Assembly: GCA_028718945.1 (NCBI GenBank) | Contig: JAQUKT010000013.1 | Coordinates: 1-32,204 of the forward strand | Reading direction: 5' to 3' | Length of the DNA: 32,204 nt | From: Actinomycetota bacterium | GTDB lineage: Bacteria; Actinomycetota; Geothermincolia; Fen-727; JAQUKT01 | In this document: positions 1-32,204 of the stretch, one piece after another | Position numbering within the stretch: the first letter of the stretch is position 1 | How the letters are laid out: every line of letters starts with the position of its first letter | The notes under the pieces: model-generated | What the model saw: only the letters and a program-made list of their open reading frames with translations | What the model was told of the DNA's origin: nothing | Database searches by the model: none | Position numbers and translations under genes: made by a program

Positions 1-38
1 CTTGACCCTACATCCATTCCGATGTACACTTTCTTCAT
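1..38 (-). CDS. IS110-family transposase, N-terminal fragment (runs off the window)
   Basis: Read on the minus strand, an ATG at 38-36 opens a frame giving MKKVYIGMDVGS before the window ends. The short hydrophobic strand followed by GMDVGS is the typical start of IS110-family DEDD recombinases, where this Asp is the first catalytic acidic residue. A strong Shine-Dalgarno site (AAGGAGGG, forward 45-52) precedes the ATG. Only 12 residues are visible, so the family call rests on this motif and the context, and the rest of the gene lies outside the window. Family members catalyse RNA-guided insertion and excision of the element. A different transposase with a similar N-terminus remains possible. 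Confidence 0.6.
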   Translation of the reverse strand, partial: MKKVYIGMDVGS

Positions 39-93
39 GACGGACCCTCCTTTCACGCTACTTTTTACAAACAAGTTTAAAGGAGTGTCCGTC
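39..93 (-). promoter_or_regulatory. Hairpin that would bury the transposase ribosome-binding site
   Basis: Forward arms 39-53 and 79-93 are inverted copies matching at 14 of 15 positions, with a 25-nt loop. In the minus-strand transcript the 3' arm contains the AAGGAGGG Shine-Dalgarno sequence and ends directly against the AUG at 38. When folded, the hairpin would block ribosome entry, a known way of keeping transposase levels low. It could also serve as a DNA-level subterminal inverted repeat of the element; the sequence alone does not separate the two. Confidence 0.6.
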
Positions 94-104
94 TTCTTAA
101 TAAT

Positions 105-128
105 CCAGGTCTTGCAATAACACATTTT
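105..128 (+). repeat. Dispersed repeat copy A (5'-truncated)
   Basis: This matches the window-wide repeat from CAGGTCTTGC to ACACATTTT, but the leading GGGGT found in other copies is replaced by unrelated sequence. The loss of match at about 104/105 coincides with the end of the presumed IS110 flank, suggesting the mobile element entered this copy. A degraded second copy (AGGTCTTGCAAT, then ACATTT) follows at about 143-170. Confidence 0.75.
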
Positions 129-197
129 AGTGAAATGGGCTTAGGTCTTGCAATCATCAATCATACATTTAATCATCATACGCAAGGCAGGCAAAAC

Positions 198-226
198 AAA
201 TGTGTCATTGCAAGACCTGACCCCCC
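198..226 (-). repeat. Dispersed repeat copy B (inverted relative to A)
   Basis: This is a full-length copy in minus orientation, ending in a run of six C. It is inverted relative to copy A, so 105-226 could form a long hairpin with about 23-bp arms. It lies just ahead of hdrC. The outward TTGCAA (208-213) and TAATAT (232-237) are 18 bp apart, which resembles a weak promoter, although it would start transcription almost at the hdrC start codon. Confidence 0.8.
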
Positions 227-246
227 TATTGTAATATTTCGAGAAG

Positions 247-795
247 ATGGGAACAGAGATTTTCGAAAGAATCAGGGAAAAGACAGGAGAAAATGTCTCA
301 CTTTGCTACAGTTGCAGGAAGTGCTCTTCCGGCTGTCCCGTGGCGTTTGCGATGGATATCTTCCCTCACGAGGTGATGGGGCTTATATCTCTCGGAGAAG
401 AAAGGAGACTCCTTGAAAGTTCAACAATATGGCTTTGTGCGGCCTGCGAGACATGCTGCTTGAGATGTCCCAATGGGATTGATATAGCCGGTGTAATGGA
501 TGGATTGAGGCAAATCGCGATTGCCTCAAACGCGAAACCTTCAGAAAGCGAAATCGAGTCTTTTCATCGCGCCTTTCTTCTCGGTATTGAAGAATTCGGA
601 AGAACAAATGAGCCCGTTCTGATTGGAATATACAAGGCTTTGACGAGGCGCCTGATTGACGATTTGCATCTCGGAAGCATCATGCTCCTCAGGCGGAAAA
701 TAAAGTTAGTTCCAAAGTTTGTAAGAGACAGAAAGTCAATCGCGAAGATTTTCAGGGATTCTGGGTGGCGATTCCGAAGGGAGAGCAAGAATTGA
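247..795 (+). CDS. hdrC: Heterodisulfide reductase subunit C-like iron-sulfur protein
   Basis: This 182-residue cytosolic protein is the electron-relay subunit of HdrABC complexes. It carries two [4Fe-4S] motifs: CYSCRKCSSGCP (Cys 20, 23, 26, 30) and CAACETCCLRCP (Cys 64, 67, 70, 74). In HdrABC the subunit passes electrons between the flavin subunit HdrA and the catalytic HdrB. The length fits the family, and the basic C-terminal part holds no further clusters. The ATG at 247 is the only in-frame start after the upstream stop (232-234). Its Shine-Dalgarno match (GAGAAG) is weak and abuts the start. hdrB and hdrA follow directly, so co-transcription is very likely. The true partner redox couple in a bacterium without CoM/CoB is not known from the sequence. 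Confidence 0.9.
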   Translation: MGTEIFERIREKTGENVSLCYSCRKCSSGCPVAFAMDIFPHEVMGLISLGEERRLLESSTIWLCAACETCCLRCPNGIDIAGVMDGLRQIAIASNAKPSESEIESFHRAFLLGIEEFGRTNEPVLIGIYKALTRRLIDDLHLGSIMLLRRKIKLVPKFVRDRKSIAKIFRDSGWRFRRESKN

Positions 796-1676
796 AAAAC
801 CTTTCTTTTTCTTATTATCCCGGCTGTTCGCAAAGCGGGTCTGCTGAGGAATACGGGCTTTCATGCGAGGCTCTGTGCAAGGCGCTCGAAATAGAACTCA
901 TTGAGATTCCGGACTGGAATTGCTGCGGTGCTTCTTCCGCGCACATGACGGACGATTTTCTTTCGGTTGCTCTTCCCGCTCGCAATCTTGCTATTGCAAA
1001 GGAAAGAGGGCTTGACATCCTTGTTGCATGCGCGGCGTGCTATTCGAGGATGAGAATTGCCCAGCAAAGGCTCCTTGAAGACGAGGAACTTGCCATGAAT
1101 GTTGAGAGGACCATTGGGATGAACCCGCGCTTCGATGGCTCAATAAGGCATCTTCTTGATGTGATAGTCAACGATGTTGGTCTTGCGAATATGAAAAAAT
1201 GGAAGAGGAATGATCTTTCCGGCATTCGAGCGGTTCCTTACTATGGATGCCTTCTTGTCCGCCCTCGCGAGATTTGCGCTCTCGGTTCGACCGAAAATCC
1301 CACGGAGCTTGACGAGCTTCTGCGCTTTGCCGGCGTGGAAGTAATTGACTGGTCATACAAAACGGATTGCTGCGGAGGGAGACTTTCGCTTTCGAGGAGC
1401 GATATAGTTCACAGGCTGGTATCGGAACTATTCTCGAGGGCAAAGGAAGCAGGCGCAAATTCAATCGTTACCGCCTGCCCGATGTGCGCTTCAAATCTCG
1501 AGATGAGGCAGTCTCCGTCAAGATTGCGGTTTTCAATCGTTCATGAGATGCCTGTTTTCTATTTCACCGAGTTGCTTGGAATCGCTCTTGGTCTTTCTGG
1601 TTCACTGGGCTGGCTGAAAAGGCACATAATCAGCCCCGTGCCTCTTTTGAGAAGCGCAGGGATAGGGATTTCTTGA
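792..1676 (+). CDS. hdrB: Heterodisulfide reductase subunit B-like protein (two CCG domains)
   Basis: This 294-residue protein has two cysteine-rich CCG domains, which in HdrB bind the non-cubane [4Fe-4S] clusters that reduce disulfides. Domain 1 has YYPGC (Cys 12), NCCG (Cys 44/45) and CAAC (Cys 80/83). Domain 2 has YYGC, DCCGG and CPMC. I place the start at TTG 792: it has AAGGGAG (777-783) eight bases upstream, gives the family-typical beginning MKNLSFSYYPGC, and overlaps the hdrC stop as TTGA, indicating coupling. An in-frame ATG at 765 would add nine residues inside hdrC and lacks a good ribosome-binding site. hdrA follows with the same TTGA overlap. Confidence 0.9.
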   Translation: MKNLSFSYYPGCSQSGSAEEYGLSCEALCKALEIELIEIPDWNCCGASSAHMTDDFLSVALPARNLAIAKERGLDILVACAACYSRMRIAQQRLLEDEELAMNVERTIGMNPRFDGSIRHLLDVIVNDVGLANMKKWKRNDLSGIRAVPYYGCLLVRPREICALGSTENPTELDELLRFAGVEVIDWSYKTDCCGGRLSLSRSDIVHRLVSELFSRAKEAGANSIVTACPMCASNLEMRQSPSRLRFSIVHEMPVFYFTELLGIALGLSGSLGWLKRHIISPVPLLRSAGIGIS

Positions 1677-4600
1677 AAACAGGGGTTTTTATGCAGGCTG
1701 AAAGTAAAAAGGGGAAGGGAAAATCGAAGAAAGCAAAGGTTGAGTCTCCTATAGGAGCGAGAGAAAAGCCGGAGCCGAAGCGCTCGCGAGTAACGGGCGC
1801 CGCGATTGTTGTTGGAGGAGGGATTGGCGGTGTTCAGGCTTCCCTTGACCTTGTTGAGATGGGGTATAAGGTATATCTTCTCGAGTCATCTCCGTCACTG
1901 GGCGGAGTGATGGGTCAACTCGACAAAACTTTTCCCACAAACGATTGTTCGATGTGCATTCTTTCACCGAAACTGGTCGAAGCTGGCTCGAGCGAAAACA
2001 TAGAAATCCTTACTCTCACTGATGTCCTGTCCATTACTGGAAAGCCCGGTGATTTCAAGGCGCGGGTAAGGATTCGCCCGAGATATGTTGATGTCGAAAA
2101 ATGCACGGGCTGTGGGATTTGCTCCGAGAACTGCAGGGTTAAGGTGAAGGACCCGTACAACGCGAATCTCACAAGAGTTCCGCTGATAAGGGTTCCATTT
2201 CCTCAGGCTGTTCCTCTTTCCGCTTTCATTGACCCTTCCAAGTGCCTTTTTTTGCTCAAAGGGAAATGCGGGAATTGCAAGGAAGTATGCGCGGCGGGAG
2301 CCGTGAATTTCAATGATAAGGAAAGAATCGAGGAAATAAGGGCTGGCTCGGTGATAATCGCCTCGGGTTTGAAAACTTTCGATGCCAGGAAAAGAGGTGA
2401 GTACGGATATGGAATATATCCAAACGTCATTACATCACTTGAGTTTGAGAGAATCCTTTGCGCGAGCGGACCGACTCAAGGTCGAGTAATAAGGAGAAAC
2501 GACGGGAAGCATGTCAAGAAAATAGGTTTTATTCAGTGCGTTGGTTCTCGCGATAAAGTCATTGGGAATTCTTACTGTTCATCCGTTTGCTGCATGTATT
2601 CCACCAAGGAAGCGATTATTGCGAAAGAGCACTCGCCGGAAATCGAACCAACGATTTTCTACATAGACACGAGGGCATGCTCGAAAGGATTCGAGGAATA
2701 TACAGAAAGGGCAAAAGAATTTCACGGCATAAGATACATAAGGTGCCTTCCCTCATTCGCGAAGGAAGTTGCCCCATCCGGGAACATCCTTTTAAGGTAC
2801 ATTGATGAGGGAGCGAACATAAAAGAGGAGGAGTTCGACCTTCTTGTCTTGAGCGTTGGTCTCGAGGCTGGTACTGGTGAGATTGCGAAATCAACGGGCG
2901 TTGAACTCGACCAGCATGGATTTGTCTCATCCCCCCCGGAAAACCCGGTTTCGACGAGCAGACCCGGGATATATGCGTGCGGGGTCGCTCTTTCGCCGAA
3001 GGATATTCCGGAGACAGTTGCGCAGGCGAGCGCTTCTGCTGGAATGGCATCGCTTGTCATGAAGGAAGCGCGTGGAAAACTCATGAAGCGAAAGGAATAT
3101 CCGCCGGAAAGAGAGATCTCGCCCGAACCAAGGATTGGCGTTGTTGTCTGTCATTGCGGAACGAACATAGGCGGAGTTGTCAATGTCAAAGAGGTTGTTG
3201 AGTTCGCGAAAGACCTTCCGGGAGTTGTTTTTTCGGATGAGAGAATCTACGCCTGCAGCCAGGACGCGCAGGAATGGATACGAGACATGATTGGGAAGCA
3301 TGACCTCAACAGGGTTGTTGTTGCCTCTTGCACCCCCAGAACTCACCAGCCACTTTTCAGAGAAACTCTCAAATCAGCGGGTCTCAACAAATATCTTTTC
3401 GAGATGGCAAACATAAGGGAGCACTGTTCATGGGTTCACATGAATTCACCGGAAGAGGCAACCGAAAAAGCGAAAACTCTTGTAAGGATGGCTGTAGCGA
3501 AGGCTTCTCTCTTAGTGCCTCTTGCTGAGGGCTCATCGCCGGTTGTTCACTCCGCGCTTGTGATTGGTGGCGGGGTTGCTGGAATGGTTGCCGCTTTGAA
3601 ACTTGCGGAAACCGGGTATCAGGTTTATCTCCTCGAGGGACAGGATTCGCTTGGCGGGAAAGCCCGGCATGTGAGAAAGACAATCGAGGGGATGGATGTT
3701 TCAGAATTCATTGAGAAAACAATAACGAGGGTAATGAGCCACCCGAGAATAGAAATATTTCTTGGGGCAAGGCTCAAAGAAATTGATGGATACATCGGGA
3801 GTTTTCGCTCGACGATTGAAGTGGGGGAAAGAGTTGAGGAAATCGAGCATGGCGTTGTGATTGTCGCGACTGGCGCAGAAGAGTACGTGCCGCGAAAAGG
3901 GGAGTACCTTTTCGGTCTGGACGAGAGAGTCATTACCCAAACGGAGTTCGAGCGAAGAATTTGGTGCGAGCCGGAAACTTTGAGGAATGTTCGAAGAGTT
4001 GCGATGATTCAGTGTGTTGGTTCGCGCTCGGAAGAGCACCCTTACTGCAGCAGGATTTGTTGCAGCGTGGCGGTGAAGAACTCACTTGCGTTTCTCGAGT
4101 TGAACCCTGATGCGGATGTTTCCATCTGCTATAAGGATGTAAGAACTTATGGTTTGAAGGAAGACTATTACTTCGAGGCAAGGGAGAAGGGCGTAAACTT
4201 CATAAGATTCAATGAAGAATATCCACCATCTGTTGGGAAGATTGGAGAAAAAATCGAGCTGAAAGTCAATGACGCGAATCTTAGTGCTCCATCCCATAAA
4301 TACAGGTTGCATTCGATCGCCGATCCATCCACACAAGAGCGTTCCGCTCCCTCCGAGTACAACAGAAGTACGCGTTGGTCGCGCGCCTTGCAGGAGCGTC
4401 GCCTCGACGCTCTCGGTACGATACCGCATTTATGGAACGGAACACTTAGTGCTGAGGAAATCAAACTCGAGCCTGACCTGGTCGTTCTTTCCTGCGGAAC
4501 TGTCGCGAACCCTTCCGCACAGGAGATCGCGCAGATGCTCAAAGTTCCTCTCGATTCAAACGGGTTCTTCCTCGAGGCGCATGTGAAACTTAAGCCCGTG

Positions 4601-4972
4601 GATTTTGCCACGGATGGAATCTTCGTCGCGGGACTGGCACATTATCCGAAGACAATAAGCGAATCAATCGACCAGGCAAATGCTGCTGCCTCGAGAGCAG
4701 AAACGATTCTTTCAAAAGAGGAAGTCATAACCGAGGGGACGGTTGCCTTCATTGACGAGGAAATTTGTACAGGTTGTGGGCAGTGCGTTTCTCTCTGCTC
4801 CTTCGGGGCTATTACCTTTGATGAGGAAAAGCGTGTCGCGGTGGTGAACCCTTCTTTGTGCAAGGGATGCGGGACCTGTTCATCAGCCTGTTACTCGGGA
4901 GCAAGCCGGATGCTTGGATTTACTCCCGAGCAGTTGTATTCACAGATTGAGGCTGCTTTTTTGAGTGTGTGA
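1673..4972 (+). CDS. hdrA: Heterodisulfide reductase subunit A-like flavoprotein, double-module form with an in-frame insertion
   Basis: This 1099-residue FAD and iron-sulfur protein is the electron-bifurcating or confurcating hub of HdrABC complexes. Module 1 (about 43-470) has the FAD motif GGGIGG (48-53), the HdrA-specific DCSMC (91-95), and two [4Fe-4S] motifs (Cys 144/147/150/154 and 191/199/202/206). Module 2 starts near residue 485 with the VVCHCGTNIGG domain that opens ordinary HdrA, then a second FAD motif GGGVAG (about 630), and ends with two ferredoxin motifs after residue 1033. The size is well above the roughly 650 residues of methanogen HdrA, as in bacterial duplicated forms. 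Residues 873-927 are foreign (see the insertion at 4280-4453). The start is TTG 1673, overlapping the hdrB stop; ATG 1691 with AGGGG five bases upstream is an alternative. Confidence 0.9.
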   Translation: MKTGVFMQAESKKGKGKSKKAKVESPIGAREKPEPKRSRVTGAAIVVGGGIGGVQASLDLVEMGYKVYLLESSPSLGGVMGQLDKTFPTNDCSMCILSPKLVEAGSSENIEILTLTDVLSITGKPGDFKARVRIRPRYVDVEKCTGCGICSENCRVKVKDPYNANLTRVPLIRVPFPQAVPLSAFIDPSKCLFLLKGKCGNCKEVCAAGAVNFNDKERIEEIRAGSVIIASGLKTFDARKRGEYGYGIYPNVITSLEFERILCASGPTQGRVIRRNDGKHVKKIGFIQCVGSRDKVIGNSYCSSVCCMYSTKEAIIAKEHSPEIEPTIFYIDTRACSKGFEEYTERAKEFHGIRYIRCLPSFAKEVAPSGNILLRYIDEGANIKEEEFDLLVLSVGLEAGTGEIAKSTGVELDQHGFVSSPPENPVSTSRPGIYACGVALSPKDIPETVAQASASAGMASLVMKEARGKLMKRKEYPPEREISPEPRIGVVVCHCGTNIGGVVNVKEVVEFAKDLPGVVFSDERIYACSQDAQEWIRDMIGKHDLNRVVVASCTPRTHQPLFRETLKSAGLNKYLFEMANIREHCSWVHMNSPEEATEKAKTLVRMAVAKASLLVPLAEGSSPVVHSALVIGGGVAGMVAALKLAETGYQVYLLEGQDSLGGKARHVRKTIEGMDVSEFIEKTITRVMSHPRIEIFLGARLKEIDGYIGSFRSTIEVGERVEEIEHGVVIVATGAEEYVPRKGEYLFGLDERVITQTEFERRIWCEPETLRNVRRVAMIQCVGSRSEEHPYCSRICCSVAVKNSLAFLELNPDADVSICYKDVRTYGLKEDYYFEAREKGVNFIRFNEEYPPSVGKIGEKIELKVNDANLSAPSHKYRLHSIADPSTQERSAPSEYNRSTRWSRALQERRLDALGTIPHLWNGTLSAEEIKLEPDLVVLSCGTVANPSAQEIAQMLKVPLDSNGFFLEAHVKLKPVDFATDGIFVAGLAHYPKTISESIDQANAAASRAETILSKEEVITEGTVAFIDEEICTGCGQCVSLCSFGAITFDEEKRVAVVNPSLCKGCGTCSSACYSGASRMLGFTPEQLYSQIEAAFLSV
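4280..4453 (-). mobile_element. In-frame 156-bp MITE-like structured insertion inside hdrA, with 9-bp target duplication
   Basis: The 9-mer CTTAGTGCT occurs at 4280-4288 and 4445-4453, exactly 165 bp (55 codons) apart. Removing one copy plus the 156 bp between them restores a normal HdrA reading (NLSA joined to EEIKLEPDLVVLS). The ends are inverted: 4287-4305 and 4424-4442 match at 14 of 19 positions, and all five differences are transitions that become G-U wobbles in minus-strand RNA, giving 19 continuous pairs. Internal hairpins are present at 4394-4412 (8-bp arms GAGCGTCG, 3-nt loop) and 4337-4349 (5-bp arms GAGCG). No stop codon occurs in the hdrA frame. It carries no transposase gene, so it would be mobilised in trans. 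I see no second copy in this window. Confidence 0.75.
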
Positions 4973-5033
4973 TTTGAGGGAAATAGGTGATTCTAAGTGG
5001 ATGATTTGAGGGAAATACGTGATGGCAAGCGAT
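4970..5033 (+). repeat. Imperfect 32-bp tandem duplication between hdrA and mvhD
   Basis: The segments 4970-4991 and 5002-5023 are 22 bp long, differ at one base, and are offset by 32 bp. Each includes TTGAGGGAAATA and GTGAT. The duplication therefore places one Shine-Dalgarno-like GAGGG at the hdrA stop codon and a second before the mvhD start. Confidence 0.8.
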
Positions 5034-5504
5034 GAAAATGTGTTATTGCAAGACCTGACCCCAATAAGGATAGTTGCGTTCCTTTGCAACTGGTGCTCTT
5101 ATGCGGGTGCTGACCTCGCGGGCGTGAGCAGGCTTTCATATCCAGCCAATGTGGTAACGATTAGGGTCATGTGCTCCGGGACGGTTTCTCCCTATCATGT
5201 ATTGAAGGCTTTTCAAAGCGGGGCTGACGGGGTTCTGATAACTGGTTGCCATATCGGGGATTGCCATTACCTGAAAGGAAACTACATGACCTACAAGCGC
5301 TTCCAAGTGATTCAGGGGCTGCTTCAATTTGTGGGGATTGAGCCCGAGAGGTTCAGGCTCGAATGGATATCGGCATCGGAAGGCGAGAAATTCGCGGAGA
5401 CGGTAAGAGACTTTACTGAGGAAGTGGGAAAACTCGGGGAAAGTCCTCTTGCGGATGAGCGGGAAGCCGCGAAATCAAGAGAAGCCTTGATGCGGAGGTT
5501 TTAG
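5022..5504 (+). CDS. mvhD: MvhD-type [2Fe-2S] electron-transfer subunit
   Basis: This 160-residue protein is homologous to the delta subunit of F420-non-reducing hydrogenase, which wires hydrogenase or formate dehydrogenase to HdrA. Diagnostic motifs are CNWCSYAGADLAGVSR (Cys 22, 25), VMCSG (Cys 51) and GCHIGDCHY (Cys 76, 81). Its position between hdrA and the formate dehydrogenase genes supports that coupling role. ATG 5022 has GAGGG (5008-5012) nine bases upstream; GTG 5019 is an alternative with a six-base spacer. Codons for about residues 5-13 (ENVLLQDLT) lie within a dispersed repeat, so the first 14 residues are an acquired extension ahead of the normal family start (IRIVAFLCNW). Confidence 0.92.
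   Translation: MASDENVLLQDLTPIRIVAFLCNWCSYAGADLAGVSRLSYPANVVTIRVMCSGTVSPYHVLKAFQSGADGVLITGCHIGDCHYLKGNYMTYKRFQVIQGLLQFVGIEPERFRLEWISASEGEKFAETVRDFTEEVGKLGESPLADEREAAKSREALMRRF
5035..5062 (-). repeat. Dispersed repeat copy C, inside the 5' coding end of mvhD
   Basis: This is a complete copy of the repeat in minus orientation (AAAATGTG through TGACCCC). It lies wholly within the mvhD frame without introducing a stop and supplies part of the N-terminus. Confidence 0.9.
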
Positions 5505-6308
5505 TTGAGCGTCAAAGAAGAAGCGAAAAATCTACTTGGAAAGGGAATGGACGGTGTTCTCTTCTATCAAATGAAAGATGGAAGCGCAATTCCGCATCTT
5601 TTCACTTCCAAGGACATTGATGAAATGCCGGATGTTCGAGAAATTCCGGATTCCGAGCGCTATCCGCTTTCGGATATTCTTTCAAAACTTCTAATGCGTT
5701 TTTCAAGCGCAAAGTTCGGTATAGTCGCGAGGGGATGCGACGAACGCGCGATAATCGAACTCGAAAAACACCAGCAGATTGATACAAGCAGGGTAAGCCT
5801 GATTGGTTTTGCCTGCTCCCCTGAACTTGCGAAGATTTGTTCGTGCTCAAAGCCCTATACCGAATCTCTTGCTGATGAAATGAATGAGGCTCAGGAAATT
5901 TCCCGTGGTATTGAAAGCGTTGAAAGAATGAGCACGCCCGCGCGGCTGGGCTTTTGGCTTTCGAATTTTTCCGTTTGCGTCAAATGCATGGGCTGCAGGA
6001 ATATTTGCCCCCTTTGCTTCTGCAAGGAATGCTCGCTTCAGGATGAGGATCTTGTGGAATCGGGAGTGCTTCCTCCTTCAATTCCGACTTTTCACCTACT
6101 GAGGGCCATTGACATGGCTGGAAGGTGTGTCATGTGCGGACTTTGCGAGGAGGCATGTCCCGCGGGAATTCCGCTAAGGACGCTGTACGGGAAGGTTTCC
6201 GAGATTGTCCGGGAGGAACTTGGATATGTTCCCGGCACAAGAGGCGTGAAGAGCCCGCTCGAGGAACTCGGTTCTTCAGTTGGTTCGGATGATGATTTGA
6301 AATCATGA
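5505..6308 (+). CDS. fdhB: FdhB/FrhB-family formate dehydrogenase beta-type iron-sulfur subunit
   Basis: This 267-residue protein links the formate dehydrogenase catalytic subunit to MvhD/Hdr. The N-terminal part resembles FrhB/FdhB (GIVARGCDERAIIEL near residue 72, IGFACS near 100). The C-terminal half holds two [4Fe-4S] motifs: CVKCMGCRNIC (Cys 158, 161, 164, 168), with a further Cys cluster LCFCKEC, and CVMCGLCEEACP (Cys 208, 211, 214, 218). It is a short member of the family; I see no clear flavin motif, so whether it keeps FAD is open. The start is TTG 5505, directly after the mvhD stop, with GGAGG at 5494-5498. fdhA follows after 17 bases. Confidence 0.8.
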   Translation: MSVKEEAKNLLGKGMDGVLFYQMKDGSAIPHLFTSKDIDEMPDVREIPDSERYPLSDILSKLLMRFSSAKFGIVARGCDERAIIELEKHQQIDTSRVSLIGFACSPELAKICSCSKPYTESLADEMNEAQEISRGIESVERMSTPARLGFWLSNFSVCVKCMGCRNICPLCFCKECSLQDEDLVESGVLPPSIPTFHLLRAIDMAGRCVMCGLCEEACPAGIPLRTLYGKVSEIVREELGYVPGTRGVKSPLEELGSSVGSDDDLKS

Positions 6309-6325
6309 AAGGGAAGCGTTTTTGA

Positions 6326-8428
6326 ATGATTGATGAGGAAATGGTTGACTATAGAACTGTTCCAACCGTGTGCCCGTACTGCGGAGCCGGTTGCGGGATG
6401 CTCTTGGAGGTTTGCTCAGGGGAGGTTATTGGCGTTCTTCCCATGAAGGGTCATCCATCATCAAAGGGTAGTCTGTGCGCGAAAGGATGGTCTTCGCCGG
6501 AGTTTTTGAAAAGCTCAAATCGGTTGGCGAAAGCGATTCTCAGGGAAGAAGGCGAGGAAAAGGAAGTTTCACTTGAAAGCGCTCTTGGTCTGGTTGTTGA
6601 GAATCTGAATCGCGTACTCGAGAAATATGGTCCAGAGGCTGTGGGTTTCATTTCCTCTGCACGGTGCACGAATGAGGAAAATTACCTTCTCGAGAAGTTT
6701 GCAAGGACTTTCGCAAAAACAAACAACATTGACCACTGCGCGCGTTTGTGACACAGCCCTACCGTCGCGGGTCTCGCGGCAGCGTTTGGGAGCGGTTCGA
6801 TGACGAATTCGATAGGCGAGATTTCCCGCGCTTCTCTGTTGCTCGTTGTTGGCTCGAATACTACCGAGAATCACACGGTAATTTCCGGGAAAATCATAGA
6901 GGCAGTGCGCAACGGGGCAGAACTGATAATAATTGACCCGCGTAAAATCCAGTTGAGCCAGATTTCAAGCATGCATCTCAGGAACAAGCCCGGTACGGAC
7001 GTCGCTCTTCTTTGTGCGATGATGAAGTTGATTATTGATGAGAAATTGCACGATGAGAATTTTATCGGTGAGAGGACCGAAGGATTCGAGGAACTGAAAG
7101 CATCTTTGGGAAATTGCACTTCTGCGTGGGCATCTGAGGTAAGCGGCATCCCGGTGAGCGAAATTGAAAAGGCGGCAAGGCTTTTCGCGGGAGCAGAGAA
7201 TGCCTCAATCATCTACTGCCTGGGGGCAACGGAGCACGTCTCTGGAACGGACATTGTTCGAACGCTTGCAAATCTTTCTATGCTCACCGGAAATGTCGGT
7301 AAACCATCGAGCGGCGTCAATCCCCTGAGGGGTCAGAACAATGTTCAGGGTGCCTGTGATATGGGAGCGCTTCCCAATTCGCTTCCGGGTTATGTGAATG
7401 TAAGTGATGATGAGGGCAGGAAAGAGTTCGAGGACTTGTGGGGAATAAAGATTCCTGAAAGTCCGGGGCTTACCGTTCCGGAGATGATTGAGCAGGCTTT
7501 GGCGGGGCGCATGCACTTCATGTTCATAATGGGAGAGAACACGGTTCTTTCTGAGCCAAACTCGCAGAAAGTCATTGAAGCATTAAAGAATATCGAATTT
7601 CTCGTTGTAGAGGACATCATGAAAACTGATACAACCGACCTTGCGGACATCGCCATTCCCGCGGCTTGCTGGGCTGAGAAAGAGGGGACATTCACGAGCA
7701 CTGAAAGAAGAGTTCAGCATGTGGGAAAGGCGGTTGAGCCTCCTGGAGACGCGAAATCCGACCTTGAGATTCTCGTTCGTCTTGCCGGTATTGCAGGAGC
7801 AGAAGGGTTTGATTTCAAGAACTCGAGAGAGGTGTTTTCTGAAATTACAAAAGTTGTGCCTGCTTATGCTGGAATCAATTATGAGCGAATTGGAACAAAG
7901 GGAATTCAATGGCCATGCTCTTCCCCCGAGCATGAGGGAACGGTTTTTCTCCATGAGAAAAAATTCACCCGTGGGAAAGGAAGATTCCAACCCGTCAAGT
8001 ACAGACCTCCGGCGGAAGTTCCCGATAATGAATTTCCTTATGTCCTGATGACGGGGAGGAACGCGTTTCAGTATCATACCGGAACAATGACGAGAAACTC
8101 TCCTTCGCTTGAGAGGGAGGCAATGTATCCCTATGTCGAGATAAATCCATCTGATGCGCAAAAGGAATCTGTCAAGGGCGGGGATATGGTAACGATTTCA
8201 ACAAGGAGAGGTCAAATAAGATTACGCGCCCGTGTTACTGACGCGGTATGCGAGGGTCAGATATTTATTCCTTTCCATTACAGGGAAGCGCCGGCGAATA
8301 TCCTGACAAGTGAAGAACTCGACCCGGAAGTGAAAATCCCCGAATTGAAGGTTTGCGCCGCAAAAATCAAGAGGGGTCAATCAAGAGGGGTCAGGTCTTG
8401 CAATAACACATTTTTGAACTCCTTTTAA
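6326..8428 (+). CDS. fdhA: Selenocysteine-containing formate dehydrogenase, catalytic subunit
   Basis: This 700-residue molybdenum/tungsten enzyme oxidises formate to CO2, or the reverse. The N-terminal [4Fe-4S] site is CPYCGAGC (Cys 16, 19, 23) plus Cys 51 in SLCAKG. The frame meets TGA at 6749-6751 and continues in the same frame. Reading it as selenocysteine 142 gives ARL-U-HSPTVAGLA, the exact active-site context of Sec-dependent formate dehydrogenases, and a SECIS hairpin follows. The molybdopterin domains continue to the C-terminal cofactor-binding part (LMTGRNAFQYHTGTMTR). I see no twin-arginine signal, so a cytosolic location is expected. The last residues (RGVRSCNNTFLNSF) come from a dispersed repeat and adjoining bases rather than the family. 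The start is ATG 6326, with AAAGGGA about 11 bases upstream. Confidence 0.93.
6749..6780 (+). promoter_or_regulatory. UGA selenocysteine codon with bacterial SECIS hairpin
   Basis: After TGA (6749-6751), GTCGCG at 6764-6769 pairs with CGCGGC at 6775-6780 (one G-U pair) around the five-base loop GGTCT. The same GGUCU loop lies 18 nt after the UGA in the E. coli fdhF SECIS, and 18 nt separate them here too. This would recruit SelB with Sec-tRNA at codon 142 of FdhA. Confidence 0.9.
8367..8415 (+). repeat. Dispersed repeat copy D with a 14-bp tandem duplication, at the 3' end of fdhA
   Basis: The repeat core is at 8387-8415 in plus orientation. It is preceded by two tandem 14-bp units, TCAAGAGGGGTCAA (8367-8380) and TCAAGAGGGGTCAG (8381-8394), the second merging into the repeat. 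It is read in frame as the FdhA C-terminal tail. The following 107 bases up to the aminotransferase contain an AT-rich stretch but no clear promoter or terminator that I can defend. Confidence 0.85.
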
Positions 8429-8535
8429 CTTTTGGAATGAAAAAACGACCATATCCCTTACTTTTTCTTTGATGACTTATTTTCCGATCAACTGTAAAAT
8501 ATCCGAAAGTATCAGGAAAAGGGAATGGAGGCTTC

Positions 8536-9852
8536 TTGAATCAACTTGCTGTCGAATTGAACGAGAAGATAAAGGCATTCTGCCCCGCGCTTTTCGCCGT
8601 GCTTTCGGAACTCGGTCGAGAACTCTATTTTCCAAAAGGCATACTGACCCAGACTGCGGAAGCGCGCGAAAAAGCCCACAGGTTCAATGCGACTATAGGA
8701 ATAGCAAAGTCGGGTGGGCAAGCGATGTATCTCCCGGTGGTTATGGAGCAGATTCCCGGTCTCAGTTCCGATGAAGCACTGGATTACGCCCCGGCAACTG
8801 GAAATCTAATGTTGAGGAGAGAATGGCATAAGCAGATGTTGGAGAAGAATCCCAGTCTCGAGGGAAAAAAGACAAGCCTTCCCATTGTGACGGCTGGAAT
8901 TACTCATGGACTTTCGATTTCCGCGGATCTTTTCGTTGACCCGGGCGATACGGTAATTATCCCCGATAAGTTCTGGGGGAACTATCAGATGATTTTTGGC
9001 ACGAGGAAAAAAGCGGAGATCGAAAAGTTCAGGTTCTTTTCCGATGACAATGGCTTCGATGTCGCATCTTTTGCTTCCACCCTTAGTAAGGTGCTTCAAG
9101 AGAAAGGGAAGGCTATCGTTGTTTTGAATTTCCCGAACAACCCGACAGGATATTCGATCAAAAAAGACGAAGCGCAAGCACTGGTGGATACCATAGTTCA
9201 GGCGTCCGATAAGGACAGGCGAATCGTGGTTCTCTTAGATGACGCATATTTCGGGCTTTTTTATGATGATGATGTTTTGCCGGAATCTCTGTTTGGTCTT
9301 CTCGCGGGACAGAGCGAGAACCTAATTTCTGTAAAACTCGATGGGGCGACCAAGGAGCATTATGTATGGGGGTTTCGGGTTGGCTTCATTACATTCAATG
9401 TGGCTGCAGGAAAAAATGAGGAAGAGGTCTATGGCGCCATCGAGAAGAAAGTTGGCGGCGCTATACGGGGGAACATCTCAAACTGCCCTTTGATTTCGCA
9501 GTCGATTATTCTGAAAGCGCTTTCGAATCCCGATATTTCGCGACAGAAATTGGATAAGCTTGAGATCATGCGCTCTCGTGCCAAGAGAATCAGAGAAGTT
9601 TTGGAGAATCCCAAGTTTGCCGAGTTTATGGAACCGTATCCATTCAACTCGGGTTATTTCATGTGTTTGAAGTTGAAGGGTGTGGATGCGGAGGAGTTCA
9701 GAAAGAAGCTTCTAAGGGATTATGGAGTTGGGGTTATCGCGGATGGTTCAGACATAAGAGTTGCTTTTTCCTGCCTCGAGGAGAAAGAGATTGAAGAGGT
9801 GTTCGACACAATGTATGAATGCCTGCATAAATGGGGTCAGGTCTTGCAATGA
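8536..9852 (+). CDS. Class I/II pyridoxal-phosphate aminotransferase
   Basis: This 438-residue fold-type I aminotransferase has the PLP hallmarks: NFPNNPTGY in the middle, an Asp in LLDDAYFGLFY, and the Schiff-base lysine in LDGATKEHYVWGFRVG (Lys 273). The length and the N-terminal half resemble bacterial aromatic or aspartate-type aminotransferases, but the substrate cannot be set from the sequence. The start is TTG 8536, with GGAGG (8527-8531) four bases upstream. The next gene is a homocitrate/isopropylmalate-synthase-like enzyme, so a joint role in 2-oxoacid/amino-acid metabolism is plausible. The stop codon and last five residues (GQVLQ) lie inside dispersed repeat E, so the native C-terminus may have been replaced. 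Confidence 0.85.
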   Translation: MNQLAVELNEKIKAFCPALFAVLSELGRELYFPKGILTQTAEAREKAHRFNATIGIAKSGGQAMYLPVVMEQIPGLSSDEALDYAPATGNLMLRREWHKQMLEKNPSLEGKKTSLPIVTAGITHGLSISADLFVDPGDTVIIPDKFWGNYQMIFGTRKKAEIEKFRFFSDDNGFDVASFASTLSKVLQEKGKAIVVLNFPNNPTGYSIKKDEAQALVDTIVQASDKDRRIVVLLDDAYFGLFYDDDVLPESLFGLLAGQSENLISVKLDGATKEHYVWGFRVGFITFNVAAGKNEEEVYGAIEKKVGGAIRGNISNCPLISQSIILKALSNPDISRQKLDKLEIMRSRAKRIREVLENPKFAEFMEPYPFNSGYFMCLKLKGVDAEEFRKKLLRDYGVGVIADGSDIRVAFSCLEEKEIEEVFDTMYECLHKWGQVLQ

Positions 9853-9860
9853 CACATTTT
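9833..9860 (+). repeat. Dispersed repeat copy E, spanning the aminotransferase stop codon
   Basis: This is a complete copy in plus orientation with G in the variable A/G position. The aminotransferase stop (TGA, 9850-9852) is part of the repeat. The ribosome-binding site of the next gene begins about 10 bases downstream. Confidence 0.9.
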
Positions 9861-9882
9861 CTCAGGTTCAGAAGGAGGAATT

Positions 9883-11190
9883 ATGGTTGAAGAGAGCAAA
9901 AACACAATCTACATAATTGACGTTACGAACAGGGATGGCGTTCAAACATCGCAGCTTGGACTTGCAAAACTCGAAAAGACAATAATAAACATGAATCTCG
10001 ACAGGATGGGCATATTTCAGAGCGAGGCAGGTTTTCCAACTACAAGCCATGAAACAAACTATTTGTGTGGGAATCTCGAGCTTGGAAAAATTGGCGCCAT
10101 AAAAAGGCTGAGGATTTCAGGGTGGCTCAGAGCGGTGCGGGATGACATTGAACTTGCCTCGAGGATGGTTCCCGAGCTCGAGCATATAAACATCTCGATT
10201 TCAACCTCGCCACAGATGATTGGGGGCAAATGGGCAGGTAAGCGGAATTTCAAGGATGTTGTATCTCTGATGACAGAGGCGCTCGAGTACGCAAATGAAC
10301 TTGGATATAAGACAATCGGAGTGAATGCCGAGGATGCATCGAGGACACCGATAGAAGATTTGATTGAGTTCGGTCTCGAGGCAAAGAAGCGTGGGGCGGT
10401 GAGACTTAGGTATTGCGACACCGTCGGTTATGATACTCCTTTCTCGATTTATGACAGGATCAGGGCAGTTGCCGAAGAGGTAAAAATAGATATTGAGCTT
10501 CACTGCCATAACGATCTGGGCATGGCTGTCGCCTGTTCTGTTGCGGGAGCGAAAGCGGCAATTGACGCGGGGGTTGACGCCTATATAAACACTACTATCA
10601 ACGGTATAGGAGAAAGAGCGGGCAATGCGGATTTGATTTCCTGTATTCTTGCGGTAAAGCATGGGAACGGAATCGAGGGAAGATATCTACTCGATCCCAC
10701 TATTGACCTTACGCAGTCATGGCGCCTTGCGAAGTATGCTTCATACGCTTTTGGCGTCCCGATACCGATAAGCCAGGTCGGGGTCGGGAGAAACGCTTTC
10801 GCTCATGAATCAGGGATACATGCTGATGGCGCCCTGAAAGACAGGCGCAACTATGAACTCTATGACTGCGAGGAATTAGGTCGCGGGGAGCCGGAAATAA
10901 TTGAAACGGGGAGGATGATAACAACCGGCGCTTATGGCGGCATAAAGGGATTTAGAAACGTTTATCAGCGTCTTGAAATAGAGTTTAGCTCCGATGAGGA
11001 GGCTCGCGAGATTCTCGACCTCGTAAGACTCGCCAATGTCACAACGGGAAAGCCGCTTACCGAGGACGAATTGAGGTTCATAGCGACCTACCCCGAGCAG
11101 GCAAAGAAAATACTTACACTCTCACTTTATCAGGAACCTGAGATCAGGGAAAAAAGGACTGAAGTTACCCGTAGAATTGATGTGCCGTAG
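9883..11190 (+). CDS. Homocitrate/2-isopropylmalate synthase-family enzyme (HMGL-like)
   Basis: This 435-residue TIM-barrel acyltransferase would condense acetyl-CoA with a 2-oxoacid. Family motifs are DVTNRDGVQ (the RDG catalytic motif near residue 17), the metal-binding HCHNDLGMA, and GIGERAGNADL. The C-terminal part (HADGALKDRRNYE onward) matches the accessory region rather than a full LeuA regulatory domain, and the total is shorter than the roughly 510-residue LeuA. That favours a homocitrate-synthase or NifV-like enzyme over leucine synthesis, though citramalate synthase is possible; no nif or lysine genes are nearby to decide. A strong AGAAGGAGG precedes ATG 9883. Confidence 0.8.
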   Translation: MVEESKNTIYIIDVTNRDGVQTSQLGLAKLEKTIINMNLDRMGIFQSEAGFPTTSHETNYLCGNLELGKIGAIKRLRISGWLRAVRDDIELASRMVPELEHINISISTSPQMIGGKWAGKRNFKDVVSLMTEALEYANELGYKTIGVNAEDASRTPIEDLIEFGLEAKKRGAVRLRYCDTVGYDTPFSIYDRIRAVAEEVKIDIELHCHNDLGMAVACSVAGAKAAIDAGVDAYINTTINGIGERAGNADLISCILAVKHGNGIEGRYLLDPTIDLTQSWRLAKYASYAFGVPIPISQVGVGRNAFAHESGIHADGALKDRRNYELYDCEELGRGEPEIIETGRMITTGAYGGIKGFRNVYQRLEIEFSSDEEAREILDLVRLANVTTGKPLTEDELRFIATYPEQAKKILTLSLYQEPEIREKRTEVTRRIDVP

Positions 11191-11241
11191 GGTTAGTTTG
11201 ACTGGCTGGATTTATTTTGGTTTTTATCTGAGGAGCGCTTC

Positions 11242-12672
11242 ATGAAGGATGAGGAAATTCAATGGATGAGCGCGTGTGAGTTGATTGAAGAGTATCGCTC
11301 GAGGAACCTTTCCCCCGTAGAGGTAACTGAAACCATAATAAGACTTACGGAGACCATCAATCCCGCGGTTAACGCAATTGTGACAACTACATTTGAACTC
11401 GCTCTCGAACAGGCGAAAAAATCGGAAAGGGCATATCTATCGGGAAGTCCAGGTCCGCTCGAGGGCATTCCCATTACCATAAAGGACCTCATAGTTACAA
11501 AGGGAATCAAAACGACCTGTGGCTCGAAGCTTTTTGAGAACTATGTTCCCGAGGAGGACGCAGTTCTGGTTGAAAGGGTGAGGGACGCCGGTTCGGTCAT
11601 ACTCGGCAAGACAAATGTTCCCGAATTCGGGCTTGTTGCGGTAACCGATAACGTTGTTTTCGGTCCGACCTTGAATCCCTGGGACCTCAAGAAAACGGCT
11701 GGAGGCTCGAGCGGTGGAGCGGCAGCAGCCGTTTCATGTGGACTTGGACCTATCGCTGTTGGAAACGATGGAGGTGGTTCAATCAGAATACCAACAAGCC
11801 TGTGTGGAGTTTTCGGATTGAAACCGCAGTTTGGGCGGGTGCCAAGTTATCCTCATGTTGTGAGAGGATGGGAGACCATGAACCATGAGGGTCCCATTTC
11901 AAGAACTGTTCCTGATGCAGCGCTTCTTCTCGATGTTATGGCTGGACCAGACGATAAAGACCGCTTCTCGCTTCCCGATGCGGATTTGAGTTATCTCGAA
12001 ACTCTCTGTAATGACGTGAAGGGGCTTCGCATGGCTTACACTTCTTGTCTTTCAGTGGACGCGGTTGACGGGGAAGTTGCAAAAATCACGGGTGAAGCCG
12101 CAAAAGTTTTCGAGGAATTGGGGGCTCTTGTTGTGGAGGATGACCCGCGTATACCGAAAATGGATGCTGACCTCACAATTATGGTGACAACAGAGGCTCT
12201 TGTCGCTCATGAAAATCGGCTCGATGAGGCGCGGGAAAAAATGTTTCCACTTTACAGGCCGTTCCTTGAAGTCGGAGAGATTTTCAAGGCGCAGGACATT
12301 GTTCGCACAAACTTCAAGCGGGAGGAACTCTGGGACAGAATTCGTCGCTTCTTTGAGCGCTACGACATACTTCTTACTCCCACAACCGCCTGCCCCGCTT
12401 TCGACCTGAAGGAAGGCGGAATGCTTGGACCTGATGAAATAGATGGAAAGCCAGTCTCACCTGCCTCGTGGGTTGGTTTTACATTTCCATTCAATTTCAC
12501 AGGACAACCGGCGGCATCCGTCCCGTGCGGGTTCACTTCAGATGGTCTTCCGGTTGGGATTCAGATAGTCGGGCGAAGATATGATGAGCAAACAGTTTTG
12601 AGGGCTGCCCACGCTTTCGAGACTGCAAGACCCTGGCGACACCAGCACCCTCCTGCTTCAACTGTTTCATAG
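11242..12672 (+). CDS. Amidase-signature hydrolase
   Basis: This 476-residue member of the amidase-signature family (GatA, fatty-acid amide hydrolase and relatives) hydrolyses C-N amide bonds. The Ser-cisSer-Lys triad is visible: Lys 81 in TIKDL, the cis-serine in AGGSSGGAAAA (about 156), and nucleophile Ser 180 in GNDGGGSIRIP. No gatB or gatC is nearby and the C-terminus is of the free-standing amidase type, so a tRNA amidotransferase role is unlikely; the substrate is unknown. GAGGAG precedes ATG 11242. It follows the synthase-like gene by 51 bases on the same strand and may be co-transcribed. Confidence 0.88.
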   Translation: MKDEEIQWMSACELIEEYRSRNLSPVEVTETIIRLTETINPAVNAIVTTTFELALEQAKKSERAYLSGSPGPLEGIPITIKDLIVTKGIKTTCGSKLFENYVPEEDAVLVERVRDAGSVILGKTNVPEFGLVAVTDNVVFGPTLNPWDLKKTAGGSSGGAAAAVSCGLGPIAVGNDGGGSIRIPTSLCGVFGLKPQFGRVPSYPHVVRGWETMNHEGPISRTVPDAALLLDVMAGPDDKDRFSLPDADLSYLETLCNDVKGLRMAYTSCLSVDAVDGEVAKITGEAAKVFEELGALVVEDDPRIPKMDADLTIMVTTEALVAHENRLDEAREKMFPLYRPFLEVGEIFKAQDIVRTNFKREELWDRIRRFFERYDILLTPTTACPAFDLKEGGMLGPDEIDGKPVSPASWVGFTFPFNFTGQPAASVPCGFTSDGLPVGIQIVGRRYDEQTVLRAAHAFETARPWRHQHPPASTVS

Positions 12673-12978
12673 TTTTCATCGCAAAAATAGCTAACCGCTT
12701 ACCGGTTAGTTCAGAAAATTACTGCACTTGGCTGCCGGTCTTCTTGCAAAATATTCTCTCACTCAAATCGCGTGATAACCTATCTTAAGTCAGTAATCGC
12801 ATAAGTTTCTCGCGAAAGTTGATTATTATCCGGTGCTTCATGCGACCAGCACATAAAGAATATTGAGCCACCGGCATGTGAATTGGCGTAAAGATTCTCG
12901 CGATGCTTTTCGTTATCTTAATTAGGGAAGGTTTTTTCGGTCGTTGAGAAAAGAATAAAATAACGCTGGTGATTAACT
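12673..12978. other. Intergenic region with a hairpin after the amidase gene
   Basis: These 306 bases hold no credible gene. CTAACCG (12691-12697) and CGGTTAG (12703-12709) form a 7-bp hairpin with a 5-nt loop, about 20 bases after the amidase stop. It lacks a following T-run, so it would be a weak terminator at best. A second inverted pair (CCGGTG at 12830, CACCGG at 12869) is too widely spaced to interpret. The AT-rich end presumably holds the sensor-kinase promoter. Confidence 0.4.
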
Positions 12979-14427
12979 TTGAAGGTATATTGTGTAGCAT
13001 ATCTGGGGTTTGATAGCGAAGCGGCGCTTTACTTGGAAAGCTCGCTTGAAAGAGCAGGCTTGAAATTCACATCAGCAACTCCTGACATTCAGGGAATCAG
13101 GAAGGTGGCGGAAGCAAAGCCGGATATAATAATCTGGGACACAGGTGGAGCATCCGGGGCAGATGTCAACATACCGGTCGAGGAGTTCAGGAAAGCGGGT
13201 CTCGAAAACCAGCCAGTTATTGCTCTTGTGGAAGGTGGAGACTCGGAAGGTGCGATACAAAGCCTTGCTTCCGGGGCTGTTGATTTCATGTACAAGCCGC
13301 TGAAGGAAGAGCCGCTTCCAAGGATTATCGCAGCCCTCAATACCGGACAGAAGCAGAACCGAGCAAGGTGGTATGCAAGGGTAATTGACCAAACGAACGA
13401 TCAGATAAAGGCAATTCTCGCGGCGATGGAAGACCCCGCCTATATTGTTAGCCCTCAATTCCAAATTCTCCACATGAACCGTGCGGCGGAAGAGATATTT
13501 GGTGAAGGATTGAGGGGAGGCACGTGTCACCATGTATTCTATGACAGGACGGAACCCTGTGAGATTTGCGCCAAAACGAAAGGTCCCGCAAGATGGCGGG
13601 CTGTTTTGAAGAACGGAAAGAGTTACAGGTTTGTTTCCGCGATAACCCGCAATAGTAAAGGGGAGATTGAAAAGCTTGTTGTAGGAACGGACATAACGCC
13701 CGATGAGGAAGTCAAGAAAATTCACCGCACTTTCATTTCCAACGTAAGCCATGACCTGCGGACTCCGCTTGCCGCCATAGATCAGTATGTGAGCATCATG
13801 CTGGATGGTCTTGGGGGCGAAATTTCCGAACAGCAGAAAGAATATCTCGGGGTTATCAAGCGCTCGAGCTTCAGACTGCATAACCTGATAGAAAATCTCA
13901 TTGACGCGAACAACATTCTTTCAGGGCACTTGAAATTAACTACGGAAGTGACGAATGTGAAGGACATAGTTGAAATCATCCTTCCAAGAATCAAAGCTCA
14001 GGCGGAAAACAGCGGACTTTCATTTCAGGTGACCATTCCGGATGACCTACCGAATGTTTATGCGGATAAAGCGCGCATAGCGCAGGTCGTTGCTAACCTT
14101 GCCGGAAACGCGATAAAGTTCACCGAGCAGGGGATGATTCAGTTGAGGGCGGGATTCATGCCCCGCGATGAGGGAAGAATCATTGTCTCAGTTGAGGACA
14201 CCGGAATAGGGATTCCAAAGGAGGACCTCGCTAATATTTTTGAGTTGTTTTATAGAGTTGAAAAAGACAAGGTTTATGTAGAGGAAGGTGCGGGTCTGGG
14301 TCTTTCAATTTCGCGCGAAATTGTTCGCGCTCATGGAGGGACTCTCTGGGTAGAAAGCATGGAAGGGATGGGAAGCGCGTTTCATTTCACCCTTCCGGTT
14401 CACAAAGGGGACGCGGTAATCCGGTAA
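12979..14427 (+). CDS. Sensor histidine kinase with pseudo-receiver, PAS and HisKA/HATPase domains
   Basis: This 482-residue soluble histidine kinase has no membrane segments. Residues 1-125 resemble a receiver domain, keeping IIIWDTGG (possible phospho-Asp) and the YKP lysine but lacking the usual N-terminal acidic pair. Residues about 140-235 form a PAS domain with cysteines at C-x13-CEIC (GTCHHVF to PCEIC), which could bind a metal or sense redox. The HisKA H-box FISNVSHDLRTPL carries His 258. The ATPase part has NLAGNAIKFT, VEDTGIGIP and GAGLGLSIS. The start is TTG 12979 with a modest GGTGA upstream. The response regulator follows after 35 bases and is the likely partner. Confidence 0.9.
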   Translation: MKVYCVAYLGFDSEAALYLESSLERAGLKFTSATPDIQGIRKVAEAKPDIIIWDTGGASGADVNIPVEEFRKAGLENQPVIALVEGGDSEGAIQSLASGAVDFMYKPLKEEPLPRIIAALNTGQKQNRARWYARVIDQTNDQIKAILAAMEDPAYIVSPQFQILHMNRAAEEIFGEGLRGGTCHHVFYDRTEPCEICAKTKGPARWRAVLKNGKSYRFVSAITRNSKGEIEKLVVGTDITPDEEVKKIHRTFISNVSHDLRTPLAAIDQYVSIMLDGLGGEISEQQKEYLGVIKRSSFRLHNLIENLIDANNILSGHLKLTTEVTNVKDIVEIILPRIKAQAENSGLSFQVTIPDDLPNVYADKARIAQVVANLAGNAIKFTEQGMIQLRAGFMPRDEGRIIVSVEDTGIGIPKEDLANIFELFYRVEKDKVYVEEGAGLGLSISREIVRAHGGTLWVESMEGMGSAFHFTLPVHKGDAVIR

Positions 14428-14462
14428 GGCATTGAGGTTCACGATTATGCCAAGAGGTGAAG

Positions 14463-14846
14463 ATGGGCGACAACGATAAGAAAAAAATACTCGTTGCGGA
14501 TGATGACCGCGACCTTGTGCTTGCGCTTTCAATAAGGTTGAAGGCTTCCGGCTATGATGTGTGTTGTGCCTATGATAGTGAGGAGACGTACCGGCTCGCT
14601 CAGGAAAACAAACCCGATTTGATAATTCTCGATGTGAGAATGCCCGCGGGCGGTGGCTTGTCTTCAATTGAACGCCTCAAACACTCACTCACCACGAAGG
14701 ACATTCCCGTGATTTTTTTGACTGCCTTTGATGATGAGGAAATAAAAGAGAAGGTGAGAAGGCTCGGCGCTTCTGGCTATTTCAGAAAACCTTTCGACGA
14801 TGCTGAATTCATGGCAGCCGTTGCGCGGATACTCGGAGAAGCATAA
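14463..14846 (+). CDS. Single-domain response regulator
   Basis: This 127-residue CheY-like receiver has no output domain. It shows the acidic pair in VADDDRD (Asp 13/14), phospho-acceptor Asp 57 in IILDVRMP, the conserved Thr in FLTAF, and Lys in FRKPF. I prefer ATG 14463, with AGAGG (14453-14457) five bases upstream, over GTG 14457, which overlaps that site. Downstream of the histidine kinase on the same strand, it probably takes the phosphate from His 258 and acts by protein-protein contact or as a phosphorelay step. Confidence 0.92.
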   Translation: MGDNDKKKILVADDDRDLVLALSIRLKASGYDVCCAYDSEETYRLAQENKPDLIILDVRMPAGGGLSSIERLKHSLTTKDIPVIFLTAFDDEEIKEKVRRLGASGYFRKPFDDAEFMAAVARILGEA

Positions 14847-14869
14847 TTCGCTTGGCGTCTTTCAAGCCA

Positions 14870-15745
14870 TCATCCTGTTTCTTCTGCCCTTCTCGAGAGT
14901 ATCATGGTGGCGAGAATTATCAGACAGAAAGCAATACATCTAAGGACAGAGAGCGCGGCGCTTTTCGGTAAGGGTTCATTGAGCGCGATCATGCCGCCAA
15001 GAATAGGGATGAGCTGTGAAAGTCCTGTCATGATTGGTGAAACGACTACCGCGAGTCCCCTTTGAAGGGCAGCCTGGAGCATGATGAAAGCCGGCACGAA
15101 TGTGAGCAGCCACGCAATCAAGAATACGCTCTTGAAAAATACCATCGGGCCAGCCGATGACCACCTGTGGGTCCAGTCCACCAGGAGGAGGCGCCCGAAA
15201 ATCGCGCCCAATCCATAGAGAAGACCGACCGATATTCCAAGACCGACCGATTGCCTGTTTCTCGAACCTTTGAGCATAGCGAGAGGGAAGATGATCGTAA
15301 GGAGTCCCACAACGCCCGCAAATATCCAGAGGCTTACCGGCGAATGCTTTATGTTTTCCGGAATTCCTTCCGCAAGGCTTACACCGATTAGTATTACACC
15401 GAGTATGCTTATGCCTATTGCAACCAAGTCGGAGCGCCTGGGCTTCTCCCCCAAGTTCTTGATTGCGAGATAGGCAAGTAGAGCCACGCCTACTCCAAGT
15501 ATTGGCTGAACAATCGAAATCGGAGCAAGTGTGATCGCAACGGAGTACATCACGCCGCCAACTATTGTTAGAATAACTGAAAGCAGCCAAAGGCCATTGG
15601 TTACGAAAGCCACAAAAACAGTCCATGAAATCTGAAATTTCACGTCTGGAAGTTTGTCCACGGCGCGTTTTTGGAGAAAGAGCGCGTAGTTGAAAAGGAC
15701 TGACGCGCAGACTGAAAGAATCACAATAAAGATAGACTTTCCCAA
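14870..15745 (-). CDS. DMT/EamA-type membrane transporter
   Basis: This 291-residue polytopic membrane protein has about nine to ten hydrophobic helices and the two-fold pattern of drug/metabolite transporters (an EamA-like half ending in LAYLAIKNLGEKPRRSD, and a second half ending in MIALNEPLPKSAALSVLR). The opening (VCASVLFNYALFLQKRAVDKLP) also recalls NIPA-like members of the superfamily. The substrate is unknown. The start is TTG 15745, with AAAGGA about five bases upstream. It lies 19 bases after the DUF362 gene on the same strand and ends tail-to-tail with the response regulator. Confidence 0.8.
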   Translation of the reverse strand: MGKSIFIVILSVCASVLFNYALFLQKRAVDKLPDVKFQISWTVFVAFVTNGLWLLSVILTIVGGVMYSVAITLAPISIVQPILGVGVALLAYLAIKNLGEKPRRSDLVAIGISILGVILIGVSLAEGIPENIKHSPVSLWIFAGVVGLLTIIFPLAMLKGSRNRQSVGLGISVGLLYGLGAIFGRLLLVDWTHRWSSAGPMVFFKSVFLIAWLLTFVPAFIMLQAALQRGLAVVVSPIMTGLSQLIPILGGMIALNEPLPKSAALSVLRCIAFCLIILATMILSRRAEETG

Positions 15746-15764
15746 TTTATTCCTTTCTCAAGAA

Positions 15765-16871
15765 TTACTCACCGACAATCTCGAGTTCGTATTCACGGCT
15801 TCCAAGCCCTATTTCCTCCGCGTAAGAAAGCTGCCTTTCCCATCTTATTCCCGTCATTTGAAAGAATTTGTCGGGGGCAGCAGGCTCGAGCGTTTTCCCG
15901 CGCGGTGATTTTATCATTATTGAACGATTGACGAGGTCTGCTGCTGCCTGGTCTATTGCAACCGGGTCGAGAGAAGCGAGGTATCCGATGTCGGGGAAAG
16001 CCGGTGCCTGAGAGTAATTCCAGCAGTCACACGTTGGAGTTATGTCAATGGCAAAGGTAAGAAAACCTACCCGGCTTTTCTTGTTTTTCAAAACGGCATG
16101 GCATATTTCGGCGAGTTTTTCCTGCGCTTCGTTAGGATTTCCGCGCCAGGTTATGCTTATTGCTCTCTTAGGGCATATTGCAATGCATTGCCCGCAGCCA
16201 ATGCAGATTTCTTTGTCTATGCTTATCGCTTCCCCGGAAGACAGCGCTCTCTGCGGACAATTTTCAACGCAGGATAGGCACATATCACATTTTTCAAGGT
16301 CAATCTTCGGTCTGACAGAGTCGTGAATGGAAAGTTTCATTCTTCTTGAGCCTGCTCCCATTCCAATGTTCTTTATCGTGGCTGCAAGACCGGTTAAGCC
16401 ATGTCCGGTGACGTGAGTCAGGACAATGAGGCTGTCAGCATGAGAAATCGCACCTGCCAGTTCCACAGTGTCAAAGTGCTTGAGATTAACCCTCACACTT
16501 TCTACATCAGAGCCAAGGAGACCATCTGCCACAATCACCGGTGCGAGGGTTGACTCGACAGAAAAACCATGTTCTGCTGCAACAATGAGGTGTTCCCGCG
16601 CATCTGACCTGCTTGAAAAATAAAGGCAACCGGTATCAGTCAGGAAGGGACGCCCCCCGCACTCGATTATCTTTTCAATGATTGGTCGAACAAAGGCAGG
16701 CGAAATGAAGGAAGTGTTTCCTCTTTCCCCGAAATGCATCTTGACGGCAACGAGGTCATTTTCCCTGATGAGTTCTTTGAATCCGGCCCTCTCAAACAGC
16801 AGCCGTACTTTCTCAACTGGACCCATCCCCTCGCGACCACCTGCTTTTGCGAAATAAACTTTCGAAGACAT
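15765..16871 (-). CDS. DUF362 protein with two [4Fe-4S] clusters
   Basis: This 368-residue member of the DUF362 family is common in anaerobes and has an uncertain reaction. An N-terminal DUF362 part (VKMHFGERGNTSF) is followed by two ferredoxin motifs, CDMCLSCVENCP and CIGCGQCIAICP (about residues 190-235), then the rest of the DUF362 domain with YLASLDPVAIDQAAADL. A cytosolic redox role is expected. ATG 16871 is preceded by a strong GAGGAGGTG. It sits between dtxR (83 bases upstream) and the membrane transporter (19 bases downstream) and may belong to the iron-regulated transcript. Confidence 0.85.
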   Translation of the reverse strand: MSSKVYFAKAGGREGMGPVEKVRLLFERAGFKELIRENDLVAVKMHFGERGNTSFISPAFVRPIIEKIIECGGRPFLTDTGCLYFSSRSDAREHLIVAAEHGFSVESTLAPVIVADGLLGSDVESVRVNLKHFDTVELAGAISHADSLIVLTHVTGHGLTGLAATIKNIGMGAGSRRMKLSIHDSVRPKIDLEKCDMCLSCVENCPQRALSSGEAISIDKEICIGCGQCIAICPKRAISITWRGNPNEAQEKLAEICHAVLKNKKSRVGFLTFAIDITPTCDCWNYSQAPAFPDIGYLASLDPVAIDQAAADLVNRSIMIKSPRGKTLEPAAPDKFFQMTGIRWERQLSYAEEIGLGSREYELEIVGE

Positions 16872-16954
16872 CGCACCTCCTCAAAAGAAGCATTGGGAAA
16901 TTATATCAACGAAGATATGGAAATTGCATGTATCAGGCCTTGCGGTCATTTCAA

Positions 16955-17332
16955 CTAATCTTTACTGCTTATTGATTCGAGATAACTTAGCATTCTTTCA
17001 AGGGTCTCTTTGCTTATCACGTGTTCTATTTCGCATGCGTCCCTGTCGGCTATTTTCTCATCCACTCCGAGTATGTCGATGAAGAATTTTTTGAGCGCTT
17101 CGTGTTTTCTGTCCAATCCTTTGCCGAGCCGCTTTCCTTTGGGGGTTAGCGAGATATGCTTGTATTTATCATGAGTAACAAGACCTATCTCGACAAGATG
17201 GTCAACCATTTCGCTCACGCTTGGTGGAGAAATTCCAAGCGCCTTTGCGATGTCGGTGATTCGTGCTCCGCCCTTTTTTCCTGAAAGCTCGTATATCACG
17301 TCTATGTATTTCTCAAATGATTCTCTCCTCAT
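16955..17332 (-). CDS. DtxR/IdeR-family metal-dependent transcriptional repressor
   Basis: This 125-residue repressor has a winged-helix domain (ITDIAKALGISPPSVSEMVDHL, about 26-47) and a metal-binding dimerisation domain. The ligand motif is CEIEH (Cys 100, Glu 103, His 104). DtxR/IdeR carry Cys at the first position where MntR has Glu, which favours iron sensing. It lacks the C-terminal SH3-like domain of full-length DtxR. I choose ATG 17332, with AAGG five bases upstream, over GTG 17338, which overlaps that site. It begins nine bases after the feoB stop, so it is the last gene of the feo operon, and the tandem boxes before feoA are its likely operators. Confidence 0.9.
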   Translation of the reverse strand: MRRESFEKYIDVIYELSGKKGGARITDIAKALGISPPSVSEMVDHLVEIGLVTHDKYKHISLTPKGKRLGKGLDRKHEALKKFFIDILGVDEKIADRDACEIEHVISKETLERMLSYLESISSKD

Positions 17333-17341
17333 TTTCACCTT

Positions 17342-19381
17342 CTAAAGACCGAGTAGAAGACCGCACCTATAGATGATAAATGCCACCACCCACGCGAGCA
17401 CGAACGAATAGCCAATGGCAAATGCCGTCCATTTTCTTGAGCCCGTTTCTTTCCGTATGACCGCGGCGGTCGCCATACAGGGTGTGTAGAGAAGTGTGAA
17501 CACCATGAAGGAATAGGCGGAGAGGGGATTGAAAAACCCCTTGAGACCCCTTGATATCATCTCTCTGTTTTCGCCTACGCCTAAGATTGTTCCGAATGCG
17601 CTTACCACGATTTCTTTCGCCACAAAGCCGAACAAAAGGGCAATAGCCGCGCGCCAGTCGAATCCAAGTGGCTTGAAAACAGGCTCGATAGCTCGCCCGA
17701 TGATACCCGCGATGGATTGCGAACTGCCGTATTTTGCTCCAGGGGGCATGTAGGAGAGAAACCAGATTACGACCGAGCCAGCAAGAATTATTGTGCCCGC
17801 TTTCCTCAAAAACATTGAGCCACGTTCCCACATATGGATGAATGTTCCCTTGATGGTTGGTAACCGGTATGGCGGAAGTTCCATTACAAATGGTTCACCC
17901 ATGCCCGGAAAAAGGAATCTTCTGAAGAGCTTTGCCATCAATACGGCGAGAATTATTCCAAGAAGATAGAGAGAAAAGGTGATGGTTCCCTGGTTTCCGG
18001 CGAAGAACGCCGCTGTGAATAGAGCATAGATTGGAAGACGCGCGGTGCAGGACATGAGTGGGTTTATGAGTATGGTAATGATTCTATCGGTTTCATTTTC
18101 AAGAGTGCGTGTTGCCATGACGGCTGGCACGTTGCACCCGAATCCCATCACCATTGGAATAAACGATTTCCCATGAAGTCCGAGCCAGTGCATGATTCTG
18201 TCCATTATAAACGCTGCCCGAGCCAGGTAGCCAGTATCTTCGAGTATGGAGATAAAAAAGAAAAGAATGAAAACCTGTGGTATGAAGACGAGGACAGAAC
18301 CAACCCCTCCCACCACACCATCGACAAGAAGCGATTTTAGCCATGCGGGGTTCGTGATGTTTGAGGAAATGAGATTGCCAATACCCCTTATGAGCCCATC
18401 TATCCAGTTCATCGGATATTTCCCGACGAAAAATGTCAGAAAAAACATCAGCCACATGAAAAGCGCGAATATGGGAAAACCAAGAGTGCGGCTTGCGAGG
18501 ATGTTGTCAATTCTGTCGGATGTCGTATCGGGTTTTACGAATCTTCTGTCAACTGCTTCCCTTATGATTCCCGATATGAAACCGTATCGGTTGTCAACTA
18601 TTACAGTTTCTATATCTTCACCGTAAATTGAGGAAAGGTGCCTTGTGCTTGCCTCGAGCCTTTTTTTTATTCCTGATTCCGTGCCTGAAAGATTTTCGAT
18701 TTCATCGAGAACCTTTTCGTCTCCCTCTAAAAGCTTGACAGCGAGCCATCTACTTTTGTATTTGCCAACTACTTTCTCGGAAACGGATTCATCTTTTCTT
18801 ATCTCCTCTTCGAGTTTTTCAATCTCTTCTTCGATTTCCTTACCATAATTGACTTTTGTGCTTCTTGGTTTCAATGCGCCGTTGGCTGCCTTGAACATTG
18901 CGCTTTTTAGTTCGTCAGTCCCGATGTTCTTTACGCCAACCATCGGTACGGCGGTAACCCCGAGGAGTTCATGAAAAAGGGGAATGTTTATTTTGATTTT
19001 TCTGCTTTCGGCAACGTCAATCATGTTGAGTGCGATGATTACTGGAGCGCCGAGTTCAATGAGCTGGGTTGAAAGATATAGATTTCTTTCGAGGTTGCTC
19101 GCGTCAACCACATCCACCACAACATCGGGTTTTTCGCCAGTGATAAAATCGCGAACGATCATTTCCTCGATCGAGTAGGCTGTAAGGCTGTATGTGCCGG
19201 GCAGGTCAACGATTTTCATTTCGGTTTTCTCGAATCTCGTAGTCCCTTCCTTTTTTTCAACTGTTACCCCGGGCCAGTTGCCGACATGCTGCCTTCCACC
19301 TGTAAGATTATTGAAAATCGTTGTTTTGCCGGAATTGGGATTGCCCGAGAGCGCTATTACCGGGATTTCTGAGCCTGTCAA
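17342..19381 (-). CDS. feoB: Ferrous iron transporter FeoB
   Basis: This 679-residue inner-membrane Fe(II) transporter has a cytosolic G domain. The G1 motif GNPNSGKT is at residues 13-20, followed by VGNWPGVTV (G2), DLPGTYSL (G3) and NMID (G4). A membrane domain follows with the family signature [16 protein letters not shown] and several helices (about 310-679). I place the start at TTG 19381, nine bases after GGAGG (forward 19391-19395) and one base after the preceding feoA stop. A longer TTG start at 19411 lies inside that gene and has no such site. Co-transcription with two feoA genes and dtxR indicates iron-repressed uptake. Confidence 0.95.
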
Positions 19382-19382
19382 T

Positions 19383-19730
19383 TTATGAAACCTCCGGTGA
19401 ATGTGTATCAAGCCTCACCATGATATGCATGGCAAGACCCCTTCCAAGGCAAATCCTGGTATCACCGGATGCTACGAGAATAGGACCGGGTGCGTTGTTC
19501 GCTATGACACGGATTTTCTTCCCGACCTGAATTCCCATCTGCTGAAGGCGATGCTCGATTCTGTGACCGCGGTCTGAGTGGTGAAGGTGACCACGACGGT
19601 ACTGTTTTGCCTCTCTCGAATATTCGCCCTCGCTTCTTGTGCCTTGGTGTCTCATGCCTCTGAATCCGGCTACTGTTCCTACTTCGCCTTCCGTCAGAAA
19701 AGCAAGCGGTATTTGCTCATTCTGACTCAT
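19383..19730 (-). CDS. feoA: FeoA-like protein with a histidine/arginine-rich insertion
   Basis: This 115-residue FeoA/SH3-like protein probably modulates FeoB. The FeoA fold is recognisable from [14 protein letters not shown] at the start and [17 protein letters not shown] to [12 protein letters not shown] at the end. Between them lie about 30 extra residues rich in Arg and His (including [16 protein letters not shown]), which could bind metal. I choose ATG 19730, with GAGG six bases upstream, over TTG 19736. The gene overlaps the previous feoA by 14 bases, indicating coupling, and ends one base before the feoB start. Confidence 0.85.
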
Positions 19731-19989
19731 CTTCAACCTCTATCCAGATGTCTCCCGCTTCGTCTTTTCTGAGCGAGAGGTAGAAGTCTTTTACCTTCAG
19801 TTCAACAGGGTCTCCAAGAGGAGCGGCGCGGACTATCTCTACCGGCACTCCGGAGACAATGCCCATATCCATGAGTCGCCTGCGAAGGCGTCCCCGGCAG
19901 GAAAGCCCTGAAATTCTGCCCTTCATTCCCGGTTTCATCTCTCCGAGCCGCATTCTTTTTTGATTTCCTCCGCGAAATTGACCATTCAT
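19717..19989 (-). CDS. feoA: FeoA-like protein, first gene of the feo operon
   Basis: This 90-residue protein is a standard FeoA SH3-like domain: MRLGEMKPGMKGRI, RGRLRRRLMDMGI, VPVEIVRAAPLGDPVELKV, DFYLSLRKDEA. FeoA proteins bind the FeoB membrane complex. ATG 19989 has AAAGG about nine bases upstream. An internal ATG at 19953 (MRLGEMK) gives the more usual family start and has GGAGG thirteen bases upstream, so the first twelve residues are uncertain. Iron boxes lie 29-57 bases upstream of the start. Confidence 0.9.
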   Translation of the reverse strand: MNGQFRGGNQKRMRLGEMKPGMKGRISGLSCRGRLRRRLMDMGIVSGVPVEIVRAAPLGDPVELKVKDFYLSLRKDEAGDIWIEVEDESE

Positions 19990-20017
19990 TTCTTAAAGCC
20001 TTTCATCCTAAGTAAAT

Positions 20018-20046
20018 TTAGGTTTACCTAACTTAGGTTATCCTAA
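20018..20046 (-). promoter_or_regulatory. Tandem DtxR/IdeR-type iron boxes before feoA
   Basis: Two dyad-symmetric sites lie one base apart: TTAGGTTTACCTAA (20018-20031, 6-bp perfect arms) and TTAGGTTATCCTAA (20033-20046, 5-bp perfect arms). A further half site CCTAA is at 20007-20011. The TTAGG/CCTAA arms match the known DtxR/IdeR operator core. The dtxR gene in the same operon points to autoregulated, iron-dependent repression. The divergent gene at 20168 starts 121 bases away and might share control. Confidence 0.85.
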
Positions 20047-20120
20047 AAATCGTGCTCTGTCAACAGGGCTGTAGAGAAGCATGCATCGTTTACGCGCGGT
20101 TGGACTTTTTGTGTCATTGG

Positions 20121-20145
20121 GAATATTCTTTTTTTAAGAATATTC
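20121..20145. promoter_or_regulatory. AT-rich perfect palindrome before the SCP2-like gene
   Basis: The 10-bp arm GAATATTCTT (20121-20130) is repeated inverted at 20136-20145 around five T. No T-run follows the 3' arm, so it is not a convincing terminator. It ends 22 bases before the next start codon and could be an operator. Repeat-like fragments flank it (GTGTCATTG before, TGCAAGA after). Confidence 0.5.
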
Positions 20146-20167
20146 AAATGCAAGATAGGAGTGCGAT

Positions 20168-20590
20168 ATGAAATTGGGAACGGAAGAGTATCTCGAGGAA
20201 GTAAAGAAAAGAACAAACGAGGATGCTGAGTATAGGAGATTCGCTAAGGGGGAGAACGAATCCTACACACTGATTCTTAAGGCTGAACCTGAAAGAGGAG
20301 TGAATGAGGATATAGTCGTTGGATACAGGCTTTCTGATGGAGAGATGGTCGAGATCTGGGAGGGAAGGAGAGAAACTGATTTTACTTTGAGCGCGAAATA
20401 CGGGGTCTGGGTGGATATTCTGAGCGGCAAACTAAACGCGGTCAAAGCGCTTTCTTTGAGAAAACTCAAGGTCAAGGGGAATTTTTTGAAACTTCTCAAG
20501 AGCTCTTCCTCAACTGAGAGGTGGGTCGAGATTCTTACATCGATTCCAACCGAATTCGCCGGGGAATATTCTGAGTACGATTCTTCTTGA
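20168..20590 (+). CDS. SCP2 sterol-carrier-domain-like protein
   Basis: This 140-residue soluble protein looks like a stand-alone SCP2 domain, which binds lipids or acyl groups in a hydrophobic tunnel. The most telling stretch is VDILSGKLNAVKALSLRKLKVKGNFLKLL (about residues 92-120), the family's C-terminal helix region. TAGGAG lies about seven bases before ATG 20168. It heads a likely operon with a short-chain dehydrogenase and a zinc alcohol dehydrogenase, suggesting work on a lipid-like or ring substrate, but the ligand is unknown. Confidence 0.75.
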   Translation: MKLGTEEYLEEVKKRTNEDAEYRRFAKGENESYTLILKAEPERGVNEDIVVGYRLSDGEMVEIWEGRRETDFTLSAKYGVWVDILSGKLNAVKALSLRKLKVKGNFLKLLKSSSSTERWVEILTSIPTEFAGEYSEYDSS

Positions 20591-20636
20591 AGTTTTTCTG
20601 AAGTTTTTCGTTGGTCCAAAAGAGGGGGTGGCTTAA

Positions 20637-21485
20637 TTGGAGATAACTCTTGACGGAAAGATTTCGCTGGTTACCGGGGGCGCGTCTGGAATAGGCAGAG
20701 GTATTGCGAAAGAATTTGCTTCAGCAGGTTCGAAGGTCGTAATAGCCGACCTTGATGAAGAACTTGCCGCAGGGGTTGCTGGTGAGATGGAGGAGTCGGG
20801 TCTTGATGTGGTTGCCCGGCAAATTGACGTGACGGACGAGAAATCGGTCGGGAATGTTTTTGAGTTTATAGATAAAGAGTTCGGCAGGCTCGATGTCCTT
20901 GTTAATTCTGCTGGAACTGGCTGCATGTCAGCAATTGATGAACTCATAATCGAGGAATGGGACATGGTAATGGATGTCAACCTCAAAGGAACGTTTCTAT
21001 GCACGAGAGAGGCTTCAAAAATAATGAAAAAGCAGGGGAGCGGCAGGATAATAAATCTTTCATCCATAAACGAGGCGGTTCCACTGGCAGGAGAAGTTCC
21101 CTATTGCGCAAGCAAGGGTGGCGTTATGATGCTCACCCGTGCGTCTGCTCTTGAACTTGCGCCATACGGGATAAATGTGAACGCGCTTGGTCCCGGCGCG
21201 ATAGATACCCCTCTCATGGAAGAGATGCTTTCGGTTCCCGAAATAAAGGATGGAATCTCGAGGCAGATTCCATTTGGCAGACTTGGGAAACCGGAGGACG
21301 TGGCGAAGGCTGCTCTGTTTCTCGCAAGCGAACTTTCAGAGTGGGTGACCGGTCACACGCTTTATGTTGATGGCGGCATGCATCTGGTGGGAGAAATCAG
21401 TTACCTCTGGCCGGTGGAGCGTGTCATGGGGAACGAAGTTCCGGATGTTCCGATATGCCAGCCGCCGAAAGAGCCAAGGGAATAG
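20637..21485 (+). CDS. Short-chain dehydrogenase/reductase (SDR)
   Basis: This 282-residue NAD(P)-dependent classical SDR has TGGASGIG (13-20) for the dinucleotide, NSAG (90-93), the catalytic Ser in NLSSIN (142/143), and YCASK (Tyr 156, Lys 160). ADLD after the second strand suggests NAD(H) preference. The C-terminus carries about 30 residues beyond the usual GG-hydrophobic end (VDGGMHLVGE), rich in Pro. The start is TTG 20637, with GGGGG (20624-20628) eight bases upstream. The alcohol dehydrogenase gene begins 12 bases after its stop. The substrate is not predictable. Confidence 0.92.
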   Translation: MEITLDGKISLVTGGASGIGRGIAKEFASAGSKVVIADLDEELAAGVAGEMEESGLDVVARQIDVTDEKSVGNVFEFIDKEFGRLDVLVNSAGTGCMSAIDELIIEEWDMVMDVNLKGTFLCTREASKIMKKQGSGRIINLSSINEAVPLAGEVPYCASKGGVMMLTRASALELAPYGINVNALGPGAIDTPLMEEMLSVPEIKDGISRQIPFGRLGKPEDVAKAALFLASELSEWVTGHTLYVDGGMHLVGEISYLWPVERVMGNEVPDVPICQPPKEPRE

Positions 21486-21497
21486 TGGAGGTGGAAA

Positions 21498-22721
21498 GTG
21501 AAAGCGATTACTTTCAACGCATCCATTCCGCGCTATGCTTTTACTTTGCTTGCTGGAAGGATTCAAAGGGAGGCATTCTTTAGAGGTCCTTTATCTCCAA
21601 TCAGGTTCCAGGAGGTTTCAGAACCTCAACTCATAAATGAGAACTGGGTGAAGATAAAGACAATTTACGGTGGTGTCTGTGGAAGCGACATAAACATGAT
21701 ATTTCTCGAGGACACGCCTTACACCGAGCCCTATGTGACCATGCCTTATACGGTTGGTCACGAAAATGTGGGAGTGATAACTGAAGTTGGCTCGAAAGTT
21801 GAGGGGTTCGAGATAGGCGAGCGTGTGGTGGCTGACCCCATGCTTGCCTGTGCTTCAAGAGAGATGGAGCCGCCATGCTCGAGGTGCGAGCGTGGCGATT
21901 ATTCGCAGTGCCTCAATATGCTCAAAGGGACACTTCCTCCGGGGCTTAACCTCGGTTTTTGCGAACCGGTGGGGGGCTCGTGGAGCGAATGCTTTGTCGC
22001 TCACAAGAGCCAGCTCATGAAGGTTCCGGAAGAGATGACGGACGAGCAGGCGATAATGATTGATGTGTTTTCGAGCGCCCTTCATCCGGTAATGAGGAAT
22101 CTTCCTGCTGATGATGAGACTGTTCTTGTTTACGGGTGCGGTATCATAGGGATGCTTGTTACCGCTTCAATAAAGGCTTTGACTGGCGCGAGAGTGATTG
22201 TTGTCGCGAGATATCCTTTTCAGGCTGAAGTCGCGCGTGGTTACAGTGCTGATGAAGTCATCATCGAAAAAGAGGTTGAGGATTTGTATTCGGAAATCGC
22301 AAAACTTACTGATGCCTCAATCATAGAGCCCATGATAGGGGACAGACACTTGAACGGCGGACCGGATATTGTATTCGATTGCGTTGGAAAAAGGGATACG
22401 CTAAACGACGCTTTGCGGATGACGAAGTCCGGTGGGAAGGTGGTCATAATCGGGCTTGTCACTGAGCCAAAGGAAATTGACTGGACTCCGGTATGGTTCA
22501 AGGAGCTTACAATCAGGGGAACTCTTTGCTCCTCAACTGAAGAATATGACGGGAAGAGACAAAAGACATACGAGTGGGCGCGGGATCTCATCATGTCAGG
22601 AAAGGTGAAGGTCGAGCATCTGCTGACTCATATCTGGAGACTCGATCAGTATGTAGATATGATAAAAACCGCAACCACGAAGGGAAATACCGGCTGCATC
22701 AAGCAAGCATTCAAATTCTGA
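21498..22721 (+). CDS. Zinc-dependent medium-chain alcohol dehydrogenase
   Basis: This 407-residue MDR-family oxidoreductase shows the catalytic zinc region GGVCGSD and GHENVG, four clustered cysteines for a structural zinc (CASREMEPPCSRC then C after GDYSQ), and a Rossmann motif VYGCGIIG. Such enzymes oxidise secondary alcohols or sugars with NAD(P). The structural-zinc loop is longer than usual. The start is GTG 21498, with GGAGGTGG just upstream. It is the last gene of the SCP2-SDR-ADH set and ends convergent with pabC. Confidence 0.9.
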   Translation: MKAITFNASIPRYAFTLLAGRIQREAFFRGPLSPIRFQEVSEPQLINENWVKIKTIYGGVCGSDINMIFLEDTPYTEPYVTMPYTVGHENVGVITEVGSKVEGFEIGERVVADPMLACASREMEPPCSRCERGDYSQCLNMLKGTLPPGLNLGFCEPVGGSWSECFVAHKSQLMKVPEEMTDEQAIMIDVFSSALHPVMRNLPADDETVLVYGCGIIGMLVTASIKALTGARVIVVARYPFQAEVARGYSADEVIIEKEVEDLYSEIAKLTDASIIEPMIGDRHLNGGPDIVFDCVGKRDTLNDALRMTKSGGKVVIIGLVTEPKEIDWTPVWFKELTIRGTLCSSTEEYDGKRQKTYEWARDLIMSGKVKVEHLLTHIWRLDQYVDMIKTATTKGNTGCIKQAFKF

Positions 22722-22792
22722 TAGTTCGATTTACAAACAATCCTACAATGTCAAGTCAAGCTCTCTTGAAACCAGTTCACGGTACCACTTCA

Positions 22793-23638
22793 TCATTTTC
22801 GATGTACCGGCCCCGGGCATGGTACATACTGGTGGTCTTCTATTCCCGATACCGGCATCACCTCCATGAGGGCGTTCGTGAGAAAAACTTCCTCTGCTTC
22901 GAATATGGCTTCCGGTCCTTCAGTAACTGAGTTTACGGGAATTTCCTTCTCGGCGCATATTTCGATTATCGCCTCGCGGGTGATGCCCGGCAGGAGCCCA
23001 CATCCCAGATCCGGGGTGCGGATGTTTCCATCCCTCACATAGAATATGTTTGAACTCGTTGCTTCCGCGATGTTTCCGGCGGTTGTAAGCATCAAAGAGT
23101 CATCGGCTCCGCGGTCGTACGCTTCCTGCCTTGCGATGAGAGAATCGGCGTAATTTCCGGTTTTCGTATTCGACAGAGGGGAGGAGGAATTTCTTCTTAT
23201 GTTAGATATGATCAAACTCATTCCTTTCTCATAGAACCGGCGCGGGTACTCTTCGAGTCGCTTTGCGATGATGAAAAAAGAGGGTGGTTCCTGCCTTCGA
23301 AGTCCGGTTTGGCCAGAGGAAATACCTCCGGTTACAGTTACCCTTAGGTATGCGTCACAATCCCTCAAGTTGTTTTTTTCGACAAGCCCGAGCGAAAGTT
23401 CCTTCAGCTCCACTGGAGCAACTGGAAGAGCAGTCCGCATTGCTGAACAGCCACTCCGAAGTCTTTCGAGATGCCTCTCGAGCCGGAAGGGCTTTCCATG
23501 GTAAGACCTTATTGTCTCGAAAACGCTGTCGCCAAAAAAAACAGCCCTGTCGAAGATGCTGATTTTCGCCTGATGGCTTTCGATGAACTCCCCATCGAGA
23601 ACAACATATTTCTTTTCTTTTGAGTCTTTCATGTTCAT
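22793..23638 (-). CDS. pabC: Aminotransferase class IV, likely 4-amino-4-deoxychorismate lyase; 3' end frameshifted
   Basis: This 281-residue fold-type IV PLP enzyme would release p-aminobenzoate from aminodeoxychorismate. It has the PLP lysine in SNTKTGNYADSL (Lys 159) and the GLLPGITREAI and EVFLTNALMEVMPV signatures. Downstream of pabA and pabB the lyase role is favoured over branched-chain or D-amino-acid aminotransferase. The frame stops after PGPVHRK, but one base over it continues MMKWYRELVSRELDLTL to a TAG at 22743, which is the expected family C-terminus (PGPVTRK then a YRELV-like helix). A single missing A in the run before the stop explains this. The shortened protein may still work. 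ATG 23638 has no clear ribosome-binding site. Confidence 0.8.
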   Translation of the reverse strand: MNMKDSKEKKYVVLDGEFIESHQAKISIFDRAVFFGDSVFETIRSYHGKPFRLERHLERLRSGCSAMRTALPVAPVELKELSLGLVEKNNLRDCDAYLRVTVTGGISSGQTGLRRQEPPSFFIIAKRLEEYPRRFYEKGMSLIISNIRRNSSSPLSNTKTGNYADSLIARQEAYDRGADDSLMLTTAGNIAEATSSNIFYVRDGNIRTPDLGCGLLPGITREAIIEICAEKEIPVNSVTEGPEAIFEAEEVFLTNALMEVMPVSGIEDHQYVPCPGPVHRK

Positions 23639-23647
23639 GATTGAGTT

Positions 23648-25096
23648 TTATTTTGTGGCGAAGCCCGAGATTGCTTGGAAAAGGGCTTTTCCTTTGTCGA
23701 GCGTTTCCTGATATTCAGCTTCGGGATCGCTATCGGCAACTATCCCTCCTCCAACCTGGAAATAGATTCTTTTGCCATGCGCAATCATCGTTCGAATTGC
23801 TATGTTCAACTCATGATTACATCCAAAACCCAAAAAGCCGATTGAACCAGTATATACGCTTCTTTCGGTTGGCTCGAGTTCGTCTATTATCTCGATTGCC
23901 CTGATTTTTGGCGCGCCGGTAATCGAACCGCCCGGGAACGTTGCCATCAGCAAATCAACAATATCCCTGCTTTCATGAAGCGCTCCCTCCACCGTCGAGA
24001 CGAGATGATGGACGGTGGCGTATGACTCTATGACCGCATGTTCCTTGACATTCACGCTTCCATATTCGCATACCCTTCCAAGGTCATTTCTCTCGAGGTC
24101 AACAATCATCGAAAGTTCCGCTCTATCCTTTTCGCTTCCGAGAAGTTCTTCTTTTAGCTCGAGGTCTCGTTCAGGGTCAAGACTTCTCGGTCGGGTTCCC
24201 TTTATCGGTCTTGTTTCAACATTTTTTCCTCTAACTCTCAAGAAAAGTTCCGGGGAGGATGAGAGAATCTGGAAGTTGCCGAAGTTCAAAAAAGCGCTGA
24301 ACGGGGCTGGATTTGTCTTTCTCAATCTTTCATAGAGGCAAAGAGGGTTCTCGCGCAGGTCTGTTTCGAACCTCTGAGAAAGATTCGCCTGGTAGATGTC
24401 TCCTGCAAATATGTATTCTTTTACTTTTTTCACCGCTTCCACGTACTCCTCGCGGGAAAACCCCGAGGCGAAACGCGGTTTGTGCCTGCTTTGGCGCTTT
24501 TCGATCGGCGTCTTTTTGCGAGCCACTTTCCCAAGTTCCTGAAGCGCCTCTCTCAAGGAATCTCGAGTTTTTTCTCCTCCGGTGGATGTAACCACAAGAT
24601 ATCTTTTCCCTTTGATGTGGTCTTCAACCACGATTTTGTCGTAGAAGCAAAAGGCAAGTTCAGGCAGCCAAAGGTCACAAACGGCGCTTGATGGGAGCTT
24701 TTCAACATATCTTCCGAGTTCGTATGAAAGGTATCCTATGCCTCCGGAAAGGAAAGGTGGAAGTTCGGAGTGGCTCTCTTTCATTTTTGCGAAAGCAAGA
24801 GCCATGCGAAGGGCATCAAACGGATTGCTTTTCCTTATCTCTGCTGATTTTCCCCGCTGCTTGAAATTTGCAGCAAGCCCTTTTGTTTCAAGGACGACAA
24901 TTGGGCCAAATCCAAAAATCGAGGTCTTTCCGAGACGACCGTCAACGAGGCTCGAGTCGAGAAAACAGGAGTAGGGCTTTTCCGCTATTCTTTTGAAAAG
25001 CTCAAAAATTTCAACCTCTCGAGGAATCTCAACAATCTCCATCTCGACTTTCGCGTTTCTCGAAAGACCTTCTTCGGTTGCGATTGTTTCCATCAC
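23648..25096 (-). CDS. pabB: Aminodeoxychorismate synthase component I
   Basis: This 482-residue chorismate-utilising enzyme joins chorismate and ammonia from PabA to make 4-amino-4-deoxychorismate. Hallmarks are YIFAGDIYQANLSQRF, PIKGTRPRS (near residue 297), ELSMIVDLERNDLGRV and FPGGSITGAPK. The Lys in PIKGT is the PabB-specific catalytic lysine; anthranilate synthase (TrpE) has PIAGT, so a tryptophan role is less likely. Its start overlaps the pabA stop by four bases, and pabC follows after nine bases, giving a complete pabA-pabB-pabC folate set. Several CTCGAG palindromes lie within it. Confidence 0.92.
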   Translation of the reverse strand: MMETIATEEGLSRNAKVEMEIVEIPREVEIFELFKRIAEKPYSCFLDSSLVDGRLGKTSIFGFGPIVVLETKGLAANFKQRGKSAEIRKSNPFDALRMALAFAKMKESHSELPPFLSGGIGYLSYELGRYVEKLPSSAVCDLWLPELAFCFYDKIVVEDHIKGKRYLVVTSTGGEKTRDSLREALQELGKVARKKTPIEKRQSRHKPRFASGFSREEYVEAVKKVKEYIFAGDIYQANLSQRFETDLRENPLCLYERLRKTNPAPFSAFLNFGNFQILSSSPELFLRVRGKNVETRPIKGTRPRSLDPERDLELKEELLGSEKDRAELSMIVDLERNDLGRVCEYGSVNVKEHAVIESYATVHHLVSTVEGALHESRDIVDLLMATFPGGSITGAPKIRAIEIIDELEPTERSVYTGSIGFLGFGCNHELNIAIRTMIAHGKRIYFQVGGGIVADSDPEAEYQETLDKGKALFQAISGFATK

Positions 25097-25668
25097 GTCT
25101 CCAGAAAGTTTTGAAGAATTACGAGACCTTCTTCAGTCATGAATGACTCTGGATGGAATTGGATTCCCTCGATAGGGTAAGCCTTATGTCTTATTCCCAT
25201 GATGACTCCATCATCCGTTCTGCTTGTAATCTCGAGGCAGGAGGGCAGCGATTCCTCATCGACAACAAGTGAGTGATAACGGGCTGCCTTCAAGGGCGAT
25301 TTTATCCCGCTAAAAATCCCCTTTCCATCGTGGTGCACTGCTGAAGTCTTTCCATGCATTACTTTTCTTGCGCGCACTACCTTTCCGCCAAAGGCTTCTC
25401 CTATTACCTGGTGTCCCAGGCAAACGCCGAGCGTTTTGATTTCCGGACCAAATCTCAAGACTATTTCTTTGCTCAGTCCGGCATCACGGGGAGCCTTTGG
25501 ACCAGGAGAGATTACTATTCCATTTGGCTTTATTGCTTCTATCTCGGACATTTCCGTATGGTCGTTTCTGAAAACTATTAGTTTGGCTCCGAGGATGCCA
25601 AGGAATTGAACGAGGTTGTAGGTGAATGAGTCGTAATTGTCAACCATCAATATTCGCCTTTGGGGCAA
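25093..25668 (-). CDS. pabA: Glutamine amidotransferase component of aminodeoxychorismate synthase
   Basis: This 191-residue class I glutamine amidotransferase supplies ammonia to PabB. The triad is visible: Cys 83 in GVCLGHQ, and His 172 and Glu 174 in FHPES. The N-terminal VDNYDSFTYNLVQ is shared by PabA and TrpG, and such proteins may serve both pathways; the pabB neighbour favours folate. The start is TTG 25668, with GGAGG (forward 25676-25680) seven bases upstream. An intrinsic terminator ends only a few bases before that ribosome-binding site, so expression probably depends on readthrough. Confidence 0.92.
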   Translation of the reverse strand: MPQRRILMVDNYDSFTYNLVQFLGILGAKLIVFRNDHTEMSEIEAIKPNGIVISPGPKAPRDAGLSKEIVLRFGPEIKTLGVCLGHQVIGEAFGGKVVRARKVMHGKTSAVHHDGKGIFSGIKSPLKAARYHSLVVDEESLPSCLEITSRTDDGVIMGIRHKAYPIEGIQFHPESFMTEEGLVILQNFLET

Positions 25669-25682
25669 CGGAAAACCTCCAT

Positions 25683-25744
25683 AAAAAAAACCAGCCTATA
25701 CGGCTGGGTGCCGGTCAGTTGCTGACCGCCTGACATACCGTCAG
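25683..25744 (-). terminator. Three-hairpin leader ending in an intrinsic terminator, before pabA
   Basis: On the minus strand three hairpins follow each other: CTGAC/GTCAG (25744-25730), CTGACCG/CGGTCAG arms (25728-25712, 3-nt loop), and CCAGCC/GGCTGG (25707-25691, 5-nt loop) followed by eight U (25690-25683). The pabA ribosome-binding site starts two bases later, leaving no room for a promoter in between. An alternative CGGC/GCCG pairing across 25713-25694 would break the terminator stem. This is the layout of a transcription attenuator. It could instead merely end upstream transcription. Confidence 0.75.
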
Positions 25745-25761
25745 AAAAAGTCTAAACCAAT

Positions 25762-25789
25762 GGGGTCAGGTCTTGCAATAACACATTTT
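25762..25789 (+). repeat. Dispersed repeat copy F, upstream of the pab leader
   Basis: This is a complete copy in plus orientation between the pab leader and the nucleotidyltransferase pseudogene. On the minus strand its TTGCAA (25778-25773) lies 18 bp before TAGACT (25754-25749), a possible weak promoter for the pab transcript. Confidence 0.9.
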
Positions 25790-25913
25790 CAGTTCTATTT
25801 TGCCCTTCCGTTTGTTGAATGATTACTAAAGAGCAGTATTTCATGCAACTACTATTTTCAAATATCCCTTGCTCATGTTTTGCTTCAAGGGAAAAGGGAA
25901 GCAGTTTGATTTC

Positions 25914-26530
25914 TTAAAGCGAAAATGGAGCATTAAACGGGGTAGTATCCACCATAAGCGCTCTTTCTTGAGTGAAGGGAATAATCGTACGAAGGATTGA
26001 ACGAGAAAAAAAGTGTAAATGGGAACCATAAAGGTTCGTTCTTCTGCTCATAGATAGATGGATGTGCCCTGTCTCCTTTTTCAACTTTTGAAAAAACACT
26101 GCTGAGCTTTTTGTCAGAAATACTTCCCACTATCATAATGTCAATGTCACTTCCGGGGTGCTCCTGACCTTTTGCAAACGAGCCATAGATAAAACAAAGT
26201 TCAATTCTTTCCAGCCCGGATAGAGATTCACGTATGACATCACCGGCGCCCAAGGTTTTGAAGAAAACTCTTTTTAATTCATCATAAAGTGGGAAATCCA
26301 AGTTTACCTTGAGCGCTTCTGGTTTCCTTCCCAGAAGGATGTAAGAAACTGGATTTCCTCGAGATTGAGAAGTTCACGGCGAAGCTGTCCTCCCGGTACT
26401 CCAAGAAGTCTTTCGAGCTGGCGAAGATAGTAACTTCTTCCGGAACCGAGCAAGAAATGAGAAAGCACTCTTACCTGGGTATAGGAAGAAAAAAAGACCT
26501 TTCAGTAATGATTCTGATTTTATCCTGCAT
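25914..26530 (-). pseudogene. Frameshifted HTH-nucleotidyltransferase (MNT-like) gene
   Basis: Three frames are needed to follow one protein. ATG 26530 gives MQDKIRIITERSFF and stops at 26471. A second frame carries a winged-helix part, VRVLSHFLLGSGRSYYLRQL to LTSFWEGNQKRSR, stopping at 26304. A third, from 26307, carries VNLDFPLYDELKRVF and the nucleotidyltransferase motif GSFAKGQEHPGSDIDIMIVG. After KVEK the frame drifts again; the best-looking tail ends at 25914. Intact relatives join these parts in the same order (wHTH, then MNT). The shifts lie near a run of seven T and near 26310. Residual activity is unlikely. No HEPN partner gene is seen beside it. Confidence 0.75.
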
Positions 26531-26583
26531 TGCTTGAAACCCCCTTTAGTGCATTCGCTATAATAATTATCTCGATAGAAATT

Positions 26584-27405
26584 CTACACGAGACCCGGAA
26601 TTACTTCCAGCGCATTTTTGTAGCATAACTTCTCGCGGATTTCATCGGGGATTTCGATTTGCGATAACTCCGAAACGATTCTTTTTCTCGAGACAAGAGG
26701 ATAATCACTTCCCAAAAGAGCCCTATCCTTCACAGGTCCTTTCATGTAGCTCCAGATAAAAGGCGGGATTCTCTTGGGTGCCCATCCGGCTATGTTGAAA
26801 TAAACGTTTTGGTTTCGCTGTACGACCGCCATTGCTTCCTCATACCAGGGCCAGCCGAAATGCGCGATTATGATTTTCAGCTCGGGGAGATCAACCGCGA
26901 CATCGTCAATGTCGATTGGTTTTGAATACTTGAGTTTTGTTCCTGCGTGAAATTGCGTTCCGGTATGGAAAAGCACGGGTATTCCAAGATCGCAAGCCTC
27001 CTTGTAAACCCCGTACATCTGCTTGTCATTTGGTTTGAGTTCAACCAGGTGCGGCAGAATTTTCAGCCCTCTCAAGCCAAGTTTTTCCACAGCATGCCTC
27101 AATTCACGTTCGGCAATTTTCCCTTTGTTCGGATCAACGCTTGCAAACCCTATGAACCTGTCTGGATTCGACGAGACCGCTTCGGCGACCATTTCATTTG
27201 AGACCCTGTAGTTCCATTTCGTCTCAGCATCAATCGCGACGATTACCGATTTCTCCACTCCGGATTCGTCCATGTCAGCGATGGTGTCCGCGATCGTTGG
27301 AAGATTGTTGCCGAATATGCGAATATGACTGTCACGCATATCCTCTGGCATTGACGCTATTGCCTCTTTTGTCCAGAGCTGGGAATGGGTGTCGATTATT
27401 CTCAA
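26584..27405 (-). CDS. Amidohydrolase-family (amidohydrolase 2) TIM-barrel protein
   Basis: This protein of about 273 residues is of the metal-dependent amidohydrolase-2 type (decarboxylase/hydrolase superfamily). Visible metal or catalytic positions are IIDTHSQ at the N-terminus, LFHTGTQ, IIAHFGWPW and LLGSDYPL (Asp). The usual N-terminal HxH is HxQ here, so metal binding may differ. I prefer TTG 27405 (MRIIDTHSQLW), with GGAG (forward 27414-27417) eight bases upstream. ATG 27426 would add seven residues and has GGGAGG only three bases away. The substrate is unknown. Pyrophosphatase lies upstream on the same strand. Confidence 0.8.
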   Translation of the reverse strand: MRIIDTHSQLWTKEAIASMPEDMRDSHIRIFGNNLPTIADTIADMDESGVEKSVIVAIDAETKWNYRVSNEMVAEAVSSNPDRFIGFASVDPNKGKIAERELRHAVEKLGLRGLKILPHLVELKPNDKQMYGVYKEACDLGIPVLFHTGTQFHAGTKLKYSKPIDIDDVAVDLPELKIIIAHFGWPWYEEAMAVVQRNQNVYFNIAGWAPKRIPPFIWSYMKGPVKDRALLGSDYPLVSRKRIVSELSQIEIPDEIREKLCYKNALEVIPGLV

Positions 27406-27468
27406 AGCAATAACTCCTTTCTGCATGATCCTCCCGAATCGAAAAATCCGCGAGCAGTTTTGCCTTTT

Positions 27469-27969
27469 TCAAACTTTGGTTTTCTCGAGGTACGCTTTCG
27501 TCGCTTTTGAATTCTGCCATCCGCGGGATTCAACGTTTTTTGCTTCCAGTTTCTTGTATGTAAGGAAAAAGTTTTCAATCTCAGAAAGAAGATGTTGTGG
27601 TATATCGCTTATGTCTTTTGCGTAGTTCCATCTCGGGTCGTCAACGGGCACCGCAAGAATTTTATTGTCTATACCTTTTTCGTCCTCCATTTCTAACAGC
27701 CCTATCGGTCTTGCTTTGATGAGGCATCCAGGAAATGTGGGTTCCTCGATCAAGACGAGAATGTCAACCTCGTCACCATCTTCTGCTGATGTTTCAGGAA
27801 TGTATCCATAATCGGCTGGATAGTGCACAGCGCTGAATAGAACCCGGTCTAACTTTATCCTTCCCGATTCGTGGTCGAACTCGTATTTGTTTCTCGAGCC
27901 CTTTGGAACCTCGACTATGACGTTTACTTTTAGGGGATAATCGTCTTTCAATTCATACTCCATTGGCAT
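27469..27969 (-). CDS. ppa: Inorganic pyrophosphatase, family I
   Basis: This 166-residue soluble enzyme hydrolyses pyrophosphate to drive biosynthesis. Family I signatures are VEVPKGSRNKYE, VHYPADYGYIPET, the metal-binding DGDEVDILVL, and MEDEKGIDNKILAVP. Glu and Val replace the more common Pro and Leu or Val in DGDP, but the two key Asp remain. The length is close to E. coli Ppa. ATG 27969 has only a weak upstream AAGAAG; ATG 27963 is an alternative. It stands alone, 43 bases before the amidohydrolase ATG. Confidence 0.93.
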   Translation of the reverse strand: MPMEYELKDDYPLKVNVIVEVPKGSRNKYEFDHESGRIKLDRVLFSAVHYPADYGYIPETSAEDGDEVDILVLIEEPTFPGCLIKARPIGLLEMEDEKGIDNKILAVPVDDPRWNYAKDISDIPQHLLSEIENFFLTYKKLEAKNVESRGWQNSKATKAYLEKTKV

Positions 27970-28103
27970 GGTCTTGTTTCTTCTTGTGATATGTATGCTA
28001 CCTTATCTCGTCTCGATTGAAAACTTCAATGGACAATTTCGTATTTTTCAAAGATAATCCAGAATGTCCACCTGACCGAGAGAGAATTTGAAAGATTAAA
28101 AAG

Positions 28104-28676
28104 ATGAAGAGGAAGATGATGAAATCAGTACTCTTGTTGCTTACGGGCGCTTTGTGCGCGTTACTTGTTTTTGCGGGTTGTGGCGGACAGGTAAAGGAAG
28201 CAAAGGAGTACATGCAGAAGGCGGATACTCTTTTCGAGAATGTTGATGCAAAATTGAGCAAGGCAAGCAGCAAATCAAATGAAATTATCGGGAAAGCGGT
28301 TACGGGCGACACCACTTCCCTGAAGCAGAAGGCGGATGTCATAGGAGATATCACAAAGACTTTCGAGAGCGCCGTTGAAGAGCTCGAGAGGGTACAGGCT
28401 CAATACAAAAAAATTCTTGACCTTAAAGGGGTTGAGGATTACATTGAATATGCGAATGCAATGATAAAGGCAATTGATGCTGAAATCGAGAGCGTGAAAG
28501 CCGGGAATGAATTTCTCGCCAAGGTAAATCCTATTGTTTCTGCCGGTGACTGGACGAAGCTAAGCGAGACTATAGAGGGTAGCACATCAGAGATAAACGG
28601 GATTACTAAACTCACCCGGAAGGCAAAGGACTCTATTTCGAATGCCCAGAAAATAAAGGGCAAAAAAGAACTTTGA
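28104..28676 (+). CDS. Putative lipoprotein, helical, unknown function
   Basis: This 190-residue protein has a lipoprotein signal: a basic start (MKRKMMK), a hydrophobic stretch, and the lipobox VFAGC with Cys 26 as the lipidation site. The mature part is rich in Lys, Glu and Ala and looks mostly helical, possibly coiled coil (about 30-120), with no recognised domain. It is expected on the outer face of the membrane. It is transcribed away from ppa. ATG 28104 or ATG 28116 could be used; the latter has GAGG four bases upstream. Confidence 0.7.
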   Translation: MKRKMMKSVLLLLTGALCALLVFAGCGGQVKEAKEYMQKADTLFENVDAKLSKASSKSNEIIGKAVTGDTTSLKQKADVIGDITKTFESAVEELERVQAQYKKILDLKGVEDYIEYANAMIKAIDAEIESVKAGNEFLAKVNPIVSAGDWTKLSETIEGSTSEINGITKLTRKAKDSISNAQKIKGKKEL

Positions 28677-28760
28677 AGTTTTGTTTATTACGCCCTGGTT
28701 TTCAATTTTGCGTAGTATTGCTGTTGTGCTTTGTGGCTCCTGTTGTTTGATGGAGGCGTG

Positions 28761-29393
28761 ATGGATCCAATAGTTCTTGAGTACATGAGAGAAGTTTTGA
28801 AAACGGCACAGGAGATGTCAAGGAAGGGGCTTGTTGTAGGCTCCTCCGGGAATTGCTCCGCGAGGGTTCAAGATACCGGCATGGTTGTGATTACTCCCAC
28901 TTCGATAGAGTATGAACTGATGCTTTTCGAGGATATGTGCATAGTGAACATGGATGGGGAGCAGCTCGAAGGTCGCTATGCGCCATCCATTGAGATAAAC
29001 ATGCACCTCCAGGTTTACCGTGGAAGACCGGATGTTGGGGGCATAGTCCATACCCATCAAACGATGGCAACCGCGGTGGGAGTTACGGGAGAGGGCATAC
29101 CGCCGATCTTGGAGGAACAGGTTTTCAGCATTTTTGGGGGAGTTGAACTTGCGAAGTATGCACTGCCGGGGACAAAGGAACTTGCCGAAAATGCTGTTCA
29201 AGCACTTGCAAACAGAAATGCCTGTTTGCTTGCGCACCACGGGGTTTTAGCTGTTGGCCCAAAGCTTCGTGATGCGCTTTTGAATGCCGAGATTGTAGAG
29301 CGGGCGGCTGCCGTTTACATATTTTCACGCGAAATCGGTGAGCCCCGCATTGTTCCATTCATGGAGAGCGGTTCCGAAGCCGGTTCATCTTGA
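28761..29393 (+). CDS. Class II aldolase/adducin-family protein
   Basis: This 210-residue zinc-dependent aldolase-type enzyme is related to L-fuculose-phosphate and ribulose-phosphate 4-epimerase/aldolase proteins. Signatures are VGSSGNCSAR (phosphate-binding loop), ITPTSIEY, the acidic residue in APSIEIN (Glu 78), VHTHQ (His 97, 99), and LAHHGVL. Together these form the zinc site. The substrate may be a phosphorylated sugar or methylthioribulose phosphate; the sequence does not decide. I use ATG 28761, with GGAGG (28752-28756) four bases upstream, rather than a longer start at 28731. It ends convergent with mutM. Confidence 0.87.
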   Translation: MDPIVLEYMREVLKTAQEMSRKGLVVGSSGNCSARVQDTGMVVITPTSIEYELMLFEDMCIVNMDGEQLEGRYAPSIEINMHLQVYRGRPDVGGIVHTHQTMATAVGVTGEGIPPILEEQVFSIFGGVELAKYALPGTKELAENAVQALANRNACLLAHHGVLAVGPKLRDALLNAEIVERAAAVYIFSREIGEPRIVPFMESGSEAGSS

Positions 29394-29419
29394 AGAGCTT
29401 CAAACTCCTGACCCGATGG

Positions 29420-30217
29420 CTATTTCTGACATAACGGGCAGAAGTAGCTGCTTCTTCCCCCGATTGTTTTCTTCATGATTTTATTGCTGTCACGCGGACA
29501 TAAACCTTTCCTATCTCTGTTCGGTATCAGAAAGCGCCGGGGATAGGGGTCGAGTTCAGCTCCAAGTTCAATCGCGACGCGAAGGACCCACTTCATTTTC
29601 TTGTACACTTGCCTTATTTCCTCTTCGGTGAGGCTCTTTGTATTCTTATCTGGTCTTACGCCAGCCTGAAAGGCAATCTCATCGGAGTAGATGTTTCCGA
29701 TTCCTGCAATGAGTTCCTGTTCCATGAGAAGCTGATGAATGGTTGTCGAGTGAGATTTGACAATTTTTTCGAACTTTTTGAAGGTGAATGAACGCTCAAG
29801 CGGTTCGGGTCCCAGTTTGGCAATGTCGGGGATAGAAGAAGGGTTTGTTGTCTTGAAAAGCGCGACTTTCCCGATTAGCCTCATGTTCGTGTAGTGAAGA
29901 CACGAGCCGTTCGCAAAATAGAACTCGACTCTGCTCCATTTTGGTTTTTCCTCTCCTTTTTTCACGAATATGATGTCTCCCGTCATGCCGAGGTGCAAAA
30001 GAAGAGTGTTCTTCTTGCTCGTTGAAAGAAGAAGATACTTCCCGCGCCTGTTTGCCGAAAGGAAAATCGAACCACAAAGTTCCCGGGAGAGAATAGATGG
30101 AGTTGTTTCGTTGCCGAGAATTCGTTTCTCGAGAACCGAAACTTTCTTTATCTCCTTGTTAAGTGATGTTTCTTGAATGAGCCTTCTTCTTACTTCGACG
30201 TCCGGAAGTTCTGGCAT
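29420..30217 (-). CDS. mutM: Formamidopyrimidine-DNA glycosylase (Fpg/Nei family)
   Basis: This 265-residue base-excision repair enzyme removes oxidised purines such as 8-oxoguanine. The N-terminal PELPDVE supplies the catalytic Pro/Glu (canonical PELPEVE), Lys 60 lies in RRGKYLL, and the H2TH region is LMEQELIAGIGNIYSDE. The C-terminal zinc finger reads CPRDSNK then FCPLC, with Cys 240, Asp 243, Cys 260 and Cys 263, so one of the four usual Cys ligands is Asp. ATG 30217 has AAAGGAG seven bases upstream, both inside the 3' end of the DUF72 gene, which overlaps by 59 bases. Confidence 0.93.
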   Translation of the reverse strand: MPELPDVEVRRRLIQETSLNKEIKKVSVLEKRILGNETTPSILSRELCGSIFLSANRRGKYLLLSTSKKNTLLLHLGMTGDIIFVKKGEEKPKWSRVEFYFANGSCLHYTNMRLIGKVALFKTTNPSSIPDIAKLGPEPLERSFTFKKFEKIVKSHSTTIHQLLMEQELIAGIGNIYSDEIAFQAGVRPDKNTKSLTEEEIRQVYKKMKWVLRVAIELGAELDPYPRRFLIPNRDRKGLCPRDSNKIMKKTIGGRSSYFCPLCQK

Positions 30218-30956
30218 TTTGATTCTCCTTTCCGATCAAGGACTTCAAATCAAGGGCGTTTTTGACAGCGAATCCCTCGTAATCATTGTTGAAGTATGCA
30301 AACGCATCCCTTCCCGCTTCAAGGTGTAGCGCGATTTCCGTCGCGATGTTTTTGAGTTCGCGAGTCGAGTATCCAGGTGCTTCTCTTCCATATCCACCGT
30401 GCATGCGGTAAAAACAGAAATCAGCTGTAACTTCTCTTGGTCCGGGGCAAAACGGTCGGTCAGCAAAACACAGGGCAGCACCATTTTTCCGGAGAAGCTC
30501 ATAGACCGGTTCACAAAGCCAGGTCTCATCCCTGAACTCGAAAACGAATCTCGTCTTTTCAGGAAGGACCGAAAGAAATGATTCAAGTCTTTCGACATCC
30601 GCTTTCCATTTCGGTGGAAGCTGAAACAGCACAACGGAACACTTTTCTCCCATCCCTTCGAGGTTATCGAAGAACCTTGAAACTGATTCTTTCGGGTCTT
30701 TGAGCCTCTTTACATGCGTTATGAAACGATTTGCTTTGACGGTGAAACGAAAGTTAGCCGGTGAATTTCTTGCCCAATTCTCGAAGGTCTTGAGTTCCGG
30801 GAGCCGGTAGAAGGAGTTGTTGATTTCAACGGTATCAAAGTAACTTGCGTAGTGCATGAACCAATCCTTTTGTTTCATGTCTTCTGGATAGAAGACACCT
30901 TTCCAGTGAGGATAAACCCATCCCGATGTGCCAATGAAAACCTTTGCCATTGTCAT
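30159..30956 (-). CDS. DUF72-family TIM-barrel protein
   Basis: This protein of about 265 residues belongs to DUF72 (YecE-like), a TIM barrel of unknown function. Signatures are IGTSGWVYPHWKGVFYP, FDTVEINNSFYRLP, FRFTVKANRFITH, VLFQLPPKW, FEFRDETW, YRMHGG and YFNNDYEGFAVKNA. I start it at ATG 30956 (MTMAKVFIGTSGW); ATG 30950 is nearly equal, and an upstream ATG at 30989 adds eleven atypical residues. Its basic C-terminus (GRRSKKKAHSRN) is encoded in the overlap with mutM, so translation of the two is probably coupled. Confidence 0.85.
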   Translation of the reverse strand: MTMAKVFIGTSGWVYPHWKGVFYPEDMKQKDWFMHYASYFDTVEINNSFYRLPELKTFENWARNSPANFRFTVKANRFITHVKRLKDPKESVSRFFDNLEGMGEKCSVVLFQLPPKWKADVERLESFLSVLPEKTRFVFEFRDETWLCEPVYELLRKNGAALCFADRPFCPGPREVTADFCFYRMHGGYGREAPGYSTRELKNIATEIALHLEAGRDAFAYFNNDYEGFAVKNALDLKSLIGKENQNARTSGRRSKKKAHSRNIT

Positions 30957-31152
30957 TTTCCCACTTCTCTTTTTGGAACAATGATACATCGCTTCAGGCA
31001 GTCTTAAAAAGAAGAGAAGAGTAAGAATGTCTCAGCGACTGGCTTTTGTTGTCCGATTCGAGACTGTTTCTGATAACATTTATCGATGAAATTGCAGAAG
31101 GCATTTTTGCATAGATTCACATTTCAGGCAAGGGATTTTGGAAGTGATTTCA

Positions 31153-32094
31153 ATGGGTGAACAAATTGTTGTTGGAAGCATAAATCTCGACATGGTTGTC
31201 ACTTCGCCTAAGATTCCGGGTCCCGGGGAGAATATCTGCGGACATGGTTTCAGGATGGTTCCGGGCGGAAAGGGGGCGAACCAGGCTGTTGCCTCCACAA
31301 GGCTCGGAAAGAAAACCAGGTTTCTCGGCTGTGTGGGAAATGACTTCTTCGGTGACTATCTTTTAGAAAATCTTTCAAAGGCGGAAGTCGACTCTTCGCT
31401 TATGAGAAGAGCAGAGGGTTTTTCTTCTGGTGTTGCTTTGATAGTGGTAGAAGAGAACACCGGGGTGAATACCATAGTTGTTGACAACGGAGCGAACGAA
31501 GCGCTTACCATTAAAGACCTTGAAGGCCTCGAGGTATTTTATGACTCTTCTGATTGCATTCTTTTTCAACTCGAGAGCCCGCTCGATGTTGTTGCCGAAG
31601 GCTCGAGGAGGGCAAAGGAGAGGGGTCTCATCACGGTGCTCGATGCAGGTCCGCCGAGGCAGGTGGAACTTTCGGTACTTGCGAATTTTGATGTTGTTTC
31701 TCCCAATAGAAATGAACTCGAGGTTCTTTCTGGGGTGAGAGTTGACTCCATCGCCCATGTTGTGCAAGCCGCCAAGCGCCTTCTCGAGTTTTCCGCGGGT
31801 TCAATCGTGGTGAAACTCGGTGAGGAGGGCTCACTACTTTTGACAGGTGAAGGAGCGTGGCTCTTTCCCCCGTATGAAGTCAAGCCTGTTGATTCTACAG
31901 CTGCTGGCGATGCTTTTACGGCTGCTCTGAGCGTTGCGTTAGGGGAAGGAACGAATCTTCACGATGCTGTTTGGTTCGCAAATGCTGCCGGAGCGCTTGC
32001 GGTTACGGTCTTTGGTGCGCAGCCTTCCATGCCGAAAAGAAATGATGTCATTGCTTTGATGACAAAGCGACAACGACAATGGGGTCACCTATAA
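31153..32094 (+). CDS. Ribokinase-like PfkB-family sugar kinase
   Basis: This 313-residue cytosolic carbohydrate kinase of the PfkB family is closest in layout to ribokinase. It has the N-terminal GSINLDMVV, the sugar-site GGKGANQA (38-45), and the C-terminal PfkB signature DSTAAGDAFTAAL with catalytic Asp. It would phosphorylate ribose or a related sugar or nucleoside with ATP. I use ATG 31153, with GGAAGTGA just upstream; TTG 31138 would add five residues. No ribose transporter is seen here. The last codons (WGHL then TAA) share ATGGGGTCA with the first bases of the dispersed repeat, a possible truncated copy. A terminator follows. Confidence 0.88.
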   Translation: MGEQIVVGSINLDMVVTSPKIPGPGENICGHGFRMVPGGKGANQAVASTRLGKKTRFLGCVGNDFFGDYLLENLSKAEVDSSLMRRAEGFSSGVALIVVEENTGVNTIVVDNGANEALTIKDLEGLEVFYDSSDCILFQLESPLDVVAEGSRRAKERGLITVLDAGPPRQVELSVLANFDVVSPNRNELEVLSGVRVDSIAHVVQAAKRLLEFSAGSIVVKLGEEGSLLLTGEGAWLFPPYEVKPVDSTAAGDAFTAALSVALGEGTNLHDAVWFANAAGALAVTVFGAQPSMPKRNDVIALMTKRQRQWGHL

Positions 32095-32126
32095 GAAGTA
32101 AAAGTCAAGACAAAACTTCCCCTGAT

Positions 32127-32145
32127 CCCGGATATCCGGGTTTTT
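32127..32145 (+). terminator. Intrinsic terminator after the ribokinase-like gene
   Basis: The perfect dyad CCCGGATATCCGGG (32127-32140, 5-bp arms and a 4-nt loop) is followed by five T and lies 33 bases after the stop codon. The last 59 bases of the window (32146-32204) hold nothing that I can assign. Confidence 0.7.
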
Positions 32146-32204
32146 AAGGCTATGTCTGCTTTGAAGGACACCCCGCTATGTGTGCATTGTCTTCCTCTTA
32201 GAGA

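What the first reader, a model, noticed from the sequence alone, without database searches (positions are those of the whole stretch)
1..128. IS110-type element apparently inserted into a dispersed repeat
The transposase start (MKKVYIGMDVGS) lies 66 bases from the point at about 104/105 where repeat copy A loses its first five bases. Some IS110 elements are known to target repetitive REP sequences. The junction therefore suggests that this element uses the repeat as its target. The short upstream flank suggests that any guide (bridge) RNA lies at the other end, as in the IS1111 group.
Basis: inference. Interest (0 to 1): 0.6.

Follow-up and report, generated by a model that had tools for sequence, protein, structure and literature searches.

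The report
RNA-guided jumping gene inside dispersed repeats
A jumping gene of the RNA-guided IS110/IS1111 kind has inserted again and again at one exact point of a repeat scattered through this bacterium's genome, and relatives carry guide RNAs whose letters match their targets; REP-targeting elements of this kind are already known, so this is a good new example rather than a new mechanism.

Summary
Window 1-105 is the left end of an IS110-family element (tnp start 38..1, minus strand). It is joined at 105/106 to a repeat lacking GGGGT. The window's other end (32088-32204) is the right end of a second copy, and there the missing GGGGT is present. In the whole assembly I found 5 left ends and 6 right ends. 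All 11 break the repeat CAAGACC-TG-ACCCC at the same TG (99 intact copies; reversed control 0). The element body is absent from the bin, so the rest comes from relatives in the same class. These are about 1.55 kb with a short left end, a DEDD/Transposase_20 recombinase and a 400-nt non-coding right end. One (G172) sits on a single contig with both halves of its repeat restored. The right ends fold as a two-loop guide RNA whose loops match the element's ends and its target. Own guide-target pairs beat all 719 swaps. In G000, G172 and G017 the targeted repeats flank a RAYT gene, so they are REPs. Layout and guide order are those of the IS1111 group; ISPa11 is the direct precedent. New member of a known kind.

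The parts
1..38 (-). 5' end of the IS110-family transposase gene (MKKVYIGMDVGS), cut by the contig end
   Evidence: similar to MSEVYIGIDVGSK of full-length relatives
39..105 (-). left end (LE) of the element, non-coding, 67 nt
   Evidence: identical in 5 contig ends of G000 over the part each holds; they diverge only outside the element
93..99 (-). left subterminal inverted repeat TAAGAAG, 6 bp inside the core
106..107 (-). core dinucleotide TG (CA on +), present at both element-target junctions
   Evidence: same dinucleotide on both sides in G172, G205, G007 (TG) and G009 (CG)
108..128 (+). remainder of the interrupted REP copy (GGTCTTGCAATAACACATTTT); its head GGGGT is missing here
134..224 (.). 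second REP pair next to the insertion: degenerate copy (134-165) and intact inverted copy (198-224, intact target 211-224)
5036..5062 (+). intact REP copy with unoccupied target CAAGACCTGACCCC
8387..8413 (-). intact REP copy with unoccupied target
9833..9859 (-). intact REP copy with unoccupied target
25762..25788 (-). intact REP copy with unoccupied target
32081..32085 (+). GGGGT head of another REP copy, split off by the second element copy
32086..32087 (-). core dinucleotide TG at the right junction
32088..32204 (-). right end (RE) of a second copy of the element, same orientation as the left copy (tnp on the minus strand)
   Evidence: 6 contig ends match at 98-100% identity; a longer copy of this end (C14) is homologous to right ends of full-length relatives
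32092..32098 (+). right subterminal inverted repeat TAAGAAG, 4 bp inside the core

Best explanation
It is an IS1111-group member of the IS110 family that uses a RAYT-associated REP as its insertion target. The element has a short left end, a DEDD recombinase gene, and a ~400-nt right end encoding a two-loop guide (bridge/seek) RNA. The donor loop pairs with the element's own two ends around a TG core. The target loop pairs with the REP, its first segment with the REP head (TG-ACCCC) and its second with the REP body (CAAGACC-TG). The recombinase exchanges strands at TG, so the circular element inserts precisely between GGGGT and the rest of the REP without loss of bases. Shown by sequence: the junctions, the restored repeat, the RAYT association, the layout, and guide-target matching in relatives. 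Inferred: transcription, RNP formation, circle intermediate, strand exchange, and that G000's own unread target loop has the same guides as G017's element, whose target is identical over 14 bp.
For: 11 of 11 element ends found in G000 (5 LE; 6 RE) break the same repeat at the same dinucleotide. Control: 99 intact CAAGACCTGACCCC in G000 and 0 for the reversed pattern. Relative G172:C4 has a full element on a 286-kb contig, LE flank TTTTGTCCCATGTCCGGGGC-TG and RE flank TG-ACCCCATTG; an intact TTTTGTCCCATGTCCGGGGCTGACCCCATTGG lies 300 bp upstream. Relative G017: LE junction inside its own, different REP, at the homologous point. RAYT (PF01797) loci in G000, G172 and G017 are flanked by the REP that the IS uses in that genome. 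Guides: own pairs 76 of 90 matches, best of 720 permutations, mean 50.8. Unbiased NCR scan: right-guide match p 0.0005-0.024 in 5 of 6 elements; left-guide match 9 of 9, p<0.0005 in G017. Donor guides: left 6-8 of 8 in 6 of 6 relatives; right 6-8 of 8 in 6 of 6 relatives and 7 of 8 in G000. RNA fold z -3.31; 11 of 37 pairs with changes on both sides, 93% of cells paired against 34-50% for slid partners. PF01548 and PF02371 in 4 of 4 proteins.
Against: The element body, most of the protein and the target loop of G000's own copy are not in the bin. Target specificity in relatives is uneven. The closest left end by DNA (G008) has two junctions whose flanks (AGTACC-AG, GGTGCC-TG) are not this REP, and G014, G009 and G007 flanks are not shown to be REPs. 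In one search the left guide is clear only in G017; in G172, G205_C40 and G009 it is no better than shuffles, in G007 it is borderline (p 0.08), and the best G330 match falls outside the loop. G205_C40 has no significant match on either side, and G172's best right match lies outside the loop. Guides for one search were read by eye, and related elements are not independent. RNAalifold's structure came from the same alignment that was counted.
Confidence: 0.9

Rival explanations
1. Assembly artefact: the shared contig ends are k-mer overlaps of a collapsed repeat graph, and the REP junctions are coincidental misjoins.
For: All G000 ends are at contig edges and most share about 127 nt or less, as expected of a de Bruijn overlap; no complete copy is in the bin.
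Against: C14 carries 224 nt and C63 an extra 9 nt of element; LE-side and RE-side contigs carry complementary halves of one repeat; G172 has the complete arrangement inside one contig.
Confidence: 0.03
2. The REP fragment is part of the IS end itself, so there is no target specificity.
For: All 5 left ends carry at least 21 nt of REP.
Against: The REP exists 99 times as an intact 14-mer without the element; it varies between LE contigs (CAATAACAC and CAATGACAC) and is followed by different sequence; the RE has only TG-ACCCC and then unique DNA in 6 of 6; in G172 and G017 the adjoining sequence is a different REP.
Confidence: 0.02
3. The recombinase reads the REP hairpin itself, and the RNA does not choose the site.
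For: REPs are palindromic and the targets of the main group share TG-ACCCC; nothing here tests activity.
Against: G007 and G009 proteins are 83% identical, yet their targets and right guides differ together (CCCCTCAA and CGGCTCAA, each 8 of 8 with its own guide); guide-dependence of IS1111-group elements was shown experimentally (PMC11187229, passages read).
Confidence: 0.05
4. Copies spread by recombination between REPs rather than by targeted transposition.
For: REPs are abundant and could recombine; the two copies at the window ends are direct repeats.
Against: The 6 RE flanks beyond ACCCC and the LE flanks beyond the REP differ, and the same point is used in other genera with different REPs.
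Confidence: 0.03

Closest known systems
ISPa11 (IS1111 group, Pseudomonas aeruginosa)
   Same: IS1111-type element, NCR downstream of tnp, guide RNA with top-strand complement 5' of the bottom-strand match, inserts in REPs (PMC11187229, abstract and passages; PMC1525189, passages, 6 of 6 copies in REPs)
   Different: Host lineage and REP sequence differ; I did not align the two elements
IS621 (IS110 group, Escherichia coli), bridge RNA
   Same: DEDD recombinase, dinucleotide core, RNA with target and donor loops, REP target (PMC11208160, passages)
   Different: Bridge RNA in the left end, core CT, very short subterminal repeats; here the RNA is in the right end and the core is TG
ISPpu9, ISPpu10 (P. 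putida), ISRm19 (Sinorhizobium)
   Same: IS110-family elements found only in REPs (7/7, 7/7, 4/4 in PMC1525189)
   Different: Not compared in sequence here
REP/RAYT systems
   Same: The target is a repeat flanking a RAYT gene in inverted orientation, as described in PMC2817692 (passages)
   Different: The head is GGGGTCA rather than GT(A/G)G, and the host is outside the gammaproteobacteria discussed there

Membership tests
IS110 family | DEDD (PF01548) plus Transposase_20 (PF02371) recombinase | tested here: met
   4 of 4 full-length relatives; for G000 itself only about 12 residues are available, and PF01548/A1 searches find no body in the bin
IS110 family | insertion at a specific site around a short core without target loss | tested here: met
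   11 of 11 ends in G000; both ends of one copy in G172 with an intact control
IS1111 group | long non-coding region downstream of tnp, short left end | tested here: met
   relatives: about 90 nt left, about 400 nt right; G000: 67 nt left, at least 224 nt right without a gene in the relatives' counterpart
IS1111 group | subterminal inverted repeats (usually 11-13 bp, 7 bp left and 3 bp right extensions; 7-17 bp) | tested here: inconclusive
   7 bp TAAGAAG in G000 with 6/4 bp outside it, 6-10 bp in relatives read by eye; shorter than usual
IS1111 group | guide order: top-strand complement 5' of bottom-strand match | tested here: met
   GGGGTCA precedes CAAGACCTG in G017 and G205_C60, same order in the other relatives; not readable in G000
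IS1111 group | position in a transposase phylogeny with IS1111 | not tested
   no tree was built
bridge RNA / seekRNA | two-loop RNA matching target and donor | tested here: met
   relatives only; no Rfam match
bridge RNA / seekRNA | RNA expressed and bound by the recombinase, required for insertion | not testable with these tools
   needs RNA-seq and a transposition assay
REP (RAYT-associated) | dispersed repeat in opposite orientation on both sides of a Y1 transposase gene | tested here: met
   G000:C3, G172:C1 and G017:C16

The most novel reading that the evidence does not exclude
This IS1111 lineage is a specialist parasite of RAYT repeats. One guide arm is kept on the head shared by many REP families (GGGGT-CA, identical in 4 elements: G172, G330, G017, G205_C60), while the other arm is rewritten to fit the REP family of each host (GAGGGGC, AGAGGGC, CCAAGACC). 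The element would thus follow RAYT/REP turnover across genera and cut the repeat exactly at its head, possibly inactivating it for the RAYT.
Probability: 0.35. Interest if true: 0.55.

Novelty: new member of a known kind. Interest (0 to 1): 0.4.

Why it matters
It gives a natural series of related RNA-guided recombinases whose guides and targets change together across genera of one actinobacterial class, with empty, half and filled sites visible. If the two-arm pattern holds, it shows how such elements are retargeted in nature while keeping an anchor on a repeat head that the RAYT may need, which is useful for designing programmable bridge-RNA tools and for understanding how REPs are parasitised.

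Tried and rejected
A complete copy was not found. PF01548 and the four-protein alignment A1 find no body in G000. The LE pattern in genome contigs gave 3 records: one the G008 contig, and two (L024, L025) in whose 8-kb loci the start-motif screen found no IS110-like ORF, so I treat them as chance. Viral contigs gave none for the LE pattern and none for A1. The RE pattern gave 29 viral stretches, which I did not inspect and treat as chance. Plasmids gave no RE match.

One search (LE over 396 genomes of the phylum) listed only 2 LE ends for G000, because only 2 of 6 candidates were scored. I used instead, which are themselves capped (40 candidates scored). The G224 match was looked at and is weak (E 0.006, no element seen).

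A first idea of a CT core and then of a GG core was dropped: only TG (CG in G009) is repeated on both sides and leaves an intact REP.

Other IS110 proteins of the class (G183, G017:C2, G011 and others) were left out of the guide analysis because they are distant. G205_C60 was left out of the 6-element permutation because its left end is replaced, and G014 because its right end is cut off. The pattern CTGACCCC in six relatives was too short to be informative alone.

Rfam finds no known RNA in the right ends. An Infernal model was not built, and no structure prediction was run.

Full report
What was checked. The window is contig C13 (32,204 bases) of a 1.80-Mb, 121-contig assembly, G000. A same-order relative, G008, corresponds to a record titled Actinomycetota bacterium fen_680, so the host is taken to be an actinobacterial lineage. 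The minus strand from 38 to 1 reads MKKVYIGMDVGS, and the element-repeat boundary is at 105/106.

The junction recurs. A DNA search of the whole assembly with the first 225-600 bases finds the same left end at five contig ends (C13, C4, C63, C36, C53), all joined at the same base to the repeat CCAGGTCTTGCAATNACACATTT. Beyond the repeat their flanks differ, and the repeat itself varies (A or G), so the repeat is target, not element.

The far end. From full-length relatives I predicted that the right end should be followed by TG-ACCCC. A pattern search and then an unbiased DNA search with window 32088-32204 found six right ends (C13, C14, C70, C84, C99, C110). All six continue into TG-ACCCC and then into unique DNA. 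One is the window's own right end. The intact 14-mer CAAGACCTGACCCC occurs 99 times in G000, and its reversed control 0 times.

Full-length relatives. G000 holds no complete copy. In the same class, G172, G205, G009, G007, G330, G017 and G014 carry related elements. Complete ones are about 1.55 kb: a left end of about 90 nt, a recombinase of about 345 residues with PF01548 and PF02371 (4 of 4 scanned), and a right end of about 400 nt without a gene. In G172 the left flank is TTTTGTCCCATGTCCGGGGC-TG and the right flank TG-ACCCCATTG; an intact copy of that joined sequence lies 300 bp upstream. G017 has its own REP, TGCAAAAAACAAGACC-TG-ACCCC, interrupted at the same point. The dinucleotide TG (CG in G009) is present at both junctions, so it is the core. 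Not all relatives fit: two G008 junctions and those of G014, G009 and G007 are not in a recognised REP, and in G205:C40 the right flank is TG-ATCCCC, one base off the REP head.

The repeat is a REP. G000 has one Y1 transposase gene (C3; MARPLRIEFPGAVYHITARGN...), with the repeat in opposite orientation on its two sides. In G172 (C1) and G017 (C16), RAYT genes are flanked by the repeat used by the IS in that genome. The flanked-by-inverted-REPs organisation is that of RAYTs in PMC2817692 (passages).

The guide RNA. The right ends of seven elements align and fold as two domains with internal loops. The G017 RNA folds at -73.3 kcal/mol, z -3.31. Eleven of 37 pairs have compensatory changes, and 93% of cells are paired against 34-50% when partners are slid (the structure was derived from the same alignment). 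The first loop holds, in order, a segment complementary to the right side of the target and a segment identical to the left side. In G017 these are CTTGGGGT-CA and CAAGACC-TG, matching its target 8 of 8 and 7 of 7. The second loop matches the element's own ends: left donor guide 6-8 of 8 and right donor guide 6-8 of 8 in 6 of 6 relatives. Over six elements own pairs give 76 of 90 matches, and only 1 of 720 permutations, the identity, reaches that (guides read by eye). A scan without chosen positions supports the right guide in 5 of 6 elements (p 0.0005-0.024), although G172's best match lies outside the loop. It supports the left guide clearly only in G017 (9 of 9); G007 is borderline (p 0.08), G330's best match (p 0.047) lies outside the loop, and the others are not better than shuffles. 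G007 and G009, 83% identical in protein, have different targets and correspondingly different right guides, which speaks for the RNA choosing the site.

What this says about the window's element. Its ends, layout, core and target fit this subfamily. Of its own RNA only the 3' part is in the assembly (C14, 224 nt). It aligns to the relatives and contains the right donor guide (7 of 8). Its target is identical to G017's over CAAGACCTGACCCC, so the same guides are predicted but unseen.

Comparison with the known. The downstream non-coding region and the guide order are those given for IS1111-family elements in PMC11187229 (abstract and passages). The subterminal repeats here (7 bp in G000) are shorter than the usual 11-13 bp. 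ISPa11 is an IS1111 element in P. aeruginosa REPs with a demonstrated seekRNA. IS621, ISPpu9, ISPpu10 and ISRm19 are other REP-targeting IS110 elements (PMC1525189, passages; PMC11208160, passages). My paper searches did not list a description of this element or of a RAYT-REP-following IS1111 lineage in Actinomycetota, but the library is partial and I read passages of only four papers. It is a well-documented new member of a known kind. The most interesting part is the pattern of one constant and one rewritten guide arm across REP families.

Noticed in passing
G000: C17 (L080 1363-2070), C23 (L085 1378-1960), C89 (L092 1135-1826), C83 (L090): About 220-bp units, in tandem on C17, C23 and C89, sit at the 3' ends of four different tRNA genes (Ser-TGA, Val-CAC, Ser-GGA, Ser-CGA). 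Each unit re-creates that tRNA's 3' end and also carries an inverted, tRNA-specific near-copy of the T-arm beside a constant part. They look like tiny non-autonomous tRNA-targeting elements with target-matched arms.
   Followed up: partly
G000:C56:1-127 (L129) and G000:C36 right end (L130): Two contig ends share an identical stretch of about 100 nt that ends in an intact REP exactly at ACCCC, after which they differ. This suggests another repeated unit bounded by the REP head.
   Followed up: no
window 134-165: A degenerate REP copy (AATGGGCTTAGGTCTTGCAATCATCAATCATA) lies between the interrupted copy and an intact inverted copy, so the insertion sits in a nested REP cluster.
   Followed up: no
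G008:C5:1-106 and G008:C24 right end (L011, L032): A close left-end relative joins two different, non-REP flanks (AGTACC-AG and GGTGCC-TG), so this branch may have another target.
   Followed up: no
window 4959-5022: Tandem pair of 32-nt repeats (84% alike) immediately upstream of an intact REP.
   Followed up: no

Follow-up and report, generated by a model that had tools for sequence, protein, structure and literature searches.

The pabA-pabB-pabC operon in the window (the whole stretch of 32,204 nucleotides analysed) is preceded by a short leader, which is almost certainly a conserved regulatory RNA working through an intrinsic terminator. The initial annotation had described an attenuator-like leader at this place, and the comparison of leaders bore this out: the element was conserved in 28 of the 31 genomes of the class Candidatus Geothermincolia, once in each and always 5' of pabA. 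As far as our Rfam and literature searches reach, it is undescribed. The pab genes serve para-aminobenzoate (pABA), a building block of folate, and the leader looks like an undescribed switch for the synthesis of a folate precursor, probably a riboswitch. The conserved element comprises approximately 45 nt and overlaps the terminator. An RNA of this size can readily be synthesized and probed, so that both its ligand and its direction are open to direct test, and it gives access to gene regulation in a class represented almost solely by genomes of uncultured organisms.

The pab operon and its leader in the window

The operon lies on the minus strand. pabA (25093-25668, with a likely TTG start at 25668) encodes a glutamine amidotransferase (PF00117, E 1.4e-56; TIGR00566 above its cut-off). 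The pabB product (23648-25096) scored 379.8 bits with TIGR00553 (cut-off 328.4) and 445 bits with the trpE model TIGR00564, which is under the cut-off of 517.7. Since the protein passes the aminodeoxychorismate synthase cut-off and not that of anthranilate synthase, the gene was assigned as pabB, coding for component I of aminodeoxychorismate synthase. The third gene (22793-23638) encodes a PabC-like class IV aminotransferase (PF01063, E 1.8e-57); it is an aminodeoxychorismate lyase by context, and no specific NCBIfam model scored over its cut-off. Two relatives carry additional genes between pabB and pabC, namely a small frame and a polysaccharide deacetylase (G011, L120:5933-7161) and a flavodoxin gene (G007, L121:6299-6883).

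The leader, consisting of an aptamer-like element and an intrinsic terminator, occupies positions 25742-25683 of the minus strand (approximately 60 nt). Read from 25742, its sequence is GA-CGGTATGTCAGGCGGTCAGCAACTGACCGGCACCCAGCCGTATAGGCTGG-TTTTTTTT, followed by the ribosome-binding site GGAGG (25680-25676) and the TTG start. The conserved motif proper spans 25742-25699, and the terminator extends to 25683. Three hairpins had been noted ahead of pabA, the last with eight U and ending two bases before the ribosome-binding site, and all of these are present on the minus strand: H1 (CTGAC-GGTAT-GTCAG, 25745-25731, one further pair possible), H2 (GGTCAG-CAA-CTGACC, 25727-25713, with the closing pair C25728-G25712) and H3 (CCAGCC-GTATA-GGCTGG, 25707-25691). 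H3 is followed directly by T8 (25690-25683), and GGAGG begins two bases after this run. The G+C-rich hairpin and the T-run together form an intrinsic terminator (25707-25683), which was found by a terminator scan of the window. The region 25683-25789 folded better than its shuffled counterparts (z = -3.25), as did the leader at 25683-25742 (z = -3.99). The 5' part of the former interval (~25757-25789) lies outside the leader motif, being the terminal part of a dispersed repeat.

Conservation and taxonomic range

The motif CGG[U/C]AUG-N(2-4)-AGGC-[hairpin]-GGCACCCAGCC occurred in exactly one copy in each of the 28 genomes, 5' of pabA. Among the conserved columns, CGG[U/C]AUG is separated by two to four variable bases from AGGC; next come a hairpin whose length differs between genomes, GGCACCCAGCC[G] and a short loop. 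In the relatives, the 3' end is usually GGCUGGGU with a T-run, forming a terminator equivalent to that of the window. Identity reached 93-100% per column in CGGTATG and GGCACCCAGCCG, against a flank mean of 42%, and GGCACCCAGCC was identical in 28 of 28 genomes. The alignment used (A2) holds 25 rows; MAFFT applied to all 28 rows misaligned the variants with loop insertions. A DNA search with the leader returned ten relatives, with each match in front of pabA, and in the loci obtained by a PabA protein search across 59 genomes, the same block was present upstream in every case, across the order as well as the class. Wherever a pabA locus of the class is complete (25 loci), the motif precedes pabA.

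The class genomes are nearly all metagenome-assembled, and three were without the motif. One has no pab genes (G001), one has only a TrpE/TrpG-like pair (G003), and in the third (G004) the contig begins at pabB, so that pabA and its leader are missing from the assembly. G003, which is 99% complete, and G001 lack pabA and pabB and retain HPPK; these organisms may import pABA or use another route to it.

A covariance model was built from the first 45 motif positions of 25 sequences and used to search a sample of 397 actinomycetotal genomes, including the 31 of the class. The only match among the approximately 370 other Actinomycetota of this sample was a weak one (E 0.007) in a G+C-rich stretch. 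When 84,980 species were scanned for the exact pattern, Actinomycetota of the Geothermincolia group were recovered, including Candidatus Solincola sediminis, quzhuomuensis, daggyaiensis and tengchongensis, all placed by NCBI in the class Candidatus Geothermincolia, and no credible motif was obtained outside the class. The outside matches that were inspected lay mostly within open reading frames and had low model scores; three of them, in Bacteroidota, were antisense to an apparent PriA zinc region.

No known riboswitch had been recognized in the leader initially, and the family searches agree with this. Scanning the window and 19 loci against Rfam 15 at gathering and permissive thresholds gave only spurious matches. 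THF-II (RF02977) exceeded its gathering score in none of the 31 class genomes and gave no sub-threshold match at the motif. THF-I (RF01831) was not found in the Rfam scans of the leaders, nor in the 31 class genomes, the latter being a weak negative, as the control genomes had no match either. Neither Rfam 15 nor the main texts of the open papers searched hold a structured leader, riboswitch or other relevant motif for pab genes, and the main texts of two large surveys of novel bacterial RNAs make no mention of pab or folate.

Promoters and the region upstream of the leader

In families f5 (all 15 genomes) and f7, 16 genomes together, a TATAAT box precedes the motif, ending 9-11 nt short of its GG. 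Eight genomes of family f4 have a TAGAAT, TACAAT or TATAAT box that ends 30-39 nt before it. These conserved -10 boxes indicate that the RNA starts 5' of the motif, and the proposal that pab transcription must pass the terminator thereby held in the relatives. Just upstream of the leader promoter in one relative (G028, L018:1294-1372), there is a long, near-perfect inverted repeat, which gave a spurious mir-606 match.

Compared with its f4 relatives (L010, L011, L014), the genome of the window carries an insertion of ~830 bp (25757-26583) between an amidohydrolase gene (26584-27426) and the pab leader. An f4-like promoter box, TAGAAT (~26586-26581), is still found at the end of the amidohydrolase gene, ~840 bp from the leader. 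The space between holds an MntA-like nucleotidyltransferase gene (25933-26301), for which no partner toxin was recognized, and the dispersed repeat. The insertion thus parts the leader from its presumed old promoter. The sequence TTGCAA (25778-25773), 18 nt, TAGACT (25754-25749) on the minus strand is a possible promoter, proposed from its position and from a spacing to the motif like that of TATAAT in f5; it was below the threshold of the promoter scan and was not listed there. As a guess, it could be a replacement that uses the repeat end as its -35 box and starts the RNA at ~25742.

The dispersed repeat comprises ~155 bp (25757-25912, minus strand), with further occurrences at 5041-5062 and 8387-8408 of the window. 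Its end, TGTTATTGCAAGACCTGACCCC, is found at 45 places in this genome. Some of these ends form inverted pairs within ~85 bp (C1:70373-70458, C40:14066-14150, C18:21445-21530), so the repeat looks like a small mobile element of the MITE/REP type. As a source of the leader hairpins it was ruled out, since it ends at ~25757, outside the motif.

Covariation and predicted folds

Two stems, P1 and P2, enclose a conserved internal loop. P2 coincides with hairpin H2 (25728-25712, pairs C25728-G25712 to G25722-C25718, loop CAA; the loop length varies among the genomes). Four of its five pairs showed two-sided changes, and at three pairs the compensatory changes exceeded a null obtained by simulation along the pabA tree (p<0.0005, 0.012 and 0.0115). 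P1 is formed by nCGGU-A-UG paired with CAGCCGn around the internal loop N(2-4)AGG / GCACC. In the window, its 5' strand, A-CGGU-(A bulge)-UG, lies at 25741-25734 within the near-invariant CGGTATG. The 5' side of the loop follows (J12, UCAGG, 25733-25729), in which AGG is invariant and preceded by two to four variable bases in alignment A2. The 3' side (J21, GCACC, 25711-25707) belongs to the invariant GGCACCCAGCC and overlaps the 5' arm of the terminator by one base. The 3' strand of P1 (CAGCCGU, 25706-25700) is at the same time the terminator 5' arm and constitutes the switching segment: it can pair either with 25741-25734 or with 25696-25691.

We calculated P1-loop-P2 to be the minimum-energy fold of the nascent RNA, before the 3' arm of the terminator is made, in 22 of the 28 genomes, including that of the window; in the other six a different fold was predicted. 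Adding the 3' arm flipped the predicted structure from P1-loop-P2 to the terminator, which in the full-length class leaders was favored over P1 by 3.8-18.6 kcal/mol (mean 9.8) in predicted energy. The covariation of P1 is weak, with tree-aware p values of 0.07-0.2 per pair. The changes seen were A-U for C-G in G015 and U-G in G024, while the outermost position was A-U, U-A or G-C in different families. Cognate strands paired better than swapped ones (p = 0.03). Taken with the predicted folds, the P1 stem is probably real.

Of the three hairpins first noted, H2 (the covarying P2) and H3 (the terminator) are conserved among the relatives, but H1 is not, being formed with at least 5 bp in only six of the 28 genomes. 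The suggested swap of the CTGAC/GTCAG segments between H1 and H2 was likewise peculiar to the genome of the window and a few others. A CGGC/GCCG pairing had been put forward as the means of disarming the terminator. The local hairpin CGGC-ACCCA-GCCG does exist, but it is mostly invariant and its outer pair lacks covariation (p 0.6); the better-supported competitor of the terminator is the long-range stem of CGGU-A-UG with CAGCCG.

Two genomes of family f6 (G015 and G024; L073 and L071) separated the conservation of the element from that of the terminator. Their terminator is GGCACCC/GGGTGCC, in a different register from ACCCAGCC/GGCTGGGT, and they nevertheless retain GGCACCCAGCC and the 5' block (GG-AUG-AGGC). 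P1 is compensated in both, by an A-U pair in G015 and as UGGC/GCCG in G024. Since GGCACCCAGCC was kept despite the new register, its conservation is not due to its role as a terminator arm; judging from the alignments, it is conserved for an aptamer-like fold. The 5' block CGGUAUG..AGG, which has no terminator role, is equally conserved, and the unpaired AGG and CACC bases are invariant. The f6 leader represents a natural case in which the expression platform has changed and the sensor has not.

Proposed mechanism and alternative explanations

The leader combines a conserved structured RNA, conserved unpaired bases and an expression platform, as riboswitches do in general. By their pairing, the terminator and the P1-loop-P2 fold are mutually exclusive on sequence grounds. 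Because the terminator in either register destroys P1-loop-P2, this fold acts as the antiterminator. Left to itself, the complete leader RNA is predicted to end up in the terminator, and transcription of pab must therefore depend on a factor that keeps the antiterminator in place. On balance, we favor a transcription attenuator that is switched ON by a small molecule. We infer that P1 forms in the cell, that the effector is a metabolite and that its direction is ON. The RNA would begin just 5' of the motif; P2 would form first, and the irregular P1 would then close around the conserved internal loop. If there is no stabilizer, the incoming 3' arm GGCUGGGU would capture ACCCAGCC, and the resulting terminator would stop transcription before pabA. 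A ligand bound in the internal loop would hold P1 and block the terminator, so that the pab genes are transcribed.

The ON logic in a biosynthetic operon suggests that a substrate or a partner precursor is sensed, and not the end product. The folate pathway has two branches, supplying the pterin and pABA. All genomes of the class encode HPPK and hence have the pterin branch. A ligand signalling the need for pABA, such as 6-hydroxymethyl-dihydropterin diphosphate or chorismate, would fit by analogy, which is conjecture; with one associated gene only, the ligand is poorly constrained, and our confidence in any given one is low. That the leader forms a new riboswitch class restricted to Candidatus Geothermincolia, which senses the pterin half of folate (e.g., 6-hydroxymethyl-dihydropterin diphosphate) or chorismate and turns on the pABA half, is a tentative proposal that we consider possible and rather doubtful.

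In the same scheme, P1 could be stabilized by a protein instead of a small molecule, which is less likely. An RNA-binding protein would then favor the irregular P1-loop-P2 over the overlapping terminator, comparably to LicT and SacY at RAT hairpins. The geometry matches, with one irregular hairpin containing a bulge and an internal loop over the terminator 5' arm, and a single copy per genome at one target gene would also suit such a regulator. However, two to four bases are tolerated between AUG and AGG, the apical loop is free to vary, and no gene for a linked RNA-binding regulator was seen among the annotated neighbors of pab. We consider protein-dependent antitermination unlikely.

The opposite direction was also considered, i.e., an OFF riboswitch in which the end product (pABA, dihydrofolate or tetrahydrofolate) holds a fold of the 5' block and P2 and thereby frees the terminator arm. 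Repression by the end product is usual in biosynthetic operons. THF-II, which has a P1-loop-P2 aptamer, represses folE (PMC6800512, PMC9881143), but no THF-II match was obtained here. The terminator already wins energetically without aid, according to the predicted energies. Moreover, GCACCCA, the invariant 3' half of the loop, is found in or beside the terminator arm, which makes the conserved fold incompatible with the terminator in both registers. These observations make an OFF switch quite improbable.

That the hairpins are fortuitous, or simply terminate the upstream gene, and do nothing for pab expression is a very remote explanation. There is a same-strand gene upstream in the window (25933-26301), and short terminator-like matches do arise by chance (three found against 1.7 expected), but the -10 boxes of the relatives lie just 5' of the motif, and the conservation, with its invariant unpaired bases and its one copy per genome always at pabA, far exceeds that of a terminator. 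Attenuation by a leader peptide starting at the AUG of GGUAUG is the least credible reading of all: the AUG is present without exception in the 28 genomes, but its U and G are paired in the predicted P1, the frames opened by it are between 1 and 278 codons long, GGCACCC is met in each of the three frames, and the genomes share no short frame, peptide or run of regulatory codons, in keeping with the initial annotation, which had recognized no leader peptide.

Comparison with known regulatory RNAs

The favored small-molecule attenuator can be set beside four known systems. The RAT of the BglG/LicT type is an irregular hairpin sharing sequence with the 5' arm of a terminator, whose formation it prevents when stabilized. 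The pab leader has the same arrangement, but it is longer, is found without PTS or sugar genes and has no linked regulator in sight. To our knowledge, an invariant internal loop sequence such as that of the pab leader has not been described for RATs. THF-I shares the control of folate-related genes with the pab leader and differs as a family of 99 positions with another architecture.

THF-II (the folE motif) is closer in layout, having P1, an asymmetric conserved internal loop and P2, a folate pathway gene as its target, and a narrow taxonomic range with one gene association (PMC6800512, PMC9881143). In contrast, it is confined to folE of Rhizobiales and acts on translation through a ribosome-binding site in P1, whereas the output of the pab leader is a transcription terminator; here, the right arm of P1 is a terminator arm, and the gene is pabA.

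In its way of working, the pab leader most resembles the HMP-PP riboswitch (thiS motif), whose aptamer is embedded in a terminator and which senses one thiamin precursor and activates the genes for the other (PMC6478431). Both combine a very small aptamer, which shares sequence with an intrinsic terminator, with a distinct ON-state P1 (PMC6478431). Both govern one branch of a two-branch vitamin pathway with ON logic, which for pab is our reading. The aptamer and terminator folds are mutually exclusive in the pab leader as well, by sequence and predicted energies. The likeness extends to the way of working only. The pab leader differs in sequence and phylum and lies before pab in every case, not before thiazole genes. 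It lacks the HMP-PP consensus, and it matched no family of the Rfam library, which may not include an HMP-PP model. In the thiS motif, P2 is the tip of the terminator, whereas in the pab leader P1 and the internal loop have only the 5' arm of the terminator in common with it, and in most genomes P2 is not part of the terminator. If a folate precursor is sensed rather than folate, the pab leader would be the second case, beside HMP-PP, in which the branches of a vitamin pathway are balanced by a precursor-sensing RNA, and if that precursor is the pterin half or chorismate, it would be the folate counterpart of the HMP-PP riboswitch.
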